NCBI GenBank assembly: GCA_003577165.1 | Contig: QEUM01000001.1 | Location: 62,001-126,000, forward strand | DNA length: 64,000 nucleotides | Direction: 5' to 3' | Source: Armatimonadota bacterium | GTDB lineage: Bacteria > Armatimonadota > Fimbriimonadia > Fimbriimonadales > ATM1 | Part shown: positions 1-64,000 of the stretch, in pieces | Layout: the number at the start of each line of letters is the position of its first letter | Numbering within the stretch: position 1 is the first letter of the stretch | Notes under the pieces: generated by a model | Told to the model about the DNA's origin: nothing | Database searches by the model: none | The model's input: only the letters and a program-made list of their open reading frames with translations | Translations under genes and position numbers: made by a program

Positions 1-636
1 CTGCCCAGAGTACAGAATCACGCCGCCTGACTTCGCAGGGATCATACGGAGAGCATCGTGCTTTGCGATGTGCTGCTTCCTGCCGTTCGGTGCGTACTTC
101 TCGACGTTTCCCGCGGCGTCAAGCAGATAGAAGCCACCCGTTCCCAACGGGACGATGTCGGACGGCGCGCCTGTGTCGATCTCGGCGCCATCGGAATCTA
201 ATATGAACTCGACCGCACTGCTGTCCGCCGTCTTCTTCGCGACGTTTCCGGAGTTGAAGAAGAACCAGACGTTGTCATAGGCATCGAGGCGCGCTGCGTT
301 CGGAAATCTGGCATGTGCTTCCCAGACGAGTTTTCCGGACTTCGTGAACATCCCAACGAATCCGGATTCATAGTCCACGATCGCCAGACCCGATGCGGTC
401 GGCAGGATTTCAAGTTGACCTTCGTACTTCCGATCGTATCTTTGAACTTCAACCAGAGACTTCCCCTCGACTTTGTAGCGAACCACTTGCGCGGAGGCGT
501 CGTCGGGATCGAGGAGAGCGAGAAGGATCGTTCCATCCCGATCGAGGGCGAATCCGTTGCCGGGATTCGATGGCAATGCCACCTGGAAGTAGGTGGGAAC
601 GAAGAGGCCGACGGTTGCGGCCACGGATCCGATCAT
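1..636 (-). CDS. Beta-propeller-like protein, C-terminus cut by window edge
   Basis: An open frame runs from an ATG at 636 to the left edge, giving 212 residues without a stop. I translated it by hand from the minus strand. The start is well supported: AGGAGG lies seven bases upstream, and the ATG shares four bases (ATGA) with the stop of kdsB, so the two are translationally coupled. The N-terminus is hydrophobic (MIGSVAATVGLFVPTYF) but lacks clear positive charges, so a signal peptide is only possible. The rest has repeated short units such as GFALDRDGTILLAL, KSGKLVWEA and GGFYLLDAAGNVEKYAPNG, typical of NHL/PQQ-like beta-propeller blades. No function can be named. Role in cell-surface sugar chemistry is only a guess from the kdsB neighbour. 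Confidence 0.7.
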   Translation of the reverse strand, partial: MIGSVAATVGLFVPTYFQVALPSNPGNGFALDRDGTILLALLDPDDASAQVVRYKVEGKSLVEVQRYDRKYEGQLEILPTASGLAIVDYESGFVGMFTKSGKLVWEAHARFPNAARLDAYDNVWFFFNSGNVAKKTADSSAVEFILDSDGAEIDTGAPSDIVPLGTGGFYLLDAAGNVEKYAPNGRKQHIAKHDALRMIPAKSGGVILYSGQ

Positions 637-1367
637 CTGTTTCCTCCTGTCGCGAGTAGTTCCCGCACGATGTCCGCCTGCTCGGGCGTGTCCACAGCGA
701 GAGCGGTTGCCGCCGCGCGCTTCATCTGAATGGCAATTCCGTTCTCCAAGAATCTCAACTGTTCGAGCATTTCGGTGCGTTCCAGAGGCGTCGGCTCCCA
801 TTGGCTGAATCGTCGGAGCGCATCCCGGGTGTAAGCGTAGAGTCCAACGTGCTTCTTCAGTTGGACTCCGGACTGTTGTCGTTCGAATGGGATGCGCGAC
901 CTCGAAAAGTAGAGGGCCCTATCTCTGTTGTCGGTCACGACTTTGACCACAGCAGGGTCGTCCGCCTCACGTTCGTCCATGAAGTCGTAAACGCTGGCCA
1001 TCTGCTCCCCTGATTCGGTGAGGGCGTCGGCGCAGGCCGCGATGGTCTCGGGCTGGATCAGGGGCTCATCGCCCTGGACGTTGACGTAGGCATCGGCCTC
1101 GACCTTCGAGGCGACCTCGGCGATCCTGTCCGTGCCTGTCGGGTGGTCGAACGACGTCAAGATGGCTTTCGCTCCGAACGCTTCTGCCGCCTGGACTATC
1201 TCACGGTCGGGGGTGGCGATGAACACGTCCGAAATGTTCGGCGCCTTCGTTGCCGCCTCCCACACCCACTGAACCATCGGCTTCCCGCAAAGGTCCAGGA
1301 GCGGCTTGCCCGGACACCGGGTGCTCGCCATCCGGGCCGGGATCACGGCTACAACCATTGCCTCCAT
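633..1367 (-). CDS. kdsB: 3-deoxy-manno-octulosonate cytidylyltransferase (KdsB)
   Basis: Activates Kdo with CTP to give CMP-Kdo for the inner core of lipopolysaccharide, in the cytoplasm. The 244-residue protein has the family's N-terminal nucleotide loop IPARMASTRCPGKPL (residues 9-23), the metal/nucleotide motif QGDEP (98-102), a central HVGLYAYTR, and LEQLRFLENG and DTPEQ near the C-terminus. Length is normal. I chose the ATG at 1367. A TTG at 1376 and an ATG at 1358 are in frame, and the latter would match the usual short N-terminus, but none has a well-spaced Shine-Dalgarno. It lies 17 bases after the glycosidase stop and overlaps the next gene by four bases. Its presence is the best evidence in the window for a Kdo-containing outer membrane. 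Confidence 0.96.
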   Translation of the reverse strand: MEAMVVAVIPARMASTRCPGKPLLDLCGKPMVQWVWEAATKAPNISDVFIATPDREIVQAAEAFGAKAILTSFDHPTGTDRIAEVASKVEADAYVNVQGDEPLIQPETIAACADALTESGEQMASVYDFMDEREADDPAVVKVVTDNRDRALYFSRSRIPFERQQSGVQLKKHVGLYAYTRDALRRFSQWEPTPLERTEMLEQLRFLENGIAIQMKRAAATALAVDTPEQADIVRELLATGGNR

Positions 1368-1384
1368 GATACGCAATCGGCGGG

Positions 1385-3490
1385 CTAACCGCCGGGCTCG
1401 ATGATCGTGTTCTCACCCGGCAGCAACTCGAACTGAATGCGCCAGGCGTCTTCAAGGTCCGTGACTTTGCCGCAGGCGAGGGGCCACTGAACTGCGAAAC
1501 GCCTCGGCACCTCGATCTGGAACACGAGCGCGGTGGGGGATCCGAAGGAGAGGTAGTCGATCTTGCCGCCGCGGACCCTCGCGTCGACGGTCACCCCTTT
1601 GCTCAGTCGGAGACCACGAAAACTGAAGTCTGGGAGGCTCTCCGGCACGGCCGGAAAGAGATGATCCCCCATGTCGTCTACCCTCACGAACATCCAGTGA
1701 AGGGCCGCGAGCCACGCGCCGCAACCGGTGGTGAACCAGGGAACGATCGGGTTGCCTGCGGCATCGAGGTGTTCGTTGGGGCTCATGAACTGACCTGCGG
1801 CGAGTGGTCCGCGTCGAACGGCCTCCCACGCCCCTTCGCCGTTTCGAAGAACGCTGAAGCACATACCGAGGTGGCCTGCCGTCCAGATCCAGGTCGTGCC
1901 GTCGAAGGACTTAGAGAGTCCCGGCTTCCACCCCTGCTCTGTCTTTAGCGTTGCCGACGCCCACCCGACGGTGCGCCGCGCAAATTCGGAGGCGTCATCG
2001 CAAAGGAAGGGCACCACGTAGCCGACGACCGAGTAGTGCTGGCTCTTTCCGCCCGGGACGATGTAGCGGCGCTCTTTCGCATCAACGGCGAAGTTTTGGC
2101 GCAACTCGTCGGACAGTTTGGACCAGATGACCCTTCTTTCATGGTCCACCCCGAGCCTGCGGGCGGCCTCCGCGGCGTGGTCCAAGCAATAGACCGCTGC
2201 CGCCATCGTGAATGGACCCGCCTCAACCTCCCCAACACTCTCGTCAAAGTCAGTGCAGGCGCGAGTTACGAGGCGGCCCCGCTCATCTCGGACCAGCATC
2301 TCAAGTTCGAAATACCTCGCGCACTCCCGAAGGATCGGATAGAGGTCCTGCAGATCCTCGATCCGTCGGGAGTAGAGCCACTCAGTCCAGGCCGTCGCTG
2401 CGATCTGGCCGAGATGGAATCTCTCCGTATACCAGTGTCCGAGCGGGTCCCTCTCCCGGCCGTCCTCGGTCGAACTCCAGGGGTACAGGGCGCCCGAGCC
2501 CTTCCCGGCCCTCAGCGCTTCCCGGAGAGTCAGCAGCCTGAATTTCGGGATGCGCGATGCCATCCGCTGGTGACCTGCCGAAGCGAGGCCCATGTAAGGG
2601 TAGTACTCGTCGTGGAACGCGCCGGCACCCCAGTAGCGCTCCGATACTGTCGGAGGTATCGACCACGGGGTCGCCTGACAGGCGAGGGTGTAGAGACTTG
2701 CCAACCGAAACGCGTCGACATCCGCGTCTCCCGTAACGACCTCGCTGGTGGACCAGAAAGCCCGCCACTCCACCGCATGCCTGGCGATCTCACGTTCCCA
2801 GGCCTCGTGGCTCATTCGTGACACAAATTCCTCGCGGTCGCTGAAGTCGATCGCCGTTCTCAGAACAAATTCGTCCCCGGGGCCGAGGCTCACGGCGCGA
2901 ATGAGCCGACAATCGCGGCCATCCGACTCCCAGGTTGCGCCTTCGGACGAGATGTAAACCGCGCCCAGGTTGTCGCCGCTCTCCCACTCGATCGTGATTC
3001 CACCGCACTCCTCGCGGGCGCTCCAGTCCAGGCCGTGGATTGCGGCGTCGCCCCGCTTCCCAAACACGTAGTCGAATTCCAGCGAGAGGGGAACGTCGTC
3101 CTGCGAGTGATTGCTGATCCTCGTTTCGAACAAGGCCGTGTTGCGATGGCGAAGGATGAGGGACCGGGATGTTTCGAGAACCGAGTCGTAGAGGCGCCGA
3201 GTTCGCACCTCGCCGACATCCGTGTGGATGGATTGAGTCTGCTCGAGGACTACGGGAGTTTCCCCCTTGACCCAGAGCGTCATGTGGATTCGGCCGAAGG
3301 GAATCAGCGAATGCCTCGCCCCAGGCAGCCGTCGGCCCGCGATGACGAACTCTTGCGTTGCGGCTCCGTCCGCGCCCCACGATGAGGCACCTTCATGGTA
3401 GCCGTCGCGCCCGACCGTCGTGACAAGCCGTCCGTTGCCGATCAGCGCCGGGACCGGTCTTTGTGGGTGGATAGACGACTCGAACTGCAT
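1385..3490 (-). CDS. Clan GH-L-like (alpha/alpha)6-barrel glycosidase or phosphorylase
   Basis: A 701-residue protein. The N-terminal part is a beta-sandwich-like region (GNGRLVTTVGRDGYHEG, then strands with HTDVGEVRTRRLYDS). The central part looks like a six-hairpin barrel: FHDEYYPYMGLASAGHQRM, then GSGALYPWSSTEDGRERDP, which resembles the 'GARYPWES...GEE' segment of GH65 and related families, then HWYTERFHLGQIAATAWTEW. The C-terminal tail is a small beta domain. A candidate acidic catalytic segment is TDFDESVGEVEAGPF. Substrate is unknown, and the exact family (GH65, GH95, GH63-like) cannot be settled by eye. The longest frame begins at 3556, but the ATG at 3490 starts directly at the conserved region. 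There is no signal peptide. It is first in a minus-strand unit with kdsB. Confidence 0.72.
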   Translation of the reverse strand: MQFESSIHPQRPVPALIGNGRLVTTVGRDGYHEGASSWGADGAATQEFVIAGRRLPGARHSLIPFGRIHMTLWVKGETPVVLEQTQSIHTDVGEVRTRRLYDSVLETSRSLILRHRNTALFETRISNHSQDDVPLSLEFDYVFGKRGDAAIHGLDWSAREECGGITIEWESGDNLGAVYISSEGATWESDGRDCRLIRAVSLGPGDEFVLRTAIDFSDREEFVSRMSHEAWEREIARHAVEWRAFWSTSEVVTGDADVDAFRLASLYTLACQATPWSIPPTVSERYWGAGAFHDEYYPYMGLASAGHQRMASRIPKFRLLTLREALRAGKGSGALYPWSSTEDGRERDPLGHWYTERFHLGQIAATAWTEWLYSRRIEDLQDLYPILRECARYFELEMLVRDERGRLVTRACTDFDESVGEVEAGPFTMAAAVYCLDHAAEAARRLGVDHERRVIWSKLSDELRQNFAVDAKERRYIVPGGKSQHYSVVGYVVPFLCDDASEFARRTVGWASATLKTEQGWKPGLSKSFDGTTWIWTAGHLGMCFSVLRNGEGAWEAVRRGPLAAGQFMSPNEHLDAAGNPIVPWFTTGCGAWLAALHWMFVRVDDMGDHLFPAVPESLPDFSFRGLRLSKGVTVDARVRGGKIDYLSFGSPTALVFQIEVPRRFAVQWPLACGKVTDLEDAWRIQFELLPGENTIIEPGG

Positions 3491-3576
3491 GGCCTTGGCG
3501 CATTGGACAAGACGAAGTCCGGGGGGAGAAAGGGTCACCCCTCCCCGTCCCGTCAAGCCTCCGCGGAGAGATAGAA

Positions 3577-4095
3577 TTGTGGCCGATGAACGACGTCTCG
3601 AACCTTGAGCCGAACTACGTTCACGGGTCGAAAGTACGGGTATGGCATCCCACGGAGGACAGCCTCCCGCGATGTGAGATGCAAAACGACCGCTGCCTCC
3701 TGGAAGCGCGGATTTATCGGTGCTTTCCTCTGTCCGCCCAGGATGGGTACATCAGTTTTCAGGATGCCGGAGGCCACGAGGCTTGCATCGTGAAGTCCAT
3801 CAGCGAACTGGACGACGAAACGCGAGCGGCGGTTGAGATCGAACTCGACCGCAGGTACTTCACGCCTGTCATCGCGAGGATTGCGTCGTTGAAGCAAGAG
3901 GCTTCGCTCTGGAAGTTCGACGTGGACACGCAGCGCGGCGCCCATTCTTTCTACTTGCGAGGAGTGCGCGACAACATCCACGAGGTCGCGCCGAGGCGAT
4001 GGCAATTGCGCTCGATTGACGGGCAGAGGTACGAAATCCGCGACCTGTCTCTGCTCGACAAGCGGTCGGTCAACCTCTTCGAGTCGCTCTTCTGA
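3577..4095 (+). CDS. DUF1854 family protein
   Basis: The 172-residue product has the pattern of the DUF1854 family: a hydrophobic start (RCFPLSAQDGYISFQDAGG), then LDRRYFTPVIARIASL, then a WKFDVDTQRGAHSFYLRG strand, ending with YEIRDLSLLDKRSVNLFESL. DUF1854 is usually seen next to, or fused near, an ABC exporter linked to cyanophycin metabolism. Here it stands alone, before comF. Start: a TTG at 3577 sits six bases after GGAGAG, while the ATG at 3586 is 15 bases away, so I prefer TTG; the difference is three residues. It is divergent from the glycosidase. Biochemical function is unknown. Confidence 0.8.
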   Translation: MWPMNDVSNLEPNYVHGSKVRVWHPTEDSLPRCEMQNDRCLLEARIYRCFPLSAQDGYISFQDAGGHEACIVKSISELDDETRAAVEIELDRRYFTPVIARIASLKQEASLWKFDVDTQRGAHSFYLRGVRDNIHEVAPRRWQLRSIDGQRYEIRDLSLLDKRSVNLFESLF

Positions 4096-4096
4096 C

Positions 4097-4774
4097 GTGC
4101 GCACGATCCTTTCTTGGGCGCTCGATCTACTGTGCCCCCCTCGATGCGGGATCTGCCTCCGAATCGCGTGCCCTCCCATTTGCGACGCCTGCGCTCGCGG
4201 GATCGTTCCTGCTCCGAGCGGCTCCTGTGGCAGGTGCGGCATGGGCGATGCGGGAGTCTGCGATGTGTGCTTCTCGATTCGAGGATTGGACTGGATGAGG
4301 GCTGCAGTCCGGTACGAGGGGACGGGAGGCGACGCCGCAAAGTCGCTGAAGTACGGGCGACGGTGTGAGCTCGCCTCCCCGATGCGGATCGCGATGCGGC
4401 CAATTTTCGACCTCGCGAAGTTCGACGCGATCGTGCCAGTGCCGATTCACTGGTCGCGCAGGTCGTTTCGCGGATTCAATCAGGCCGAACTGTTGGTGCC
4501 TGAGGACCTGACTCGCGCTGCCCACCCCAATTTTCTTCGCAGAGTGAAGGCGACGAAGCCGCACTGGAGGCTGACCGCCGGGAAGCGGAGGCAGAACGTC
4601 CGGAACGCATTTGCCGCAAAGAACTGCGCGGGCTTGCGCGTGATGCTCGTTGACGACATCCTCACGACGGGCGCGACGCTCGAGGCTTGCGCCGAGGAAC
4701 TCAAGCGCGCTGGAGCCGCGTGGGTGGGCGCGGTCGTTTACGCCGTTCAGAGATCGGGCTCGAGCAGTCCGTAA
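4097..4774 (+). CDS. comF: ComF family phosphoribosyltransferase-like protein
   Basis: ComF proteins are needed for DNA uptake in naturally competent bacteria, probably working with the ComFA/PriA-like helicase in the cytoplasm. The 225-residue protein has a cysteine-rich zinc-binding N-terminus (cysteines at about 13, 17, 20, 25, 29, 32, 44, 47, 55, 58). It also has a C-terminal phosphoribosyltransferase domain with the PRPP loop VMLVDDILTTGATLEA. The start is a GTG at 4097, one base after the stop of the DUF1854 gene, so the two are likely co-transcribed. The 3' end overlaps the convergent hpf gene by 28 bases. No other competence gene is in the window, so actual transformability is not shown. 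Confidence 0.93.
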   Translation: MRTILSWALDLLCPPRCGICLRIACPPICDACARGIVPAPSGSCGRCGMGDAGVCDVCFSIRGLDWMRAAVRYEGTGGDAAKSLKYGRRCELASPMRIAMRPIFDLAKFDAIVPVPIHWSRRSFRGFNQAELLVPEDLTRAAHPNFLRRVKATKPHWRLTAGKRRQNVRNAFAAKNCAGLRVMLVDDILTTGATLEACAEELKRAGAAWVGAVVYAVQRSGSSSP

Positions 4775-5286
4775 TGTCCGTCTCTGCGAACGTATAGAAC
4801 GCCGAATCTGCCGGACTCTTCGTTCTGGAAGGCGAAGAACGAGTGCCCGAGGAGTTCCATCTGCAGCACGGCTTCCTCGGTCGACATCGGTTTCGCCGGG
4901 AAGGTCTTTTTGTAGACGGTGTGGTGTTCGGGTTGGTCGTTCTCGTGCTCCTGCGCCTCGGCAAGCGCCTCCGGCAGCGAAGTCACGCCCTTTTTGCGGT
5001 GGGAATTGACCAACTTGTGCTTCAGTTTTCTGAGCCGATATTCGAGTTTCTCACTAACGCGATCGATGCAGGCCTGAAGGGACTTGTCGTGCTCCTCGGA
5101 TCGGATCTTGAATTCGTCTGCGAACAACGTGACTTCGAGTCGGTGCTCGCCTTTCTGTTCGTGATGAACCATTTCCACCTTGGTGGCTTTGTGAAAGAAC
5201 CGTTCGAGCCTGCCGAGCTTCTTTGCGGCGTACTCACGATCCCGCGGAGGGACGTTACCTTCAGCGTTTCTTACCAGGAGTTCCAT
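4747..5286 (-). CDS. hpf: Ribosome hibernation promoting factor, long form
   Basis: Binds the 30S subunit in stationary phase and, in the long form, dimerises ribosomes into 100S particles. The 179-residue length and two-part layout fit long HPF: an N-terminal S30AE domain (residues 1 to about 105, with KKLGRLERFFHKATKVEM and the basic helix KLEYRLRKLKHKL), a variable linker rich in E and H, and a C-terminal dimerisation domain (MSTEEAVLQMELLGHSFFAF...RRDGHYGLLEP). The ATG at 5286 follows GAGGTGA at five bases. It is the last gene of a minus-strand unit, nine bases after ispDF, and its end overlaps comF. Confidence 0.95.
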   Translation of the reverse strand: MELLVRNAEGNVPPRDREYAAKKLGRLERFFHKATKVEMVHHEQKGEHRLEVTLFADEFKIRSEEHDKSLQACIDRVSEKLEYRLRKLKHKLVNSHRKKGVTSLPEALAEAQEHENDQPEHHTVYKKTFPAKPMSTEEAVLQMELLGHSFFAFQNEESGRFGVLYVRRDGHYGLLEPDL

Positions 5287-5295
5287 TTGTTCACC

Positions 5296-6453
5296 TCAAA
5301 ACGTCGCTTGTCGCTCAATCGTTGCGACAGCCATTGCGGCCATCCCTTCCCTGCGCCCATATGCGCCAAGCCCTTCGTGTGTCGTAGCCTTGATATTTAC
5401 CTTCTCTGAAGGCACGGCTAATTCCTTCGCCAGAGCCTGCCTTATGGTGTCTCTACGGTCGCCGAGCCTGGGCCACTCCGCAACGAGGGTCGCATCCACC
5501 GACACGACGCTCCAGCCAGCGCCAGAGAGCATGTCCCGCGCCGCCCGCAAGAAATGGAGGCTGCAGCAGTCTTTCCATTTCGGGTCTGTGTCCGGAAAGT
5601 GCTGACCGATGTCCCCGAGTGACGCAGCTCCGAGGAGGGCGTCCACGATGGCGTGGGTCAGTACGTCGGCGTCGGAGTGTCCGCGGAGGCCGACCTCGCC
5701 AGGGAACTCGACGCCGCCGAGGACGAGCCTTCGCGCAGGGTCATCGGAGACAGCGTGCACGTCGTATCCGACTCCGGTGCGGACTTCGCTGGCGCGGTGG
5801 CGGAAGTAGGCGAGGTCGTCGAAGGTGGTGATCTTTCGGTTCGCGGGATCGCCGTCCACGATCGCGACGCGACCTCCTATCTTCTCTACGGCTGAAGCCT
5901 CATCGGTGATCGTCTCGTCGGCGCCTTCGAGCGCCTGGAGGATCACCTCTCGGCGAAACCCTTGCGGAGTCTGTGCTGCGAAGAGTCGAGTGCGATCGAG
6001 AGTGACGGAGCCGTTTTCTTCCACCTTTCTGATGGTGTCGGTCACTTGGAGGCACGGAGCCGCTGCGCCCGAGTCTTTCGCAGCCTCGATCACGCGAGCG
6101 ATGAGAGCCGGAGGGGGGTTCGGCCGCGCGGCATCATGAATCAAGACGATCTGAGCTGCCTCGGGAGTTTTCGAAACGCCAATTTGCGCGCTCTCCGCTC
6201 TCGAGTGTCCCCCTTCAGTAACAAAGAGCGCGTCAGCGCGGTGAAAGGCCTCCACTTTGCCCTTAGGGGCGACGATGCCGACAGCATCTATCTCTGGGTG
6301 GGACGCGAGCGATTCGAATGCCGCCTGCCAGATGGTCCGGCCGCGTTCAATCCGAACTTGGAGTTTGTCGCGTCGGTCCGCAGGCCAGGAGGGGGGGCAG
6401 GACCTTGCGAATCGTTCGGAGGACCCTGCCGCGAGGAGCACGGCAACGGTCAT
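5296..6453 (-). CDS. ispDF: Bifunctional IspD/IspF isoprenoid enzyme
   Basis: One 385-residue chain carries two MEP-pathway activities. Residues 1 to about 225 are IspD (MEP cytidylyltransferase) with AVLLAAGSSERF, DKL, HDAARPNPP and AAQTPQGFRRE. Residues about 228-385 are IspF (MEcPP synthase) with the metal ligands in GVGYDVHAV and GHSDADVLTHAI, and IKATTHEGLG near the end. Such fusions are known in alpha- and epsilonproteobacteria and elsewhere, and may aid coordination with IspE. The loop after the N-terminal glycine-rich motif (SCPPSWPADRRDKL) is longer than usual. The ATG overlaps the PIN/TRAM gene stop as ATGA, with GAGGAG immediately before it, so it is translationally coupled. Confidence 0.96.
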   Translation of the reverse strand: MTVAVLLAAGSSERFARSCPPSWPADRRDKLQVRIERGRTIWQAAFESLASHPEIDAVGIVAPKGKVEAFHRADALFVTEGGHSRAESAQIGVSKTPEAAQIVLIHDAARPNPPPALIARVIEAAKDSGAAAPCLQVTDTIRKVEENGSVTLDRTRLFAAQTPQGFRREVILQALEGADETITDEASAVEKIGGRVAIVDGDPANRKITTFDDLAYFRHRASEVRTGVGYDVHAVSDDPARRLVLGGVEFPGEVGLRGHSDADVLTHAIVDALLGAASLGDIGQHFPDTDPKWKDCCSLHFLRAARDMLSGAGWSVVSVDATLVAEWPRLGDRRDTIRQALAKELAVPSEKVNIKATTHEGLGAYGRREGMAAMAVATIERQATF

Positions 6454-7547
6454 CTCCTCTGCTTCCGCCTCGCTTCTTCGATTTCCGCTTCTCCGTTGAG
6501 GTTTCCGAACAGCATTCGACCCGCAGCGCTTTGATGAATCTGCGAGATTCTCACATCCACCTTTTGGCCAATCAAGTCTGCGCCATCTTCCACGACGACC
6601 ATTGTTCCGTCATCGAGGAAGGCGACGCCCTGCCCCGGCTGACTTCCCTCCCTCTCGATCTTCACTGCGAGATGGTCGTTGGGGAGGTACTGAGGTCTCA
6701 TCGCGAGGGCGAGGTCGTTGATGTTCATCACCGGCACGCCGTGGACTTGCGCGACCTTGTTGAGATTGTAATCGTTCGTCACGAGGGTGGCTCCCAGCGC
6801 TTTGGCCAATCGCACGAGCCGAGCGTCCACGTCGCCTGAATCGCCTGCGTGCTTGTCCTGCGTTCCGACTTCGAATTCGAAGTCACGCTGTAAGTTCTTG
6901 AGCATATCGAGGCCGCGGCGGCCCCTCTGTCTCCGATTCGGCTCGTGGCTGTCCGCGATCGCCTGGAGTTCCTTGAGCACGAAGTCGGGGATGTAGAGTT
7001 TTCCTTCGAGGAAACCCGCCTTGGCGACTTCGTAAATCCTGCCGTCGATGATGACGTTCGTGTCGAATATCTTGATGTGGGATCGCTTGCGTCCACCTGC
7101 GTTGCGACTCCAGGGGAGCGCGTCCTCCATTCCCTTGAGCATGGAGTGGCTCAGTGCGATGAAGAGGAGCATCAGGGCAATGCCTGCGATGACCGCCCAT
7201 GTTCCGAGCGTGAAGAACAGCATGTGGAACGGAATGCTGAGGGCGACACCGGCGAGCACGGCCGCGAACACGGTCACTCGCTCGTACGTCTCCATGACCT
7301 TCCAGGCGCTCGCCATCCGCTCGATCTGGGCGATGAACGAAACGCTTGCGAGCCCGAGGACGATCGCTCCGAATACGGCGGTCGCGGCCACGGCAAATGG
7401 CTCGTGGAAGGAATTCGTCAGTTCGGGTGGGGCGGCAGGGCGAATTCGCCGGTAAATCTCGGCGAGCCCGTAGGGGATTGTGTTGGCGGAAAGGATTCCC
7501 CCGGCCACCATGGAAGCGGCAACCAAAATCCTTCGTGCAATCCTCAC
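6450..7547 (-). CDS. Membrane PIN/TRAM-domain nuclease-like protein (YacL type)
   Basis: N-terminal membrane segments (four hydrophobic stretches before about residue 145) are followed by a PIN domain and a C-terminal TRAM domain. The PIN acidic residues are present in IFDTNVIIDGRI, LKELQAIAD, SGDVDARL and LVTNDYNL. The TRAM part includes VAFLDDGTMVVVEDGADLIGQKVDV. The layout matches Bacillus YacL, which is commonly next to ispD, as here. Predicted role is RNA cleavage or RNA binding at the membrane, but targets are unknown. A GTG at 7547 is seven bases after GGGAG and is preferred; a TTG at 7565 is the longest option. The leader upstream contains a strong hairpin at 7569-7589. Confidence 0.9.
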   Translation of the reverse strand: MRIARRILVAASMVAGGILSANTIPYGLAEIYRRIRPAAPPELTNSFHEPFAVAATAVFGAIVLGLASVSFIAQIERMASAWKVMETYERVTVFAAVLAGVALSIPFHMLFFTLGTWAVIAGIALMLLFIALSHSMLKGMEDALPWSRNAGGRKRSHIKIFDTNVIIDGRIYEVAKAGFLEGKLYIPDFVLKELQAIADSHEPNRRQRGRRGLDMLKNLQRDFEFEVGTQDKHAGDSGDVDARLVRLAKALGATLVTNDYNLNKVAQVHGVPVMNINDLALAMRPQYLPNDHLAVKIEREGSQPGQGVAFLDDGTMVVVEDGADLIGQKVDVRISQIHQSAAGRMLFGNLNGEAEIEEARRKQRR

Positions 7548-7568
7548 GGAGTCACTCCCAATCAAGGG

Positions 7569-7589
7569 GACGACCCGGGTCGGGTCGTC
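7569..7589. promoter_or_regulatory. Perfect 9-bp hairpin/palindrome upstream of the PIN/TRAM gene
   Basis: GACGACCCG (7569-7577), loop GGT, CGGGTCGTC (7581-7589) is a perfect inverted repeat. It sits about 20 bases upstream of the PIN/TRAM start and 178 bases upstream of topA, in the 219-base divergent gap. There is no T-run on either side, so an intrinsic terminator is unlikely. It could be an operator or a 5'-leader structure. On the minus strand a TATAGT (7609-7604) lies just upstream and could be the -10 of the PIN-ispDF-hpf unit, but I find no good -35. Confidence 0.45.
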
Positions 7590-7766
7590 GCACCCATCAA
7601 CACACTATATAGGATTAAACGACGCTCAGGGGCGTTGGTCTCAGCAGGATCGGCAAAAACAGGCGAGAGTGAGGAGGCCAACACCCGCTCTCAGGGCAGG
7701 AGCCGCCGCCACGCTTGACCTTCGCGAGGGCGGGTCGGTAGGCTTAGCCGCTCCGCAGGGGCACCT

Positions 7767-10361
7767 ATGGCCAAGAAATCATCATCCCGCCTCGTCATCG
7801 TCGAGTCGCCCGCCAAGGCGAAGACGATCTCGAGGTTCCTCGGAGAGGGTTTCCGAGTCGAGGCTTCCTTCGGCCACATCCGGGATCTGCCGCAGAACGC
7901 CAAGGAGATTCCCACGTCCGTTCGGAAGGAGGCGTGGGCGCGGCTTGGGGTGGATGTCGAGAACGACTTCGAACCCCTGTACGTGGTGCCCTCGGACAAA
8001 AAGAAGCACGTGACGCGGCTCAAGGAAGCCGCCGAGGAAGCCGGAGTCCTCCTCCTGGCCACAGACGAAGACCGCGAGGGCGAGAGCATCAGTTGGCACG
8101 TGCTGCAGGTTCTCAAGCTGCGGAAGGACGTCGAGGTTCGGCGCATCGTTTTCCATGAGGTGACACCCGAGGCGATCGAGGAGGCCCTCGCCCATCCCCG
8201 GGGAGTCAACGAAGACTTGGTCAAGGCGCAGGAGGCGCGGCGGGTTCTCGACCGGCTGTACGGTTACACCCTCTCCCCCCTCCTTTGGAAGCGGGTCTCT
8301 CCCGGTTTGAGCGCAGGCCGCGTTCAGTCGGTCGCCGTGAAGCTGCTCGTGGATCGCGAACGCGAGAGGAGGTCGTTTGTTTCAGCGACCTACTGGGACT
8401 TAGCTGCGCAACTGGCGGCGGACGGCGGGCGATTCGAGGCGCGGCTTGAATCTGTCGGCGGAACTCGGCTCGCAGACGGCAAGTCGTTCGACCCGAACAC
8501 CGGCCAACTCAAGGACAAGAAGAGGATCTTGTTGACCGAAGCCGCTGCGGAGGACCTCGCGGGCCGTATCTCGCGCGCCGTCCCATGGCAGGTGACGGCG
8601 GTCGAGAGGTCGCCTGGAGAGCAAAAACCGTCTGCGCCGTTCACGACTTCCACACTGCAACAGGAAGCGAACCGCAAGTTGGGATTCACGAGCAACCGGA
8701 CGATGCAGATCGCGCAGGTTCTCTATGAAGGCATCGACCTCGCGGGAGAACGCGTCGGTCTCATTACCTACATGAGAACGGACAGCACGACGCTCGCGGA
8801 TCGAGCGCTAAGTCAGGCGCGAGAAGTGATTCGGAAGATTTATGGCGGTGAGTACCTGCCAAAAGGCCCGATACGATACAAGTCGAAGGCGGCCCGCGCA
8901 CAAGAAGCCCACGAAGCGATTCGACCTACGGACCTTTCGCGACTTCCGCAGGACGTGCGATCGTATTTGACCGATGAGCAATACAAGCTTTACGAACTAA
9001 TTTGGAAACGCACGATCGCCTCTCAGATGCTGCCGGCAAAGTTCGAGCGAACGTCTGTGATCGTAACTGTGGAGGATTCCGGAAAGCAGTACGAGTTTGG
9101 AGCAAAGGGCCGAGCGATCATCTTCCCTGGTTTTCTCCGAGCCTACGTCGAAGGCTCCGACGATCCAGAAGCGGAGTTGGGTGACAAAGAGACCCTCCTC
9201 CCCCCCCTCAAGGAGGGCGACGTCGTTCGACTCGAGAAACTCTCGCACGAAAAACACACGACTCGGCCACCCGCTCGATACACGGAAGCAAGCCTTGTCA
9301 AGCGGCTGGAAGAAGAGGGAGTCGGCCGGCCCAGCACCTATGCGACCATCATCTCAACCATTCAGGACAGAGGGTATGTCTTCAAGCGCGGGAACGAACT
9401 CATACCGACCATCACGGCGTTTTGCGTCACGACGCTTCTCGAAAAGGATTTCGCGGACCTCGTGAGTCTCGAGTTCACCGCGAAGATGGAGGACTCTCTG
9501 GACGACATCGCCGAGGGCAAAAACGCGCCCAAGGACCTTCTCACTCGCTTCTATAAAGGCAACTCCCAGCACCCTGGTTTGTCGGCCAGAGTTGATGCGT
9601 CTGAGGTCTTCTTTCCTTCCGTTCTCTTGGGCTACCACCCGGAGACGAAGGAACCCGTCGTAGCGAAAGTCGGCAAGTACGGCCCCTATGTGCAGATCGG
9701 GGAGGGGGGTACGGGAAGAGTCGCGAGTCTGCCTGACAAAACGCCACCCGAGGAGTTGGATGTTGCGACAGCGCTGCGTCTCATCGCGAACAAAGAAGAG
9801 GGCGGCAGCGTGGTCCTCGAGAGAAACGGTCGCTCCGTGACCGTCCAGACGGGGAGATACGGAGCCTACTTGGAAGAATCGCTTACGGAGGAGGAGAAAG
9901 CTGCCGGTCAAAAGCCGAAGCGAGTCTCCCTACCAAAGGGGGTCGAGCCGCAGGATGTCACGAAGGAGGTCGCGGAGAAACTCCTCTCGCTTCCCAGAAG
10001 CCTGGGAGTTCATCCCCAGACTGGCGAAGACCTTCAGACCGCAATCGGGCGCTACGGCCCCTACCTGCGTCATGGCTCGGAGTTCCGATCTCTCGAATCG
10101 TGGGAGCAGGCCTGTGACATCACGTTGGAGGAGGCGGTGCAGTTGCTGGCGACGCCAAAGCCGGGCCGCAGGGCGAAGACCGCTGCAAAGTCGAGCGTCA
10201 TCAAGGACCTCGAGGGAATTCGCGTCATGAATGGACGGTATGGACCCTATGTGACGGATGGGACGGTGAACGCCACGATTCCAAAGTCCATGAGTCCCGC
10301 AACCATCTCCCGAGAAGAAGCGGAGAGGCTGCTGGAACAAAAGAGATCGAAGAAGGCCTAA
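7767..10361 (+). CDS. topA: DNA topoisomerase I
   Basis: Type IA enzyme that relaxes negative supercoils through a tyrosyl-DNA intermediate. The 864-residue protein has an N-terminal TOPRIM domain (VIVESPAKAKT at 10-20; acidic cluster ATDEDREGE at 98-106) and the active-site tyrosine Y335 in LITYMRTDST. The C-terminus lacks zinc-finger cysteines. Instead it carries about four 'GRYGPYL'-type repeats (GKYGPYVQIG, GRYGAYLEES, GRYGPYLRHG, GRYGPYVTDG) of the topoisomerase C-terminal repeat family seen in several phyla. ATG at 7767. The TAA stop shares its last A with the ATG of the histidine kinase (TAATG), so the two are coupled. Confidence 0.98.
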   Translation: MAKKSSSRLVIVESPAKAKTISRFLGEGFRVEASFGHIRDLPQNAKEIPTSVRKEAWARLGVDVENDFEPLYVVPSDKKKHVTRLKEAAEEAGVLLLATDEDREGESISWHVLQVLKLRKDVEVRRIVFHEVTPEAIEEALAHPRGVNEDLVKAQEARRVLDRLYGYTLSPLLWKRVSPGLSAGRVQSVAVKLLVDRERERRSFVSATYWDLAAQLAADGGRFEARLESVGGTRLADGKSFDPNTGQLKDKKRILLTEAAAEDLAGRISRAVPWQVTAVERSPGEQKPSAPFTTSTLQQEANRKLGFTSNRTMQIAQVLYEGIDLAGERVGLITYMRTDSTTLADRALSQAREVIRKIYGGEYLPKGPIRYKSKAARAQEAHEAIRPTDLSRLPQDVRSYLTDEQYKLYELIWKRTIASQMLPAKFERTSVIVTVEDSGKQYEFGAKGRAIIFPGFLRAYVEGSDDPEAELGDKETLLPPLKEGDVVRLEKLSHEKHTTRPPARYTEASLVKRLEEEGVGRPSTYATIISTIQDRGYVFKRGNELIPTITAFCVTTLLEKDFADLVSLEFTAKMEDSLDDIAEGKNAPKDLLTRFYKGNSQHPGLSARVDASEVFFPSVLLGYHPETKEPVVAKVGKYGPYVQIGEGGTGRVASLPDKTPPEELDVATALRLIANKEEGGSVVLERNGRSVTVQTGRYGAYLEESLTEEEKAAGQKPKRVSLPKGVEPQDVTKEVAEKLLSLPRSLGVHPQTGEDLQTAIGRYGPYLRHGSEFRSLESWEQACDITLEEAVQLLATPKPGRRAKTAAKSSVIKDLEGIRVMNGRYGPYVTDGTVNATIPKSMSPATISREEAERLLEQKRSKKA

Positions 10362-11701
10362 TGGCCGAAGGTAGAATTCCAACGCCGATGTCGGCACGCG
10401 ACCAGCGACTTGTTCAGGCGGTACACCTCGCCACGCAGAAACTCTCCACTGCTGCCAGTTTGGATGAGACTTTGCGCGAGGTCCTTGAGATTTGTGTGAC
10501 CGCAGCAGAGGCGTTCGGCGGAACGATCTACATCCACGACAAAAGGAAGGGCGTTCTCGAGTTTCGCCACGTGATTCCCGAAGAAGTGAAGGAGCGTCTG
10601 CCAGGACAGCAGATTCCCGACGATTTCGGCGAGGCCGGCATGGTGTTTCATGCTCGCAAGGCGCAGATCACGTGTATCACGCCGGATTCAGGGCCTTCAA
10701 TCCGCGCGCCGATCGAGTCGGCGACTCAGGTCACGATCAAGAACATCCTCACCGCTCCGTTGATGGTGGAGGGCATGGATCCGATCGGAGTCGTTCAACT
10801 GGTGAACAAGAGAAGCGGTGACTTCGACCAGAGCGACCTGCAAGTCATTGAGACGGTGTGTGCTGTGAGCGCGATGGCTTACATGAATTCGCTGCTTACC
10901 GAGCAAGCGGCGAAGTCCGCGAGCCTTTTGGGAATGAGCAAGGTCGCGCACGACATCGCGAACCAGGCGGCAGTGCTAAAGATGACGCTCAACTACGTTC
11001 AACCGATGATTCGAGAACTGTCGCCTGATGCGAAAGCTGAGGATGTCGAAAGCTATCGAAATGCCATCGACGCCTGCATCACCGATCTCGACGATAGCGT
11101 GGATCGAATTATCAGTTACGGCCGACTCATGTCCGACCTTTCCGCGGGCAAGGAGCTGCGACCCAAATTGAAGCCTGGCTGCATGGCGTCCGCGGTCGCG
11201 AACTCCGCTGCATTCCTTGAGACTGCCGCGCGCGACGCCCGCGTGGCCATTCGCTATGACGTCGCCGCTTCGTCCGACTTGTCGATGTTCGACCCCGTGT
11301 TCATCGATCGAATCGTGCAGAACCTCGTGGGGAATTCGATCAAGGCGGTCGTCGAGTCTTTGCCCGAAGGTTGGAGCGCCGCCGTAACCGAGGGCGGCGA
11401 GCTGCCTGTCGCCGGCGAGGTCGCGGTGAAGTACCGCCAGCAAGACGGAGACCACCTCATCGAGGTGAGCGACACGGGCCCAGGGATGTCGAAGGAGGTG
11501 GTCGACAGGATTCTCGAAGGTACGGCGACGTCCAAGTGGACGGCGAGCACCGGATCCGGCTGGGGGACGAAGATCGTCCGCGAACTGGCCGACGCCTTAG
11601 GAGGTCGAATCGAGATTGAGTCCGAGCCGGGGCTCGGGACGACCTTTCGAGTTAGGCTGACGGTGGTGCCGTGCGACGACAAGGTCGAGAGCGCCGTATG
11701 A
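10361..11701 (+). CDS. GAF-domain sensor histidine kinase
   Basis: A cytoplasmic 446-residue sensor: no membrane segment is visible. Residues about 25-180 form a GAF domain (GGTIYIHDKRKGVLEFRHV, NILTAPLMVEGMDPIGVVQLVNK). The dimerisation helix carries a degenerate H-box around H197 (KVAHDIANQAAVL). The ATPase domain has N-box QNLVGNSIKAV, G1 DTGPGM and G2 GSGWGTKIV, where the usual GxGLGL is altered. The end GRIEIESEPGLGTTFRVRL is typical. The ligand is unknown. No response regulator is encoded next to it, so it is an orphan. It overlaps topA by one base and lies 36 bases before the LCP gene. Confidence 0.86.
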   Translation: MAEGRIPTPMSARDQRLVQAVHLATQKLSTAASLDETLREVLEICVTAAEAFGGTIYIHDKRKGVLEFRHVIPEEVKERLPGQQIPDDFGEAGMVFHARKAQITCITPDSGPSIRAPIESATQVTIKNILTAPLMVEGMDPIGVVQLVNKRSGDFDQSDLQVIETVCAVSAMAYMNSLLTEQAAKSASLLGMSKVAHDIANQAAVLKMTLNYVQPMIRELSPDAKAEDVESYRNAIDACITDLDDSVDRIISYGRLMSDLSAGKELRPKLKPGCMASAVANSAAFLETAARDARVAIRYDVAASSDLSMFDPVFIDRIVQNLVGNSIKAVVESLPEGWSAAVTEGGELPVAGEVAVKYRQQDGDHLIEVSDTGPGMSKEVVDRILEGTATSKWTASTGSGWGTKIVRELADALGGRIEIESEPGLGTTFRVRLTVVPCDDKVESAV

Positions 11702-11737
11702 CACAATCAGCCCCAATCCGACGTTAGGTAGACCGCT

Positions 11738-12658
11738 TTGAAGTTTCTTTACTGGACCGCGTACTGTGTGCTGTGCCTCGGCTCTTTGGCGGCCGGGTCG
11801 GTTCTCGGCTTAGCGGCCTCGAGCCCGCTCTTGGGTCAAGCGATGAAGGCAAGGCTCGGGATCGCCTCCAACCCGTTCGAGGGCAAAGATGAACTGTTCA
11901 TCCTCGCCCTGGGATGCGACGAGAACCGACAGTACGGAGGAAAGGTCGTCAGCGAATTCGCGCGGACCGACTCGATTCACCTCGTTCGCCTTGACTTCAA
12001 GAATAAGGCGATCGGGATGCTGCATATCCCGAGAGACACCGAATCTCCGCTCGAGGGACACGGAGTCACGAAGATCAACGGACTTCACGTCGTCGGCGGA
12101 ACGGAACTGACGGCGCAAGCGGTGGAGGAACTCACAGGAATTCGGCCCGACCGCGTCGTCGTGGTCAACTACAAGTCGATCGAGAAGAGCGTTGACGTGC
12201 TGGGGGGCGTCGAACTGTTTGTACCGAAGAAGATGAACTACGACGATGATGCCGGCGACCTTCACATTCACTTGAACCCTGGAAGGCAGAGGCTCACCGG
12301 GAAGCAGGCCGTTGGATTCCTGCGCTATCGCCGAGACAGCGACTTCTTCCGAGGCGAACGGCAACAGCAGTTTCTGAAGGCGATGAAGCAGGAAATCTCG
12401 CGCAAGCCGGACAAGTTTACGGACGTCGTGAACCTCATTTCGGAGATCTTGAGCGACTCGCTCTCCTCGGAAGAGATCGTCTCTTTGGCGATGTTCGTTG
12501 CGAAGGTGCCTTCAAGCAAGATTAAGAACGCCATGTTGCCGGTGACCGAGGGGCATGGCACTGTGCTGGTCCCGATTGAATCGGAGATTCCCAAGGCTCT
12601 CGTGGACGCGGGGCTCGTGAAGCCCCCTGCAACCCGCACGAGGGACACGAGCCTGTGA
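11738..12658 (+). CDS. LytR-CpsA-Psr (LCP) family glycopolymer transferase
   Basis: LCP enzymes move lipid-linked glycopolymers onto peptidoglycan or other envelope acceptors, outside the cytoplasmic membrane. The 306-residue protein begins with one membrane anchor (about 5-28). It then has the LCP core: ALGCDENR, ARTDSIHLVRLD with the polyprenyl-phosphate-binding arginine, GMLHIPRDTE, TKINGLHVVGG and GFLRYRRDSDFFRGERQQQFL. The start is a TTG at 11738, as no ATG or GTG is suitably placed. It overlaps the next gene through GTGA. Finding LCP alongside KdsB suggests a diderm that still decorates its wall or surface with glycopolymer. Confidence 0.9.
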   Translation: MKFLYWTAYCVLCLGSLAAGSVLGLAASSPLLGQAMKARLGIASNPFEGKDELFILALGCDENRQYGGKVVSEFARTDSIHLVRLDFKNKAIGMLHIPRDTESPLEGHGVTKINGLHVVGGTELTAQAVEELTGIRPDRVVVVNYKSIEKSVDVLGGVELFVPKKMNYDDDAGDLHIHLNPGRQRLTGKQAVGFLRYRRDSDFFRGERQQQFLKAMKQEISRKPDKFTDVVNLISEILSDSLSSEEIVSLAMFVAKVPSSKIKNAMLPVTEGHGTVLVPIESEIPKALVDAGLVKPPATRTRDTSL

Positions 12659-13476
12659 TCGTTCCCTTGTTCGTCGCTTCTTCCGACGAGGAAGATCGCG
12701 ACATCGAGCGTCGCAAACCTGGACATGCGACGCGCAAGGAGATTCTGCGACTCGCCGTCGTCATCTTCGGACTGACATTTGGAACCTTCGCGCTTTTCTA
12801 TCCTGGGTGTAAAGCGCAGAGGGATGTTGTCGTCAGCAAGGAGCGACTCAAGGCGATTCATGCCGCCATGCTTCTGTACGCAGAAGACAACTCCGACGGA
12901 TTGCCCACGCTGTTCGAGCCGAGTCCGGACGATCGAAGCCGGCCTGCGCTCTTTGGGGGGGGCGTCCCATTTACATGGGCGAACAAGGTATTCGAATACT
13001 CCGTTACTAAGGACGTCAACTCGCTTCGGAATCCCAGTTGTCCCGCCGATGCAGAGTCATTCGCATACAGTCAATCCGGGCCGCCGCTCCGAGTCGGGTA
13101 TGGCCTTGTCGCGGAGTACGGAGGCGAGCGCATGTACAACGTGGCAGACCCGGACGACAAGGTTTTGATCGCCGAGACATTTAGCTCCGGCTACGGCAAT
13201 TCACCGAACCCGCACCCCATCCCGGGAGTTCGCGACGGATTCGTCATTGGATACAGCGACGGCAATTTGCGCCCTACCCAATTCAGTGAATACGTCACCC
13301 GGCTCGCGTACACCCGCTCAACCGAAGATGAAATGACTCAGGGCGTAGCGGTGCACGGGCAGTACGGCATCCTTGCTATATCGGCCGGCGGCGGCCTCAT
13401 CACGCTGACTCCGAGCAATGCGCGGATTGCGAGGCAGGGTAAATTGCCTTACGGGAGATGGGTGCCCTTCCGGTAG
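12655..13476 (+). CDS. Prepilin-like (H-X9-DG-type) single-pass membrane protein
   Basis: The 273-residue protein has a charged, long cytoplasmic N-terminus (about 1-27), one membrane segment (about 30-50: ILRLAVVIFGLTFGTFALFYP), then an amphipathic helix with KERLKAIHAAMLLYAEDNSDGLP. This helix resembles those of pseudopilins with the H-X9-DG C-terminus, abundant in Armatimonadota and Planctomycetes. The C-terminal part has DPDDKVLIAET and GFVIGYSDGNLR, close to the 'DG' region of that family. However, there is no type III prepilin signal (no K/R-G-F-T-L-x-E before the helix), so processing and filament assembly are doubtful. The GTG start overlaps the LCP stop by four bases. Confidence 0.65.
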   Translation: MIVPLFVASSDEEDRDIERRKPGHATRKEILRLAVVIFGLTFGTFALFYPGCKAQRDVVVSKERLKAIHAAMLLYAEDNSDGLPTLFEPSPDDRSRPALFGGGVPFTWANKVFEYSVTKDVNSLRNPSCPADAESFAYSQSGPPLRVGYGLVAEYGGERMYNVADPDDKVLIAETFSSGYGNSPNPHPIPGVRDGFVIGYSDGNLRPTQFSEYVTRLAYTRSTEDEMTQGVAVHGQYGILAISAGGGLITLTPSNARIARQGKLPYGRWVPFR

Positions 13477-14186
13477 GCGACGGTTACGAAGAGGGATGCG
13501 AGGCCGACGTGTTCGGAGCCTGGTGCGAACGAGTTCGTATCGATCCCGCGCTGCTCGACGCGCGATGCGAGGGCCCATTCACAAGAAAGCGAATCGCAAG
13601 TTGTGAGGCTGCGGGAATTGCCTATCCAGACCGACTTCATGCTGCGGAGTGTCTGCTCGTTTGGACGGGCGGATCCGCCGAAGGCGTGGTGACGCCGCGA
13701 GGCGCAGTGGGTGAATTCCGCCCCTTCGACGCTGCGGCTGCGCTGCCGTCCGTCGGAACAGAAGTGCGCCTTCGACAAGCGGAGGGATCGGCGCGAGTGA
13801 TCGTGCTGCAATCGGGAGACGGTGTTTGCACGCTTGCGAAAGCGCCAAATCGAATTGAGCGCAGGAAGCACGAACGCGTTCCGGCACGAGGCGTCGCGGT
13901 CGTTCGCTTAGGAGCCTCCACTTCCGGATTCGATCTGTTCGACATCTCGGAGGGGGGAGTCGCTGTGGACGCTCCGTTTCCCATCGAGGTCGGAGAAAAC
14001 GTTCACATCCTGTTGCGTGTCGAAGGCAAGAAGCGCCTGCCGCTGGAGTGCGACGGCGTGGTCGCGAGTTGTCGGCAGGTCGTCTCAGGCGACCTTGGGA
14101 CGTGCAGAATCGGCATCAAATTTACGGATCTTCCGGAAACTGCAAAGGCAGAGATTCGTAGAATGATCCGAGATGCACATCGATGA
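13458..14186 (+). CDS. PilZ-domain c-di-GMP-binding protein
   Basis: The C-terminal half (about 130-240) is a PilZ domain with both c-di-GMP motifs: RKHER (RxxxR) and DISEGG ([D/N]xSxxG). The N-terminal half resembles a YcgR-type flanking domain (EFRPFDAAAALPSVGTEVRLRQ) but is divergent. It is probably a soluble cytoplasmic effector. The longest start (ATG 13458) overlaps the upstream gene by 19 bases and has no spaced ribosome-binding site. A GTG at 13509 follows GAGG at five bases and is a good alternative. The stop overlaps the cytochrome gene start (ATGA). Context suggests c-di-GMP control of an envelope or respiratory function, which is inference. Confidence 0.85.
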   Translation: MGALPVGDGYEEGCEADVFGAWCERVRIDPALLDARCEGPFTRKRIASCEAAGIAYPDRLHAAECLLVWTGGSAEGVVTPRGAVGEFRPFDAAAALPSVGTEVRLRQAEGSARVIVLQSGDGVCTLAKAPNRIERRKHERVPARGVAVVRLGASTSGFDLFDISEGGVAVDAPFPIEVGENVHILLRVEGKKRLPLECDGVVASCRQVVSGDLGTCRIGIKFTDLPETAKAEIRRMIRDAHR

Positions 14187-15424
14187 CTGAGAAGCGCCAA
14201 GACTCTGCCCCTGCAATCGTTCTCGGCCTCTGGTTCCTGTTTGTAATCGTTGGGCTCACGGGATTCGTGCTCTCGCGCTACTATGTGCCAGAGTTCGAGG
14301 GCGCTTACGCCTCGGTTTCTTCCCTGCGTCAAACGGGTTGGCTATCATTCGTTCAGGGCATTCACTACTTCGGCAGCGCCGCGTTGATTGTCGGCGGAGG
14401 AGTGAGCGTGCTGTCGCTGCTCTGGCTCGGAAGATTCGGCTGGGCGGACCGGCACCTTTGGTGGAGTTGCCTTCTCGCGGCGCTCTGCGCAGTTGGCTTT
14501 CAAATGACGGGCAATCTGCTGCCGGCGTCTGCACACGACGTGCGAACCGCGTTCACGGAGGCGAGCATCGTTCGAGGCGTGCCCTGGGTCGGACAACAAC
14601 TTTCGGACGCTATCCTCGCTGGGAGTGAAGTTTCGACGGCGACGTTCGAGCGATGGTACATGCTGCACTTGGTCGTCGTGCCCATTCTCGCGCTCGTCGG
14701 GGCCCTCATTGGGGTTCGGGGGGGGAGGCGGGCTCTGTCGTCCGCGTCTCTCCGAATCGTCGTGGCTGTGCCTACTCTAGTCGTGGTCGTCATGGCCTTG
14801 TCGCTTCAGCCGCCACTCGGCGCGGCAGCGACGGCAGGGGATTCGATGGGGGGCACGGTGCAGCCGATGTGGTACGTGCTTCCGATGCACTCTCTCCTCG
14901 TAGCTGCGCAAGGCATCTCTCCAAGCGCCGGCTGGGTGGGGGCGATCGGCTTGCCGGCGTTGCTCGCGCTGCTGGCTGCGGCGATGCCGATTTTCGTGAG
15001 AGGAAGGAAGGGGGTCGCCCCACGGCCCTTTGGCAAGGCAATCGCAATCTGCGGCGTCGTGGTACTGCTGCTGTGCGCGCTGTCGTTCAGCGATGGCTTT
15101 CAGGGCGTGCTCGACGATTCTCCACCACAGCCCTTGAAAGGCGCGGGCGATGAGGCTTCCTCAGGCCCGATTGACGCGCGCCTGGCGAAAGTCGGCGCCT
15201 CCCTTGCGAAAATGCACTGCTTAGGGTGTCATCTGATCCGCGGCGAGGGCCACAAGATCGGTCCTGAGCTGTCGCACGTCGGACGACGTAGGCAGAATGC
15301 CGAGAGTCTCGTTCAACTGCTGCGAGATCCGGCGAAGTTCGGGGGGACGATCATGCCGTCGTTCTCAAAACTCGGCGACGACAACCTGCGCGCTTTGGCA
15401 GAGTACCTGCGCTCGCTCCGCTGA
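14183..15424 (+). CDS. Cytochrome b-like/cytochrome c fusion with altered heme and quinol sites
   Basis: A 413-residue chain with about seven to eight membrane helices and a C-terminal cytochrome c. Residues 50-180 align with cytochrome b6 without gaps at key points: H61 to P114 is 53 residues and P114 to H162 is 48, as in b6 (H86, P139, H187). H61 and H162 match the heme bp (bL) ligands. The positions for the bn (bH) ligands are S75 and I176/G177. Residues 227-240 (QPMWYVLPMHSLLV) match the subunit IV PEWY region, but with Met for Glu. The C-terminal c domain has CLGCH (346-350) and Met391. ATGA overlap with the PilZ gene. No Rieske gene is adjacent. Function is unknown; a quinone or redox-sensing role is possible. 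Confidence 0.82.
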   Translation: MTEKRQDSAPAIVLGLWFLFVIVGLTGFVLSRYYVPEFEGAYASVSSLRQTGWLSFVQGIHYFGSAALIVGGGVSVLSLLWLGRFGWADRHLWWSCLLAALCAVGFQMTGNLLPASAHDVRTAFTEASIVRGVPWVGQQLSDAILAGSEVSTATFERWYMLHLVVVPILALVGALIGVRGGRRALSSASLRIVVAVPTLVVVVMALSLQPPLGAAATAGDSMGGTVQPMWYVLPMHSLLVAAQGISPSAGWVGAIGLPALLALLAAAMPIFVRGRKGVAPRPFGKAIAICGVVVLLLCALSFSDGFQGVLDDSPPQPLKGAGDEASSGPIDARLAKVGASLAKMHCLGCHLIRGEGHKIGPELSHVGRRRQNAESLVQLLRDPAKFGGTIMPSFSKLGDDNLRALAEYLRSLR

Positions 15425-15432
15425 ATCCTCGA

Positions 15433-16548
15433 TTACTTGAGGAGTTGCTTAGCGATGACGAGTTTCTGAATCTCAGAAGCCCCTTCGCCGATTTCGGTCA
15501 ACTTCGCGTCACGCCACAGTTTCTCGATGAGGTGCTCCGTCGTCATGCCGCGGCCTCCGTGGATTTGCAGCATTCGATTCGTGACCTCGCGAGCCGTCTC
15601 GCTGGCGAACAGTTTCGCGTACGACGCCTCTTTGACGATCGGCCGCTCCTGATCATGAAGCCATGCGGCGTGATGCACAAGAAGGCGGGCCGCTTCCACT
15701 TCCGTCGCACTCTCGGCAATCATGTTCTGGACGGACTGCATCTGCGCCAGTTGACGACCGAACTGTTCCCTCTGCTTACTGTATTCGATCCCCAGCTCCA
15801 GCGCCTTCTCAGCGATGCCGACGGCCATTCCTGCAATTCCCACACGACCCCGATAGAGGAGTCCGATGACTTCCTCGAACGTGCCTGGCGTGTGCCATCC
15901 GAGAGCGTTCTCCATTCGAAAACGCTGTGTGTACGAAGCCTTCACTCCGACGGTCGGGATGCGACCCATGTCCACGAAGCCAGGCTGGTCCTTCTCCATG
16001 AGGAAGGCGCTGAGATCCGTGTCGCTGAGGCGCGCGATGATGATGAATAACTTCGCGAAGCCTCCGTTCGTGATGAACATCTTCTCGCCGTTGAGGTGGA
16101 AGTAGCCGGGCTTGTCGTCTACCGGCGTGGCGCGTGTTTGGACTCGCCGAGCGTCGGAGCCCGCCTCCGGTTCGGTCAGTCCCCAGGCAAGTGGAATGTC
16201 GCCTGAGAGAATTCCGGGCAGGTACTTGGCTCTCTGTTCGTCGTTCGCAAAGTGCTCGAAGTGCGCAACGCACAACGCGTTGATCGCGGCCACATTCATC
16301 GAAAGGGCCGGATCGCCGTGGGCGATGATGCGACACATCTCGGCGTAGGTGGCACACGAGTATCCGCGGCCGCCGAACTCGCGCGAGAGAATGCAAGAAG
16401 TGATGCCCAGCGCGGCGCACCGCTTCCAGATGTCTGCAGGAAAAGTGTCCTCTTCCCATGCTCGCGTGCATGGAAAGACTTCGTCGTCTACGAATCGCCG
16501 GACTTCGGCAAGGAACTGTTTCTCTTCGTCGTTGAAGGAAAGAATCAT
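15433..16548 (-). CDS. Acyl-CoA dehydrogenase
   Basis: FAD enzyme that introduces the alpha-beta double bond in acyl-CoA, passing electrons to ETF. The 371-residue length is typical. Visible features are the N-terminal helical domain, WGLTEPEAGSDARRV for FAD/substrate binding, SKQREQFGRQLAQMQSVQ, LQIHGGRGMTTE and the C-terminal IGEGASEIQKLVIAKQLL, whose first Glu is the expected catalytic base. Chain-length or substrate specificity cannot be read. It is the last gene of the 21820-15433 minus unit and ends eight bases from the convergent cytochrome gene. No etfAB is in the window, but the membrane Fe-S protein at 49484 could accept its electrons. Confidence 0.93.
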   Translation of the reverse strand: MILSFNDEEKQFLAEVRRFVDDEVFPCTRAWEEDTFPADIWKRCAALGITSCILSREFGGRGYSCATYAEMCRIIAHGDPALSMNVAAINALCVAHFEHFANDEQRAKYLPGILSGDIPLAWGLTEPEAGSDARRVQTRATPVDDKPGYFHLNGEKMFITNGGFAKLFIIIARLSDTDLSAFLMEKDQPGFVDMGRIPTVGVKASYTQRFRMENALGWHTPGTFEEVIGLLYRGRVGIAGMAVGIAEKALELGIEYSKQREQFGRQLAQMQSVQNMIAESATEVEAARLLVHHAAWLHDQERPIVKEASYAKLFASETAREVTNRMLQIHGGRGMTTEHLIEKLWRDAKLTEIGEGASEIQKLVIAKQLLK

Positions 16549-16625
16549 GCTAAGGCGTGGCCCTCCTCGGGCGCAAAGAAAGGCAGTTTGTGCGAGACGA
16601 CAAGACTATACACCACCACATTCGA

Positions 16626-16919
16626 TCACGAATCCCACTCCACGGTGGGAGAGGGGACGATGAAGAATGAATCCGCGCCGGGGAGTTGCTGCGCGGGCTC
16701 GCTGCGGACCCCCGTAACGTGGCCCGGGCCGGTCCAAAGCCGCTGCTCGAACTCGTCCAGAGACGACGATGCCTCGTGCCCTGCCATACAGCCGACCGAA
16801 CCGTCCTGGCCGTTCCACACTTCGCCGACGAGTCCGAGCCGAAGGGCCTGACGAAGGACGAAGGCGCGAAAACCGACACCCTGTACGCGCCCATCGATTC
16901 GGAAGCGGCGCCAGTGCAC
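16626..16919 (-). CDS. acyP: Acylphosphatase
   Basis: Small cytoplasmic enzyme that hydrolyses acyl phosphates. The 97-residue protein has the family's RIDGRVQGVGFRAFV motif (phosphate-binding loop with the catalytic Arg) and GEVWNGQDGSV with the catalytic Asn (usual form GxVxN). The C-terminal tail after TGVRSEPAQQ is normal in length. The start is a GTG placed immediately after the HDOD stop (TGAGTG), so translation is likely coupled. The biological substrate in bacteria is generally unclear. Confidence 0.9.
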   Translation of the reverse strand: MHWRRFRIDGRVQGVGFRAFVLRQALRLGLVGEVWNGQDGSVGCMAGHEASSSLDEFEQRLWTGPGHVTGVRSEPAQQLPGADSFFIVPSPTVEWDS

Positions 16920-17774
16920 TCAGCGGATTTTGAACGCATCCTGAGCGCGCGCGACTTCGGAGGCGGTCGCGTTTGTGAGGACTTCGATCGCGTCCTCGCG
17001 GACGCCCGCCAGCTCGAGCACTTCCGGCTGAATCTCCGCCGGATCTTCCGGAGACTGGTTCGGACAGCCGCTCCGCACCGCGATCGCGTGGGCCACGGCC
17101 ACCATGCACGTCTCCTTCTGGTGAGAGACAGCGTCGAGGGGGTGGGAGTGGAACTGGATCGAATCGCGAATGAGGTCGCCGAACATCCAGCGTTCGGCGA
17201 GAACCCCGCCGACGTCCGAGGTGTCGAAGCCGAGGACGTGGCACAGGCAGGAGCCCAGGGAAACCTTCGTTCGCTTCGACAGAGCAAGTGCCTTGTCGAA
17301 GTCGCCAGGAGCATAGCGGTCAAGGGCCAGCATGCCCACGTCGTGGAACAGGGCCGCGGCATACATCTCCTCAGGATCGACCGTGGTCTCAAGCCTCGCG
17401 AGCAGCCTAGCGGCGACGGCTGAGGCCAGGCTGTGCCGCCAGAACTCGACCCGGTCGAACAGTTTCGTGCTCTGGCCAGCCGAGACCGCCTGCTGATAGG
17501 CAACGGACAGGACCAGCGAGCAGACAGTGCGAAGGCCGAGGATCTGAAGGGCCGAGGTGATGGAGTGGACTGGCTCCTTCATCCCGTAGTAAGCAGAGTT
17601 GGCCGCCTTCAGAACTTTGCTCGATATGGCGACTTCCTTTTCGAGGGCCTGACCGAGTTCGAGCAGGCTGGCATCATCGCTCTGGGTCATGCGCAGCACT
17701 ACGCCGACTACCTGTGGGACTACCGGCAGGTTTTCGCTCCGGGCAATCTTGATGGCCAGACTGGCGATTTCCAC
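16920..17774 (-). CDS. HDOD-domain protein
   Basis: The 284-residue protein is a single HDOD domain, a non-catalytic relative of HD hydrolases found in signalling. It has LPVVPQVVGVVLRMTQSDDAS, VLKAANSAYYGMKEPVHSITSALQILG and FHDVGMLALDRYAP. The HD pair in ALFHDVG is kept, but other HD metal ligands expected for hydrolase activity are not all obvious. No receiver or output domain is attached. It starts with GTG at 17774. Known HDOD proteins act in chemotaxis, motility or c-di-GMP-linked regulation; which applies here is unknown. It lies between DedA and acylphosphatase on the same strand. Confidence 0.9.
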   Translation of the reverse strand: MEIASLAIKIARSENLPVVPQVVGVVLRMTQSDDASLLELGQALEKEVAISSKVLKAANSAYYGMKEPVHSITSALQILGLRTVCSLVLSVAYQQAVSAGQSTKLFDRVEFWRHSLASAVAARLLARLETTVDPEEMYAAALFHDVGMLALDRYAPGDFDKALALSKRTKVSLGSCLCHVLGFDTSDVGGVLAERWMFGDLIRDSIQFHSHPLDAVSHQKETCMVAVAHAIAVRSGCPNQSPEDPAEIQPEVLELAGVREDAIEVLTNATASEVARAQDAFKIR

Positions 17775-17816
17775 CCAGTCGGATTATCGGCGCCTCGGCG
17801 CCCCGTCCCCATCGGG

Positions 17817-18440
17817 TTAGGCGGGCTGGGTTCGGGCCCTTCTCTTCCGCCAGATCCACCAGGCGACGGCGACGACGGCCGAGCCCACGATGGCGTAGTC
17901 CACGATGTGGAAGTACTCCCGGATCTGGGGCCGGTACTCCTGGAAGTACATTCCGACGGCGGCGAGACCGTAGCACCAGGGTAGTGAGCCGGCAAAGCTG
18001 AGACCGAGGAACGGCCAGAACCTCACCCTGTGGATGCCAGCGGGCAGGGAGATGAACGTCCGGATGATGGGCAAGAACCTCGCGAGGAACGCCGCCCACT
18101 GGCCGTACTTGGCGAACCACTCGTCGGCATGTGCCAGCTCCTTCTCCCGGATCAGCACGTACTTCCCGTACTTGACCAGGAGAGCGCGGCCGCCGGATGC
18201 GCCGACCCAGTAGGCTCCCGCGCTGCCCACGGCGCAGCCGAGGGCTCCTGCGATGCTGGCGAGATGGAAGTTCATCAGCCCCTTTTGCGAGAGCATTCCG
18301 GCGAACGGCATCACCAACTCGCTGGGCACGGGCAGGCAGGCGCTCTCAAGGGCCATCAGACCGACGACGGCGGCATAGCCGCCGCTTTCCATGATCGGAT
18401 TGATAATCCGCTCCAGAAATGCGAGGACGCTCTCGAACAT
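17817..18440 (-). CDS. DedA family membrane protein
   Basis: Polytopic inner-membrane protein of the DedA/VTT superfamily, whose members include undecaprenyl-phosphate and phosphatidylethanolamine flippases. The 207-residue protein has the family marks: ALESACLPVPSELVMPFAG (re-entrant loop with the acidic residue), GSAGAYWVGASGGR, and FLARFLPIIRTFISLPAGIHRVRFWPF with the essential arginines. The C-terminus ends WRKRRARTQPA. The ATG at 18440 is one base after the stop of the DUF1385 gene, so the two are co-transcribed. A short GGCGCC-TC-GGCGCC repeat (17789-17802) follows the gene. Confidence 0.94.
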   Translation of the reverse strand: MFESVLAFLERIINPIMESGGYAAVVGLMALESACLPVPSELVMPFAGMLSQKGLMNFHLASIAGALGCAVGSAGAYWVGASGGRALLVKYGKYVLIREKELAHADEWFAKYGQWAAFLARFLPIIRTFISLPAGIHRVRFWPFLGLSFAGSLPWCYGLAAVGMYFQEYRPQIREYFHIVDYAIVGSAVVAVAWWIWRKRRARTQPA

Positions 18441-18441
18441 C

Positions 18442-19557
18442 CTAAGCCGAGACCGCCTCGGGCAGATTGGACTTTTCTGCGTTCGCCCCGGACTCCTGCT
18501 CGAGCACCGCGCGAAGTGCGGTCAACGCGACTTCGATGTGGGTGTCGTCCGGCTCGCGAGTCGTGAGGTACTGCGTCATCAGGCCGGGCCAAAACGCCCC
18601 TTTCATCCAAACCTGGTTTCGAAACTTCCCTGCGATCTTGAGGGCCTCGTAACTGATGCCTGCGATGACGGGCAGAAGCAGGATCTCGATACCGACGCGC
18701 GTAAGCGTGTTGACGATATTCGCCACAAAACCGCTGTTCGGTGGGAAGGCGTCTGCCAAGGGATATCGAGGCACAAACGTGAACGCGAGCAGCGAGAGGA
18801 GTAGGACGATAATGGCGAAACTGGTTCCGCATCGCGGGTGAAGCCTTGTGCGCTGCTTGCAGCTTTCAAGCGTGAGTTCTGCGTCATCCTCCATGGTGTT
18901 AATCGCTTTGTGTTCCGCGCCGTGATATTGGAATAGGGCGCGAATCGGAGCGTACAGGCCAATGATGCCGATGTAGGCGAGGAAGAATAGGATCTTCAGC
19001 ACTCCCGCGACGAAGTTCTTCATCGTCGGGTCCTTCAGGCCGATGCCGTCCAGATATTCCGTGATGAAGTTGGGGCTGATGACGAAGAGAAACACTCCAA
19101 GCGCGAGGCCGACGATCATCGCTCCAACGATGCTCGCCGTGCCGACGGAGTTGATGGAACCGGAGGCGCGGGGCCGGACCACTTCGGATCCCTCGGGGGA
19201 CTTTGTTACCAGATGGCCCGACTCATCGCTGGGCGCTTCGACAATCAGCGAACTTCCGTCCGCAGCGGGCTGAACGTCTTCGCGCTTTTGAAACTCCGGC
19301 GCGAGCTGAACGTCGCCAGAGAACCGCATCGCTCGAATTCCAAGAGCCATCGAGTCGAGCAGAGCGAACGTTCCGCGAAGGAACGGCGCCCTGAGCCACC
19401 TTTGCCGACCGATCCAAGTCTTCTCGATAGGCTCGCTGTGCAACACGATCTGTCCGTTGGGTGCACGACACGCGACGCTGTAATGTCGAGGGGAGCGCAT
19501 CATCACGCCCTCAAGGATGGCTTGGCCGCCGTACTGGAGATATTCGCCTTTCGGCAT
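18442..19557 (-). CDS. DUF1385 family membrane protein
   Basis: A 371-residue protein starting MPKGEYLQYGGQAILEGVMMRSP, the hallmark N-terminus of DUF1385. It has about four membrane helices between residues 135 and 320, and a conserved middle with QYHGAEHKAINTME and TRLHPRCGTSFA. The loop at about 85-130 is low in conservation and rich in E, S and P. The longest frame starts at 19611, but homology begins at the ATG at 19557. DUF1385 genes are often near prmC/prfA and are of unknown function; some are called metal-dependent enzymes. Here it is followed at one base by dedA. Confidence 0.92.
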   Translation of the reverse strand: MPKGEYLQYGGQAILEGVMMRSPRHYSVACRAPNGQIVLHSEPIEKTWIGRQRWLRAPFLRGTFALLDSMALGIRAMRFSGDVQLAPEFQKREDVQPAADGSSLIVEAPSDESGHLVTKSPEGSEVVRPRASGSINSVGTASIVGAMIVGLALGVFLFVISPNFITEYLDGIGLKDPTMKNFVAGVLKILFFLAYIGIIGLYAPIRALFQYHGAEHKAINTMEDDAELTLESCKQRTRLHPRCGTSFAIIVLLLSLLAFTFVPRYPLADAFPPNSGFVANIVNTLTRVGIEILLLPVIAGISYEALKIAGKFRNQVWMKGAFWPGLMTQYLTTREPDDTHIEVALTALRAVLEQESGANAEKSNLPEAVSA

Positions 19558-19630
19558 GGAGCAGTAAGTATAGCTTCGGCGCAGCGGGCCGATTCGCACA
19601 GTCCCGGGCACGCCGAAGCTGAAAGACCCG

Positions 19631-21820
19631 CTAATTTAGGTCGAACACCAGGGGTCCATCCCAGTCGGGTTCGGTCTCTCCTGCCAAAAACCGCCCGTAT
19701 TTGTCGAAAACCGCGACTCGTGCTTTCCCGGTATCCGGCCTGAGGAGAGTTTTGCCCAGCCCGATTGCGCACTGGCCTCCATTCGGCAAGTCAACGAGAG
19801 CGAGCGCGCCGCCTTCGTTCAGGTTGATGGTGACTCCGTGGTATTCCAAAAGGTCTCCCGTGAGCCGAAATCCGATCTGGCCGCAGAAATCTCGCATGAC
19901 CGAAAGTGATTCCGGAGAGGCCACGATTAGGCAGCCGTCAAGATTCTCGGGCAGTTTGTCGAGAGCGCGCCCGCCCACGCCCTGCAGCCAGTCCGACGTC
20001 TTTGGGTCGGTAAATCTGCGGAGAGACCTCAACTCTGAACGCAGACTTGACGGGGGATCGTCAGTGTATTCACGGAGCATCCGTCTGTGCGGGTCGAAAG
20101 AGATCCGGACAACCTTGCCTTCCACTGGAATCGAAAACTCGTAACGACCGGTCTCGACTTTTCGCTGTGTGATGTCCGCGCGCATGTGCAACATCTCGCC
20201 GGACTCTGTGCGCAAAAGAACGTCGAGAGTGAGCCTGTAATCGTCGCCTGTGAACACCGTTTCGCCGCGTATTTCGCCATCCAACAGTCGGACCTTCTCA
20301 ATCTTGAACCTCGCCCAACCCGGCCTCCTGAGCCACTGATCGAAGAACCAACCCAGGTCTCGCTTTGTCGCGCGCGCGACGGCCACCTCGAAGTCTTCCC
20401 ATTCGGCAGGTTCGCCGGTCTTGTGGGATCGAAGCCATTCTCTCATCGAATTCAGCATCCCCTCGGTGCCAATCTCGGCTTCGAGCATCTGCAAGACGTC
20501 TGCCCCCTTGCCGTAACCGAGTGCGGACGCAACGGGCCCCGCATCCACACCGGAAGATGCAACGCGCCCGCCCGAGTACGCAGCGGAAGGCGTTGCGTCA
20601 CTGACGAATGCGAGGCGTCGGTCTTCGCGGACTCCAGGCGCCCCCTCCCGCTCGAACAGGCCGCTGCAATAGACAGCAAAACTCTCGTTCCAAAACGAAC
20701 GAAGGTAGGTGTTGGGCAGCATGCCACCGAACCAAGTGTGGGCAGGTTCGTGCGCGTCCACGCCAGGGAGTCCACCTCCATACGTCGCGAACGAATACGC
20801 CTCGAGCGCCCCGCCTCCGTAGCGCGGCGTGACTAACGCGCCAAATGACTTCCACGGATACGGCCTCAGGCGGTCATAGAACTTGAAGATGTCCGCGTAC
20901 AGTTGTGACTGAATCTCCATCGCGGTCTGGCTCATCGTCGAACTCGCAACCCAAAACTCGCGGCCGTCGATCTCTGCCTTCACGACCCTGTATGGCCCAG
21001 CCGAGAGGCTGAAGTACACGGCGGGCATGTCCATCCGATAGACGTATCGAACGCCGCCCCCCCCCTCCGTCTTCGAAACGAGTTCGCCTTGAGCGATCGC
21101 GTGCCAACCAGATGGGACGGCGATGGCCGCAACATACGTGGCAGGGAGTCTCCCAATCATCGGATACCAGTAGTCGTTGGTGAGTTGAGCCTCGTCCTTC
21201 GAGATGCTCCCCGCGTACATGGGCATCTTCGCGTTGCCAACGTACTCCAGGATGACTTGCTTCGGTCGTTCCTTTCCGAGATCGAGTGCAACCACACCTC
21301 CAGCCTGGCTGAAGTTGATGTCCTTGCCATCCTCTCTTCGCGCTGCGGTCACTTTGTAGCATGGAGACATTCTCATCCAGCACACGTCGTCGGAATTCGG
21401 CGACGACTCGAGCGTGACCTTGTCGACAATTCGTGCCTCCAACTTCGACAAGTCGAATGCAATGTCGAATTCGTGGTGTCGAATCCGATGGCCCTGCGTC
21501 AACGATTCTGGTACTCGGTGCCCGATTTTGCCGTCTTCGATCGGGAAGACCTGATCGCCATAGTCCTGGCTCGTCAGGTCGGTCGTGATGACTACGTATT
21601 CCTTGCCGGTGCGCGGAAGCCGGAGCAGTTCCGCCTTCCAGCCCCGCTCTCCAACGCCGTACGCGCCGCTACGACTCAAGAAGAAGAACTCCGCTGCCGA
21701 GGTTCCGACACAGTAGGTTGAGAGTCCGCTCGCGTCGCGCGCCCGCACGAGTTTGTCAATCGCCGCGATGTCGATTTGTGGGGCCGCGAGAAGCATCGCG
21801 GGCAGAAGCGAGAAGAGCAT
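19631..21820 (-). CDS. Secreted M1-family aminopeptidase-like protein
   Basis: The 729-residue protein starts with a hydrophobic signal (LFSLLPAMLLAAPQ) and has the gluzincin zinc site: H357-E358-P-A-H361 (HEPAHTWFGG) and the third ligand E379 in FWNESFAVY. The exopeptidase motif that is GAMEN in typical M1 enzymes appears as ALEAYSFATYGG, with the Glu kept, so activity is plausible. The region before about residue 210 is the saddle-like N-terminal domain, and the tail after 500 is mostly beta. M1 enzymes trim N-terminal residues from peptides. It is first in the 21820-15433 minus unit and divergent from the ABC-F gene 40 bases away. Confidence 0.88.
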   Translation of the reverse strand: MLFSLLPAMLLAAPQIDIAAIDKLVRARDASGLSTYCVGTSAAEFFFLSRSGAYGVGERGWKAELLRLPRTGKEYVVITTDLTSQDYGDQVFPIEDGKIGHRVPESLTQGHRIRHHEFDIAFDLSKLEARIVDKVTLESSPNSDDVCWMRMSPCYKVTAARREDGKDINFSQAGGVVALDLGKERPKQVILEYVGNAKMPMYAGSISKDEAQLTNDYWYPMIGRLPATYVAAIAVPSGWHAIAQGELVSKTEGGGGVRYVYRMDMPAVYFSLSAGPYRVVKAEIDGREFWVASSTMSQTAMEIQSQLYADIFKFYDRLRPYPWKSFGALVTPRYGGGALEAYSFATYGGGLPGVDAHEPAHTWFGGMLPNTYLRSFWNESFAVYCSGLFEREGAPGVREDRRLAFVSDATPSAAYSGGRVASSGVDAGPVASALGYGKGADVLQMLEAEIGTEGMLNSMREWLRSHKTGEPAEWEDFEVAVARATKRDLGWFFDQWLRRPGWARFKIEKVRLLDGEIRGETVFTGDDYRLTLDVLLRTESGEMLHMRADITQRKVETGRYEFSIPVEGKVVRISFDPHRRMLREYTDDPPSSLRSELRSLRRFTDPKTSDWLQGVGGRALDKLPENLDGCLIVASPESLSVMRDFCGQIGFRLTGDLLEYHGVTINLNEGGALALVDLPNGGQCAIGLGKTLLRPDTGKARVAVFDKYGRFLAGETEPDWDGPLVFDLN

Positions 21821-21860
21821 CGCGAGATTATGTCCTCTGGCCGCCGAGTAGAATCGCCCG

Positions 21861-23792
21861 GTGCTTTTGGAGGCGGCACAGATTCAGAAGTCGTACGGGG
21901 CTAAAGTAGTTCTGACGAACGCGTCTTTGCGCGTCGGTTACGGGGAGCGCGTCGCGCTTGTGGGAAGGAACGGCTGTGGGAAGACCTCTCTCCTTCGAAT
22001 TCTCCTTGGCGAGATCGAGCCAGACAAGGGGACGGTGATCCGCCACCGCGGATGCAGGATCGGAGTCCTTCGCCAGAACGTCGAGGAGAGCCCTCTTCAT
22101 CTCACGGTTCGCGCGGCCGCTTCGATGGCGCGCAGCGAGCAGATGCAGACGAAGGCACGCCTGTCGGAACTCGAGGCCCAAATGAGCGCAGGCGAAAGCG
22201 TCGATCTCGAGGAATACGCAAACCTTCACGAAAGGCTGCTGGAGACTGGTGCATACGATGCAGAACGAGAGATCGACTCCGTGCTGTCGCGGCTGGGGTT
22301 CACGCACGATGACATGGGGAGGCCGATTGCGCAACTGAGCGGCGGCCAACGCACTCGCCTCCTTCTCGGCACACTGTTGCTGGAACAGCCGGACCTGCTG
22401 ATTCTCGACGAACCCACGAACCACCTCGACATCGAAGCAGTTGAGTGGTTGGAGAATTGGCTCGTTCAACATAGGATTGCAGCGGTGATTGTCTCGCATG
22501 ATCGCGACTTCCTCCAGAACACGGCGGACAGAATTGTCGAACTTGAGAACGGCAAGACGCGAGAATGGCCCGGACCCTTTGATCACTTCTTGCGGCTGCG
22601 GGAAGAGGATCGCCAGCGCGCGGCGCGCATCGCGCGAACGGAAGCGGCCAAAGCAGCGAAACTCGACGAATTCGTTCGCAGGTTCATGAACAGCGAGAGG
22701 ACAGCCCAGGCCAAGGGCAGGCTACGGCTGCTGAATCGCCTCAACGCGAATCGAATGAACGTGCCGACGGATCAGCGTTCGATGAGCGTCGGGTTTGGAA
22801 GCCCCACTCGCTCCGGCGACATTGTGATCCGGTGCGAGAAGTTGAGCGTATCGTTCGACAGCCAGGTCGTGTTTCACGATCTCGACTGGATCGTGATGCG
22901 CGGCGAGCGGTGGGGAGTCGTCGGCCCGAACGGGTGCGGGAAGTCCACTCTGCTGCGCGCGTTGGTTCAGGAGTTGGCGCCGACGAATGGGCTCGCGCGG
23001 CTCGGGTCGAAAGTTCAGGTGGGCTACTTTTCACAGGACCTCGATCTGTTCGAACTCACCGACACGCCGATGGACGTTCTTTGCGGTGACTTGGGTATGG
23101 AGATTCAGCCCGCGAGAAACCTGCTCGGACGACTCTTGATCACAGGCGACCAAGCGTTTCAGACCATTGGCAGCATGAGCGGTGGAGAGCGCAATAAGCT
23201 CGCGCTCGCTTGCCTCACGGCGATGAATCCGAATCTGCTGATCCTCGACGAGCCCACGAACCACCTCGACTTCGACTCGCGCCAAGCGCTAATCAACGTG
23301 CTCGCGGAGTTCAAGGGCACGCTCGTCGTGGCATCCCACGATCGCTGGCTGCTGCGCGAAGTCACGAACCGGACTCTCGAATTCGGTGCATTCGGCATCC
23401 TCAAGAAATTGGAGGGGTATTCGCGGCCCATCGCAGACGGTGGCAACCAAGAACAGGTCGTCAATGCCAAGAAGAGAAGCACGAAGTCGTCCGGCGGGAG
23501 ACCGGTGCAGTTCGCCTGGAGAGAGCCGATGAGCGCCCACGAACTGAGCAAGTCCATCGTAAGGAAGCGAACGGAATTGGAGCGCGCGGAGTCGCGAGTC
23601 CATGCGCTCGAAGCGGAAATCGCACACCTCGAGGCTCAGTTGGCCACCCCCCCTGATGACGCTTCGCTCTTCGAACTGACACTTCGGCACAAGGACCTCG
23701 TCACATCGCTCGGTCAGGCGTTCGAAGCGTGGGAGACTGTCGGAACAGAACTCGACGAACTGGAGAAACTGCAGAACTCGCGGCAGAGGTAG
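21861..23792 (+). CDS. ABC-F family ATPase (ribosome-associated type)
   Basis: Soluble 643-residue protein with two ABC domains and no membrane segment. Walker A motifs are GRNGCGKTSLL and GPNGCGKSTLL, signature motifs LSGGQRTRLLL and MSGGERNKLAL, Walker B LLILDEPTNHLD in both halves. The linker between domains (about 245-300) is charged and helical, as expected for the P-site tRNA interaction motif. The C-terminus (about 560-640) is a coiled coil. ABC-F proteins act on ribosomes in translation control or antibiotic protection; the subfamily cannot be set by eye. The start is GTG at 21861. It is divergent from the M1 peptidase gene. Confidence 0.94.
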   Translation: MLLEAAQIQKSYGAKVVLTNASLRVGYGERVALVGRNGCGKTSLLRILLGEIEPDKGTVIRHRGCRIGVLRQNVEESPLHLTVRAAASMARSEQMQTKARLSELEAQMSAGESVDLEEYANLHERLLETGAYDAEREIDSVLSRLGFTHDDMGRPIAQLSGGQRTRLLLGTLLLEQPDLLILDEPTNHLDIEAVEWLENWLVQHRIAAVIVSHDRDFLQNTADRIVELENGKTREWPGPFDHFLRLREEDRQRAARIARTEAAKAAKLDEFVRRFMNSERTAQAKGRLRLLNRLNANRMNVPTDQRSMSVGFGSPTRSGDIVIRCEKLSVSFDSQVVFHDLDWIVMRGERWGVVGPNGCGKSTLLRALVQELAPTNGLARLGSKVQVGYFSQDLDLFELTDTPMDVLCGDLGMEIQPARNLLGRLLITGDQAFQTIGSMSGGERNKLALACLTAMNPNLLILDEPTNHLDFDSRQALINVLAEFKGTLVVASHDRWLLREVTNRTLEFGAFGILKKLEGYSRPIADGGNQEQVVNAKKRSTKSSGGRPVQFAWREPMSAHELSKSIVRKRTELERAESRVHALEAEIAHLEAQLATPPDDASLFELTLRHKDLVTSLGQAFEAWETVGTELDELEKLQNSRQR

Positions 23793-23808
23793 ACCCGTTC
23801 GCGTCACA

Positions 23809-24693
23809 ATGCCGTTCGTGGCCGAACTCTTCGAACCGGCGTCGGACGAAGAAGTGAGAGACGCCTTACTGTCTCATGGCCCGGTGGCGATACGCGGATT
23901 GGGAACGAAGGATCTCTTTGGCTGTCCCGTGGAGTCGGACAGGGAGATTTCGACCCTCGGAATAAAGGGCATCGTGGAATGGAGCCCCGAAGATCTGGTG
24001 GTCGTGGTCAGGGCCGGAACCCCCGTTACTGAACTGCAGAGCGAGTTGGCTTCGAAAGGCCAGTGCATTCCACTTCCGAGCGCGTCCGATGCGGCGACAG
24101 AATTCACTGCTGGAAAGCCCGGCACGGTGGGAGGCCTGGTTTCCGCGAACCTGCCGACGCGATGGGACTCCGTTTCCCGCGGCGTCCGATACTGGGTTCT
24201 CGGGGTGCGCGCCGTTCTGGCTGACGGGCGAATCGCTCGCGCTGGCAGCAAAGCCGTCAAGAACGTTGCCGGTTACGACTCGCAGAAACTGTTCATTGGA
24301 GCCTGGGGAACGATGGGAGTGTTGACGGAGGTCATCTTTCGCACGTTCCCAATCGCTCGATTTTCAGGCGAACCGGAGTGCATCGAGAGGATAGGCGATT
24401 GGAGTCCCGGTCGGAGGCCGGTCATCGCGCGCGTGCCGAGGGTTTCGCTGGCGGGCGCAAGCCTCCGTCTTAATTCAGGAGGTGTCGTCGACCACTCGGA
24501 AGGGACTCTCTGGACGGACTACTCGAAGAAGCTTCAGTCTTACGTCGAAAAATCTGGCGGGTGGATTCTGTGTGCTGGCATGGGTCGCTCGAATTTTCCG
24601 ATTCACGGCCCTCAGACAGACCTCATGTGCGCGCTGAAGCAGCGCATCGATCCTCACCGCAAAATCAACCCGGGACGACTGGGGGTCTTTTAG
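23809..24693 (+). CDS. glcE: Glycolate oxidase GlcE-like FAD-binding subunit
   Basis: The 294-residue protein has the PCMH-type FAD domain: VAIRGLGTKDLFG, EDLVVVVRAGTPVTELQSEL, FTAGKPGTVGGLVSANLPTR and GSKAVKNVAGYDSQKLFIGAWGTMG. The C-terminus ends with DPHRKINPGRLG, as in GlcE. With GlcD and GlcF this subunit forms membrane-associated glycolate (or lactate-type) dehydrogenase. glcF follows after one base, but no glcD is in the window. The catalytic partner could be elsewhere, or the pair may serve another 2-hydroxyacid. It follows the ABC-F gene by 16 bases. Confidence 0.88.
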   Translation: MPFVAELFEPASDEEVRDALLSHGPVAIRGLGTKDLFGCPVESDREISTLGIKGIVEWSPEDLVVVVRAGTPVTELQSELASKGQCIPLPSASDAATEFTAGKPGTVGGLVSANLPTRWDSVSRGVRYWVLGVRAVLADGRIARAGSKAVKNVAGYDSQKLFIGAWGTMGVLTEVIFRTFPIARFSGEPECIERIGDWSPGRRPVIARVPRVSLAGASLRLNSGGVVDHSEGTLWTDYSKKLQSYVEKSGGWILCAGMGRSNFPIHGPQTDLMCALKQRIDPHRKINPGRLGVF

Positions 24694-24694
24694 A

Positions 24695-25960
24695 ATGAGC
24701 GAAAGAACGAGCGAACTCGACGAGCTCCATGAGGCGGCGACGAAGTGCATTCGATGCGGGTTCTGCCTCGAAGCCTGCCCAACGTTTGTTCTTACAGGAC
24801 GCGAGACCGAATCCCCGAGAGGGCGAATCTACCTCGTTCGATCTGCGGTCGAGGGAGAGGTGCGGTGGGACGAAGACGTGTCGCTGCCTCTTGAGAGTTG
24901 CCTCGGCTGCAGAGCGTGCGAGACGGCGTGCCCGAGCGGCGTGAAGTACGGCCAAATCTTTGAAGGCGCAAGGGCGACACTGACTGGGTTATCTCGAATG
25001 CAGGGCCTCGCCGAGAGAGCGAAGAGGGCGATGCTCAGCACCGTCTCCGACACTCGAAAGATGCGTTTCTTAGCGAACCTGGGAGAGTTTCTCCCGTCGC
25101 GGAAGATTCCGAGGTTTCTTGGACGCCTCGTCTCACGTGGAGAGGAACCCGAAGCGCGAATTCCTGAACCGGAACGACGAGAGTGGCCGCAGGGGCGCAC
25201 CTTCGCGACAGCGTCCAGCGCGTACTTCCTGGAGGGCTGCGCGATGGACGCACTCTTCGGGCGAACGAACGCGGCGACGCGATTCTTGCTGCGACGGCAC
25301 GGGGTCGAGCCGATTTCACTGAGGCGAGTTTGCTGCGGCGCGCTGCACTTGCACGCCGGCGAGCAGTCGGAAGCGAGAGAGCGTGCGAAGCGACTGATAA
25401 GCGAGTGCCGTCAGCCGATCCCCGTCATCACGAACTCAGCCGGATGCGGAAGCGCGATGAAGGAGTACGGGCACTTGCTGGCTCACGAACCAAGTTGGAG
25501 CGAATCCGCAAAGGCGTTTGCGGCGCGGGTTCGCGACATCTCGGAATTCATCGCGGGCATCGGGTTTCAACCACCGGATTCGGGACGGCGAATTCGCGTT
25601 GCGTATCACGACGCGTGCCACCTTGCGCACGGCCAGGGCGTTCGGAGTCAGCCACGCGACCTACTCCGCGCGATTCCAGGTGTGGAGTTAGTCGAACTCC
25701 AGGAATCGGATCGATGCTGCGGGAGCGCAGGCGTGTACAACCTCACTCACCCTGGACTCGCCCGCAAACTCCTCGACAGGAAGTGGCAGTTCATCGAGAG
25801 GTCTCGTGTAGACGCGGTCGTGACGGGGAACCCCGGCTGCCTCGCCTGGATAAGGCAGGCTGCAGAAGAGCGCGGATCGCATGTGAGAGTCGTTCACACG
25901 GCGCGGTTCCTGGCCGAGTCTTATCTATCGGAGGATGAACGCGAAGCGCTCGCCGATTAG
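24695..25960 (+). CDS. glcF: Glycolate oxidase GlcF-like iron-sulfur subunit
   Basis: A 421-residue electron-transfer subunit. Near the N-terminus are two 4Fe-4S motifs, [12 protein letters not shown] and [12 protein letters not shown]. The C-terminal half has two CCG (cysteine-rich) domains with [43 protein letters not shown] and GNPGCLAW. This layout is that of GlcF and related oxidoreductases that send electrons from the flavin subunit to the quinone pool. The ATG lies one base after glcE. Its stop (TAG) overlaps the TAA of the convergent ferredoxin gene in a TTAG tetranucleotide. Confidence 0.93.
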
Positions 25961-26217
25961 CCGCTCTTCTTCTCTTCTGCTAACTTTCGCCCTTCGATCG
26001 CGTTCTTCTCGATGTATTCCTTCCATTGGGTGGGAACATCGGTGTCCACGAAGATCGCCGTCACGGGGCACTCCGGCTCGCAGAGGCCGCAGTCGATGCA
26101 CTCATCCGGATTGATGTAGAGCATGTCGTCGGCTTCGTAGATGCAGTCCACGGGACAAACGGTCACGCAGGATTTGTCCTTGACGCCAATACAGGGCTCA
26201 GTTATCACGTAAGGCAT
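25957..26217 (-). CDS. fdxA: 7Fe (3Fe-4S/4Fe-4S) ferredoxin
   Basis: An 86-residue soluble electron carrier. The N-terminal half has [20 protein letters not shown] (cysteine spacing C-x7-C-x3-C-x3-C), typical of the FdxA/7Fe type, and the second half has [17 protein letters not shown] longer frame begins at 26367, but conserved ferredoxin sequence starts at MPYVITEPC, so I use the ATG at 26217. It is divergent from gpsA (89 bases apart). The gap has the GC-rich repeat GGGC...GCCC but no clear promoter. Redox partners are unknown. Confidence 0.95.
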
Positions 26218-26306
26218 ATCGTGGGCGCCTCGCGGGCTGTCGCGGCCCGTCTTCCGGCGCCGCGAATCTACCCCGAATCGAGTCCGGGGAGTAACATCCG
26301 ATAGGT

Positions 26307-27278
26307 ATGCGAGCCGCGGTTCTCGGAGGCGGGTCTTGGGGGACGGCGCTCTCCCTCGTTCTCGCACGAAACGGCAATGAGGTGGTTCTCTGGGGCCGAA
26401 ACTCGGCGGAAGCCGAGGCGATCCGAGTCCATCGCGAGAACCGCAAGTACCTCCCCGGCTTCGAACTGCCCGCGTCCGTCGAAGTCACGACCCAGCCGCC
26501 GACGACCTGCGACATGTGGGTGATCGCCGTCCCGAGCGCGGCGGTCCGCGAGGTATGCGCTCTACTCCCTCAAGATCCAGGCCCGGTCGTTCTGGCGGCG
26601 AAGGGCCTCGAACCCGGCTCAGGGAAGCGAATGACTCAAGTGCTTGCCGAGGAGCGGCCAGGCACATCTGGTTTGATTCTCAGCGGCCCGAATCTGGCGA
26701 TCGAGATCGCGAGGGGCGTCCCCTCGGCGACTGTCATCGCCGGGAGAGACCTCGATCTGGCGGACTGGGCACGGGCTCGGTTCATGGCTCCGACGTTTCG
26801 CGTGTACACCAATCCTGACGTTGTCGGCGTTGAGCTCGGAGGCGCGCTGAAGAACGTGCTCGCGGTCGGCGCGGGCATGAGCGACGGTCTCGGATTCGGC
26901 GACAACACGAAGGCGGCCCTCCTATCGCGTGGGCTCCGCGAGATGGCGACCATCGGGATGGAGTTGGGCGCCGAGATGGCGACGTTCATGGGGCTGAGTG
27001 GATTCGGCGACCTGTTCGCCACGGCGGTGAGTTCTCTCAGCCGTAACTACCGCGTCGGCCGTTTGCTCGCTCAGGGCTCCACCCTCGATGCCGCGCTGCG
27101 CGAAATCGGCCAGGTCGCGGAGGGCGTTCCGACCAGCGAGGCGGCCGTCCGGCTTGCGCAAGAGGCTCGAGTGGAGGCGCCGCTGCACGAGGCGATTCAC
27201 GCCGTGCTTTGCGGGGAACTGCGACCCCAAGACGCAGTTCGTTCGTTGATGGAGAGAACGCCTCGCGTCGAGATTTAG
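26307..27278 (+). CDS. gpsA: NAD(P)-dependent glycerol-3-phosphate dehydrogenase
   Basis: Makes sn-glycerol-3-phosphate from dihydroxyacetone phosphate for phospholipid synthesis. The 323-residue protein has the Rossmann loop [50 protein letters not shown] and the catalytic-lysine region [23 protein letters not shown]. Length is standard. The ATG at 26307 has no obvious Shine-Dalgarno. The stop overlaps the TAA of the convergent gene in another TTAG tetranucleotide at 27275-27278. Confidence 0.98.
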
Positions 27279-29914
27279 GGGACTCCCGCCGGCGCCGCAG
27301 CCTCCCGTATTTCAATGCCGTACAGACGGCCCGCTCCAGGCGCCTTGCTGACAAACCGAATGAAGCGGCCCAGCATGGGTCTTCGGCGATAAGCGACCGA
27401 GCGAACGCCGAAGTCCTTCGGATCGATCTCGCGGTCGAACGTCATCGCATCGCGAAAGTCGATTTCCGATGCGAACCTCAAGGCTTCGTTTGCGCGCGAT
27501 CCGGTTGTGTACACAAGGATGTCGAACTGCCGCCAGAAGGCATTCGTGTCTCCCGACATGACGAGTTTGATTTCTGCGATCTGTCGGTCGCGGCCGATGT
27601 CGATCTCAAACCAATCGCCCTCATCTGATCCGGCTTCATACGCAGTCTTTGGATCGCCGTCGAGCAACCGGGCGAGGTTCTCGGGGTCGGAGCCTCTCTT
27701 GTCGATGGCGACTTTGTTCTTCGCCCATTCCCTCGGGTCGATCGGGCGCGGACATATGTTGAAACGCAACTCAAAAACGAAAGCAGACTTGTTGCCGCGC
27801 GCGTAAGCATCGAATAGTTGCCACGCCTTGAGCCAGGCCCATTCGGTTTGTCCCGCGACGTCCAGCCGAGCGAGCAGCACGCCATTCGAGCCGACGACGT
27901 CGAGGCGTCCGAACGGATTCGGTCGAAGCGTGTGGCCCGTTTCTGTGGTGAAAGGCTCGTCGAGGCCGGTCGGCCGCGCGGGGAGGATCACGGTACCGCC
28001 CTCGATTTCCGCCTCGAAATCCGGTGGTCCGTCTTGGATGGCTCCGTTCTTCATTTGGTAGAACGAGACTCGTCCCGAAGGGATGGGACCGCCGCTGCGA
28101 TCCACGCACCGCGCAAGTACGACTTGGGGCATCGAGTAGAGGAACTCGCCATAGAAGCCACGGCGGTAGCCGAGGTTCATGTTGAGCGCGGCCACGTCGG
28201 TCAGAGCGTAAAGGTCTGTCGCTTCGAACAGCGGCCCCGTCGAGACGATTGTGTCGATCGGCTGATTCGGAATGGGTAGACCTACCGGCACGAGGGCTTC
28301 GTTCCGCGTGTCGCCACCTCCCATGAGGCCTCCCGCCACGTCAAACCTGCCGCGCGTGATGACATGCTCGCCGACTTTCAAACGGACTTTCCCCCCCTCG
28401 CCGCTCGGCAGCGAAGGGTCGACGTTCATCTGGTAGAGATCAATGAGACCGATCTGGTGGCTGCACTCATGGATGAGCGCTCGGTCGGCCTTCGCGCGCA
28501 CGTCGTTGATGTAACCCGCTGCGTTGCCGAATGAGGAATCGAATCCCCACTCTCCGTCATAGATCAGCGTGGGAGAGTCGTTTGGAAGATGCGCACCCCC
28601 GGCAAGGATTCCATTGTCCACGATCGTGATGCGACCTACCCTCACGCGTTCGCGACAACCGTCTTGAGCGAAACTGAAGCGACTCTGCGCGAGGAATACG
28701 TCATTCCAAATGCGAAATTGCCATTGAATCCAGTCCTCGAAGCTCCGAGTGCCGGTTCCGCTAACGCCTTTGGCGAACTCTTCGTAAAACCCCTTGTCTA
28801 CCCAGATGCCCAGATTCAGAGCGCACGCCTGAATCTCCAGGTAGTTGTTCCCTTTGGACGCATCCGCAGACGCGGGCTCGACTTGAAATGAGATGGGTTG
28901 CGTCCGATGATCCTTGTGGGCGTTTTTGAATTTCGTCTTCCATTCGATGCGCCTGCTCTCTCCCGGAGCGAGTGGCTGAGATACTTCGCCCGAAGAACTC
29001 GATTCGTCGTTCTCCGCAAACTCGTAGCGAAAACCGCCCGATGCCGAGGTGCCTACGTTCTTGATGACAGCGGTGTAAGTGACCTCTTCTCCATCCGCAG
29101 GCCACTTCTGTTCGTTCGCGGATCCTGGATTCATCATCACGCCGGACTCATGTCCTGCGACTTCCTTCCGAACGTACGCATCGCCACGGTTGTCATAGCG
29201 CTTATACTCAGGTGATCGCTCGATGCAGACGACGCTCAGATCCGCGCCACCTGCCGGCTCGGAGGGCGCCGTCTGAAGGATGAGTTTCGGCCGCCCATAT
29301 CGCGACTGCGCTGAGTTGCCCGCTGCGCTTCCTGAAAAGTCAATGCTCCATCCCCAGTTGTCGAACCAACGTTCGTACATGTCTTGCACGTCGGCTTCCA
29401 AACCGGTGAAGACGAGTTCTGCGGTGTCGCGCGCGACGGTGACGGTCGCTGACGCTTTAGAGTCCACGAATTTCTCGCCGCCCCTCTGCCAACGCCTGGG
29501 AGCGTCGAACGCGTTGAAGAACTGATAGACCCAAGTCGTGGCTCCGTGCAGAGGCGTCGCCTGTCGCTCGCCGAATCCTGGGCCCTCGTTCCATCTCGCA
29601 TGAAACCTCTTTAGCACCGCTTCCCCGGCCTTGCTCACGTGTTCGAGTTGAATCACGAGTTTGGCGGACAGGATCCGGCGGTTCGGACCGATCGCTCGCT
29701 CCAAGTCTGCAAACCGGATTAGAACTCTGCCTCCATCACCGAGCCAAAGGACGCTGCCCTGTCCGAAAGAGCGCTCCGGGTATTTCGGATCCAGGACCGT
29801 GTCCTCGGAGGACCAGTACCTTGTGTGCGGGTCTTGAGTCAGGGCGGCGCCTCGACTGAGTTCGACGGTGGTCGTCTGGAGGCCCAACGCAGCGATGAGC
29901 GCGGTCACAAACAT
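27275..29914 (-). CDS. Large secreted HExxH protein with DNRLRE-, CARDB- and discoidin-like domains
   Basis: The 879-residue protein seems to have four parts: a DNRLRE-like beta domain (about 30-215: SVLWLGDGGRVLIRFADL, ILSAKLVIQL, ARWNEGPGF), a CARDB-like domain (about 225-365: VTYTAVIKNVGTSASGGF), a metallopeptidase-like core (about 370-560), and an F5/8-type C-terminal domain (about 735-875). The core has H482-E483-C-S-H486-QIG-LI-D492, a HExxHxxGxxD motif as in some metzincins with Asp as third ligand. The N-terminus is hydrophobic but lacks positive charges; in-frame sequence before the ATG encodes RRAPSKLVT, with no canonical start codon. Substrate is unknown. It is last in the btuF-to-27275 minus unit. 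Confidence 0.7.
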   Translation of the reverse strand: MFVTALIAALGLQTTTVELSRGAALTQDPHTRYWSSEDTVLDPKYPERSFGQGSVLWLGDGGRVLIRFADLERAIGPNRRILSAKLVIQLEHVSKAGEAVLKRFHARWNEGPGFGERQATPLHGATTWVYQFFNAFDAPRRWQRGGEKFVDSKASATVTVARDTAELVFTGLEADVQDMYERWFDNWGWSIDFSGSAAGNSAQSRYGRPKLILQTAPSEPAGGADLSVVCIERSPEYKRYDNRGDAYVRKEVAGHESGVMMNPGSANEQKWPADGEEVTYTAVIKNVGTSASGGFRYEFAENDESSSSGEVSQPLAPGESRRIEWKTKFKNAHKDHRTQPISFQVEPASADASKGNNYLEIQACALNLGIWVDKGFYEEFAKGVSGTGTRSFEDWIQWQFRIWNDVFLAQSRFSFAQDGCRERVRVGRITIVDNGILAGGAHLPNDSPTLIYDGEWGFDSSFGNAAGYINDVRAKADRALIHECSHQIGLIDLYQMNVDPSLPSGEGGKVRLKVGEHVITRGRFDVAGGLMGGGDTRNEALVPVGLPIPNQPIDTIVSTGPLFEATDLYALTDVAALNMNLGYRRGFYGEFLYSMPQVVLARCVDRSGGPIPSGRVSFYQMKNGAIQDGPPDFEAEIEGGTVILPARPTGLDEPFTTETGHTLRPNPFGRLDVVGSNGVLLARLDVAGQTEWAWLKAWQLFDAYARGNKSAFVFELRFNICPRPIDPREWAKNKVAIDKRGSDPENLARLLDGDPKTAYEAGSDEGDWFEIDIGRDRQIAEIKLVMSGDTNAFWRQFDILVYTTGSRANEALRFASEIDFRDAMTFDREIDPKDFGVRSVAYRRRPMLGRFIRFVSKAPGAGRLYGIEIREAAAPAGVP

Positions 29915-29955
29915 CGTAACGAGTTTCGACGGCGCTCGCCGATTTCCTACGTCGT

Positions 29956-31242
29956 TTAGGTTCGGATTTGCGAGACGATGTGCTCGACGGCCCGACGAAG
30001 TTGAGGGTCTTTCTCCGGGTTGCCGAACACGACCGTGTCGCCGTCCTTGTACTCTACTGTGATGTCCGGCGCGATCCCGCCGCTTACGTAGTTGCCGTCC
30101 TGATCTTCGACTCGTTGGATCGAAGCGCCGCTCGGAAGATAGTATCGCGCCACGGTGATCTTGACTTGGGCGCCACCGGGCATGTCCACAACGTCCTGCA
30201 CCACTGCCTTGCCGTATGTGTGTGCGCCGACAAGGGTTGCCGCGTTGTAGTCTCTCATCGCTCCCGCGAAGATTTCTGCCGCCGATGCCGTGTTCTCGTC
30301 TATCAAAAGGACGATTGGATAGGAGTGATCGAGGGCGAAGCCGGATGGGCTGTAGAAGTCGTCGGAGCGTCCGTTACGGTCGCGGATGGAGACGATCAGT
30401 CGGTCGTCTAGGAAGCGCGCCGCCATTTCAACTGCTGCCCGGAGCAGCCCTCCGGGATTTCCGCGGAGGTCGATGATGAGGCCGCTGATGCCCGCCTCTT
30501 GCAGCGCGGAGAGTTCTTCATCGAATTGCTCTACGATGGTCTCCGAGAAGGAGCGCACTTCGAGTCGGCCCACTTTCTCGGAATCTAGTCCGGCAACGCC
30601 GGTGATGACTTCCGAATAGACGTCTTGAATGTGAACGATTGCTCGGACGACCCGAAACGTCTTGGTTTCCTTCGTCTTCTCCCTGAACATCGTCAGCGAA
30701 ACCTCAGAGCCCGGTTCGCCACGAATCAGTTTTACGATCTCTTCGATGTCCTCGCCCGCGATGTTGACGCCGTTAACTTTGAGGATCACGTCCTCCGTCT
30801 TCACGCCGGCTGTTGCCGCGGGACTGTTCTTGAAAACGCGTCGCACCCTTGCGCCCAGAGGGTCTTTAGAAAGTTCTGCGCCAATTCCACCGCTCCCGAT
30901 GAAGACTCCGCGATTCCGCTCGTCGAAGCGTTCCGCTTCCTGAGGAGGCATCAGCACGGTATAAGGGTCGCGAAGTGCGCCGAGCATTCCCTGCACTGCG
31001 GCGAACGTCAACCTCTCTCGATCCGGTTTGCCGTAGAAGCCGTTGTCAATCGCGCGGATCGCCCTGCTAAAGGCCCGCGTCGGATCGAGGTCGGCTTGCT
31101 GCGTCTTGAGGCCGAGAGCGTCCGGTATGGTCGCGTACTGAGGAAGCCGCCCCGCGACTGCATCTCTCCAACCGTATCCGACCATGAGCCCCATCGAGAA
31201 GAGGCCGAGGAGACCCGCGAAGAACACGACTCGAGCCAACAC
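29956..31242 (-). CDS. ctpA: CtpA-type S41 carboxyl-terminal processing protease
   Basis: Periplasmic serine protease that trims C-termini or degrades tagged proteins. The 428-residue protein has an N-terminal anchor (about 4-26), a PDZ domain (about 112-200: GIGAELSKDPLGARVRRVFKNSP), and the S41 core with GLIIDLRGNPGG, the nucleophile S320 in ENTASAAEIF and the general-base K345 in HTYGKAVVQ. Both catalytic residues are present. The start is GTG at 31242, one base after the upstream S41 homologue, so they are co-expressed and may form mixed assemblies, which is inference. The substrate is unknown. Confidence 0.95.
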   Translation of the reverse strand: MLARVVFFAGLLGLFSMGLMVGYGWRDAVAGRLPQYATIPDALGLKTQQADLDPTRAFSRAIRAIDNGFYGKPDRERLTFAAVQGMLGALRDPYTVLMPPQEAERFDERNRGVFIGSGGIGAELSKDPLGARVRRVFKNSPAATAGVKTEDVILKVNGVNIAGEDIEEIVKLIRGEPGSEVSLTMFREKTKETKTFRVVRAIVHIQDVYSEVITGVAGLDSEKVGRLEVRSFSETIVEQFDEELSALQEAGISGLIIDLRGNPGGLLRAAVEMAARFLDDRLIVSIRDRNGRSDDFYSPSGFALDHSYPIVLLIDENTASAAEIFAGAMRDYNAATLVGAHTYGKAVVQDVVDMPGGAQVKITVARYYLPSGASIQRVEDQDGNYVSGGIAPDITVEYKDGDTVVFGNPEKDPQLRRAVEHIVSQIRT

Positions 31243-31243
31243 C

Positions 31244-32494
31244 CTACTTCCCCCCCCAGGTGGACTTGGAAAGCGGACGTCCTCTCAGCGAATGGTACCG
31301 CCCGGAAGTTAGAGTGAAGCCGCTGCCGTCGGGCAGTTCGTGCACATCGATCTTCAGTCCCAGTCCAAAAGTCGGCCCCCCCTCCAGCTCGAATCTGCCG
31401 GACTCCGACAGGGCGGAAGCGAACACTTCCGCAATCCTCGCCGTACCGGAGTTGACCAGAACCTTGCCCTTTACGGATGGGTCGCCACGACCGACAATGC
31501 GAAGTTCACGCGGCGGCGCGCCGGGCTCGGTCTCCAGTTTCGCGTATGCGCCAGGCTCCAGCAGCAATTCCAGGCACTCTTCCATCGCAGTTACGGACCC
31601 GCCGTAATTGTCGCGAAGGTCGAGAATCACTCCTGTTCGGTTTTGCAGAAACTCACGCAAACGCTCTGGTGTCTCATCTGTAAACAGGCGGATCGCGAGG
31701 GTGTTGCCCGAAGGTGCTTGCGGTTGAAGGTTGAAGCCGGTACGCTGTGCCTTGACCTTTAGCGGCTTGCCGGCTCGTATCACGATGAGATCCACAGCCT
31801 CGCCGTTCGTCTGAAGTTTGTCGATCGCTTCGATGACCGATATCATCGATTCGAACCGGCGCCGAGCGTCTTCGAACAGGGCGTCAAACTCTTCTCGCGT
31901 CAGTTTGCCTTGACCGACCATCGTGCTCGCGACGGTCAACTCATCAAAAAGCGATCGGCTCGCCACCCAAGAGCCAGAGATCTCTTCGATCACGTCACCG
32001 CTCTTCAGCCCGGCTTTCGCCGCAGGGCTCCCTTGGGGAACGGAGACGATCGTGACGGGAAGTTGGGGATGCTCTTCCGTCCCGGACACGAGGATCGCCA
32101 CGTCTGCGCCGATTCCCGACAGCCTTCCTTCGAGGCCATCGCGAAACCGCTTGAACTGTTCCGGATCGTAGTAGCGCGAGCCTGGGTCGCGCAGTTCGCC
32201 GAGAAGCGACTCGAGCGCTCCGCGCGCTAGTCCCGTTTCGTCGATTACCTTGTCAACGTATTGGCTTTCGACGATGCGGCGAACATCATCGAAGTAGGCG
32301 GTCGAACTGCGCCCACCCAGGGGCCGCGCAGTGTCGGTTCGTCCGTCCGCCGATGCGACGTATTCGGACTCCGCGTTATCGGGGAAGATGCCCTGATCCG
32401 CCTCGTACTTGTTGCGAAGGAGCCAGCCCGTCGCGATGCCCGCGAATCCGACAAGGAAAAAAGTCGCTAAGAAGAGGGTCGATCTGCGGGACAA
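31244..32494 (-). CDS. Catalytically dead S41 protease homologue
   Basis: The 416-residue protein has the CtpA layout: N-terminal anchor (about 7-26), a PDZ domain (about 125-250: GIGADVAILVSG, SPAAKAGLKSGDVIEEISG) with an insert at about 185-225, and an S41 core with GVILDLRDNYGG. But the Ser of 'TASAAE' is R353 (TARIAE), and the Lys of 'TYGK' is L378 (PTFGLGL). Both catalytic residues are therefore lost, yet the frame is intact and the fold residues are kept. It looks like a regulatory or scaffold subunit for the adjacent active protease. TTG start at 32494; 28 bases after rpiB. Confidence 0.88.
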   Translation of the reverse strand: MSRRSTLFLATFFLVGFAGIATGWLLRNKYEADQGIFPDNAESEYVASADGRTDTARPLGGRSSTAYFDDVRRIVESQYVDKVIDETGLARGALESLLGELRDPGSRYYDPEQFKRFRDGLEGRLSGIGADVAILVSGTEEHPQLPVTIVSVPQGSPAAKAGLKSGDVIEEISGSWVASRSLFDELTVASTMVGQGKLTREEFDALFEDARRRFESMISVIEAIDKLQTNGEAVDLIVIRAGKPLKVKAQRTGFNLQPQAPSGNTLAIRLFTDETPERLREFLQNRTGVILDLRDNYGGSVTAMEECLELLLEPGAYAKLETEPGAPPRELRIVGRGDPSVKGKVLVNSGTARIAEVFASALSESGRFELEGGPTFGLGLKIDVHELPDGSGFTLTSGRYHSLRGRPLSKSTWGGK

Positions 32495-32522
32495 GTTGGC
32501 GCTTCCTTAAACTGGGTGTTGC

Positions 32523-32987
32523 TTACGTGCTCGGCGCGCCTGTGCACTCACCGAGTTCTCGTATCTTCTGAACCCTTCGCACGTGGCGGGGTTCCATGCT
32601 CGGGGCCGCGCTCAGGAACGCTTCGAGGATTTTGACCGCTTCGTCCGGCTCGATGAGTCGCGCGCCCAGGCAGAGGACGTTCGCGTGGTTGTGCTCGCGC
32701 GTCAGCCGAGCCGACTCCTCGTTCCAGGCAACGGCCGCTCGAATCTCCGGGCACTTGTTGGCGGCCATCGACATGCCGATGCCCGTGCCGCAGATGAGAA
32801 CTCCAAAGTCGGCTTCCCCTTTGGAGACCCGGCGGGCGACTTCGCGGGCCGCATCAGGGTAGTCGTAGGCGGTCTCATCGGTCGCGCCGTACTCGGAGAC
32901 TGCGTATCCGAGGTCGACGAGGCGCGTGGTCAAAATGCGCCGGAGGGCAAATCCAGCGTGGTCCGATCCGAGCACGACGGTCCTCAT
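32523..32987 (-). CDS. rpiB: Ribose-5-phosphate isomerase B
   Basis: Interconverts ribose 5-phosphate and ribulose 5-phosphate. The 154-residue protein has the RpiB/LacAB marks: VVLGSDHAGF at the start, EYGATDETAYDYPD, GVLICGTGIGMSMAANK with the catalytic Cys, and REHNHANVLCLGAR. Length is normal. Its ATG shares four bases with the stop of the large secreted protein upstream, so a cytosolic sugar enzyme is coupled in translation to an exported protein, an odd pairing. Confidence 0.96.
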   Translation of the reverse strand: MRTVVLGSDHAGFALRRILTTRLVDLGYAVSEYGATDETAYDYPDAAREVARRVSKGEADFGVLICGTGIGMSMAANKCPEIRAAVAWNEESARLTREHNHANVLCLGARLIEPDEAVKILEAFLSAAPSMEPRHVRRVQKIRELGECTGAPST

Positions 32988-35900
32988 CTCCTTATCTCCG
33001 ATACGAGTTTGCGCACCTCAGCGTCGCGGTGCGAGGCGAGGCGATCCAGAAACCCAGCAGGCAACCGCAATTTTCCTGCCTTACCGGCCGAGAGCAGAGG
33101 AATGAGGACCTGACGGTAGTTCTCCCTCTCCCAAGCCTGGGCAGCAGCAGCGACGGCAGCCGGGTCTATTGTCAGGAGGGCCTGCACGGCCGCCGCTCGC
33201 ACATCGGGGTCGGGATCTGTGAGCAACGGCGAAACTTGAGGTGCGTGCTGAGGCGAAGGCTGACTTGCGAGCTCTTCGAGGATGATCCGTCGAATGTCCG
33301 GATCGTCCTCCTTGAGGCCGATGTAGCCTCGCGACCGGAGCACGGGGTCCGCGCTCCTCGTCAACTTCGCGTAACTGACGGCGCGAACACGGTTGGACTC
33401 GTCATTGACGCTCCCGAATTCGACCTGCCGCGCGGCGGGATCGAAGGCGACGTCGGCGAGTCGCGTGACCTCCCATCGGTTGAACGGATCGACGTCGTGG
33501 ATGAAGGTCATCAGCGCGCCTTGAGCGGCTTCGCCAGGGATCTGGCCGATGCCCTGGGCGCCGGCTCTGCGGCCTAAGGCGGACGAGCAGGCGAACATCA
33601 CGATCAGGTCTTTCAGGTACTTAGGATCCTTTCTGGTACCGAGTTGCAGGGCGGCTTCGGCGGCTGGCAGGTCGCCGTACCTTCGCGTTCTCGGCATTTC
33701 GGCCAGCGCTGCCCATGCCTCTTCCGTGTCCTGGTAGGCGAGCGCCCGTGCGGCCCACATCCCGATGCGCGGCTCGGCGTCTGCGACCATTCTTCGCACG
33801 AGATCCGGCACGACCTCCGGGAGTTTCACGCGGGTGAACGCCCGGACCGCGTTGAGTCGGACCAATGGAGAAGTGTCGGCGAGCAGAGCACGCACCGCTG
33901 TGATCTCTTCAGGCGAGGACTCGGCCTTTAGGTTTGCGGCGGCTCTTGCTCGCTCGCGCAGGTCTGTCGAAGTTGGATTCGCCCCCCCCTTGATCTCCGT
34001 ATCGGGATCCGTCTCGACCTGCGGCGCGAACGACGAAGCGTTCGGCGAGGAGGCGATGCGAACCTCGTCTACGAAGTGTTCGCTGCGGAAGTCTCCGTGC
34101 CACTGGTTGCTGCTGAACTGGCGAGTGTCGCCGAATCCTATGTCAACCACGACGTGAGGGCCTGGCCCCGCAGCGGCAGCGAGCGCTGCACCCAAATCGT
34201 ACACGACTCTGTGCCACTGGCCGTCGGGAATGAACGACGCGCGTGGCAGTTCCACGCTCTCCCCCCATTGCTCATGATAGGGACCGGCGAGCATCACCAC
34301 ATACCGCTTCCCATTCGAGAGCGTGACGGCGAGGCCGACGTTGTGATGGGCGGTCGTCTTCAAGTAGAAGTCGAGGATCGGGTAGTCGGCTGCGTCGTAC
34401 CCCATGTTGTCGGGAGCGAGCGCTCCGCTCTCCGAGCGTTTGCCGAAGAAGTTAACTCGGCCCCACAGCGAACCGCCTGTGTCCAAGATTCGCAGACAGT
34501 TGCCGTTGACCCCCCCCGAGACGGTCGAGACTTCCCATCCATTCCGATCCGCCCGAGGTTCACCCCAGGTGCCCACGCCGCTTTCGAAGGTCTCCTCCGT
34601 GAGGAGACCCGGGCCCTGCCGGAAGAGGCTCAGCCTCTGTGTGTCCACGGGAGCTGCGGAACCGGCGACGCGAATGTCGAGGGCGATTTCGAATTGTCCG
34701 AATGTCGCGTCAGCGGAAGCCTCCAACGTGAACGGGATCACTCGCTTTTCGCCTGCGGATAGTGAAACCTGTGGTGGCAAGCCTTGAATTGAGAATCCGG
34801 TCGGCGCGCTGGCGCTCAATTCCACAGCCTTCGCCGCGGCCGGACTCTCAAGGACGAGTTCCAGCCTATGCGTTGAAGACGAGACCCTCGCCGTGTCTTG
34901 GGCGCGGAGCGTCGAAACGACTTCTCTGCGCCAACGAACGACGAACGGTCGCTCGGAGCGCGTGCCGTCCTGCTGAACGGCCGTAACCCGCAAAAGCCTG
35001 GTGGCGGCTTCGTTCGACGTTTCACCAATCTGTCCGGCGGCGTTGATGCGAACCGCGTCGCCTTCCCAGGAGGTGACGACGTAGCGCACGTCCGACGTAT
35101 CGGAACGGAATGAAACCGCTGGCGATTGTCCGACGAGCGGTTCGTCCGTGCCGGAAGTAGAAATTCTCGCCGGGCCGTTTGAGAACGAAAGGAGGTTCAC
35201 CTCGCAGGCGGCGTCGTTGTTCAAGCGCGCGTCTGCGACGACCATAAAGCGTCCGTCTACTTCGATGTAGCCAAGAACGCACGGCGTACCAGGAACCAAG
35301 TTCGACAGGACGAAGTCCGCGACGTCGAAACGGACGAACAAGAGGTCGCGATCTCCGTATCCGATGCGCGCCATCGCCTCGGTTCTGAAATTGAGGTGGT
35401 TGTTCAGAGAGTGGTCGGTCGCAGAAGGAGCGGTGAGAATCGGCGTCCGGTACTTTCCTCCCGTCGGCTTTACCAGGAGAAGAGGCCCATCGCCTTGAAA
35501 CGCGACCGATTCTGCGCCGATTCTGGCAGCGATGTCCTCCGGACGCAGATAGGGCAGTTTCGCCCACGGATCATCGGAGACGTCCTTCCAGTCGAACAGC
35601 CTTCCGTCGCCTCTATGGGTTTGCAGAAAGGCTTGTTCCCAGTCCGGGGACACGCGGTTCGATAATCTCTCCCACATGCCGGGGCGGACGCTGTGGAACA
35701 TCAGGTCGCGGAGCCACGAAAACCAGCCGGTATAGCCGACCTCGTCAACTGAATAGCCATTGACCTCCGCCGCGTGGAGGTTTGGCGGCCAGGCGTACTC
35801 CCAGTCGCCGTATCCCCAGATGCGATAAGTGTCTTCGATCTGGTGGAACCACTCGTGCAACATCGCCTCCGTGTGGCCGATTCTCAATCCGCCTTCTCTA

Positions 35901-36655
35901 CCGTTGGAGAGGATCACGTAAGACTGAGTCGCGTTGTTCGTGCGGCCGCCTGTGCCGCCGAAACTGTACGAGCGTGTCGCTCCGGGGTGAAAGAAGTACA
36001 GGATCGCATCGTAATCGCCGCGATTGAAGCGATTGGTGAAAAACTCATGGCCCGCGGTCCAGGGATCGTAGGTCCAGGTATCAGTCGCGGAGTAGCGCCC
36101 GTAGATCGGCTCTTCTTCGAGCGTTGCGTCGATCTGCACGTCGACTGCGCCCTGCGTGAACGCCTCGACGAGGGCTTCGTAGCGCGCGAACGTCTCCAAG
36201 CAGAACAGGACTTCCGGATTGTTGATGTAGCCGGCCTGTATCTCCATCACGCCGTCGGCACGGAGGTACTCCACTTCGGTTCGCCGAAAGATCGCAGCCC
36301 GCACCTTCCACACGTTCGTCTTTCCGCTTGCGATTCTCTGTTGCGCAGTCTCGTAGAGCGTGCGGAATTCATCCCAACCGCCTGCGCCTCGAAACGCGCG
36401 TCCGAGGTTGCCGAACTCGTTGAGTTGAATCTTCCACCCGCCCCACTCTATGGCTGGTACGTCACTCGAAAACGTAACGGGAGCCTTGGACGGAAACTTG
36501 ATGTCGACCTCTTGCGCCGGTATCTGCTTTCCGTAAATGTCGCGGTATCCGAAGAACGTCTTCTTGCCGATGCTGATCCACTCGCCGGACTGCGCCTGTG
36601 CAGCGACGGCAGCATGGATCGCTAATAGAGCGGCGACTCGCAATTCGATCTTCAT
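32984..36655 (-). CDS. Giant secreted HExxH protein with C-terminal HEAT repeats
   Basis: The 1223-residue protein has a signal peptide (MKIELRVAALLAIHAAVAAQAQ, cleavage after about 22). The N-terminal region (about 25-400) contains the candidate zinc site H267-E268-W-F-H271 (MLHEWFHQIEDTYR), with H294 and E297 (NLHAAEVNGYS) as possible third ligands. The middle is beta-rich: Ig- or NPCBM-like stretches (about 560-720) and a jelly-roll-like part (about 720-900: GNCLRILDTGGSLWGRVNF). The end (about 930-1223) is HEAT-like, as in LVRLNAVRAFTRVKLPEVVPDLVRR and DPDVRAAAVQALLTIDP. No close named family is recognised. It overlaps mtnP and rpiB by four bases each. Confidence 0.75.
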   Translation of the reverse strand: MKIELRVAALLAIHAAVAAQAQSGEWISIGKKTFFGYRDIYGKQIPAQEVDIKFPSKAPVTFSSDVPAIEWGGWKIQLNEFGNLGRAFRGAGGWDEFRTLYETAQQRIASGKTNVWKVRAAIFRRTEVEYLRADGVMEIQAGYINNPEVLFCLETFARYEALVEAFTQGAVDVQIDATLEEEPIYGRYSATDTWTYDPWTAGHEFFTNRFNRGDYDAILYFFHPGATRSYSFGGTGGRTNNATQSYVILSNGREGGLRIGHTEAMLHEWFHQIEDTYRIWGYGDWEYAWPPNLHAAEVNGYSVDEVGYTGWFSWLRDLMFHSVRPGMWERLSNRVSPDWEQAFLQTHRGDGRLFDWKDVSDDPWAKLPYLRPEDIAARIGAESVAFQGDGPLLLVKPTGGKYRTPILTAPSATDHSLNNHLNFRTEAMARIGYGDRDLLFVRFDVADFVLSNLVPGTPCVLGYIEVDGRFMVVADARLNNDAACEVNLLSFSNGPARISTSGTDEPLVGQSPAVSFRSDTSDVRYVVTSWEGDAVRINAAGQIGETSNEAATRLLRVTAVQQDGTRSERPFVVRWRREVVSTLRAQDTARVSSSTHRLELVLESPAAAKAVELSASAPTGFSIQGLPPQVSLSAGEKRVIPFTLEASADATFGQFEIALDIRVAGSAAPVDTQRLSLFRQGPGLLTEETFESGVGTWGEPRADRNGWEVSTVSGGVNGNCLRILDTGGSLWGRVNFFGKRSESGALAPDNMGYDAADYPILDFYLKTTAHHNVGLAVTLSNGKRYVVMLAGPYHEQWGESVELPRASFIPDGQWHRVVYDLGAALAAAAGPGPHVVVDIGFGDTRQFSSNQWHGDFRSEHFVDEVRIASSPNASSFAPQVETDPDTEIKGGANPTSTDLRERARAAANLKAESSPEEITAVRALLADTSPLVRLNAVRAFTRVKLPEVVPDLVRRMVADAEPRIGMWAARALAYQDTEEAWAALAEMPRTRRYGDLPAAEAALQLGTRKDPKYLKDLIVMFACSSALGRRAGAQGIGQIPGEAAQGALMTFIHDVDPFNRWEVTRLADVAFDPAARQVEFGSVNDESNRVRAVSYAKLTRSADPVLRSRGYIGLKEDDPDIRRIILEELASQPSPQHAPQVSPLLTDPDPDVRAAAVQALLTIDPAAVAAAAQAWERENYRQVLIPLLSAGKAGKLRLPAGFLDRLASHRDAEVRKLVSEIRR

Positions 36656-37497
36656 AAACGTGTTTCGAAAAGTCTGATGTCGAATGGACCGGCCGCGTGC
36701 CCGTCTCCTCGCGAGAAGGTCAAGGCCGAAGTCGGCTCGAGCGCGTCGAGGTCAGGTGGAAACTCGGCGATCATGTCCAGCACCACCTTGCGTATTCGTT
36801 CCGAGTTTTTCTGAAAGACCTCGAGAACGCTCTCGGCATTCACTGCTTCCGTGCCTGCGTGAACGCCAGAGTCGTAGTCAGTGATCAAGGAGATGTTCAC
36901 AACCGCCATGCCGAGTTCCCGACACAGATGCGCCTCAGGGTACTGCGTCATGTTAATGACTTCCCAGCCCTGCGAATGGAACCACTGACTCTCCGCAACG
37001 CTGCTGAATCGGGGTCCCTGGATGACGACGACGGTTCCCCGCTCATGCAGGGGGATGCCGTGATCGCGAATCACTTTCGCCGCAATCTCGCGTAGGACCG
37101 CGTCATAGGTTTGCGCAGAACTTACGTGGGTCGTGATGGGGCCGTCGTAGAACGTGTCCGCACGTCCGTTTGTGCGATCTACGAACTGATCGCAGAGAAC
37201 GAAGTCCCCGGGCTTGACGTGTACCTGAAGGCTGCCCGCCGCACAGGGACTGATGATAGCCTTCACTCCGAGAGCCTTCATCGCCCACACGTTTGCTCTG
37301 TAGTTGATTCTGTGGGGCGGGATGCTGTGCGACCTCCCGTGCCTGGGAAGGAAAGCGACCTTCCGTCCCGCAACTTCGGCCAAGAAGACGGAATCACTCG
37401 GTGGGCCGTACGGCGTATCCACCTTCGCTTCGCGCACATCCGTCAGCAGCGAGTAGAAACCGGAACCTCCGAAGACTCCGATTTCGGCTTGTCCCAT
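36652..37497 (-). CDS. mtnP: S-methyl-5'-thioadenosine phosphorylase
   Basis: Splits 5'-methylthioadenosine, a by-product of S-adenosylmethionine use, into adenine and methylthioribose 1-phosphate. The 281-residue protein has the phosphate loop GVFGGSGFYSLL, PRHGRSHSIPPHRINYRAN, SPCAAGSLQ, and the purine-binding region MTQYPEAHLCRELGMAVVNISLITDYD. The PRHG..H.IPPHRINYRAN pattern is typical of MTAP rather than purine nucleoside phosphorylase II. GGAGG lies upstream of the ATG. It is 26 bases after the btuF-like gene and overlaps the giant protein start by four bases. Confidence 0.95.
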   Translation of the reverse strand: MGQAEIGVFGGSGFYSLLTDVREAKVDTPYGPPSDSVFLAEVAGRKVAFLPRHGRSHSIPPHRINYRANVWAMKALGVKAIISPCAAGSLQVHVKPGDFVLCDQFVDRTNGRADTFYDGPITTHVSSAQTYDAVLREIAAKVIRDHGIPLHERGTVVVIQGPRFSSVAESQWFHSQGWEVINMTQYPEAHLCRELGMAVVNISLITDYDSGVHAGTEAVNAESVLEVFQKNSERIRKVVLDMIAEFPPDLDALEPTSALTFSRGDGHAAGPFDIRLFETRL

Positions 37498-37523
37498 CTC
37501 GATTTGTCCCTCCCTCGACCGGC

Positions 37524-38366
37524 CTACTCTCGTGACCGGACCAATTCGTCATGCACGGAATTCAGCAGGTCCGCCACCCGCGCTCCGGCTCGGAGCAAAA
37601 GATCGGGATTGACACCCACGATGTGGTGCGTCTTGCCCGCCTTCGTAGCTGCCCAAGCAGGAGATTTGTAGTAATCGTCCGGATTGTCGCTCACGAAAAC
37701 GACGTCCGGGTTCCACTCCAGGATCTGCTCCGGGCTCACGGTCACGAACCGATTGCCCGTCGGCCCAACGACTTTCGCGCCTGCCTTACGGAGGATGTCG
37801 GCCTGAAAACTCTCCGTTCCTGCGACCCACGGCTTGCCCGCCCCCATGGCGACGAGGGCCACGGGCTGCGGACGAATCGGGTCGATCTCCCCCTTCTTCA
37901 TTGCTTCGGTGACGCGGTCGATCTCCTTGCTCGCCGTGGATTGCGCCATGAACATATCGGCGAGGTCCCAGACGGCCTCGATCCACTCGTCTACCGAATC
38001 GATCTTGATCAGTTTGAGTTTGATCCCGAGTTCTTTCAACTTTTCCACATGCCGGGGAGCGAGGGTGGCTGCGTCCGCGACCACGAGGTCAGCCTGATTT
38101 GAGACGATCAGGTCGAAATTCGGGTCCGGGTTGGCCATGATCGGAATGTCGCGAAGAGACTCCGGGCGGTTGCAGGCTGCCGACCTCCCAATCATCGAGT
38201 TCTCGGCGTTGAGAAGGCCGAGCAGTTCGCTTGCGCTTGGGCTCAGCGAGACGACCCGGACGTACACTTGTTCCGGGTATTTGCCGCCGATCGGGTAGTG
38301 CTTTTCCTGGCAGCCGATCAACGTGACAAACAACACGGCCAGGACCGGCCAGCCTCGGCGGAGCAT
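37524..38366 (-). CDS. BtuF-like cobalamin/iron-siderophore binding lipoprotein
   Basis: A 280-residue ABC substrate-binding lipoprotein. I use the ATG at 38366, which gives MLRRGWPVLAVLFVTLIGCQ with a lipobox (LIGC). The mature part has the BtuF-family pattern: RVVSLSPSASELLGLL, IPIMANPDPNFDLIVSNQADLVVAD and SPEQILEWNPDVVFVSD, with the long helix between lobes. The ligand may be B12 or another chelate. No BtuC/BtuD is in the window, and no cobalamin riboswitch is visible in the 93-base upstream gap. It heads the seven-gene minus unit. Confidence 0.85.
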   Translation of the reverse strand: MLRRGWPVLAVLFVTLIGCQEKHYPIGGKYPEQVYVRVVSLSPSASELLGLLNAENSMIGRSAACNRPESLRDIPIMANPDPNFDLIVSNQADLVVADAATLAPRHVEKLKELGIKLKLIKIDSVDEWIEAVWDLADMFMAQSTASKEIDRVTEAMKKGEIDPIRPQPVALVAMGAGKPWVAGTESFQADILRKAGAKVVGPTGNRFVTVSPEQILEWNPDVVFVSDNPDDYYKSPAWAATKAGKTHHIVGVNPDLLLRAGARVADLLNSVHDELVRSRE

Positions 38367-38387
38367 GGGGCTATTCTGGCACGGCAC

Positions 38388-38404
38388 TTGCACCTTGATT
38401 GCAA
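38388..38404. promoter_or_regulatory. TTGCA-N7-TGCAA inverted repeat between btuF-like gene and TPR gene
   Basis: TTGCA at 38388-38392 and TGCAA at 38400-38404 are a perfect 5-bp inverted repeat in the 93-base gap of two divergent genes (btuF-like start 38366, TPR start 38460). The position suits a shared operator. Regulator unknown. A short repeat of this kind can occur by chance. Confidence 0.3.
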
Positions 38405-38459
38405 CCTTTCAAGCGCCGCCGAGTCCATTTAACAAGACTGCGCATCAGGAGGTGGCAGA

Positions 38460-39338
38460 ATGACTTCAATCCTATCGTTCGTCGTCGCAGCGGCCGCAAC
38501 CCTCAGCGGCACCGTTAGCGTCCAGGACGCCAAGCCTGGAAAAGTTACCGTCAGCGTCGTTCTTGCGGACGGCTCCAAGCGCCATGCCGAGCTTCAAGGG
38601 GGCGGACGTTTCGAGTTTTCAGGATTGGAGACCGGCGTCTACGAGGTCCGAATCAAGAGTGGGAAACGGACGTTCATCCTGCCCCGCGTGCTGGTCGAAC
38701 CAAACGGAATCCACTTGCCGCTCGCGATGCCTCCCTCCATGAAGGAGGAGGATCGTCTGGCGGCGCTGGACGCAGCCATGGCGAGCGGCCGGAGTCAGGT
38801 GCGAGGAGGGCTCTGGCGGGAGGCGATCGAATCGCTGACCGGCGCCCTCAAATACGACTCGGGCCATGCCGCCGCCTGGGCAGAGATTTCTCTGGCTCGC
38901 GTCGGTCTCGGAGAGTTGGACGAGGCGCTTGCGGCGGCGAACATCGCCATCGCCCTCGGCCCCGACGAGGACTCCTACTTCAACAACGCTGGCTCGATCC
39001 TCTATCGCTTGGGCCGGTACGCCGAGGCTGCCGAAAGGCACCAGGCTGCAGCCGAACTCAACCCGGACGGACGAGGGGTCTACCTGTCCAACGCGGCAGC
39101 CTCCTATGTCGCCCTCGGCCGGACCTCGGACGCCATCAGGGCCTACGAGGCGGCCACGTCCGACCCGAACTGCCCTGCATCCAGCTGGTTCCACCTGGGT
39201 ATCGCTCGGATGAAGAGCGGCCTAACCGAAGGCGCCATCTCCGCGCTTCAGGCTTACCTCGCCAAGGAGCCGGACGGCCCGTTCGCCGAAATCGCCAAAC
39301 AGCGCATCGAGTTCCTCGGCGGATTACGGCTTCCGTAG
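38460..39338 (+). CDS. Exported TPR-repeat protein
   Basis: The 292-residue protein begins with a probable signal peptide (TSILSFVVAAAATLSGTVSVQ), followed by a small carboxypeptidase-regulatory-like beta domain (about 17-95: GRFEFSGLETGVYEVRIKSG). From about 100 to the end it has five or six TPR units (AAWAEISLARVGLGELDEAL, SYFNNAGSILYRLGRYAEAA, YLSNAAASYVALGRTSDAI, SWFHLGIARMKSGLTEGAI). A very strong AGGAGGTGGC ribosome-binding site precedes the ATG. The function is probably protein-protein interaction in the periplasm. It is followed by the oxidoreductase gene 18 bases on. Confidence 0.8.
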   Translation: MTSILSFVVAAAATLSGTVSVQDAKPGKVTVSVVLADGSKRHAELQGGGRFEFSGLETGVYEVRIKSGKRTFILPRVLVEPNGIHLPLAMPPSMKEEDRLAALDAAMASGRSQVRGGLWREAIESLTGALKYDSGHAAAWAEISLARVGLGELDEALAAANIAIALGPDEDSYFNNAGSILYRLGRYAEAAERHQAAAELNPDGRGVYLSNAAASYVALGRTSDAIRAYEAATSDPNCPASSWFHLGIARMKSGLTEGAISALQAYLAKEPDGPFAEIAKQRIEFLGGLRLP

Positions 39339-39356
39339 CCGCGAAGAAGCGCGTGT

Positions 39357-40364
39357 ATGCTACGGCGCGTGAACTCCACGCGCCGCGTCGCATTCGTCTG
39401 CGTTTCCCATCCCCACGCTGCCGGCAGGCTTCTTGCTGCGAAGTCCATCGAAGAATGCGAAGTCGCCGGCCTATGGGATCCCGACCCGGGGTGCGCGAAA
39501 TCAACGGCTGAGCAATTCGGCGTGCCGCTGTTTGAGGACTTCAGCGAAGCGATTCGGCCGGACGTCGATCTCGTCATCATTGACGGCACAAATGCGCAGT
39601 GCTCCGAATTCGCCACCCTTTGCGCGCGCGAGGGCAAGGCGATTCTCGTCGAGAAGCCCGGGGCGGAGTCTCCTGCGCGCCTGGAGGAACTGGCGCAAAC
39701 CGTCCACGAGACGGGGGTCTTCTGTCAGGTTGGCTACCACCTTCGCTACTCCCCGTCTGTGAGGTGGGCGCTGGAGCAACACCACTCAGGACGCATCGGA
39801 CGCGTGACAACGGGTCGCTTTCACGCGGCAGTGATGAGCCCGTGGTTGACGAACGAGTGGTTCACCGACACTCGAGATCGAGGCGGCATGGTGTATCTGG
39901 ACTTCTGCCACATGCTGGACCTGCTCATGCTCTTCCTGGGCGACTTGTCCGCACAGAAGTCCGTGATCTCTGCCCTCGCAGGGATGCCCCCCCACCCGTT
40001 CGAAGACTCGGCTGCGATGATTCTGCAGTTCGGTGACGTCTTGCTTGCCGGAGATGTGTGCGGTTGGGAGGCTAACGACTGGATCACGACGTGGAACATC
40101 GAACTGTACGGAACGAACGGAACCCTCGACGTCGGCATACACCCTCCGATCGCTTCACTGCTCGTCCGTGATTGGGACACGGGCGCGGAGAGCACGCATA
40201 AACACAGCACCGCCAACTTCGACGGCAATCTGAATTATCGGTATGAACTGGAGGACGCGCTCGTCTCAATCGAAAGCGGCAAGCCGCGCCACGGCTGCTC
40301 GATGGACTCCGCCCTGCGAGTCGCGCGTGCAATCGAGGACATGTATCGCGAGAACGGGCTCTGA
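39357..40364 (+). CDS. Gfo/Idh/MocA family oxidoreductase
   Basis: NAD(P)-dependent sugar or cyclitol dehydrogenase family, 335 residues. The N-terminus is a Rossmann fold (RRVAFVCVSHPHAAGRLLA, ECEVAGLWDPDP), with the conserved EKP motif (AILVEKPGAES). The C-terminal domain has FCQVGYHLRYSPSVRWAL, GGMVYLDFCHMLDLLMLFLG (GGG...DxxxHxxDLL type) and ELYGTNGTLDVGIH. Substrate cannot be inferred. The ATG at 39357 or a GTG at 39369 could start it. The first glycine loop is degenerate (CVSHPHA in place of GxGxxG). Confidence 0.87.
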   Translation: MLRRVNSTRRVAFVCVSHPHAAGRLLAAKSIEECEVAGLWDPDPGCAKSTAEQFGVPLFEDFSEAIRPDVDLVIIDGTNAQCSEFATLCAREGKAILVEKPGAESPARLEELAQTVHETGVFCQVGYHLRYSPSVRWALEQHHSGRIGRVTTGRFHAAVMSPWLTNEWFTDTRDRGGMVYLDFCHMLDLLMLFLGDLSAQKSVISALAGMPPHPFEDSAAMILQFGDVLLAGDVCGWEANDWITTWNIELYGTNGTLDVGIHPPIASLLVRDWDTGAESTHKHSTANFDGNLNYRYELEDALVSIESGKPRHGCSMDSALRVARAIEDMYRENGL

Positions 40365-40393
40365 TCGCGCGATGACAAAGCGGAAAGGATGAA

Positions 40394-40469
40394 TGGCAGG
40401 GGCGACAGGATTCGAACCCGCGACCTGCGGTTTTGGAGACCGCTGCTCTACCAGCTGAGCTACACCCCT
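40394..40469 (-). tRNA. tRNA-Trp (anticodon CCA)
   Basis: A full cloverleaf on the minus strand: acceptor AGGGGTG pairs CGCCCCT (one G-U), D arm TAGCTCAGCTGGTAGAGC, anticodon stem GCGGT/ACCGC with loop CTCCAAA giving CCA, and T arm GCGGGTTCGAATCCTGT. The 3' CCA is encoded (40394-40396). No secE/nusG follows, unlike in many bacteria. Confidence 0.97.
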
Positions 40470-40483
40470 GCGGGCGGGCGCGA

Positions 40484-40489
40484 ATTATA
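40484..40489 (-). promoter_or_regulatory. -10 element of tRNA-Trp promoter
   Basis: On the minus strand a perfect TATAAT lies 14 bases upstream of the tRNA-Trp 5' end. No good -35 is visible at 16-18 bases. It is a candidate only. Confidence 0.5.
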
Positions 40490-40530
40490 CCGAACGTCTC
40501 GGCGTATCCGGAAGGCCCCATAATCTACCG

Positions 40531-41853
40531 GTGCCGAAGGAAACCTTCGTCCGATATCACAAGAGCCGGATCCCGATCGTCGTTCCCGATGACGCGGAAG
40601 TGCTTCGGGCTCCGGAGGTTCCGGCCCTTCCGTACGCCGAGCAGGCTGTTGCCGACGCCCTCGCAAGCCCGATTGGCAGCGAGCCGCTTGCCGCGCTGCT
40701 CGAGGCGAAGAACCCGCGCAACGTCGTTATCACGATCTCCGACATCACCCGGCCCGTGCCGAACAAGTTGATCTTGCCGCCGATCCTTCGGACTCTTCAC
40801 GGCGCCGGTATCCCGGAGGACCGAGTGACGATTCTCGTTGCAACCGGCATGCATCGTCCCAGCACTCCAGAAGAGAAACTCGAACTCGTCGGTGAAGAGA
40901 TTGCATCTCACTACATGATCGTCGACCATCGGAGCGAAGTCATGGATGAACTCACGGAGTTGCGTCAACCGAGCATCTATGGCACGCGCGTGTTCATCAA
41001 CAAGCGCTACATGGAAGCGGACTTCCGAATCGTGACAGGGTTCATCGAGCCGCACTTCATGGCCGGATTCAGCGGAGGACGCAAAGGCGTATGCCCGGGA
41101 TTAGCCAACGTTGCGACGGTCCAGAAATTCCACGGATTCCAATTCCTCGACTCACCGAATGCGACGAACTACGTCCTCGACGGCAATCCTCTGCATGAAG
41201 AGGCGACGAGCGTCGTGGAGATGACGGGCATCGAGTTTCTGGTGAACGTCGGGCTGAACGAAGAAAAGCAGATCGCGGGAGTATTCGCGGGCGACTGGAA
41301 GCAGGCGTTCCTCGCCGGAACGGAAAAGGTTAAGTCCTGGACGAGTGCGCGCGCCACTCGAACCGCAGACTTGGTCGTCGCCTGCGCAGGCGGATATCCG
41401 CTCGACAAGACGCTCTACCAAACGGGCAAAGGCATGTGCTCGACGCTTCCGATCCTTGAGCAGTCCGGGAAGGCGCTCATCGTCAGCGCATGCAGCGAAG
41501 GACTCGGCAGCCCCTCCTTCACCAAGATCATGAGAGAGTGGGGACAGGACTGGCGCGGATTTCTCGAATGGATCGGGTCGAAGGAAACCACTGACCATGA
41601 TCAGTGGGGGTTTCAGATGCATGCGAAACTCCTCCAGAGAACGGGGGTCGAGGGGCTGATGTTTGCGTGCGGCGGGATATCACCGGAGGACCAGGCCCGA
41701 ATGTCTTTGACCCCGATCTACTTTGCCAACGGAAGCGACCCTAACCTCGAGGAACTTCGGCGGTCGATTCAGGCGCGGATCGACGGGGCACGGGGCGAAC
41801 GGATCTCGGTCATCCCGGACGGGCCCTACACCGTGCCAGTGCTGTCCGCATGA
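40531..41853 (+). CDS. larA: LarA family nickel-dependent racemase/epimerase homologue
   Basis: LarA enzymes use a nickel pincer nucleotide (NPN) bound to a lysine to racemise 2-hydroxyacids such as lactate. The 440-residue protein keeps every key residue, almost at Lactobacillus LarA numbering: H108 (VATGMHRP), H175 and K185 (EPHFMAGFSGGRKGV), H201 (KFHGFQ). DITRP with its Arg is also present. The substrate of such homologues varies and cannot be read. The cofactor genes larB, larC and larE are not in the window. The start is GTG at 40531, without a clear Shine-Dalgarno; it is divergent from tRNA-Trp. Confidence 0.9.
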   Translation: MPKETFVRYHKSRIPIVVPDDAEVLRAPEVPALPYAEQAVADALASPIGSEPLAALLEAKNPRNVVITISDITRPVPNKLILPPILRTLHGAGIPEDRVTILVATGMHRPSTPEEKLELVGEEIASHYMIVDHRSEVMDELTELRQPSIYGTRVFINKRYMEADFRIVTGFIEPHFMAGFSGGRKGVCPGLANVATVQKFHGFQFLDSPNATNYVLDGNPLHEEATSVVEMTGIEFLVNVGLNEEKQIAGVFAGDWKQAFLAGTEKVKSWTSARATRTADLVVACAGGYPLDKTLYQTGKGMCSTLPILEQSGKALIVSACSEGLGSPSFTKIMREWGQDWRGFLEWIGSKETTDHDQWGFQMHAKLLQRTGVEGLMFACGGISPEDQARMSLTPIYFANGSDPNLEELRRSIQARIDGARGERISVIPDGPYTVPVLSA

Positions 41854-41910
41854 ATCGCCTCACCCCGCCTCGCGCCATAATCCCGTCCCAAGTGCTGACT
41901 GAGCCCACAT

Positions 41911-43212
41911 ATGGATAGCGACGCTTGGCGTTGGATTGCAGGCGGGGTGCTCATTCTTGCGAACGCCTTCTTCGTGGCTGCTGAATATGCCCTCGTGGGC
42001 GCGCGACCGAATCGCCTCCGGGCAGCGGCCCGAAAAGGCAGCCGCGCGGCGGGAGCGGCGGCGAAGGCGACCGAGAACATGTCCCGCTACGTCGCGGGAG
42101 TTCAACTTGCGATCACGATGGCCGGGATTGGCTTGGGGTGGACGGCCGAGTCGACCATTGCGAACGCTTTGGAGCCGATGCTGTCCGGTCTGGGCCTTCA
42201 TGTCGTCGCCGGGATTCTCGCGTTCCTCATCGTCACGTTCCTGCTCGTCGTGCTGGGAGAGTTGGTGCCGAAGTACGTGACATTGCGGGATGCCGAGCGT
42301 TCTGCGGTGTTCGTAATCTATCCCCTCAACGTTCTCTTGGCGGTGCTCCGTCCGTTCAGTTGGCTCCTCGAAGGCGCAGGCGCGCTCGTGGTGCGCGCTT
42401 TCGGCATTGACACGAGAAAGATCGACAAGCCGGTCATCGCGCGCGAGGAGCTTGCCGACATCCTGAAGGAGAGCACGGATGCCGGCACGTTTGGCGAGTC
42501 TCACGCCAAGTTGCTCGCGAAGACGCTTGCGCTAACCGACCTGCAAGCCGACGACGTGATGATCCCTCGTGTCGACATCAGTTTCGTCGAGGCCGACATC
42601 TCCGCCGAAGAGGCATTGCAGGTGATGGCCAAGCAGACGCATACGAGGCTTGTCGTCGTCGAAGATGGAGACCTCGACGAGATCGTGGGCATCCTTCATG
42701 TTCAAGACGCGCTCAAGGTGTTCGCGGGCTTAGCCCCTTCAATACGCAGCGTCGTCAGGCCCGCGGTGTTCGTCCCGCCGAACCTTTCGCTTGAGAGGCT
42801 TGTCGAGCGCATGCAGGCCGAGAAAACGCAGTTGCTCGTCATCAGGGATGAGCACGGAGGAACCGAGGGACTGTTGACTCTTGAAGACATCGTGGAAGAG
42901 ATGTTTGGCGAACTGGACGACCAAGTCGAACATGCGCAGCCCAGAATCGGACGCCGTCCTGACGGGCGAGTGGTGATGCGCGGCGACGTGCGCACCGACG
43001 AGCTCTGTGAGTTTCTGGGCCTCGACGAATGCCCTCTGGAGCGCGAAGCGGTCGCGACGATCATCGTGGAGTCACTAAAACGCATCCCGCGTCCGGGCGA
43101 CTCGGTGGACACGGCGATCGGTCGCCTTCGCGTCGAGAACATGGCACGTCAGAGGATCACGCGCGTCGCTTTGATCGAAGCCCGGAAACAAACTCGGGTC
43201 GAAGCGAATTAG
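41911..43212 (+). CDS. CorC/HlyC-type CNNM-CBS membrane protein
   Basis: The 433-residue protein has an N-terminal DUF21/CNNM membrane domain (about 1-170: LANAFFVAAEYALVGARPNRL, LGELVPKYVTLRDAER), a CBS pair (about 205-325: DVMIPRVDISFVEAD, LLVIRDEHGGTEGLLTLEDIVEE) and a C-terminal CorC_HlyC transporter-associated domain (about 345-425: GRVVMRGDVRTDELCEFLG). Family members are linked to magnesium or cobalt efflux, and the 'hemolysin' label is historical. It lies 57 bases after larA, and its stop overlaps phoU in a TTAG tetranucleotide. Confidence 0.93.
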   Translation: MDSDAWRWIAGGVLILANAFFVAAEYALVGARPNRLRAAARKGSRAAGAAAKATENMSRYVAGVQLAITMAGIGLGWTAESTIANALEPMLSGLGLHVVAGILAFLIVTFLLVVLGELVPKYVTLRDAERSAVFVIYPLNVLLAVLRPFSWLLEGAGALVVRAFGIDTRKIDKPVIAREELADILKESTDAGTFGESHAKLLAKTLALTDLQADDVMIPRVDISFVEADISAEEALQVMAKQTHTRLVVVEDGDLDEIVGILHVQDALKVFAGLAPSIRSVVRPAVFVPPNLSLERLVERMQAEKTQLLVIRDEHGGTEGLLTLEDIVEEMFGELDDQVEHAQPRIGRRPDGRVVMRGDVRTDELCEFLGLDECPLEREAVATIIVESLKRIPRPGDSVDTAIGRLRVENMARQRITRVALIEARKQTRVEAN

Positions 43213-43892
43213 AACTTTGCGCGGCTGAACCGGACGACGTTGCCTGTGCGCACGAATTCGATGCGCTCCGCAATCGCCACGGCGTTGTCTCCGATGTATT
43301 CGAGTTGGTGAAACGCTTGGATCAGTTTGTAGCCCGCATCGAGCATCTCAAGGTCTTGCCGGATGGCCTCCTTGATCCTGCGACGAGCCTCCTTCCACGT
43401 GACGTCGACTTCGTTGTCCGCTGCGACGATCTCTTCGAGCGCGCTGACTTCGCCGGTCGCGAAGGCGCGAAGCGCGCCCGTTAGCATCGCGCGCACGCGG
43501 TCTGCCATGCGAAGGAGCTCCGCCGCGAAGCCGGACGGAAACTCACCGGGAACCGAGAGGGCCTTCTTGGCGATGCTCACTGCGTGGTCGCCCACCCGCT
43601 CCAACTCGATCGCGATCGCCATGGCGGAAGTGAGGAACCTCACGTCTTTTGCGACAGGCGCCTCGCGCGCGATGATCGCGATGCACGTGGAATGGACCTC
43701 CAGTTCGAGGCTGTCCACTTGGTTGTCTCTCTCCAGAACCTGGCGAGCGAGGGCGTCATCGTGCCGAACGACGGCCTTCACGGAGTCGGCGACCATCTTG
43801 TCGACCAGACCCCCCATCTCCATGACCTGAGCCTTCAGGCCCTCGAGCAGTTCGTCGAAGTGTTTACGGGCAGCCTCGGGCATTGCAGACAT
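43209..43892 (-). CDS. phoU: PhoU phosphate-signalling protein
   Basis: PhoU links the Pst transporter with the PhoR/PhoB system and dampens phosphate-starvation signalling. The 227-residue protein has two three-helix repeats with the metal-binding patterns DNQVDSLELEVHSTCIAII and DNEVDVTWKEARRRIKEAI, plus AIAIELERVGDHAVSIAKKAL and LEYIGDNAVAIAERIEFV. The usual pst/pho genes are not nearby; it sits 52 bases after clpX on the same strand. Convergent overlap with the CorC-type gene. Confidence 0.96.
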   Translation of the reverse strand: MSAMPEAARKHFDELLEGLKAQVMEMGGLVDKMVADSVKAVVRHDDALARQVLERDNQVDSLELEVHSTCIAIIAREAPVAKDVRFLTSAMAIAIELERVGDHAVSIAKKALSVPGEFPSGFAAELLRMADRVRAMLTGALRAFATGEVSALEEIVAADNEVDVTWKEARRRIKEAIRQDLEMLDAGYKLIQAFHQLEYIGDNAVAIAERIEFVRTGNVVRFSRAKF

Positions 43893-43944
43893 TGTGACGC
43901 GCTGCAGGGAGTTCGCGCCGCTCCCGCGCCAGGCGGGGGAAACG

Positions 43945-45210
43945 CTAACTGGCCTGTCGCTCTTCTTCCGGAAGGATGATCGGCGAGGCTTCGCCTGACA
44001 CGACGCCGGACGGCACGATGACGCGCTCCACTCGGGACTTGCTCGGCACTTCGAACATCACGTCGAGCATGATGTTCTCGATGATCGCTCGGAGAGCGCG
44101 CGCGCCGGTCTTCCGACTCAGCGCCTCCTTGGCGATCTCTTGAAGGGCGGCGTCTTCGAATTCGAGCTGCACGCCATCCAGCGAGAACAGCTTTCGGAAC
44201 TGCTTGACGAGCGAGTTTCGTGGCTCCACGAGGATTCGGACGAGCGATTCCTCGTCCAGCGCGTCGAGCGTCGAGATCACAGGCAGGCGGCCGATGAACT
44301 CGGGGATCAGGCCGTAGTGAAGCAGGTCTTCCGGCATCACGTTCTTGAGGATGTCTCGCTGGCGCTCCTTCTTCGACTGCGGATTCGAGCGGAATCCCAT
44401 CACGTTTTCTCTCTGCCTTCGCAGAATGATCTCGTCGAGGCCTTCGAACGCGCCCCCACAGATGAAGAGGATGTTCGTCGTGTCGATCTGGATGTACTCT
44501 TGGTGCGGATGCTTTCTTCCGCCACCCGGCGGAACATTCGCAACGGAGCCTTCGAGAATTTTCAAGAGCGCTTGCTGAACGCCTTCCCCGCTCACGTCTC
44601 TCGTGATGCTTGGGTTGTCGCTCTTGCGAGCGATCTTGTCGATCTCGTCGACGTAGATGATGCCGCGCTGCGCGGCCACAATAGGGTTCTTGCCGAACTC
44701 TCCTGAATCAGCGGCTTGATACAGTTTGAGAAGGATGTTCTCGACATCTTCGCCGACGTAACCTGCCTCCGTGAGGCTTGTCGCATCGGCAATCGCAAAC
44801 GGCACGTTTAGGATTCGCGCGAGCGTTTGTGCAAGGAGCGTCTTGCCGGAGCCGGTTGGGCCGATGAGCAAGATGTTGCTCTTTTGCAGGTCTACGTCGT
44901 CGGAGCGGTTCTCGGAACTGATTCGCTTGTAATGGTTGTAAACGGCGACACTCAACGCGCGCTTGGCGGCATCCTGGCCCACGACGTATTGATCCAGGAA
45001 TTCGACGATCTCCTTCGGTTTCGGGACGGAACTGGAAACGAAGGGTCGCTCGGCGACGATCGGTTTAACCTCGTCTGCCGGACTGCCTTTGAGGATTTCG
45101 TTGCAGAGTTCGATGCACTCTTGGCAAACGCCTCCGTAGAGGCCCACGATCAGTCGTTTGACCTCAGCCTTCGGTTTGCCGCACAGCGCACATTTGTCGC
45201 GTTGTTCCAT
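43945..45210 (-). CDS. clpX: ClpX, ATP-dependent unfoldase of ClpXP
   Basis: AAA+ unfoldase that feeds substrates to ClpP. The 421-residue protein has an N-terminal zinc-binding domain ([11 protein letters not shown] and CQECIELC), Walker [12 protein letters not shown], the GYVG pore loop (AGYVGEDVE), Walker [12 protein letters not shown], and the IGF-like ClpP-docking loop ([10 protein letters not shown]). All functional parts are intact. It is 39 bases after clpP, in the usual tig-clpP-clpX order. Confidence 0.98.
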
Positions 45211-45249
45211 AAGTATTCAGTTGATAATCGCGCGCCCGTAATGTTCTGA

Positions 45250-45834
45250 CTATGACTTGGTGGAGGAGAGCACGTGATCCACGAGCCCGTACTCCTTGGC
45301 CTGCTCCGCCGACATGAAGTAGTCCCGCTCGCAGTCTTTCTCGACTTTGTCCACCGGCTGTCCCGTATGTCGAGCGATGATTTCGTTCAGAGTCTTCTTG
45401 TGCCTCAGGATTTCTTCGGCCTGGATTTGGATGTCCGTACCAGAGCCCTGGAAACCGGCGCTCACCTGATGGATCATGACCCGTGCATGCTCCAGGCAGT
45501 ATCGCTTTCCTTTGGCTCCTCCGGCAAGCAACACGGCGCCCATGCTCGCAGCCTGGCCCACGCACGTCGTTGCCACATCGCACTTGATGAACTGCATCGT
45601 GTCGTAGATTGCCATGCCTGCCGTCACCGAACCCCCTGGGGAGTTGATGTAGAACTCGATGTCCTTATCGGGATCCTCTTTCCAGAGGTAGAGCAGTTGC
45701 GCAACGATCAGGTTTGCGTAATAGTCATCCACCGGCGTCCCAAGGAAGATGATCCTGTCCTTGAGCAGACGTGAATAAAGGTCATACGATCGTTCGCCTC
45801 GAGCAGTCTGCTCAATGACCCAGGGCACTCCCAT
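45250..45834 (-). CDS. clpP: ClpP protease subunit
   Basis: Serine peptidase of the ClpXP barrel. The 194-residue protein carries the catalytic S97 ([12 protein letters not shown]), H122 ([11 protein letters not shown]), and the Asp in the ERDYFMS region. [10 protein letters not shown] is the substrate-binding strand. An AAGGAGG lies upstream of the ATG. The N-terminus is [10 protein letters not shown], the normal processed-type start. It is between tig and clpX. Confidence 0.98.
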
Positions 45835-45900
45835 GTCGCAGCGTTCCTCCTTACGGTACGTTCAGATTATCGGTCAAGTCGATGCATACGGTAGGCCAAA

Positions 45901-47199
45901 TCAGGCCTCCGAGTCGCGAATCGTCGCCTTCTCGATCAGCAGGGCCAGCACCTTTTCCCGCATGACCCGGTAGTTCAACTCGTCCAGGTTGCCCGACCTG
46001 CGGAGAGCCTCGAAGGCCTCCTTCGGCGCCATCCCGCTCTCGCGGGCCAGTTGCTCGAGGTGCCGGGCAAGGTCGTCCTTCTCGATTTTGAGTTCAGACT
46101 TCTTGAAGATCTCGCTAATGAGGAGGGCTCGGTGTACTTCCTGCTTGGCCTCCTCCTTGAGACGCTCGAAGAGCTGCTCAATCGTCATGTTTGCGCCCTC
46201 GGCAGCCTGGGCGAGCGTCATCCCACGGCGCTCCGCGTCCGCCGCGATCTCTTCGAGTCGCTGCTCGGCGACCCGCTCCCACATCGGATCGGGGGAAATC
46301 ACGTTGGACCTTGAGGCCACTTGCTCCAGGAGTTGCTCGGCCACGTAGTCGGAGTAAGCCCGCTCCTTCGCCGTCTGGATGGCAGCCCTCGCCCGGACCT
46401 TCAGGTCCTCGACCGAGTCGACCGCGAACGACTGCGCGAACTCGTCGGAGAGTTCCGGCAGTTCGAGCGCTGAGAGCGATTTGATGCGAATGTGGCAGGT
46501 CAGGGGCTTCCCGGCCCAGTCCGGCTCCTGGAAGTTGTCGGGGAAAGTCAGCGCAGCCTGTCGGATGTCGTCCAACTGCATCCCCACGAGTTGCTCGTCG
46601 AGTTGCGGGAACGTCTCGCCGACGACGGCCATGAACGTTCGGCCCTCGCCTTCTTCCCCTTCGACCTTGAGATTGATCACGGCGAAGTCGCCCTCTTGGG
46701 CTGCGCGGCCGGATACCTCTTTTGTAGCCGCTCGGCGTTTCCTCAGGTCCTCCAGGTGGCTTTCGACCTCCTCGTCGGTGACCTCAACTTTGGGTCGGAC
46801 TGCTGACAGCCCTTCAAAGTCCCCCAGTTCGACCTTGGGCGGCAGCGGCACCTTCGCTCGGAATTCGCACGCGGGCTCATCCTCTTCGAGTTTCAGGAGT
46901 TCGATTCGCGGGCCGCCGTGAGGCTCGATCGCCTTCTCCTTCAGGGCCTCGCCGTAGGCGCGCTTTACGATCGCGTCGAGGGCGGTGCGCCGAATGTAGT
47001 CGGGGTCCGCGTGCTCTCGGACGAGTTTGAGCGGCGCGGCGCCGGGCCGGAATCCGGGAATGCGTATCCGCTTTGCGGCGCTTTTGTAGGCTTTCCGGAA
47101 TCCCTCTTCCACCATCTCAGGGGGACAGCTGACCGTGAGCATGAGGGTGCACGGGTTCAGTTCTTCGGTGGAGATTTGGAGGGTGGCGGAGGCAGACAT
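45901..47199 (-). CDS. tig: Trigger factor chaperone
   Basis: Ribosome-associated chaperone and peptidyl-prolyl isomerase. The 432-residue protein has the N-terminal ribosome-binding domain (FRKAYKSAAKRIRIPGFRPGAAPLKLV), a PPIase domain (about 155-245: EGDFAVINLKVEGEEGEG, TCHIRIKSLSALELPELSDEFA) and a helical C-terminal arm. In the ribosome-docking loop the usual GFRxGK reads GFRPGA, so the second lysine is replaced; the core FR is kept. It heads tig-clpP-clpX(-phoU) after tRNA-Gly. Confidence 0.97.
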   Translation of the reverse strand: MSASATLQISTEELNPCTLMLTVSCPPEMVEEGFRKAYKSAAKRIRIPGFRPGAAPLKLVREHADPDYIRRTALDAIVKRAYGEALKEKAIEPHGGPRIELLKLEEDEPACEFRAKVPLPPKVELGDFEGLSAVRPKVEVTDEEVESHLEDLRKRRAATKEVSGRAAQEGDFAVINLKVEGEEGEGRTFMAVVGETFPQLDEQLVGMQLDDIRQAALTFPDNFQEPDWAGKPLTCHIRIKSLSALELPELSDEFAQSFAVDSVEDLKVRARAAIQTAKERAYSDYVAEQLLEQVASRSNVISPDPMWERVAEQRLEEIAADAERRGMTLAQAAEGANMTIEQLFERLKEEAKQEVHRALLISEIFKKSELKIEKDDLARHLEQLARESGMAPKEAFEALRRSGNLDELNYRVMREKVLALLIEKATIRDSEA

Positions 47200-47262
47200 A
47201 GATTCGTACTCGGCGGAAAGAGGATACCTGGGCGCCGTGGCCCCTCCCCCTCAAATGGAAGT

Positions 47263-47283
47263 GCCCGAGGCGAGGCCCCGGGC
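47263..47283 (-). terminator. Hairpin after tRNA-Gly
   Basis: GCCCGGGGC, loop CTC, GCCTCGGGC (minus strand) form a 9-bp stem with one G-U pair, starting six bases after the encoded CCA. The following ACTTCCATTT is only weakly U-rich. It may end the tRNA-Gly transcript or be a 5' structure of tig mRNA. Confidence 0.5.
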
Positions 47284-47288
47284 AAATC

Positions 47289-47363
47289 TGGAGCGGGAAA
47301 CGAGATTCGAACTCGCGACCCTCTCGTTGGCAACGAGATGCTCTACCACTGAGCTATTCCCGC
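47289..47363 (-). tRNA. tRNA-Gly (anticodon GCC)
   Basis: Minus-strand cloverleaf: acceptor GCGGGAA/TTCCCGC, D arm TAGCTCAGTGGTAGAGC, anticodon stem CTCGT/ACGAG with loop TGCCA-type giving GCC, and T arm GCGAGTTCGAATCTCGT. The 3' CCA is encoded (47289-47291). Confidence 0.97.
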
Positions 47364-47373
47364 GTCTGTTCTG

Positions 47374-47402
47374 TTTGTACCTTGAATCGGACGAACTGTC
47401 AA
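47374..47402 (-). promoter_or_regulatory. Housekeeping promoter of tRNA-Gly
   Basis: On the minus strand TTGACA (47402-47397), a 17-base spacer, and TACAAA (47379-47374) precede the tRNA by 10 bases. The -35 is perfect and the -10 matches TATAAT at four of six positions. It shows that the main sigma factor here uses a sigma-70-like consensus. Confidence 0.8.
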
Positions 47403-47498
47403 GAGCGAGCGTGTACCGTCGGGGCTCCCACAACGCATTGCCACCTTGATTTAGCGGCCGACTGCGTTAGGACCCTTAGGTACCATCCTCGGCCAATC

Positions 47499-47583
47499 GG
47501 GCGAGTGGCGAAACTGGCATACGCGCTGGATTTAGGTTCCAGTGGGGCAACCCGTGGGGGTTCGACTCCCCCCTCGCCCACCA
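47499..47583 (+). tRNA. tRNA-Leu (anticodon TAG)
   Basis: Acceptor GGGCGAG pairs CTCGCCC, the anticodon stem is CTGGA/TCCAG with loop TTTAGGT (TAG), and a long variable arm (TGGGGCAACCCGT) marks a class II tRNA. T arm GGGGGTTCGACTCCCCC. The 3' CCA is encoded (47581-47583). A possible -35 TTGATT lies upstream, with a poor -10. It is divergent from tRNA-Gly across 135 bases that hold no gene. Confidence 0.97.
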
Positions 47584-47603
47584 AGATCCGGCGGCGGGGC
47601 CCG

Positions 47604-48281
47604 CTACAGGTTGGTTCGGAAGAACGACACCATCCTCTTCCACGCGTCGTCTGCCGCCGTCCGATCGTAGACCTCCGGCCGGTCGCTGTTGAAGAACGCG
47701 TGGTTCGTCCCAGGATAGGTGATGAATTGGTGGTCCTTTCCCTGGTCCTTGAGTTGAGCATCGAGGCCCGCGACCGCCTCCGGCGAAGCATACGCGTCGT
47801 TCTCAGCAAAGAAGCCGAGCACTGGACACTGTAGATTCGCGAAGTCCGGCCTGACGTTCGGATGGATGCCGTAGAAGTCGACGCAGGCTCCGATCTTCGA
47901 ATTGATGCAGGCAGCGAAAAGCGAAAGCTGGCCGCCCATGCAGAACCCGACGACGCCGACCTTCTCACCCGACGTGGCTTCGTTCGACAGCAGGCACTCC
48001 ACCGCCCCCCCCAATATCTTCTCTGTGACGGCGATGTCGAGCGCCATCATCAGTTTGCCCGCTTCGTCCGGCTCGTCGGCCGTCTTCCCGAGATAGAAGT
48101 CGGGAGCCAAAGCGGTGAATCCCTCGTCGGCGAATCGGTCCGCGACGTCCTTGATGTGACCGACCAGCCCCCACCACTCTTGGATCACGATGACGCCCGG
48201 ACCGCGGCCCTGGGCAGATTTCGCAAGGTAGCCGTCGTACTCGTGTCCGTTACCGGTGAACCGAATCATCTCGCCTGGCAT
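47604..48281 (-). CDS. Dienelactone hydrolase family protein
   Basis: Alpha/beta-hydrolase of 225 residues. The nucleophile is Cys in GVVGFCMGGQLSLF, as in true dienelactone hydrolases (which use Cys rather than Ser), with Asp in AENDAYASPEA and His in GTNHAFFN. The start region GYLAKSAQGRGPGVIVIQEWWGL is typical (E of EWWGL is the family Glu). Substrate is unknown; many homologues act on other esters or lactones. It lies downstream of the IscA-type gene on the same strand. Confidence 0.92.
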   Translation of the reverse strand: MPGEMIRFTGNGHEYDGYLAKSAQGRGPGVIVIQEWWGLVGHIKDVADRFADEGFTALAPDFYLGKTADEPDEAGKLMMALDIAVTEKILGGAVECLLSNEATSGEKVGVVGFCMGGQLSLFAACINSKIGACVDFYGIHPNVRPDFANLQCPVLGFFAENDAYASPEAVAGLDAQLKDQGKDHQFITYPGTNHAFFNSDRPEVYDRTAADDAWKRMVSFFRTNL

Positions 48282-48325
48282 ATGGCGAGATTACGCCAAG
48301 GCCCTGTCGCGTTCCTGCCTGCGGA

Positions 48326-48706
48326 TCAGTCCACAGGGGTGAAACTCGTGCCGCAGCCGCAACTCCGTTTGGCTTTCGGGTTCGCAAACCGGAACCCGCC
48401 GCCGATCAACTCGCCGGTGAAATCCAGGACTGAGCCTGCGAGGAACTTCGCCGACTTGGCGTCGACCGCCACGCGAATCCCGCCGACCTCCGTGGAAAGG
48501 TCGTTCGTACGGGGCTGGTCGTCGAGTCGGAGGACGTATTCAAGCCCGGAGCACCCCCCGCCCTTAACTCCCAGGCGCAGGAACAGGCCGGGACGACCGT
48601 CCCGTTCGATGAGTTTCCGAACTCTCTCGATGGCCTCGTCGGTGACAGAGACCGGAAAACCAGCCTCGCTCCTGCCTACGTCGGGGGTGACGGGTTCTAC
48701 CGACAT
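48326..48706 (-). CDS. IscA/ErpA-type iron-sulfur cluster carrier
   Basis: A-type carrier of 126 residues for Fe-S delivery. The three cluster cysteines are present: GGGCSGLEYVL and the C-terminal SCGCGTSF. AIERVRKLIERDGRPGLFLRLGVKGGG is the expected N-terminal core, and FANPKAKRSCGCG is the usual end. Whether it is ErpA or another A-type protein cannot be said. The many Fe-S proteins in the window (GlcF, ferredoxin, the protein at 49484) are potential clients. Confidence 0.93.
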   Translation of the reverse strand: MSVEPVTPDVGRSEAGFPVSVTDEAIERVRKLIERDGRPGLFLRLGVKGGGCSGLEYVLRLDDQPRTNDLSTEVGGIRVAVDAKSAKFLAGSVLDFTGELIGGGFRFANPKAKRSCGCGTSFTPVD

Positions 48707-48781
48707 TCTCAGTTTGAGTATACGACGCAGGAGCCGCGTTCGTTAGGATTCGCCGATCTGGTGGCGGTCAGCAAAAATTCA

Positions 48782-48810
48782 GGAACCTGCGCCTTTGGTT
48801 CTCCGTTGCG
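48782..48810 (+). promoter_or_regulatory. Possible ECF-type promoter before the CHRD gene
   Basis: GGAAC (48782-48786), 18 bases, GTT (48805-48807) resembles a general ECF promoter. It would place a start about 37 bases before the ATG at 48854. GAACC...GGTTC also forms an inverted repeat here. A similar GGAAC box precedes the ECF sigma gene at 57959. The match is short and could be chance. Confidence 0.3.
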
Positions 48811-48853
48811 AAGTTCGTCGCGCGCCTCGGCGCTTGACAGAAAGGAGACGACT

Positions 48854-49384
48854 ATGACCACGGCGTTATTGAGAACAGCGGTCGCCGCGGGGGTGGTCCT
48901 GGCGACTGCGCCTGCGAGCGCCCTCATTTGGAACCTCAGCGCGTTGCTGGACGGCAACCAGGAGGTGCCCCCGACGGGGAGTCTTGGGACCGGCGCGGCG
49001 AGCATTACCTACGACGACGTGACGAACACGATCCTCACCTTCACCCTCCATGTGGATGGAATCGCAGCGCTCACGCCGACGGACATCATCGGCGCACACA
49101 TTCATAAGGCGCCTTTCGGCATGAACGGGCCTGTTATCTTCAACCTCGGCGCGTTCGGGACGTGGACCGGGTCGAACGGGAGTTTCACCTACAACTATTC
49201 GGGGGGAGGGACGATCGCCGCGGTAGACGAAGCGGCGTTCCTTTCCCAGGGGACCTACATCAACGTCCACACGCCGCAGCATCCCGGCGGCGAGATTCGT
49301 GGACAAGTGGTGCCTGAGCCGGCAACCCTGGTCATGGTCGGACTGGCTCTCGCAGCCCTGACCGCCCGCAGACGGCGCGCATAG
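48854..49384 (+). CDS. CHRD-domain protein with PEP-CTERM sorting signal
   Basis: The 176-residue exported protein has a signal peptide (about 1-22: LLRTAVAAGVVLATAPASA), a CHRD domain (about 25-150: LDGNQEVPPTGSLGTGAASITYD, IIGAHIHKAPFGMNGPVIFNL, YINVHTPQHPGGEIRGQV) and a C-terminal PEP-CTERM signal (VPEPATLVMVGLALAAL then RRRRA). PEP-CTERM proteins are sorted by exosortase and linked to exopolysaccharide or biofilm. No exosortase is in the window. AAGGAG lies six to seven bases before the ATG, so I reject the longer frame from 48761. Confidence 0.93.
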   Translation: MTTALLRTAVAAGVVLATAPASALIWNLSALLDGNQEVPPTGSLGTGAASITYDDVTNTILTFTLHVDGIAALTPTDIIGAHIHKAPFGMNGPVIFNLGAFGTWTGSNGSFTYNYSGGGTIAAVDEAAFLSQGTYINVHTPQHPGGEIRGQVVPEPATLVMVGLALAALTARRRRA

Positions 49385-49403
49385 GGCCAGATCCGTGATG
49401 CAG

Positions 49404-49430
49404 AGGGCCGGGGCGGAAACGCCCGGCCCT
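49404..49430 (+). terminator. GC-rich hairpin after the CHRD gene
   Basis: AGGGCCGGG-GCG, loop GAAA, CGC-CCGGCCCT is a stem of 11 pairs with one bulged G, 20 bases after the stop, followed by CGCCTCTTTCG. It is the clearest intrinsic-terminator-like structure in the window, although its U-run is short. Confidence 0.65.
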
Positions 49431-49483
49431 CGCCTCTTTCGTGACTGGCAGGAAGCGGCGATGCCGCGTCAGAATCAGCCACC

Positions 49484-51505
49484 GTGGTGCCACTCGCCGA
49501 ATCGCCGACGCGCACTGAGTTTCTCTTTCTCCCCGAATGGCATCAGACCGCGTTCTACATCCTGATGGCCTTCGCCACGACAGTTTGCGTTTGGCAAGTC
49601 TGCAAGTGCGCGTTCCACTGGATGAGCGGCAAGCCGATTAGCTGGAAGCCCGATTACTTGCGCGGCATCATCGAGTTCGTCCTGCTCCAGAGGAAGGTCA
49701 GGTCTTCAAGGCCGCTCTCCGGGGCGCCGATGCACCTCCTTATCTTCTACGGGTTTCTCGCGCTCTTCTTGGGAACGACGCTGCTTGCGATCAACAAGTA
49801 CAGCCCGTGGAAGTTCCACCACGGCAGTTACTACCTCGTATACGAATTCGTTCTCGACTGGATGGGGCTCGCATTCGTGCTCGGCGTAACTTGGGCCGCT
49901 GGGCGGCGCGCCTTCTCCCCCCCTCGCGGGATGAAGTCCGATTTCTCGGATTGGGTGACCCTCTCTTTGCTCCTTCTGCTTGGCCTGACCGGCTTCCTGG
50001 TTGAAGGCGCGCGCATGAACCTCGTTCCGAGAGACTTCGACAGTTCTGCCCCAATCGGACAGTGGATCGGGCAGGCGCTTCCTCAACTCACGCCGGCCAC
50101 CTACGTTGGTCTGTGGTGGATCCATGTCGTTCTCGTGGCAGCGTTCATCGCCTGGATTCCCCAGATGCGATTGCGGCACATCCTTTTCGCGGTCGCATCG
50201 GCGGCAGGGAGCGACCCTTCCGCGAAGATGGGCAGACTGCGGCCTGTCACCATCGAAGAGGTCGAAGCCACCGGCAAGATCGGCGCAGAGTCTCCTTCCG
50301 ACTTCAGTCGCTGGCACATTCTGTCCCTCGACGCCTGCATGCAGTGCGGGCGCTGTACCGAGGTGTGTCCCGCGAACGCAGTTGGCAAGTCGCTCGATCC
50401 GCAGAAGGTCGTCCAAGACATTCGATCCGCGACTCGAACCGGAACGACTGTGGTGGATGCCGTCAGTGAGGACGCGCTGTGGGCATGCACGACATGCAAC
50501 GCTTGCGTCGAAGCGTGTCCTGTGCTCATCCGTCATGTGGACTTGATCGTCGAGTCGCGAAGAAGCCTCGTTGCGGAGGGACGACTGTCCGGAACAGCGG
50601 CGACGATGCTACGCCAACTGCAGTCCACGCAAAGCGCATGGGGAACGCAGCCGGCAGACAGGGAGAAGTGGATGGAAGGCGAGGACGTGCCACTTGCACG
50701 CGATCTCGCGGCTCAGCAGAAAACATTCGATACGCTCCTCTGGATCGGTTGCGCGGGCGCGGTCGATCCGGGCGCGATACGAACGTCCAAGGCCGTCGTT
50801 CGCTTGCTCAAAAAGGCTGGAGTGAACTTCGCCTGTCTCGGCAAGGACGAACTGTGCACTGGAGACCCCGCACGAAGAACCGGGGACGAATTCACTTATC
50901 AACAGTTGGCAGATTCCAACATCCAAACGTTCAAACGTTTCGGGGTAACTCGAATCGTCACGCCGTGTCCCCATTGTTTCAACACACTCCGCAACGAGTA
51001 TGGTGACTTCGGGGGTGATTTCGAGGTGATTCACCACACTCAGTTGATCGCAGACCTGATTGAGGACGGCAGATTGGATGCGCCGGAGTTCAGCAAAGGA
51101 GAAGTCACGCTGCACGATCCCTGTTACTTGGGGCGTGTGAACGGAGAGGCAGATGCGCCGCGCCTCGCGCTCGGCGTTCCGTCCAACCAGAATGGACTCG
51201 AAACGCCGCTCGGGCAATGGCTCAACCGAGCGCAGGAGGACGGCAACGCGCTCGCGGAGCCACGCCACTTCGGACGTAAGACGCTTTGCTGCGGCGCGGG
51301 GGGCGGGCGAATGTGGATGGAGGAGGACACAGACCAGAGGCCGTCTGCGCGCCGCGCTCAGGAGCTCCTGGATACAGGCGCGAGCAAGATCGCGGTGGCA
51401 TGTCCGTTCTGCAGGATCATGCTCGACACCAGCGTGCCCAAGGAAGGAAGCCAGGCGATTCCGATCGAGGACATCGCGGAGATCGTTGCGAAGGCGAACG
51501 AGTGA
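49484..51505 (+). CDS. Membrane-bound Fe-S oxidoreductase (HdrD/ETF:quinone-type)
   Basis: A 673-residue fusion. Residues about 20-235 are five membrane helices of a NarI/cytochrome-b-like domain, with histidines such as H84, H112-H113 and H214. Two 4Fe-4S motifs follow (C285, C288, C291, C295; C335, C338, C341, C345). Then come two CCG domains (WIGCAGAVDPGA, PCPHCFN, HDPCYLG, CCGAGGGRMWMEE, ACPFCRIML). This layout is that of membrane proteins thought to pass electrons from ETF/acyl-CoA dehydrogenase to menaquinone. The GTG at 49484 (or 49487) is the start. The stop overlaps acpS by four bases. Confidence 0.88.
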   Translation: MVPLAESPTRTEFLFLPEWHQTAFYILMAFATTVCVWQVCKCAFHWMSGKPISWKPDYLRGIIEFVLLQRKVRSSRPLSGAPMHLLIFYGFLALFLGTTLLAINKYSPWKFHHGSYYLVYEFVLDWMGLAFVLGVTWAAGRRAFSPPRGMKSDFSDWVTLSLLLLLGLTGFLVEGARMNLVPRDFDSSAPIGQWIGQALPQLTPATYVGLWWIHVVLVAAFIAWIPQMRLRHILFAVASAAGSDPSAKMGRLRPVTIEEVEATGKIGAESPSDFSRWHILSLDACMQCGRCTEVCPANAVGKSLDPQKVVQDIRSATRTGTTVVDAVSEDALWACTTCNACVEACPVLIRHVDLIVESRRSLVAEGRLSGTAATMLRQLQSTQSAWGTQPADREKWMEGEDVPLARDLAAQQKTFDTLLWIGCAGAVDPGAIRTSKAVVRLLKKAGVNFACLGKDELCTGDPARRTGDEFTYQQLADSNIQTFKRFGVTRIVTPCPHCFNTLRNEYGDFGGDFEVIHHTQLIADLIEDGRLDAPEFSKGEVTLHDPCYLGRVNGEADAPRLALGVPSNQNGLETPLGQWLNRAQEDGNALAEPRHFGRKTLCCGAGGGRMWMEEDTDQRPSARRAQELLDTGASKIAVACPFCRIMLDTSVPKEGSQAIPIEDIAEIVAKANE

Positions 51506-51888
51506 TTCGAGGACTTGGAATTGACGTGGTCGAAGTGTCGCGGATAGCGGACGCGATGCGCAAGCCTCGCTTTCTCGAGAGAATTCTCACGCAGCGCGAG
51601 AGGTCCGGCAGTTTGACGCCGGCGTTCGTAGCCGGCCGATGGGCGGCCAAGGAAGCGGTCGCCAAGGCGGTTCACACGAATCTACGGTGGCATGACGTGG
51701 AGATTGACAACGACGAGAGCGGCCGCCCCATCGCCGTGCTGCTGCGCGATCCGAACTGGGACGCCTCCATCGCGCCGACGCCGAGTTTGGTTTCGGCCGC
51801 GCATCGAGTCTCATCTCAAATCCACCTTTCGATTTCGCATGAGCGTGGCCTTGCCGCAGCGGTCGCTGTGTGGGAGGAAAAGAGTTGA
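51502..51888 (+). CDS. acpS: Holo-[acyl-carrier-protein] synthase
   Basis: Transfers the phosphopantetheine arm of CoA to acyl carrier protein. The 128-residue protein has the AcpS motifs RGLGIDVVEVSRI (metal-binding Asp) and VAGRWAAKEAVAKA (KE motif), and HLSISHERGLAAAVAV at the end. The start is GTG at 51502 (GTGA overlap with the upstream gene). A much longer in-frame extension to 51286 lies inside the upstream coding region and is not coding. The stop overlaps purN by four bases. Confidence 0.95.
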   Translation: MIRGLGIDVVEVSRIADAMRKPRFLERILTQRERSGSLTPAFVAGRWAAKEAVAKAVHTNLRWHDVEIDNDESGRPIAVLLRDPNWDASIAPTPSLVSAAHRVSSQIHLSISHERGLAAAVAVWEEKS

Positions 51889-52472
51889 GGATTGCGATCG
51901 TCGTCGGAACGAGAGGAAGAGGTTCCAACATGGCGGCAATCGTAGACGCATGGAAGGGCGGAAACATCCCTGCGGACGAAGTGACAGTCGTCGCGCCCTC
52001 AGCAGAAAGCCCGGCTGCGCAACTTGCCCGCGAAAAGGGCGTTTCGGTGCGTGTTCTCGATCCCCAGACTGAGCTCTTAAGATTCGTCGAGGACGAACGA
52101 ATCGATCTGATCTGCCTCGCGGGATACATGAAGAAGCTGCCCGCGGACGTGGTGTCCGCGCTTCGCTGTCGGATCATCAACATTCATCCCGCTCTGTTGC
52201 CGAAGCATGGAGGTCAGGGGATGTATGGAATGCGCGTGCACGAGAGCGTGCTGTCTTCCGGCGACCGCGAGTCGGGTTGCACTGTCCACTTCGTCACAGA
52301 AGAGTACGACGAGGGCGACCCGCTGCTCCAACTGCGCTGCGAGGTGCGCGGGGACGACACGCCGGAGACGCTCGCCGCGCGCGTGCTGGAACTTGAGCAT
52401 CAAGCCTATCCGGAGGCCATTAGAATCTGGATTCAGCGTTACGGCCAGCCAGGACGAAACGCGTCCCTGTGA
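51885..52472 (+). CDS. purN: Phosphoribosylglycinamide formyltransferase
   Basis: Third step of purine synthesis, using 10-formyl-THF. The 195-residue protein has GRGSNMAAIVDAW at the N-terminus (GAR site), LAGYMKKLP, INIHPALLPKHGG with the catalytic Asn and His, and VTEEYDEGDPLLQ with the catalytic Asp. I chose the TTG at 51885: GGAGG lies seven bases upstream, and it overlaps the acpS stop as TTGA. A GTG at 51870 is the longer option. The 3' end overlaps the convergent yraN gene by 34 bases. Confidence 0.95.
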   Translation: MRIAIVVGTRGRGSNMAAIVDAWKGGNIPADEVTVVAPSAESPAAQLAREKGVSVRVLDPQTELLRFVEDERIDLICLAGYMKKLPADVVSALRCRIINIHPALLPKHGGQGMYGMRVHESVLSSGDRESGCTVHFVTEEYDEGDPLLQLRCEVRGDDTPETLAARVLELEHQAYPEAIRIWIQRYGQPGRNASL

Positions 52473-52798
52473 TGCCGAATGGCCGTCCCTTCGACGGCGA
52501 TCACGTCGAACCGCACTGGAAAGTCCACAAACTCCGGGTTTTCCGCCAAGAACTGTTCGGCAGTCTTGACGATCGCCTCTTGTTTCTTTGCCGAAATGCT
52601 CTCTTCCGGGGAGACGAGGGAATCCGCACGGCGGTATTTCACTTCCACGAAGACCAAGGTGTCGTCCTCCAGCGCCACGATGTCCAACTCTCCGCCCTGC
52701 CTCTTGAAGTTTCGGCCGACGATAGATAGGCCGCTTCTCGAAAGATAATCGGCCACTCGCCGTTCGATGTCGCTTCCTAATCTGCGAGGGCGAGACAC
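52439..52798 (-). CDS. yraN: YraN/UPF0102 family endonuclease-like protein
   Basis: A 119-residue protein with the UPF0102 core: RRVADYLSRSGLSIVGRNFKRQGGELDIVALEDDTLVFVEVKYRR. The GELD and FVEVK motifs match the PD-(D/E)xK nuclease fold. Role unknown, perhaps DNA repair; often found next to rnhB, as here. The start is GTG at 52798, inside the end of rnhB (22-base overlap). Its stop lies within the 3' end of convergent purN. Confidence 0.93.
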   Translation of the reverse strand: MSRPRRLGSDIERRVADYLSRSGLSIVGRNFKRQGGELDIVALEDDTLVFVEVKYRRADSLVSPEESISAKKQEAIVKTAEQFLAENPEFVDFPVRFDVIAVEGTAIRHHRDAFRPGWP

Positions 52799-53400
52799 CG
52801 CTGAACTATCCCATCGCGGATCGGCCGAAACGTTTTCCGGTGGATTTCGCACGGGCCGTGCTCGCGAAGCGCTTGAAGATGCTGAGGCGTCGCATAGCCG
52901 AAGTGCGCGTCGAATCCATATTCCGGATAGCGTTTCGCTGCATCGCGCATCCAAGCGTCGCGGCAGGTTTTTGCGAGAATGCTCGCGGCTGCAATGCAAC
53001 TGATGTGGCCGTCTCCTCGGACGATCGCGCCGATCGGACCCGTGAGCTGGGGGGGGATGAGGTTTCCGTCAATCAACAGGCCGTGATACCTCGCTCCGAG
53101 GGATTCTACGGCGCGCGACATCGCCGAGTAAGTCGCTCGCAATATGTCCGTTGAGTCGATCTCACGGTGGTCAGCGAATCCGATCCCGAAGAAGCAGGTT
53201 TCGCGAATATGCTCTGCCGCATGCTCGCGCGCTTCCGGGTCGAGCCGCTTCGAGTCGTCGATTCCGAGTAGCCGCACCCCGTCCGGGATGAGGACAGCAG
53301 CGGCCACGACCGGCCCCGCCAAGGGCCCACGTCCCGCTTCGTCTACACCGACCCAACCCGGGATGTGCTTCGGTTCATGCCGAGAGTGAGTCAATTCCAA
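52777..53400 (-). CDS. rnhB: Ribonuclease HII
   Basis: Removes RNA from RNA-DNA hybrids, including single misincorporated ribonucleotides. The 207-residue protein has the metal residues in VGVDEAGRGPLAGPVVAAAV (DE), LLIDGNLIP (D), and the CIAAASILAKTCRD segment with its Asp. TTG starts at 53400 or 53394 are possible, with GGAGGGG shortly before. It overlaps lipB by 26 bases and yraN by 22, forming a compact lipB-rnhB-yraN unit. Confidence 0.96.
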   Translation of the reverse strand: MELTHSRHEPKHIPGWVGVDEAGRGPLAGPVVAAAVLIPDGVRLLGIDDSKRLDPEAREHAAEHIRETCFFGIGFADHREIDSTDILRATYSAMSRAVESLGARYHGLLIDGNLIPPQLTGPIGAIVRGDGHISCIAAASILAKTCRDAWMRDAAKRYPEYGFDAHFGYATPQHLQALREHGPCEIHRKTFRPIRDGIVQRCLALAD

Positions 53401-54061
53401 GCCCCTCCAGGGTCGCTTCTCGCAGTGTCAACCCGAACACCGATTCAAAAGACGTTATCCAAAGTTCAGATGCTTCTCTCGTGGTGACTCGTCGTCCGGC
53501 CAACTTCGTCAGCGATGTGACGGCCGCCCCACGAATCCCGCACGGCACGATGAGGTCGAATGGCGCCAGGTCGTTGTCACAGTTGAGTGCGATACCGTGG
53601 ATGGACACCCACTTGCTCACCCTGACCCCGATCGCAGCGACCTTTTCTCCTCCGACCCACACGCCCGTGTGGGGAGGATTGCGTTCGCCTGAAATGCCGA
53701 GGCCGGACAGCAGCCGAATGACTGTCTCTTCGAGGTCTCTCATCCACTTGTGCAGGTCTCTTCCGTGGTTTCTGAGGTCGAAGATGGGATAGGCGACCTG
53801 TTGATTCGGCCCATGGAATGTCACGTCGCCGCCGCGATCCGTTCGCACGACGGAAATCCCGCGCTCACGATACTGATCGCGCGAGAGAAGCAGGTTCTCT
53901 TCGCGGAATCTCGCCCCGAGGGTCAGCACCGGCGGATGCTCGACAAAGAGGAGAGTGTCGGCGAGTCGTCCCTCTGCGACTCGATGCGCGACAGTACGCT
54001 GGATGTCCCAACAAACCTCGTAATCGAGAGTGCCGAGTCGCACCACATTGCCCGCGACCAT
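53375..54061 (-). CDS. lipB: Lipoyl(octanoyl) transferase
   Basis: Moves octanoate from ACP to lipoyl domains of dehydrogenase complexes. The 228-residue protein has LFVEHPPVLTLGARF, RGGDVTFHGPNQQVAYPI, the catalytic lysine in GGEKVAAIGVRVSKWVSIHG and the catalytic cysteine in LIVPCGIRGAAVTSL. Length is normal. It is first in the minus unit lipB-rnhB-yraN and divergent from tRNA-Arg. lipA is not in the window. Confidence 0.96.
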   Translation of the reverse strand: MVAGNVVRLGTLDYEVCWDIQRTVAHRVAEGRLADTLLFVEHPPVLTLGARFREENLLLSRDQYRERGISVVRTDRGGDVTFHGPNQQVAYPIFDLRNHGRDLHKWMRDLEETVIRLLSGLGISGERNPPHTGVWVGGEKVAAIGVRVSKWVSIHGIALNCDNDLAPFDLIVPCGIRGAAVTSLTKLAGRRVTTREASELWITSFESVFGLTLREATLEGLGIDSLSA

Positions 54062-54105
54062 CGAGATCGAGTCTACCAGTGGGCTATGCCATACTCCCGC
54101 CGAGC

Positions 54106-54181
54106 GCGCCCGTAGCTCAGCGGATAGAGCGCCTCCCTCCGGAGGAGGAAGTCGGGGGTTCGAATCCCTTCGGGCGCGCCA
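54106..54181 (+). tRNA. tRNA-Arg (anticodon CCG)
   Basis: Acceptor GCGCCCG pairs CGGGCGC; D arm TAGCTCAGCGGATAGAGC; anticodon stem CCTCC/GGAGG with loop CTCCGGA giving CCG; T arm GGGGGTTCGAATCCCTT. The 3' CCA is encoded (54179-54181). The 232 bases after it, up to 54413, contain no gene that I can support and no clear promoter. Confidence 0.97.
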
Positions 54182-54413
54182 TTGACCTTCCCAGCACGCC
54201 TGCGGTCGGATTCACTCGGACGGTGCTTCGTCCTTGGCCTGGCCCGCAATGCGACTCACCGGGAATCGAGCAAGTGATTTCTGACCGCAATTGGCGGTGT
54301 CGGGAATCCCGGTGTCGGTATGCTCCGTCTCTTGGGGCGTTCGGCCCGTCAGCCACATCCCTTCCGGTCGTGGACAGCCGAACTGCGGCTAGACTGGTAC
54401 TTCGAATAACACT

Positions 54414-56048
54414 ATGCGCACGTGGTTGATTCTCGGCGGCATCTTCGTTCTTGTCGGTGTAGGCATGTTTCAGTGCCTGCGGATGAGGACCGCGGCACAA
54501 CTTCAGAAGGCGAGCGAGGGGATCCAAACGGCGACGGTGGATCAAGGGGACGTCGTCGTGGAAGTCGTCGAGACCGGGACGATCGAGCCTGTGCAGAACG
54601 TCGAGGTGAAGAGCCGCGTGTCCGGGCGGCTGGCGAAACTGCTCGTGGAAGAGGGAGACCGGGTCGCCGCCGGCCAACCGCTGGCGATCATCGATCCCCA
54701 AGAATTGCGGATTCAACTCGAACAGAGCTCCGCGCAATTGCAGGGCGCAGAGAGCGGGGCTGCACGCGCAAGGCTTAGCGTCGGATTGACGAAGGCTGAA
54801 GTCAAGACCGCATTGGACCAGGCTGAAGCGCGTTACATTCGCGCGAAGCGAGCGCTCGACACTCAGCCGGAACTGACTCGCGCGGCAATCGCGCAGGCGC
54901 AATCGAATTATGAGAACGCTGTGCGAGCGCATGACTTGCTGCTTGGCACGACGCAGCCACAGGAGCGCATTCGACTCCAAACGGAAGTCGAACGCGCCAC
55001 TGTCTCCTACGAGAACGACAAGCGAAACTACGAGCGACTTGTCGGCCTATTGGAGAAGGGCTATGTTCCGAAGCGTCAGGTCGACGATGCGCGGACGCAG
55101 ATGGCGGTCTCCGAGGCCGCGCTGACTCGCGCACGCGACGAATTCGCACGGCTCGAGGCGCGACAACAGATCGAGGCGAAGAACGCGGCAGAGCAAGTTC
55201 GACTCGCGAAGGCCGGGCTCGATCAAGCGATGGCGAACGCGAACCTCGACAAGAACCGGCAACAGGAGTTCACCGAAGCGGCGGCCGCGCTCGAACGAGC
55301 GAAGGAGGACTACCGCAGAATCGCGATGGACGAAGCCTCCGCCGCGCAGGCTGCCGCCGGCGCGCAACAACTGCGCGGAGTCGTCGCCGACAATCAGCGG
55401 CTCTTAGGCGAGACGGAGATTCGCTCACCACTTGCGGGCGTGGTGACTCGAAAACTGGTCGAACCCGGCGAACTCGTTTCCGCCTTGTCCAGTTTCAGCG
55501 GCGGAACGACGATCGTCGAGGTCGGAGATTTGGCTTCTCTCCAGGTCACCCTTGCGGTCAACGAGATTGATGTCGCGAAGTTGGAAACGGGCATGGCCGC
55601 CACGATCGAAGTGGACGCCCTGCCTGGAGAGAAACTGGAGGGCACGGTGCATCGAATCGCACCCGCGAGCCAGGCCGATCCCAACGCGCAAGCGAGCACG
55701 GCAGCCGTCGTCAAGTATCGGGTCGAAGTACGCCTGAAGGACAAGCACCCAAAGATCAAACCCGGCATGTCGGCGAAGTGCACGGTTCGCGTGATCGATC
55801 GAAAGAACGTCCTGCGCCTGCCGATCGAGTTTGTCGGCACGGACAAGGACGGGTCGCGATTCGTAATGGTCCAGGAGCCTGGAGCGCGCGGAAAAATGCC
55901 GACGTCGAAGAAGGTCAAAGTCACGGTTGGCGTAGCGAGTGCAACGTATGTCCAGATCGTCTCCGGCGTTCAGAAGGGAGCGAAGGTCGAAAGGCCGCCG
56001 TTTACTGGACCGGACCGGAAGGGGATGATGCAATTCGGACGCGAATAG
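54414..56048 (+). CDS. MacA/HlyD-type efflux adaptor protein
   Basis: The 544-residue periplasmic adaptor has an N-terminal anchor (about 1-22), a biotinyl-lipoyl half-motif (VVETGTIEPVQNVEVKSRVSGRLAKLLVEEGDRVAAGQPLAIID), a very long coiled coil (about 100-330, longer than usual for MacA), the second lipoyl half (EIRSPLAGVVTRKLVEPGELV), and beta-barrel and membrane-proximal parts to the end. Such proteins bridge an ABC permease and an outer-membrane channel. The permease gene follows after four bases. There is no TolC-like gene here. Confidence 0.9.
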   Translation: MRTWLILGGIFVLVGVGMFQCLRMRTAAQLQKASEGIQTATVDQGDVVVEVVETGTIEPVQNVEVKSRVSGRLAKLLVEEGDRVAAGQPLAIIDPQELRIQLEQSSAQLQGAESGAARARLSVGLTKAEVKTALDQAEARYIRAKRALDTQPELTRAAIAQAQSNYENAVRAHDLLLGTTQPQERIRLQTEVERATVSYENDKRNYERLVGLLEKGYVPKRQVDDARTQMAVSEAALTRARDEFARLEARQQIEAKNAAEQVRLAKAGLDQAMANANLDKNRQQEFTEAAAALERAKEDYRRIAMDEASAAQAAAGAQQLRGVVADNQRLLGETEIRSPLAGVVTRKLVEPGELVSALSSFSGGTTIVEVGDLASLQVTLAVNEIDVAKLETGMAATIEVDALPGEKLEGTVHRIAPASQADPNAQASTAAVVKYRVEVRLKDKHPKIKPGMSAKCTVRVIDRKNVLRLPIEFVGTDKDGSRFVMVQEPGARGKMPTSKKVKVTVGVASATYVQIVSGVQKGAKVERPPFTGPDRKGMMQFGRE

Positions 56049-56052
56049 CCGA

Positions 56053-57279
56053 ATGATCCTGCAGTCTTTCCTCATCGCTCTCGACATGCTCCGCCTGCAC
56101 AAGTTGCGGGCGGTGCTCACGATGCTGGGTGTCATCATCGGCGTCATGAGCGTGACTCTCATCGTCATGCTCTCCGAGGGCTTTCGGTCGTACATTGACA
56201 CGGAGTTTCGGAAATTGGGCGCCGACACGATGTTCATGTTCTACGACCCGGGAATGAGGATGCGGGGTCAAACGACGGGGGGGGCCGAGGGTCTCACGAA
56301 CGACGACTTGCAAGTCCTCGAGGAACGTGCGCAAACGCTCGACATCGTCTCCGGCTTCGTTCAGCCGCCCGGACAACCGGTTCGCTACGGCGACATCGAG
56401 ATGGAGGGCATCGAAATCAACGGCGTGGATCAATGGTACGCCGAACTGAACCGGATGGGAACAGTCGAAGGCCGCCACATCAGTGAGGGAGACGTCATTT
56501 CGCGAGCCAACGTCTGTGTGCTCGGTGAAGACGTCAAACAGAAACTGTTCCCGAGCGAGTCTCCGATCGGCAAACGCGTCTCCTTCAAGGGCATCTCGCT
56601 CGAGGTCATCGGTGTCGCGGAGAAGATCGAGGTGATGGGGCAAAGCAACGCGAAGGACGTGTACGTTCCGCTCACGACGGTGCAAGACAAGTGGCTCGGC
56701 GGCGACAAACTGTTCGTGATCATGATGCGACCCAAACCCGGCATCACCGTAGACACGGCGATGGACGACGTCTGGCAGATCATGATGGCGAGGTCGGGAA
56801 ACCGACCGATCTACCGACTCGATTCGCGTGAATCAATCCTCACTGTTTTCACTGGGATCATCTTGGGCGCAGGCGTCATCTTGGGCGCGATCGCTGCGCT
56901 TTCTCTCGTCGTTGGCGGCATCGGCATCATGAACATCATGCTTGTGTCGGTAACGGAGCGAACGCGAGAGATCGGCCTTCGCAAGGCCCTTGGCGCACAA
57001 AGGGCGGCCATCCTCACTCAGTTTCTCGTGGAGTCTGCGGTGCTCTCGCTGACCGGCGGCATGATTGGCATGGGAATGGGCTGGCTGATAGGGATCGCCG
57101 TTCAAGCAATCACCAAGGCCACTGGCTTCCTGGGAGGGACGGGCCTCATGGTTGCCTTCCCGATTTGGGCGGCCCTTATCGCGATCGTGTTTTCCGCTCT
57201 CGTCGGGATGGTGTTCGGTATCTACCCAGCGTGGGCAGCGGCGAGACTCGATCCGATCGTTGCCCTTCGCAGCGAGTGA
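56053..57279 (+). CDS. MacB-type ABC transporter permease (FtsX superfamily)
   Basis: The 408-residue protein has one N-terminal helix (about 17-40), a periplasmic MacB core domain (about 45-260), and three C-terminal helices, including GIGIMNIMLVSVTERTREIG and LRKALGAQRAAILTQFLVES, the FtsX signature. Typical MacB carries an N-terminal ATPase, and here it is missing: the chain starts directly with MILQSFLIALDMLRLHKLRAVLTMLG. No separate ATP-binding gene lies on either side, so the ATPase must come from elsewhere or be shared. It probably acts with the MacA-like adaptor in export. Confidence 0.9.
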   Translation: MILQSFLIALDMLRLHKLRAVLTMLGVIIGVMSVTLIVMLSEGFRSYIDTEFRKLGADTMFMFYDPGMRMRGQTTGGAEGLTNDDLQVLEERAQTLDIVSGFVQPPGQPVRYGDIEMEGIEINGVDQWYAELNRMGTVEGRHISEGDVISRANVCVLGEDVKQKLFPSESPIGKRVSFKGISLEVIGVAEKIEVMGQSNAKDVYVPLTTVQDKWLGGDKLFVIMMRPKPGITVDTAMDDVWQIMMARSGNRPIYRLDSRESILTVFTGIILGAGVILGAIAALSLVVGGIGIMNIMLVSVTERTREIGLRKALGAQRAAILTQFLVESAVLSLTGGMIGMGMGWLIGIAVQAITKATGFLGGTGLMVAFPIWAALIAIVFSALVGMVFGIYPAWAAARLDPIVALRSE

Positions 57280-57292
57280 CCCGAGCGGCCCC

Positions 57293-57814
57293 TTAGTATT
57301 CGATCAGGCTCGCCACCGGATAGCCTCGGAGCGCGTGGCGTCCTGGAAGGAAGGTCAGTTCGACGAGGAAAGCGAAGCCCGCAACTTCCGCGCGCAGCCT
57401 CTCGATCAGCCGGGCAGAGGCGAGAGCGGTGCCCCCAGTCGCCAGCAGGTCGTCCACCACGACAACCCGGTCGCCCGCCTGGACGGCATCGGAGTGCATC
57501 TCAACCGTATTCGTTCCGTATTCGAGGGCGTACTCTTCGCGGATCGTCTCGGCCGGCAGCTTCCCGAGTTTCCTCACGACGGCGAAGGGGAGTCCGAGTT
57601 GGAGGGCGATGGGCGCGCCGAAGATGAACCCCCTCGACTCGATTCCTGCGACGCAGGTCGGTTTCCAGTCGGCCACCCGTTGCGTGAGGAGTTGGACGGC
57701 CTCGGAGAACGCCTCCGGGTCCTGAAGGACGGGGGTGATGTCCTTGAAAATAATCCCCGGCTTGGGGAAGTCGGGGATGTCACGGATGACGTCCTTTGCC
57801 TTGAGGTGGCCCAT
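57293..57814 (-). CDS. apt: Adenine phosphoribosyltransferase
   Basis: Salvages adenine to AMP. The 173-residue protein begins MGHLKAKDVIRDIPDFPKPG, with IIFKDITPVL, AGIESRGFIFGAPIAL, and the PRPP loop VVVVDDLLATGGTALASA. The longest frame goes to 58180, but family homology starts at the ATG at 57814. mtnP in this window releases adenine, so the two may work in the same salvage route. It is convergent with the permease gene, 13 bases apart. Confidence 0.96.
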   Translation of the reverse strand: MGHLKAKDVIRDIPDFPKPGIIFKDITPVLQDPEAFSEAVQLLTQRVADWKPTCVAGIESRGFIFGAPIALQLGLPFAVVRKLGKLPAETIREEYALEYGTNTVEMHSDAVQAGDRVVVVDDLLATGGTALASARLIERLRAEVAGFAFLVELTFLPGRHALRGYPVASLIEY

Positions 57815-57886
57815 CGGCCAGGCAATATACCAGGCGACTCTCAGTCTCACCGGCAGGCGTCTCGGGGGAAAACCTGACAACCTTCC

Positions 57887-57916
57887 GGAACTTTTTAGGA
57901 CTTTCGACCCGACTAA
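57887..57916 (+). promoter_or_regulatory. ECF-type promoter of the sigma/anti-sigma unit
   Basis: GGAACTT (57887-57893), 16 bases, then CGACTAA (57910-57916). The -35 is the classic ECF sequence, and a start near 57924 fits the ATG at 57959. ECF sigma genes commonly activate their own transcription from such a promoter, so autoregulation is likely. Confidence 0.65.
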
Positions 57917-57958
57917 CCTTGTAGAATGGGGATAGCCCCTGAGGCAGCAGGTGACATT

Positions 57959-58522
57959 ATGATTCGCCAGGCAATTCAGACCGGGGTCGCTTACGACCCA
58001 AAGCAAGAAGAGGCGGCGCTTGTCTACAAGACTCGCGAGGGCGAGGACGCGGCCTTCCGCGCGCTCATCTCCCGCCATCGAATGAGGCTTGTCCGGACGG
58101 CGAGCAACATACTCCGCGATCCTGTGGAGGCGGAGGATGTCGCCCAAGAGTCCTTCCTGAAGGCTCACCGCGAACTGCACCGCCTGCGGGACGACCGAGC
58201 GTTCGGTTCCTTCATCTATCGAATTTGTGTTCGGCTCTGCGTGGATCGCCTTCGAGTGAAGCGGGCCGAGCCGTCAACCCTTGAGCCAGCGGACGACTCC
58301 GCGAGTGGAGTGGTTGAAAACAGGCTGCTGGTCGAGAAGTTGCTGAACCGGCTGCCGCCGGATCTTCGGGCCACTTTAGTGCTCAGAGAGATGGAGCAGT
58401 TGAGTTACGAAGAGGTCGCCAACATTATGGGCGTGCCGGTCGGCACCGTCCGCTCGCGCCTTCACACGGCTCGAGAGAAGTTCCGCGCGCTGTGGGTCGC
58501 GGCCACGGATTTCCGGATGTAA
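57959..58522 (+). CDS. ECF RNA polymerase sigma factor (sigma-70 family)
   Basis: A 187-residue ECF sigma with region 2 (about 30-100: FRALISRHRMRLVRTASNIL, EAEDVAQESFLKAHREL) and region 4 (about 125-185: LLNRLPPDLRATLVLREMEQLSYEEVANIMGVPVGTVRSRLHTAREKFRALW), and no other domain. I prefer the ATG at 57959, since AGGTGA lies five bases upstream; an in-frame ATG at 57926 overlaps the likely transcription start. The zinc anti-sigma gene follows by 15 bases. Confidence 0.95.
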   Translation: MIRQAIQTGVAYDPKQEEAALVYKTREGEDAAFRALISRHRMRLVRTASNILRDPVEAEDVAQESFLKAHRELHRLRDDRAFGSFIYRICVRLCVDRLRVKRAEPSTLEPADDSASGVVENRLLVEKLLNRLPPDLRATLVLREMEQLSYEEVANIMGVPVGTVRSRLHTAREKFRALWVAATDFRM

Positions 58523-58537
58523 CGAGGAGTCGCCAGG

Positions 58538-58984
58538 TTGCCCAATCCGTGCAAAAGATTCCGCCGACTTGTGCTTTCGGATCCTGAAATTGACTGGGAC
58601 CCGGCGGATTCTGCTTTTGTAACCGGCCACAGGAGCGGCTGCTCGAAGTGCGCGCATTACGAACGCGAACTCAACACGAGCCGCGCGGCCCTAACCCCGG
58701 GCGCCCTCCCCAACACACCTGAAGACGACTTCGCCCAGAAAGTAACGGAGCGAATGACGCAGGCGCAGTTGAGAAGGCAGCTCTCGGTCTGGCGGCCGGC
58801 GCTCATCGGCGGCGTGGCTGCAGCGATCGTCGTGGCGGCTGTCCTTCAGATCCTCACCGTCGAGCCCGCAGCGACGACGCCCACTCTTCAGCGCACAGAA
58901 GCGACACCTTCGAAATCCGGAGGCAACCGACTTTTCGACAGCGGATCCATCGCGGGTCCGACCCCCGGCGTTTCCGACAGCTAA
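58538..58984 (+). CDS. Membrane anti-sigma factor (zinc-finger type)
   Basis: The 148-residue protein has the HxxxCxxC zinc motif (H31, C35, C38 in GHRSGCSKCAHYE), a helical linker, one membrane segment (about 86-107: PALIGGVAAAIVVAAVLQIL) and a 40-residue Pro/Ser/Thr-rich periplasmic tail. This matches the ZAS class of anti-sigma factors that hold the sigma at the membrane until a signal. The TTG at 58538 is the start, with GAGGAG about eight bases before. The signal and the protease are not known. Confidence 0.87.
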   Translation: MPNPCKRFRRLVLSDPEIDWDPADSAFVTGHRSGCSKCAHYERELNTSRAALTPGALPNTPEDDFAQKVTERMTQAQLRRQLSVWRPALIGGVAAAIVVAAVLQILTVEPAATTPTLQRTEATPSKSGGNRLFDSGSIAGPTPGVSDS

Positions 58985-58990
58985 GGCTTC

Positions 58991-60571
58991 ATGTCTCCAC
59001 GTCTTCGCGTGGCGATCGGCCTCGTAGTAGGCGCGCTGCTCGCGATGTTCTGGCACACTCGCTCACGGTCTCTCCTTCTGCATTCGCTCGACCGCGACGT
59101 TGTCACCGAACTCTCAATGCAGCACCCACTTATGGAGGACAAGGGCCCGATCCCCATCCCGCGCCAGTTCGCAAAAATGAGCCACGCTGAGACTCTCGAG
59201 TTCGGCAGCAGAATGTCCATGCGGCTTGCTGAGAGGCGAGCGCTTCCGCTCACCGAGGAAGATTTCGAGATCTCAAACGCGTTCCTTACGGAAGCCGAGA
59301 AGAAGGACCCAACCAATGCGCTCTGGCCGCAACTCCGTGCGAGCATTTACGTTCGAATGATGAACTACCAGGAGGCTGCCGTAGCGTGGCTTCGTGCAGC
59401 GCGGAAAGACCACTGGAGTGATGGATCGCGGACACGAATGATAAAACTGTGGGACCAGGTCGCAGCACACACGGGCACACGGCTGAGTTATCAAGGCCTT
59501 CTGGCAATGCAACTCAAGACGGCTGCGTCAGCACAACTCATTCTCCGCGTACAGCGCCTCATCCGAAGTTACAGTCCGCCAACAGCCGATGAAATCCGGC
59601 TCAGATACGCGTCGCTGATCAACTTCGGCCTCTTGCGCGACGGGTCGCGCTCCTTGCGCATCGGCAGACTCGCCAATCAACTTTGTCTCGCCGCCGCGGC
59701 GCCGCAGTTCCCTGCTTCGGGTGAGTCGGGCACCAAGGCGATCGAGAGAGTTCGAGGACAGTTCGTCGTCGAGGTTCGCCGTACCCTCGGAGACGAAGCA
59801 GGGGACAGAGCCGGGCGCGAGATCGCGCGGGCGGTGGCTTGGTCCGCGCTCCTCGAAGAGGAAACGACCATTCAATCCAAGATCCAAACGACGACCGTCA
59901 CGGCACTCGGATCCAACTCGCTGCCCAGCGTGCTGTTCGTCGCATCGATCCTGTTTCTGACCGGGGGACTCATCGGCTCGGCACTGACTGCCCTGCTTGG
60001 AAATACCCCCCACCCGGACCGGAGAGTGATCGTGGGCGTCGGAGGGCTCATTGCCATCGGCGCATTGCTGGTCTCAGATGCGATTTTGGTTTTCGTGTGG
60101 GCATTAGCGCTCACGGCCTTTCTCCTCGTCCCGGTTCATGCGGCAAAGGTCGCGCCCACGCCATTGAACTCGTTCAACTCCCTGACGCTTGGGATCATCG
60201 GAGCCACAGCGTACGGCTTGGCGCTCCTATGGGCGTTCAGCATCACACCCTCGGCCCATGTCGCATCAGAGAGGTCGGTCTACGTGTCCGGGCTTGTGGC
60301 GAGGCCAGAAATATGGAGTTCTCTGTCGTTCGTCGTCGCGTCGATGCTCATTCCCTGTTCCGTTCCGTGGGCGCGAATCAAGTCGCGTCCGCTCCTGCGA
60401 GTCGTTGGTGAGTCCTACTCGCGCGTCGGGCTCACATTCGGGATGATCGGGATTCTTCTGACCGCGATCCTCACTCCTCTCTGCGTGTACGTGGACGACC
60501 GCACCCAACCGGTCATCGAGAGTTGGATACTGAACGAGCCGCGTGCATTCCGCATGGAGCAGCCTCGATGA
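58991..60571 (+). CDS. Multi-pass membrane protein with soluble helical domain, unknown function
   Basis: The 526-residue protein has one N-terminal membrane segment (about 5-25), a large soluble, TPR-like helical region (about 50-290: LTEAEKKDPTNALWPQLRASIYVRMMNYQEAAVAWLRAA), then about six membrane segments (about 310-330, 340-375, 395-415, 440-460, 475-500). I do not recognise the family. It lies six bases after the anti-sigma gene and shares ATGA with glnD. The TPR-plus-membrane design could suit a sensing or assembly role in the sigma factor pathway, but this is only a guess from position. Confidence 0.72.
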   Translation: MSPRLRVAIGLVVGALLAMFWHTRSRSLLLHSLDRDVVTELSMQHPLMEDKGPIPIPRQFAKMSHAETLEFGSRMSMRLAERRALPLTEEDFEISNAFLTEAEKKDPTNALWPQLRASIYVRMMNYQEAAVAWLRAARKDHWSDGSRTRMIKLWDQVAAHTGTRLSYQGLLAMQLKTAASAQLILRVQRLIRSYSPPTADEIRLRYASLINFGLLRDGSRSLRIGRLANQLCLAAAAPQFPASGESGTKAIERVRGQFVVEVRRTLGDEAGDRAGREIARAVAWSALLEEETTIQSKIQTTTVTALGSNSLPSVLFVASILFLTGGLIGSALTALLGNTPHPDRRVIVGVGGLIAIGALLVSDAILVFVWALALTAFLLVPVHAAKVAPTPLNSFNSLTLGIIGATAYGLALLWAFSITPSAHVASERSVYVSGLVARPEIWSSLSFVVASMLIPCSVPWARIKSRPLLRVVGESYSRVGLTFGMIGILLTAILTPLCVYVDDRTQPVIESWILNEPRAFRMEQPR

Positions 60572-62970
60572 ACAACCGTCAAGCGCTTCTTGAGCGCGCG
60601 CGGGAGATGAGGGCGCGCTTGCTCCAGCAGTTGACTGCATCTCCATCGGGACGAAAGTGGTGCCAACTCCATACTCGGTTCGCAGATCGGGTCGTGCGGA
60701 CGATTTATGAAGAGGCCACACAGCAACTCGCGCGCAAGCCGGCCGTGGCCGTGGTCGCCACAGGTGGATACGGGCGGAGGGAGTTGGCGCCGTACAGCGA
60801 CATCGACATCACGTTCATCCCGTTGGACGAGCGTGATGAAGCGACGGAGCAAGCCGTGCGGGCGATGTTCAAGTTGCTCGTGGATGTTTTCGGGGCGTTG
60901 GATTGGCCGGTTGGTTATGCGTATCGGTTGGCGGCGGACTGCCCTACGCTCGATCCTGTCACTCGCTCTGGCCTCGAAGACGCGCGATTGATTTGCGGTG
61001 ACGCAGGTTCCTTCCGAGCCTTCACGGATGCTTTCCAAAAGAGTTTCCCGACGGCCGAGTTCCTCGAGTCTAAGATCAAAGAGCGTGAGGAGGCGCGCAG
61101 GAGGTGGAATGAGACGCCTCGTGTCACGGAGCCCAACCTGCGCGATGGAGCGGGGGGGCTGCGCGACTATCACACTGCTTGTTGGATTGCGAGACCTCTT
61201 GGACTCGCGAAGCCGCGACAGGATCGGAACAGTGCGGAGTTCCTGCTTTGCGTGCGCAATCTGGCTCATGCCGTCGTGGGCAGGAAGCAAGATGTGTTCA
61301 TTCGGACGCGGCACGCGGAGGTTGCAAGACTCCTCAACTTCTCAAGCGACGAACTCTTCGACCTCCTGATCGGCGCACTTGAAGCGAATGAAGTGGTCTG
61401 GAATTCGACGGTCGAAGCAGCGCTCCGATCGAACTTCGAACTCGCCCCCGGCGTTCGCGCGAGCAAAGGAAGATGTGTCGTGGAACGTTCCGCAACGATC
61501 TCCGATGCGGTTGTTGGGGTTTCTCGCGCCGCCGCGTTGGGTTTGCGCGTCGAGCCAGTGGTCGTGGGCAATCGGGTGGGAGATGCCCCCCGCATCGTCG
61601 AGCATCTGGTGAGTGGCGGAAGTCGGCTTCGCGCGCTCGATGCCACGCGGCTACTGGATCGAGTTCTTCCCGAGTATGCGGAGTGCAGAAGGCTTGTGTC
61701 GGATGACAACGTACATCGTTACACTGTGGGCGAGCACACGCTTCGCGTCATCGAGAAACTCGAGTCGCTCCTCACCGACCCTGCATACGACGCGCCTGCG
61801 GCCGACGTCTCGAATCCACGTCCGCTCTTCCTGGGCGCGCTGCTTCACGATTTAGGGAAGTCGGATTCCGCCGAATCGCATGCCTCTGCCGGCGCCGCGT
61901 TGGCGCGCAAGGTTTGCGATCGTTTGGGCGTGGTCGGCGAGGAAGCCGACTCCGTCGTTTGGCTAGTTCGTGAACATCTGACTCTCGCAGCGATCGCGCG
62001 AACGCACGACCTCGCGCAGCCCGACACAACGCGCGAAACGGTCAAGTTGTGTCAACGGCCAGAACGACTATCCATGCTCTACCTTTTGACCTGCGCCGAC
62101 ACTCAGGCGGTTTCACCGGAGACTTGGACACCACTGTTGGCGGGCGCGCTGCGCGAACTCTGGGAAAGAACGCGTCACTCGATGGGCTCTCCCAGCGCCG
62201 CGGAAGATCCGGCGCTGTACCGAAGCCAGGCTCTCAGAAGATTGAAGGCCTCGGATCAAGAGGATGTCGCGGTGTCGGCTCTTCTCGACTCGATGCCGAC
62301 GCACTACTTGCTCAGCACGCCGCTGACGATGTTTCCTTTGCACGCGGACTACGTGCGGCGGGCCCGCAAGGGCGAACTAACCATCGCCTTTGCGCACAAC
62401 GCAGAGCAGAGGACGACGGAAATCACGATCTGCAGACGAGACTTGCCCCGGCCGGGCCTCCTCAGTCGGATTCTTGGTGTCATCTATTCCCACGACATCA
62501 CGCTGCATGGAGTACGCGCCGCGTCTACGAAGGAGTCGCGCCCCGTCGCCCTCGACGTCGCGACGGTTTCCTTCCACGGGCAGTGCCTCCCAACTGGGCT
62601 GTGCCGGACGCTCACCGCAGAGTTCCGTGCCTGCCTCTCGTCGGAGGCCCGCCTAAGCGCATTGCTCCGCCGACACGGCAAGGACCCCAGTCGGCGGCAG
62701 GCCGTTCTGAGCCACCGATTCTCACAGGGCGACTTGGGCGTGCTTGAGATCGAAACGCCCCTGGGTCGCGGCATGCCGTATCGAGTTTCCAAGATGCTAG
62801 CGGCTCTCGGGTGGAACGTACATGTCGCGAAGATCGGCCAGTGGGCCGGAAGGGCTACCGCGCGGTTCTACATCGAAGGAAGATACGGAGAGAGGCTGAC
62901 TCCGGCAGAGGTTCGGGCGGCGTTCTCAGGCCAGCGCAAGTCAGCCCCGTCCCGGGGCACGGGTCGGTAG
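60568..62970 (+). CDS. glnD: PII uridylyltransferase/uridylyl-removing enzyme GlnD
   Basis: Modifies PII in response to glutamine, the top of the nitrogen-status cascade. The 800-residue protein has the nucleotidyltransferase motif GGYGRRELAPYSDIDIT (residues 66-82), a GlnD-type central domain (LRDGAGGLRDYHTACW), an HD hydrolase (VGEHTLRVIEKLE, LGALLHDLGKSDS, VREHLTLA), and two C-terminal ACT domains (LAFEITICRRDLPRPGLL-like and VLEIETPLGRGMPYRVSKML). All active-site parts are kept. The ATG overlaps the stop of the membrane protein gene, so its translation is coupled to it. No glnB/glnK is in the window. Confidence 0.95.
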   Translation: MNNRQALLERAREMRARLLQQLTASPSGRKWCQLHTRFADRVVRTIYEEATQQLARKPAVAVVATGGYGRRELAPYSDIDITFIPLDERDEATEQAVRAMFKLLVDVFGALDWPVGYAYRLAADCPTLDPVTRSGLEDARLICGDAGSFRAFTDAFQKSFPTAEFLESKIKEREEARRRWNETPRVTEPNLRDGAGGLRDYHTACWIARPLGLAKPRQDRNSAEFLLCVRNLAHAVVGRKQDVFIRTRHAEVARLLNFSSDELFDLLIGALEANEVVWNSTVEAALRSNFELAPGVRASKGRCVVERSATISDAVVGVSRAAALGLRVEPVVVGNRVGDAPRIVEHLVSGGSRLRALDATRLLDRVLPEYAECRRLVSDDNVHRYTVGEHTLRVIEKLESLLTDPAYDAPAADVSNPRPLFLGALLHDLGKSDSAESHASAGAALARKVCDRLGVVGEEADSVVWLVREHLTLAAIARTHDLAQPDTTRETVKLCQRPERLSMLYLLTCADTQAVSPETWTPLLAGALRELWERTRHSMGSPSAAEDPALYRSQALRRLKASDQEDVAVSALLDSMPTHYLLSTPLTMFPLHADYVRRARKGELTIAFAHNAEQRTTEITICRRDLPRPGLLSRILGVIYSHDITLHGVRAASTKESRPVALDVATVSFHGQCLPTGLCRTLTAEFRACLSSEARLSALLRRHGKDPSRRQAVLSHRFSQGDLGVLEIETPLGRGMPYRVSKMLAALGWNVHVAKIGQWAGRATARFYIEGRYGERLTPAEVRAAFSGQRKSAPSRGTGR

Positions 62971-62992
62971 GTATAGTTCCGTCCCGCAAGAC

Positions 62993-63439
62993 ATGCGCAT
63001 TCTCGTTTTCGGCTGCGGACGTACAGGCGCCGCCCTCGCCCGCGGCATGGCCCGTCGAGGGCACGACGTCACGGTCGTCGAGCGAGACCCTTCGAATCTT
63101 CAGCGCCTCGGACACGACCACAACTGCGCGACCATCGTCGGAGACGGACTCGATGAAGCGGTCTTGGAACAAGCAGGCGTGGAGAACGCTGATGCGTTCG
63201 TCGCCTGCACGCGGGGAGACAACACGAACCTCATGGCGGCGCAGTTGGCGCAGATTCGATACAAGGTCCCAAAAGTGTGTGTGAAGGTGAACGATCCTCA
63301 GAGGTCGCACACTTTTACGAAACTCGGCATGTTCTGCATCACACCGAACCTTCTAACCGCAGGCATGATGCGGGACTGGCTCCTAGAGCAGGAATTCCTC
63401 CCTGTCGCTGAATACAACAAGTTGGAGAACGGCGACTAA
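62993..63439 (+). CDS. RCK_N/TrkA-N domain protein (potassium uptake regulator type), short
   Basis: A 148-residue protein with the NAD-binding Rossmann domain (RILVFGCGRTGAALARGM, VTVVERDPSNLQRL, IVGDGLDEAVLEQAGVENADAFVACT) and a short helical tail. The usual C-terminal RCK_C domain is absent. Such regulators gate Trk/Ktr potassium channels by binding nucleotides. It lies 22 bases after glnD and directly before a second, fuller RCK protein; together they may form a heteromeric regulator, which is inference. No channel gene is visible. Confidence 0.88.
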   Translation: MRILVFGCGRTGAALARGMARRGHDVTVVERDPSNLQRLGHDHNCATIVGDGLDEAVLEQAGVENADAFVACTRGDNTNLMAAQLAQIRYKVPKVCVKVNDPQRSHTFTKLGMFCITPNLLTAGMMRDWLLEQEFLPVAEYNKLENGD

Positions 63440-64000
63440 ATGTACGTAGTTATCGTCGGTGGCGGCAAGGTCGGGACGTACCTCACGCGACGGCTCCTCA
63501 AAGAGGGGAAAGAGGTGCTGCTCATCGAGCGAGATCGGTCGCAATACAAGTCGCTGCACGACCAGTTTGGTGACGCGGTCATGTGGGGCGACGGCTGCGA
63601 GGCTTCCACGCAGTCGGAGGCCGGATTCCAAAGGGCGGATGTCGTCGCTGCTGTGACGGGAGAGGACGAAGACAACCTCATCGTCTGCCAGATGGCCAAG
63701 AACGAGTTCGGGGTCTCGCGAACAGTGGCTCGCGTCAACGACCCAACCCACACGTGGCTTTTTCAGAAGTTGGGCGTTACCGCCACGGTGAGCGCGACGG
63801 ACGTCCTGTACTCCCTGATCGAGCAGGAGATTCTGCTGGGCAAGGTGATTCCTCTTGCGGCAGTCAAACTGGGGAACATGGAGGTCGTCGAGGCGAGCCT
63901 GACCTCTCGGTCTGCATGCATCGGCAGGCGTGTCCGCGACCTGAATCTGCCGAAAAAGACGAACATCGTCTGGCTTATGAGGGGCGACGAAGGGACCACG
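63440..64000 (+). CDS. RCK_N/RCK_C (TrkA-type) protein, C-terminus cut by window edge
   Basis: The frame runs from ATG 63440 (directly after the TAA of the previous gene) to the right edge: 187 residues, no stop. It has a Rossmann domain (YVVIVGGGKVGTYLTRRLL, VLLIERDRSQYKSL, AVTGEDEDNLIVCQMAK), and after about residue 145 the start of an RCK_C domain (VVEASLTSRSACIGRRVRDLNLP). It is a regulator of potassium uptake, in the cytoplasm at the inner membrane. The Trk/Ktr membrane subunit may follow beyond the window. Confidence 0.9.
   Translation, partial: MYVVIVGGGKVGTYLTRRLLKEGKEVLLIERDRSQYKSLHDQFGDAVMWGDGCEASTQSEAGFQRADVVAAVTGEDEDNLIVCQMAKNEFGVSRTVARVNDPTHTWLFQKLGVTATVSATDVLYSLIEQEILLGKVIPLAAVKLGNMEVVEASLTSRSACIGRRVRDLNLPKKTNIVWLMRGDEGTT

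Follow-up and report, generated by a model that had tools for sequence, protein, structure and literature searches.

A conserved, catalytically dead S41 protease homologue encoded beside ctpA in Armatimonadota, a candidate partner of CtpA

Background

The closest described relatives of the protein considered here are the C-terminal processing proteases (CTPs) of MEROPS family S41A, including CtpB of B. subtilis and CtpA of P. aeruginosa and H. pylori, with which it shares both its fold and a domain order of membrane anchor, N-terminal dimerisation helices, PDZ domain in the cap, and protease core. The catalytic triad of B. subtilis CtpB is Ser309-Lys334-Gln338, and its Arg168-type sensor couples substrate binding to activation (PMC3808539). 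For the hexameric CtpA proteins of H. pylori and P. aeruginosa (HpCtpA and PaCtpA), no more than one subunit per N-dimer can be active, and the other must rest (PMC12749690, PMC11021448). This asymmetry is not universal, since B. subtilis CtpB activates both subunits. The protein described here, referred to as pseudo-CTP, differs from these enzymes in having neither the Ser-Lys-Gln triad nor the Arg168-type sensor, and in carrying a two-helix insert in its PDZ domain.

A further likeness is to LbcA-CtpA and NlpI-Prc, since here too we propose that a CTP has a non-proteolytic envelope protein as its dedicated partner, and there is a link to genes of peptidoglycan hydrolysis. However, the LbcA and NlpI adaptors are helical or TPR lipoproteins and not protease paralogues, whereas pseudo-CTP has the CTP fold and no TPR. 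ClpP/ClpR is built from paralogous subunits, some of them dead and some live. Together with CspC-CspA of C. difficile (PMC12880746) and iRhom-ADAM17 (PMC11248996), it shows how a catalytically dead protein of protease fold can form assemblies with other proteins or regulate them, although all three belong to protease families different from S41/CTP. Retinol-binding protein 3 has an S41-related fold without a peptidase role, but is a eukaryotic repeat protein with no CTP partner gene and no PDZ-CTP architecture. A literature search that covered a minority of the papers in subscription journals yielded no account of an S41/CTP pseudoprotease acting as a partner.

The gene pair and its surroundings

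The window is a stretch of 64,000 nucleotides from a genome of the phylum Armatimonadota, order Fimbriimonadales, with a size of 2.75 Mb and a completeness of 97.5%, and the features discussed below are collected in Table 1. The original prediction described a 416-residue S41 homologue with both catalytic residues replaced and no frame damage, one base away from an intact ctpA. Translation confirms R353 (TARIAE) and L378 (TFGL) in this protein, and S320 (TASAAE) and K345 (TYGK) in its neighbour; base 31243 alone separates the pseudo-CTP stop from the ctpA start, and the pseudo-CTP reading frame is open throughout. The PDZ domain and GVILDLRDNYGG, which had been reported as kept, are both present, the former by Pfam match.

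Table 1. Coordinates of the gene pair and associated features in the window
Feature	Position	Strand	Basis and remarks
pseudo-CTP (S41 pseudoprotease)	31244..32494	minus	416 aa, TTG start, stop included; ORF, Pfam S41 + PDZ, orthologs
ctpA (active CTP)	29956..31242	minus	428 aa, GTG start; triad S320/K345/Q349
N-terminal dimerisation region of pseudo-CTP, residues 64-122	32129..32305	minus	CtpB_N-like PF22694 match just below cut-off; conservation close to that of CtpA
PDZ carboxylate-binding loop GIGA of pseudo-CTP, residues 127-130	32105..32116	minus	kept; equals CtpB Gly113-Ala116
PDZ region of pseudo-CTP with two-helix insert, residues 181-222	31829..31954	minus	AlphaFold model
R353 of pseudo-CTP, at catalytic Ser position	31436..31438	minus	codon AGG, within TARIAE
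L378 of pseudo-CTP, at catalytic Lys position	31361..31363	minus	within TFGL
I382 of pseudo-CTP, at catalytic Gln position	31349..31351	minus	alignment; CtpB triad from PMC3808539
S320 of CtpA, nucleophile	30283..30285	minus	present, in TASAAE
K345 of CtpA	30208..30210	minus	present, in TYGK
Q349 of CtpA	30196-30198	minus	present
Shine-Dalgarno-like AAGGA of pseudo-CTP	32504..32508	minus	sequence; 9 nt 5' of TTG start
rpiB, next gene upstream of pseudo-CTP	32523..32987	minus	PF02502

Both proteins match Peptidase_S41 (PF03572), with 65.3 bits for pseudo-CTP and 161.1 bits for CtpA against a Pfam cut-off of 24, and both have a PDZ match (PF13180 with 28.3 bits in pseudo-CTP, cut-off 27). CtpA is a full CTP by TIGR00225 (281 bits, cut-off 219). 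The PF22694 match of pseudo-CTP, at 23.1 bits, is just below the cut-off of 27, and the N-terminal helices are seen in the structural model. Pfam found S41 and PDZ but no TPR in pseudo-CTP.

The upstream rpiB gene is likely co-transcribed with pseudo-CTP, and probably plays no role in the mechanism proposed below. At positions 31251-31258, within the last pseudo-CTP codons before the ctpA start, the plus strand has eight C residues (eight G in the mRNA) that may serve as a Shine-Dalgarno sequence for ctpA; slippage at this run would alter only the final residues of the pseudoprotease. Two large proteins, both on the minus strand (27275-29914 and 32984-36655), flank rpiB, pseudo-CTP and ctpA. 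Each has a conserved HExxH motif resembling that of zinc proteases (HECSHQIGLID and HEWFHQIED), and these motifs are preserved in five related loci (L049, L050, L052, L053 and L054) wherever the genes are present. Pfam and NCBIfam named no peptidase in these flanking proteins, only CARDB, F5/8C and HEAT repeats.

Loss of the catalytic triad

Alignment places the CtpB triad on CtpA S320-K345-Q349, with CtpB Gln338 corresponding to CtpA Q349 and to pseudo-CTP I382, such that the entire triad is replaced in pseudo-CTP by R353, L378 and I382. Because the triad is absent, pseudo-CTP is not classed as an active CTP peptidase (S41A). Among eight orthologs from the window's family, seven carry Arg and one carries Lys at the Ser position, and all have Leu or Met at the Lys position. 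When 69 orthologs are aligned, the residues found at the Ser position are G (38), N (10), R (8), D (8), S (4) and K (1), and those at the Lys position are D (28), E (10), L (8), S (7), H (4), N (3), K (2) and others. The four orthologs with Ser carry Asp or Glu in place of Lys, and the two with Lys carry Asp in place of Ser, so that the dyad is found in none of the 69. The downstream partner CTPs, by comparison, have Ser, Lys and Gln in all 66 that were aligned.

This breakage of the dyad in every ortholog examined exceeds chance. No intact-dyad homologue was found at the locus among the 69 aligned orthologs, so that the first refuting condition of the original prediction did not arise, and phylum-wide orthologs rule out both a local mutation and a pseudogene. 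The original call of a pseudoprotease without frame damage is strongly supported, and comparison of the sequences supports well the view that pseudo-CTP is a conserved, catalytically dead protease homologue.

Distribution across Armatimonadota

The eight examined genomes of the window's family, all with an ortholog, represent seven genera. Searching the phylum with an 8-row profile matched 202 of 291 Armatimonadota genomes (E<=1e-25), and a 69-row profile matched 199 of 291 (E<=1e-40). Seven of the weakest among these 199 matches are single ordinary CTPs, which places the number of carriers at about 192 of 291 genomes; carriers span 22 families (family codes such as f2 and f3 are those of the search tool). 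Approximately one third of Armatimonadota genomes have no pseudoprotease and a single CTP instead. Among 106 genomes of other phyla, four passed the 1e-40 threshold, all with ordinary active CTPs that have no PDZ insert. A contig scan with one family-specific peptide pattern matched family members only and, being confined to that pattern, says little about distant relatives.

Some copies depart from the general pattern. The pseudoprotease of one genome (G077) is interrupted by stops, and those of two small 1.5-Mb genomes (G132, G133) are degenerate; these broken or diverged copies (L091, L097 and L098, respectively) may be real losses or assembly errors. In genome G076, a third S41-like gene follows ctpA (L075:5950-7320), with the Ser-like position kept and Asp for the catalytic Lys, and may be another pseudoprotease. 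Family f24 has a pseudoprotease (L119:1417-2877, genome G202) whose triad positions are occupied by G, R and Q and whose gene precedes that of an active CtpA. The PDZ helical insert is absent from this protein, a state that possibly reflects early branching or a secondary loss of the insert.

Features kept, lost and gained

The AlphaFold model of pseudo-CTP is a confident CTP fold (pLDDT 90.9) whose best PDB matches are CtpB and CtpA. The N-terminal hydrophobic anchor is kept, as are the N-terminal dimerisation helices in the model, and both glycines of the GxG in the PDZ carboxylate loop are found in 69/69 orthologs. The position of the Arg168-type sensor, located by means of the CtpB R168A chain 4c2f, holds R or K in 62 of the 66 active partners and is replaced in the pseudoprotease clade. 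The two-helix PDZ insert (residues 182-215, with helices at 182-194 and 200-215 in the model) is absent from active CTPs. Unlike in S41A CTPs, the C-terminal dimerisation helix is missing in the window's family and in f2, whereas a recognisable version is present in most other families. The losses of the Gln position, the sensor and this C-terminal helix, and the gain of the PDZ insert, go beyond the original prediction.

Across the N-terminal dimerisation region, the pseudoprotease has a mean identity of 0.35 and CtpA one of 0.37; for the catalytic core the values are 0.37 and 0.55, respectively. Selection on the dimerisation part of the pseudoprotease has barely been relaxed. In a mirror-tree and partial Mantel analysis the NTD-NTD correlation was the highest (r 0.74), and is not taken as proof because the partial value is weak (0.27).

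Linkage and origin

The tandem arrangement was recovered at every testable locus: at all 66 loci whose partner is essentially complete, the pseudoprotease gene directly precedes ctpA in the same orientation, and the other three of the 69 are at a contig edge or have only part of ctpA. An ATGA overlap of the two genes is found in five of the seven family loci that have both. The wider neighbourhood varies, with RpiB upstream in the window, RpiB downstream in f3, and unrelated genes elsewhere. No natural fusion of the pseudoprotease and CtpA was seen, the longest open frame among the profile matches listed being 697 aa.

In f26, f27 and f32, the pair is about 2 kb downstream of ftsX, with the gene order ftsE-ftsX-envC(M23)-pseudoprotease-ctpA-polysaccharide deacetylase in f32. 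In f8 and f25, families with a single ctpA, ftsX also adjoins ctpA. For comparison, the order in P. aeruginosa is envC-ctpA-PA5135, where PA5135 is the ortholog of E. coli sddA (PMC12569750). A place inside an ftsE-ftsX-envC-ctpA operon is likely ancestral for the pseudoprotease, judging from these gene orders.

In a quick tree, in which long branches could inflate monophyly, the 37 pseudoproteases sampled group together as a single clade (SH-aLRT 100), and this clade falls inside the Armatimonadota set when four CTPs of other phyla serve as outgroup. The shared position and the shared PDZ insert (outside f24) argue the same way. A single origin and strict pairing with ctpA are well supported by sequence comparison, with one ctpA duplication within the ftsE-ftsX-envC-ctpA operon as the parsimonious reading.

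Resting-like and active-like models

AlphaFold models of the pseudoprotease and CtpA were made separately, as single chains. For the pseudo-CTP model, TMq is 0.53 against the resting CtpB structures 4c2e and 4c2h but 0.45 against the active ones, 4c2c and 4c2g. Of the two PaCtpA chains, it resembles chain B (0.52-0.53) more than chain A (0.40-0.41). The reverse is found for the CtpA model, with 0.58-0.59 for active versus 0.47 for resting CtpB, and 0.69-0.71 for PaCtpA chain A versus 0.47-0.48 for chain B. From the agreement with the labelled CtpB states, we infer that PaCtpA chain A is the activated subunit. Opposite states for the two models would be expected by chance about 1 time in 4, and could reflect the two alignments.

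A proposed resting half of the CtpA N-dimer, and its rivals

In the explanation that we favour, the gene encodes a membrane-anchored, cell-envelope pseudoprotease of CTP fold with a single origin in Armatimonadota. A ctpA duplication in the ftsE-ftsX-envC-ctpA operon probably gave rise to it, and it has since been inherited beside ctpA. Sequence conservation and linkage suggest a dedicated non-cutting partner of CtpA. In the proposed mechanism, the N-terminal dimerisation region, which both proteins have, is most likely where the pseudoprotease binds CtpA, and the pseudoprotease would form the permanently resting half of the N-dimer, with CtpA as the half that cuts; having neither the triad nor the Arg168-type switch, it would find the working state out of reach. 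Since the carboxylate loop has been kept, the pseudoprotease may also present substrate C-termini, by means of this loop and the helical insert. Peptidoglycan hydrolases, or activators of these, are the probable substrates, judging from the FtsEX-EnvC neighbourhood and from what LbcA-CtpA and NlpI-Prc are known to act on. A physical partnership with CtpA is likely; we infer the contact itself, as we do the heterodimer, the direction of regulation and the substrates. The original suggestion of a subunit that controls or scaffolds CtpA stands for its pseudoprotease part and gains indirect support for the rest, from linkage, the retained dimerisation region, the complementary AlphaFold states and the asymmetric N-dimers of H. 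pylori and P. aeruginosa. Several points weigh against the explanation: the dimerisation-domain match is below the Pfam cut-off, about a third of the genomes manage with a single CTP, B. subtilis CtpB activates both of its subunits, the partial distance correlations are weak, and the opposite model states could be due to chance or to the two alignments. From the models and the analogy with these enzymes, a resting half appears to be the best-supported specific mechanism, and the explanation as a whole, from envelope pseudoprotease and single duplication to resting half and possible presenter of substrates, we consider evenly poised between right and wrong.

The same conserved carboxylate loop would also suit a substrate-delivery adaptor, whose PDZ domain binds the C-termini of envelope proteins and passes them to CtpA homo-oligomers in the manner of LbcA or NlpI, replacing no CtpA subunit. 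The helical insert could serve as a docking surface, and other CTPs use dedicated adaptors (PMC11021448, PMC5686067). However, pseudo-CTP retains a complete CTP fold, N-terminal dimerisation region and all, under near-CtpA constraint, which an adaptor would not require, and this reading appears unlikely. Less likely again is an inhibitor that caps CtpA and keeps it at rest until released by a signal. The resting-like state of the pseudoprotease model is consistent with such a role, and pseudoprotease partners can restrain proteases, as iRhom2 does ADAM17 (PMC11248996), but the CtpA model, though folded alone, prefers an active-like state, and the requirement for one resting subunit in known N-dimers fits an enabling role equally well.

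That pseudo-CTP is an independent binding protein, with a non-proteolytic envelope role of its own and merely an operon-mate of ctpA, is lower still in our estimation. Non-proteases with an S41 fold do exist, retinol-binding protein 3 being matched by both search profiles, and the PDZ insert is an innovation; against this, the tandem linkage persists while other neighbours change, and the ATGA overlap recurs in most family loci. A functionless product, either a decaying duplicate or a local loss-of-function mutant, is barely credible. The catalytic residues are gone, the sequence evolves faster than that of CtpA, and a few genomes (G077, G132 and G133) have broken or degenerate copies, but an open, alignable and confidently folded protein is conserved in 22 families.

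Implications

If the resting-half model is true, no earlier S41/CTP pseudoprotease partner would be on record, to judge from the literature searched, and the gene pair is tied to the FtsEX-EnvC system of peptidoglycan hydrolysis. Having one active subunit per N-dimer costs the CtpA of P. aeruginosa and H. pylori half of its molecules. It is conceivable, though we hold this more tentatively than the explanation above, that most Armatimonadota lineages have an obligate heteromeric CTP in which a dead paralogue has replaced the resting half, fixing the asymmetry genetically and leaving that half free to evolve its own substrate-binding surface. A phylum in which one gene apparently supplies the live role and another the resting one represents a natural experiment on CtpA asymmetry, and a heterodimer with one permanently active and one permanently resting half would allow each half to be mutated separately.
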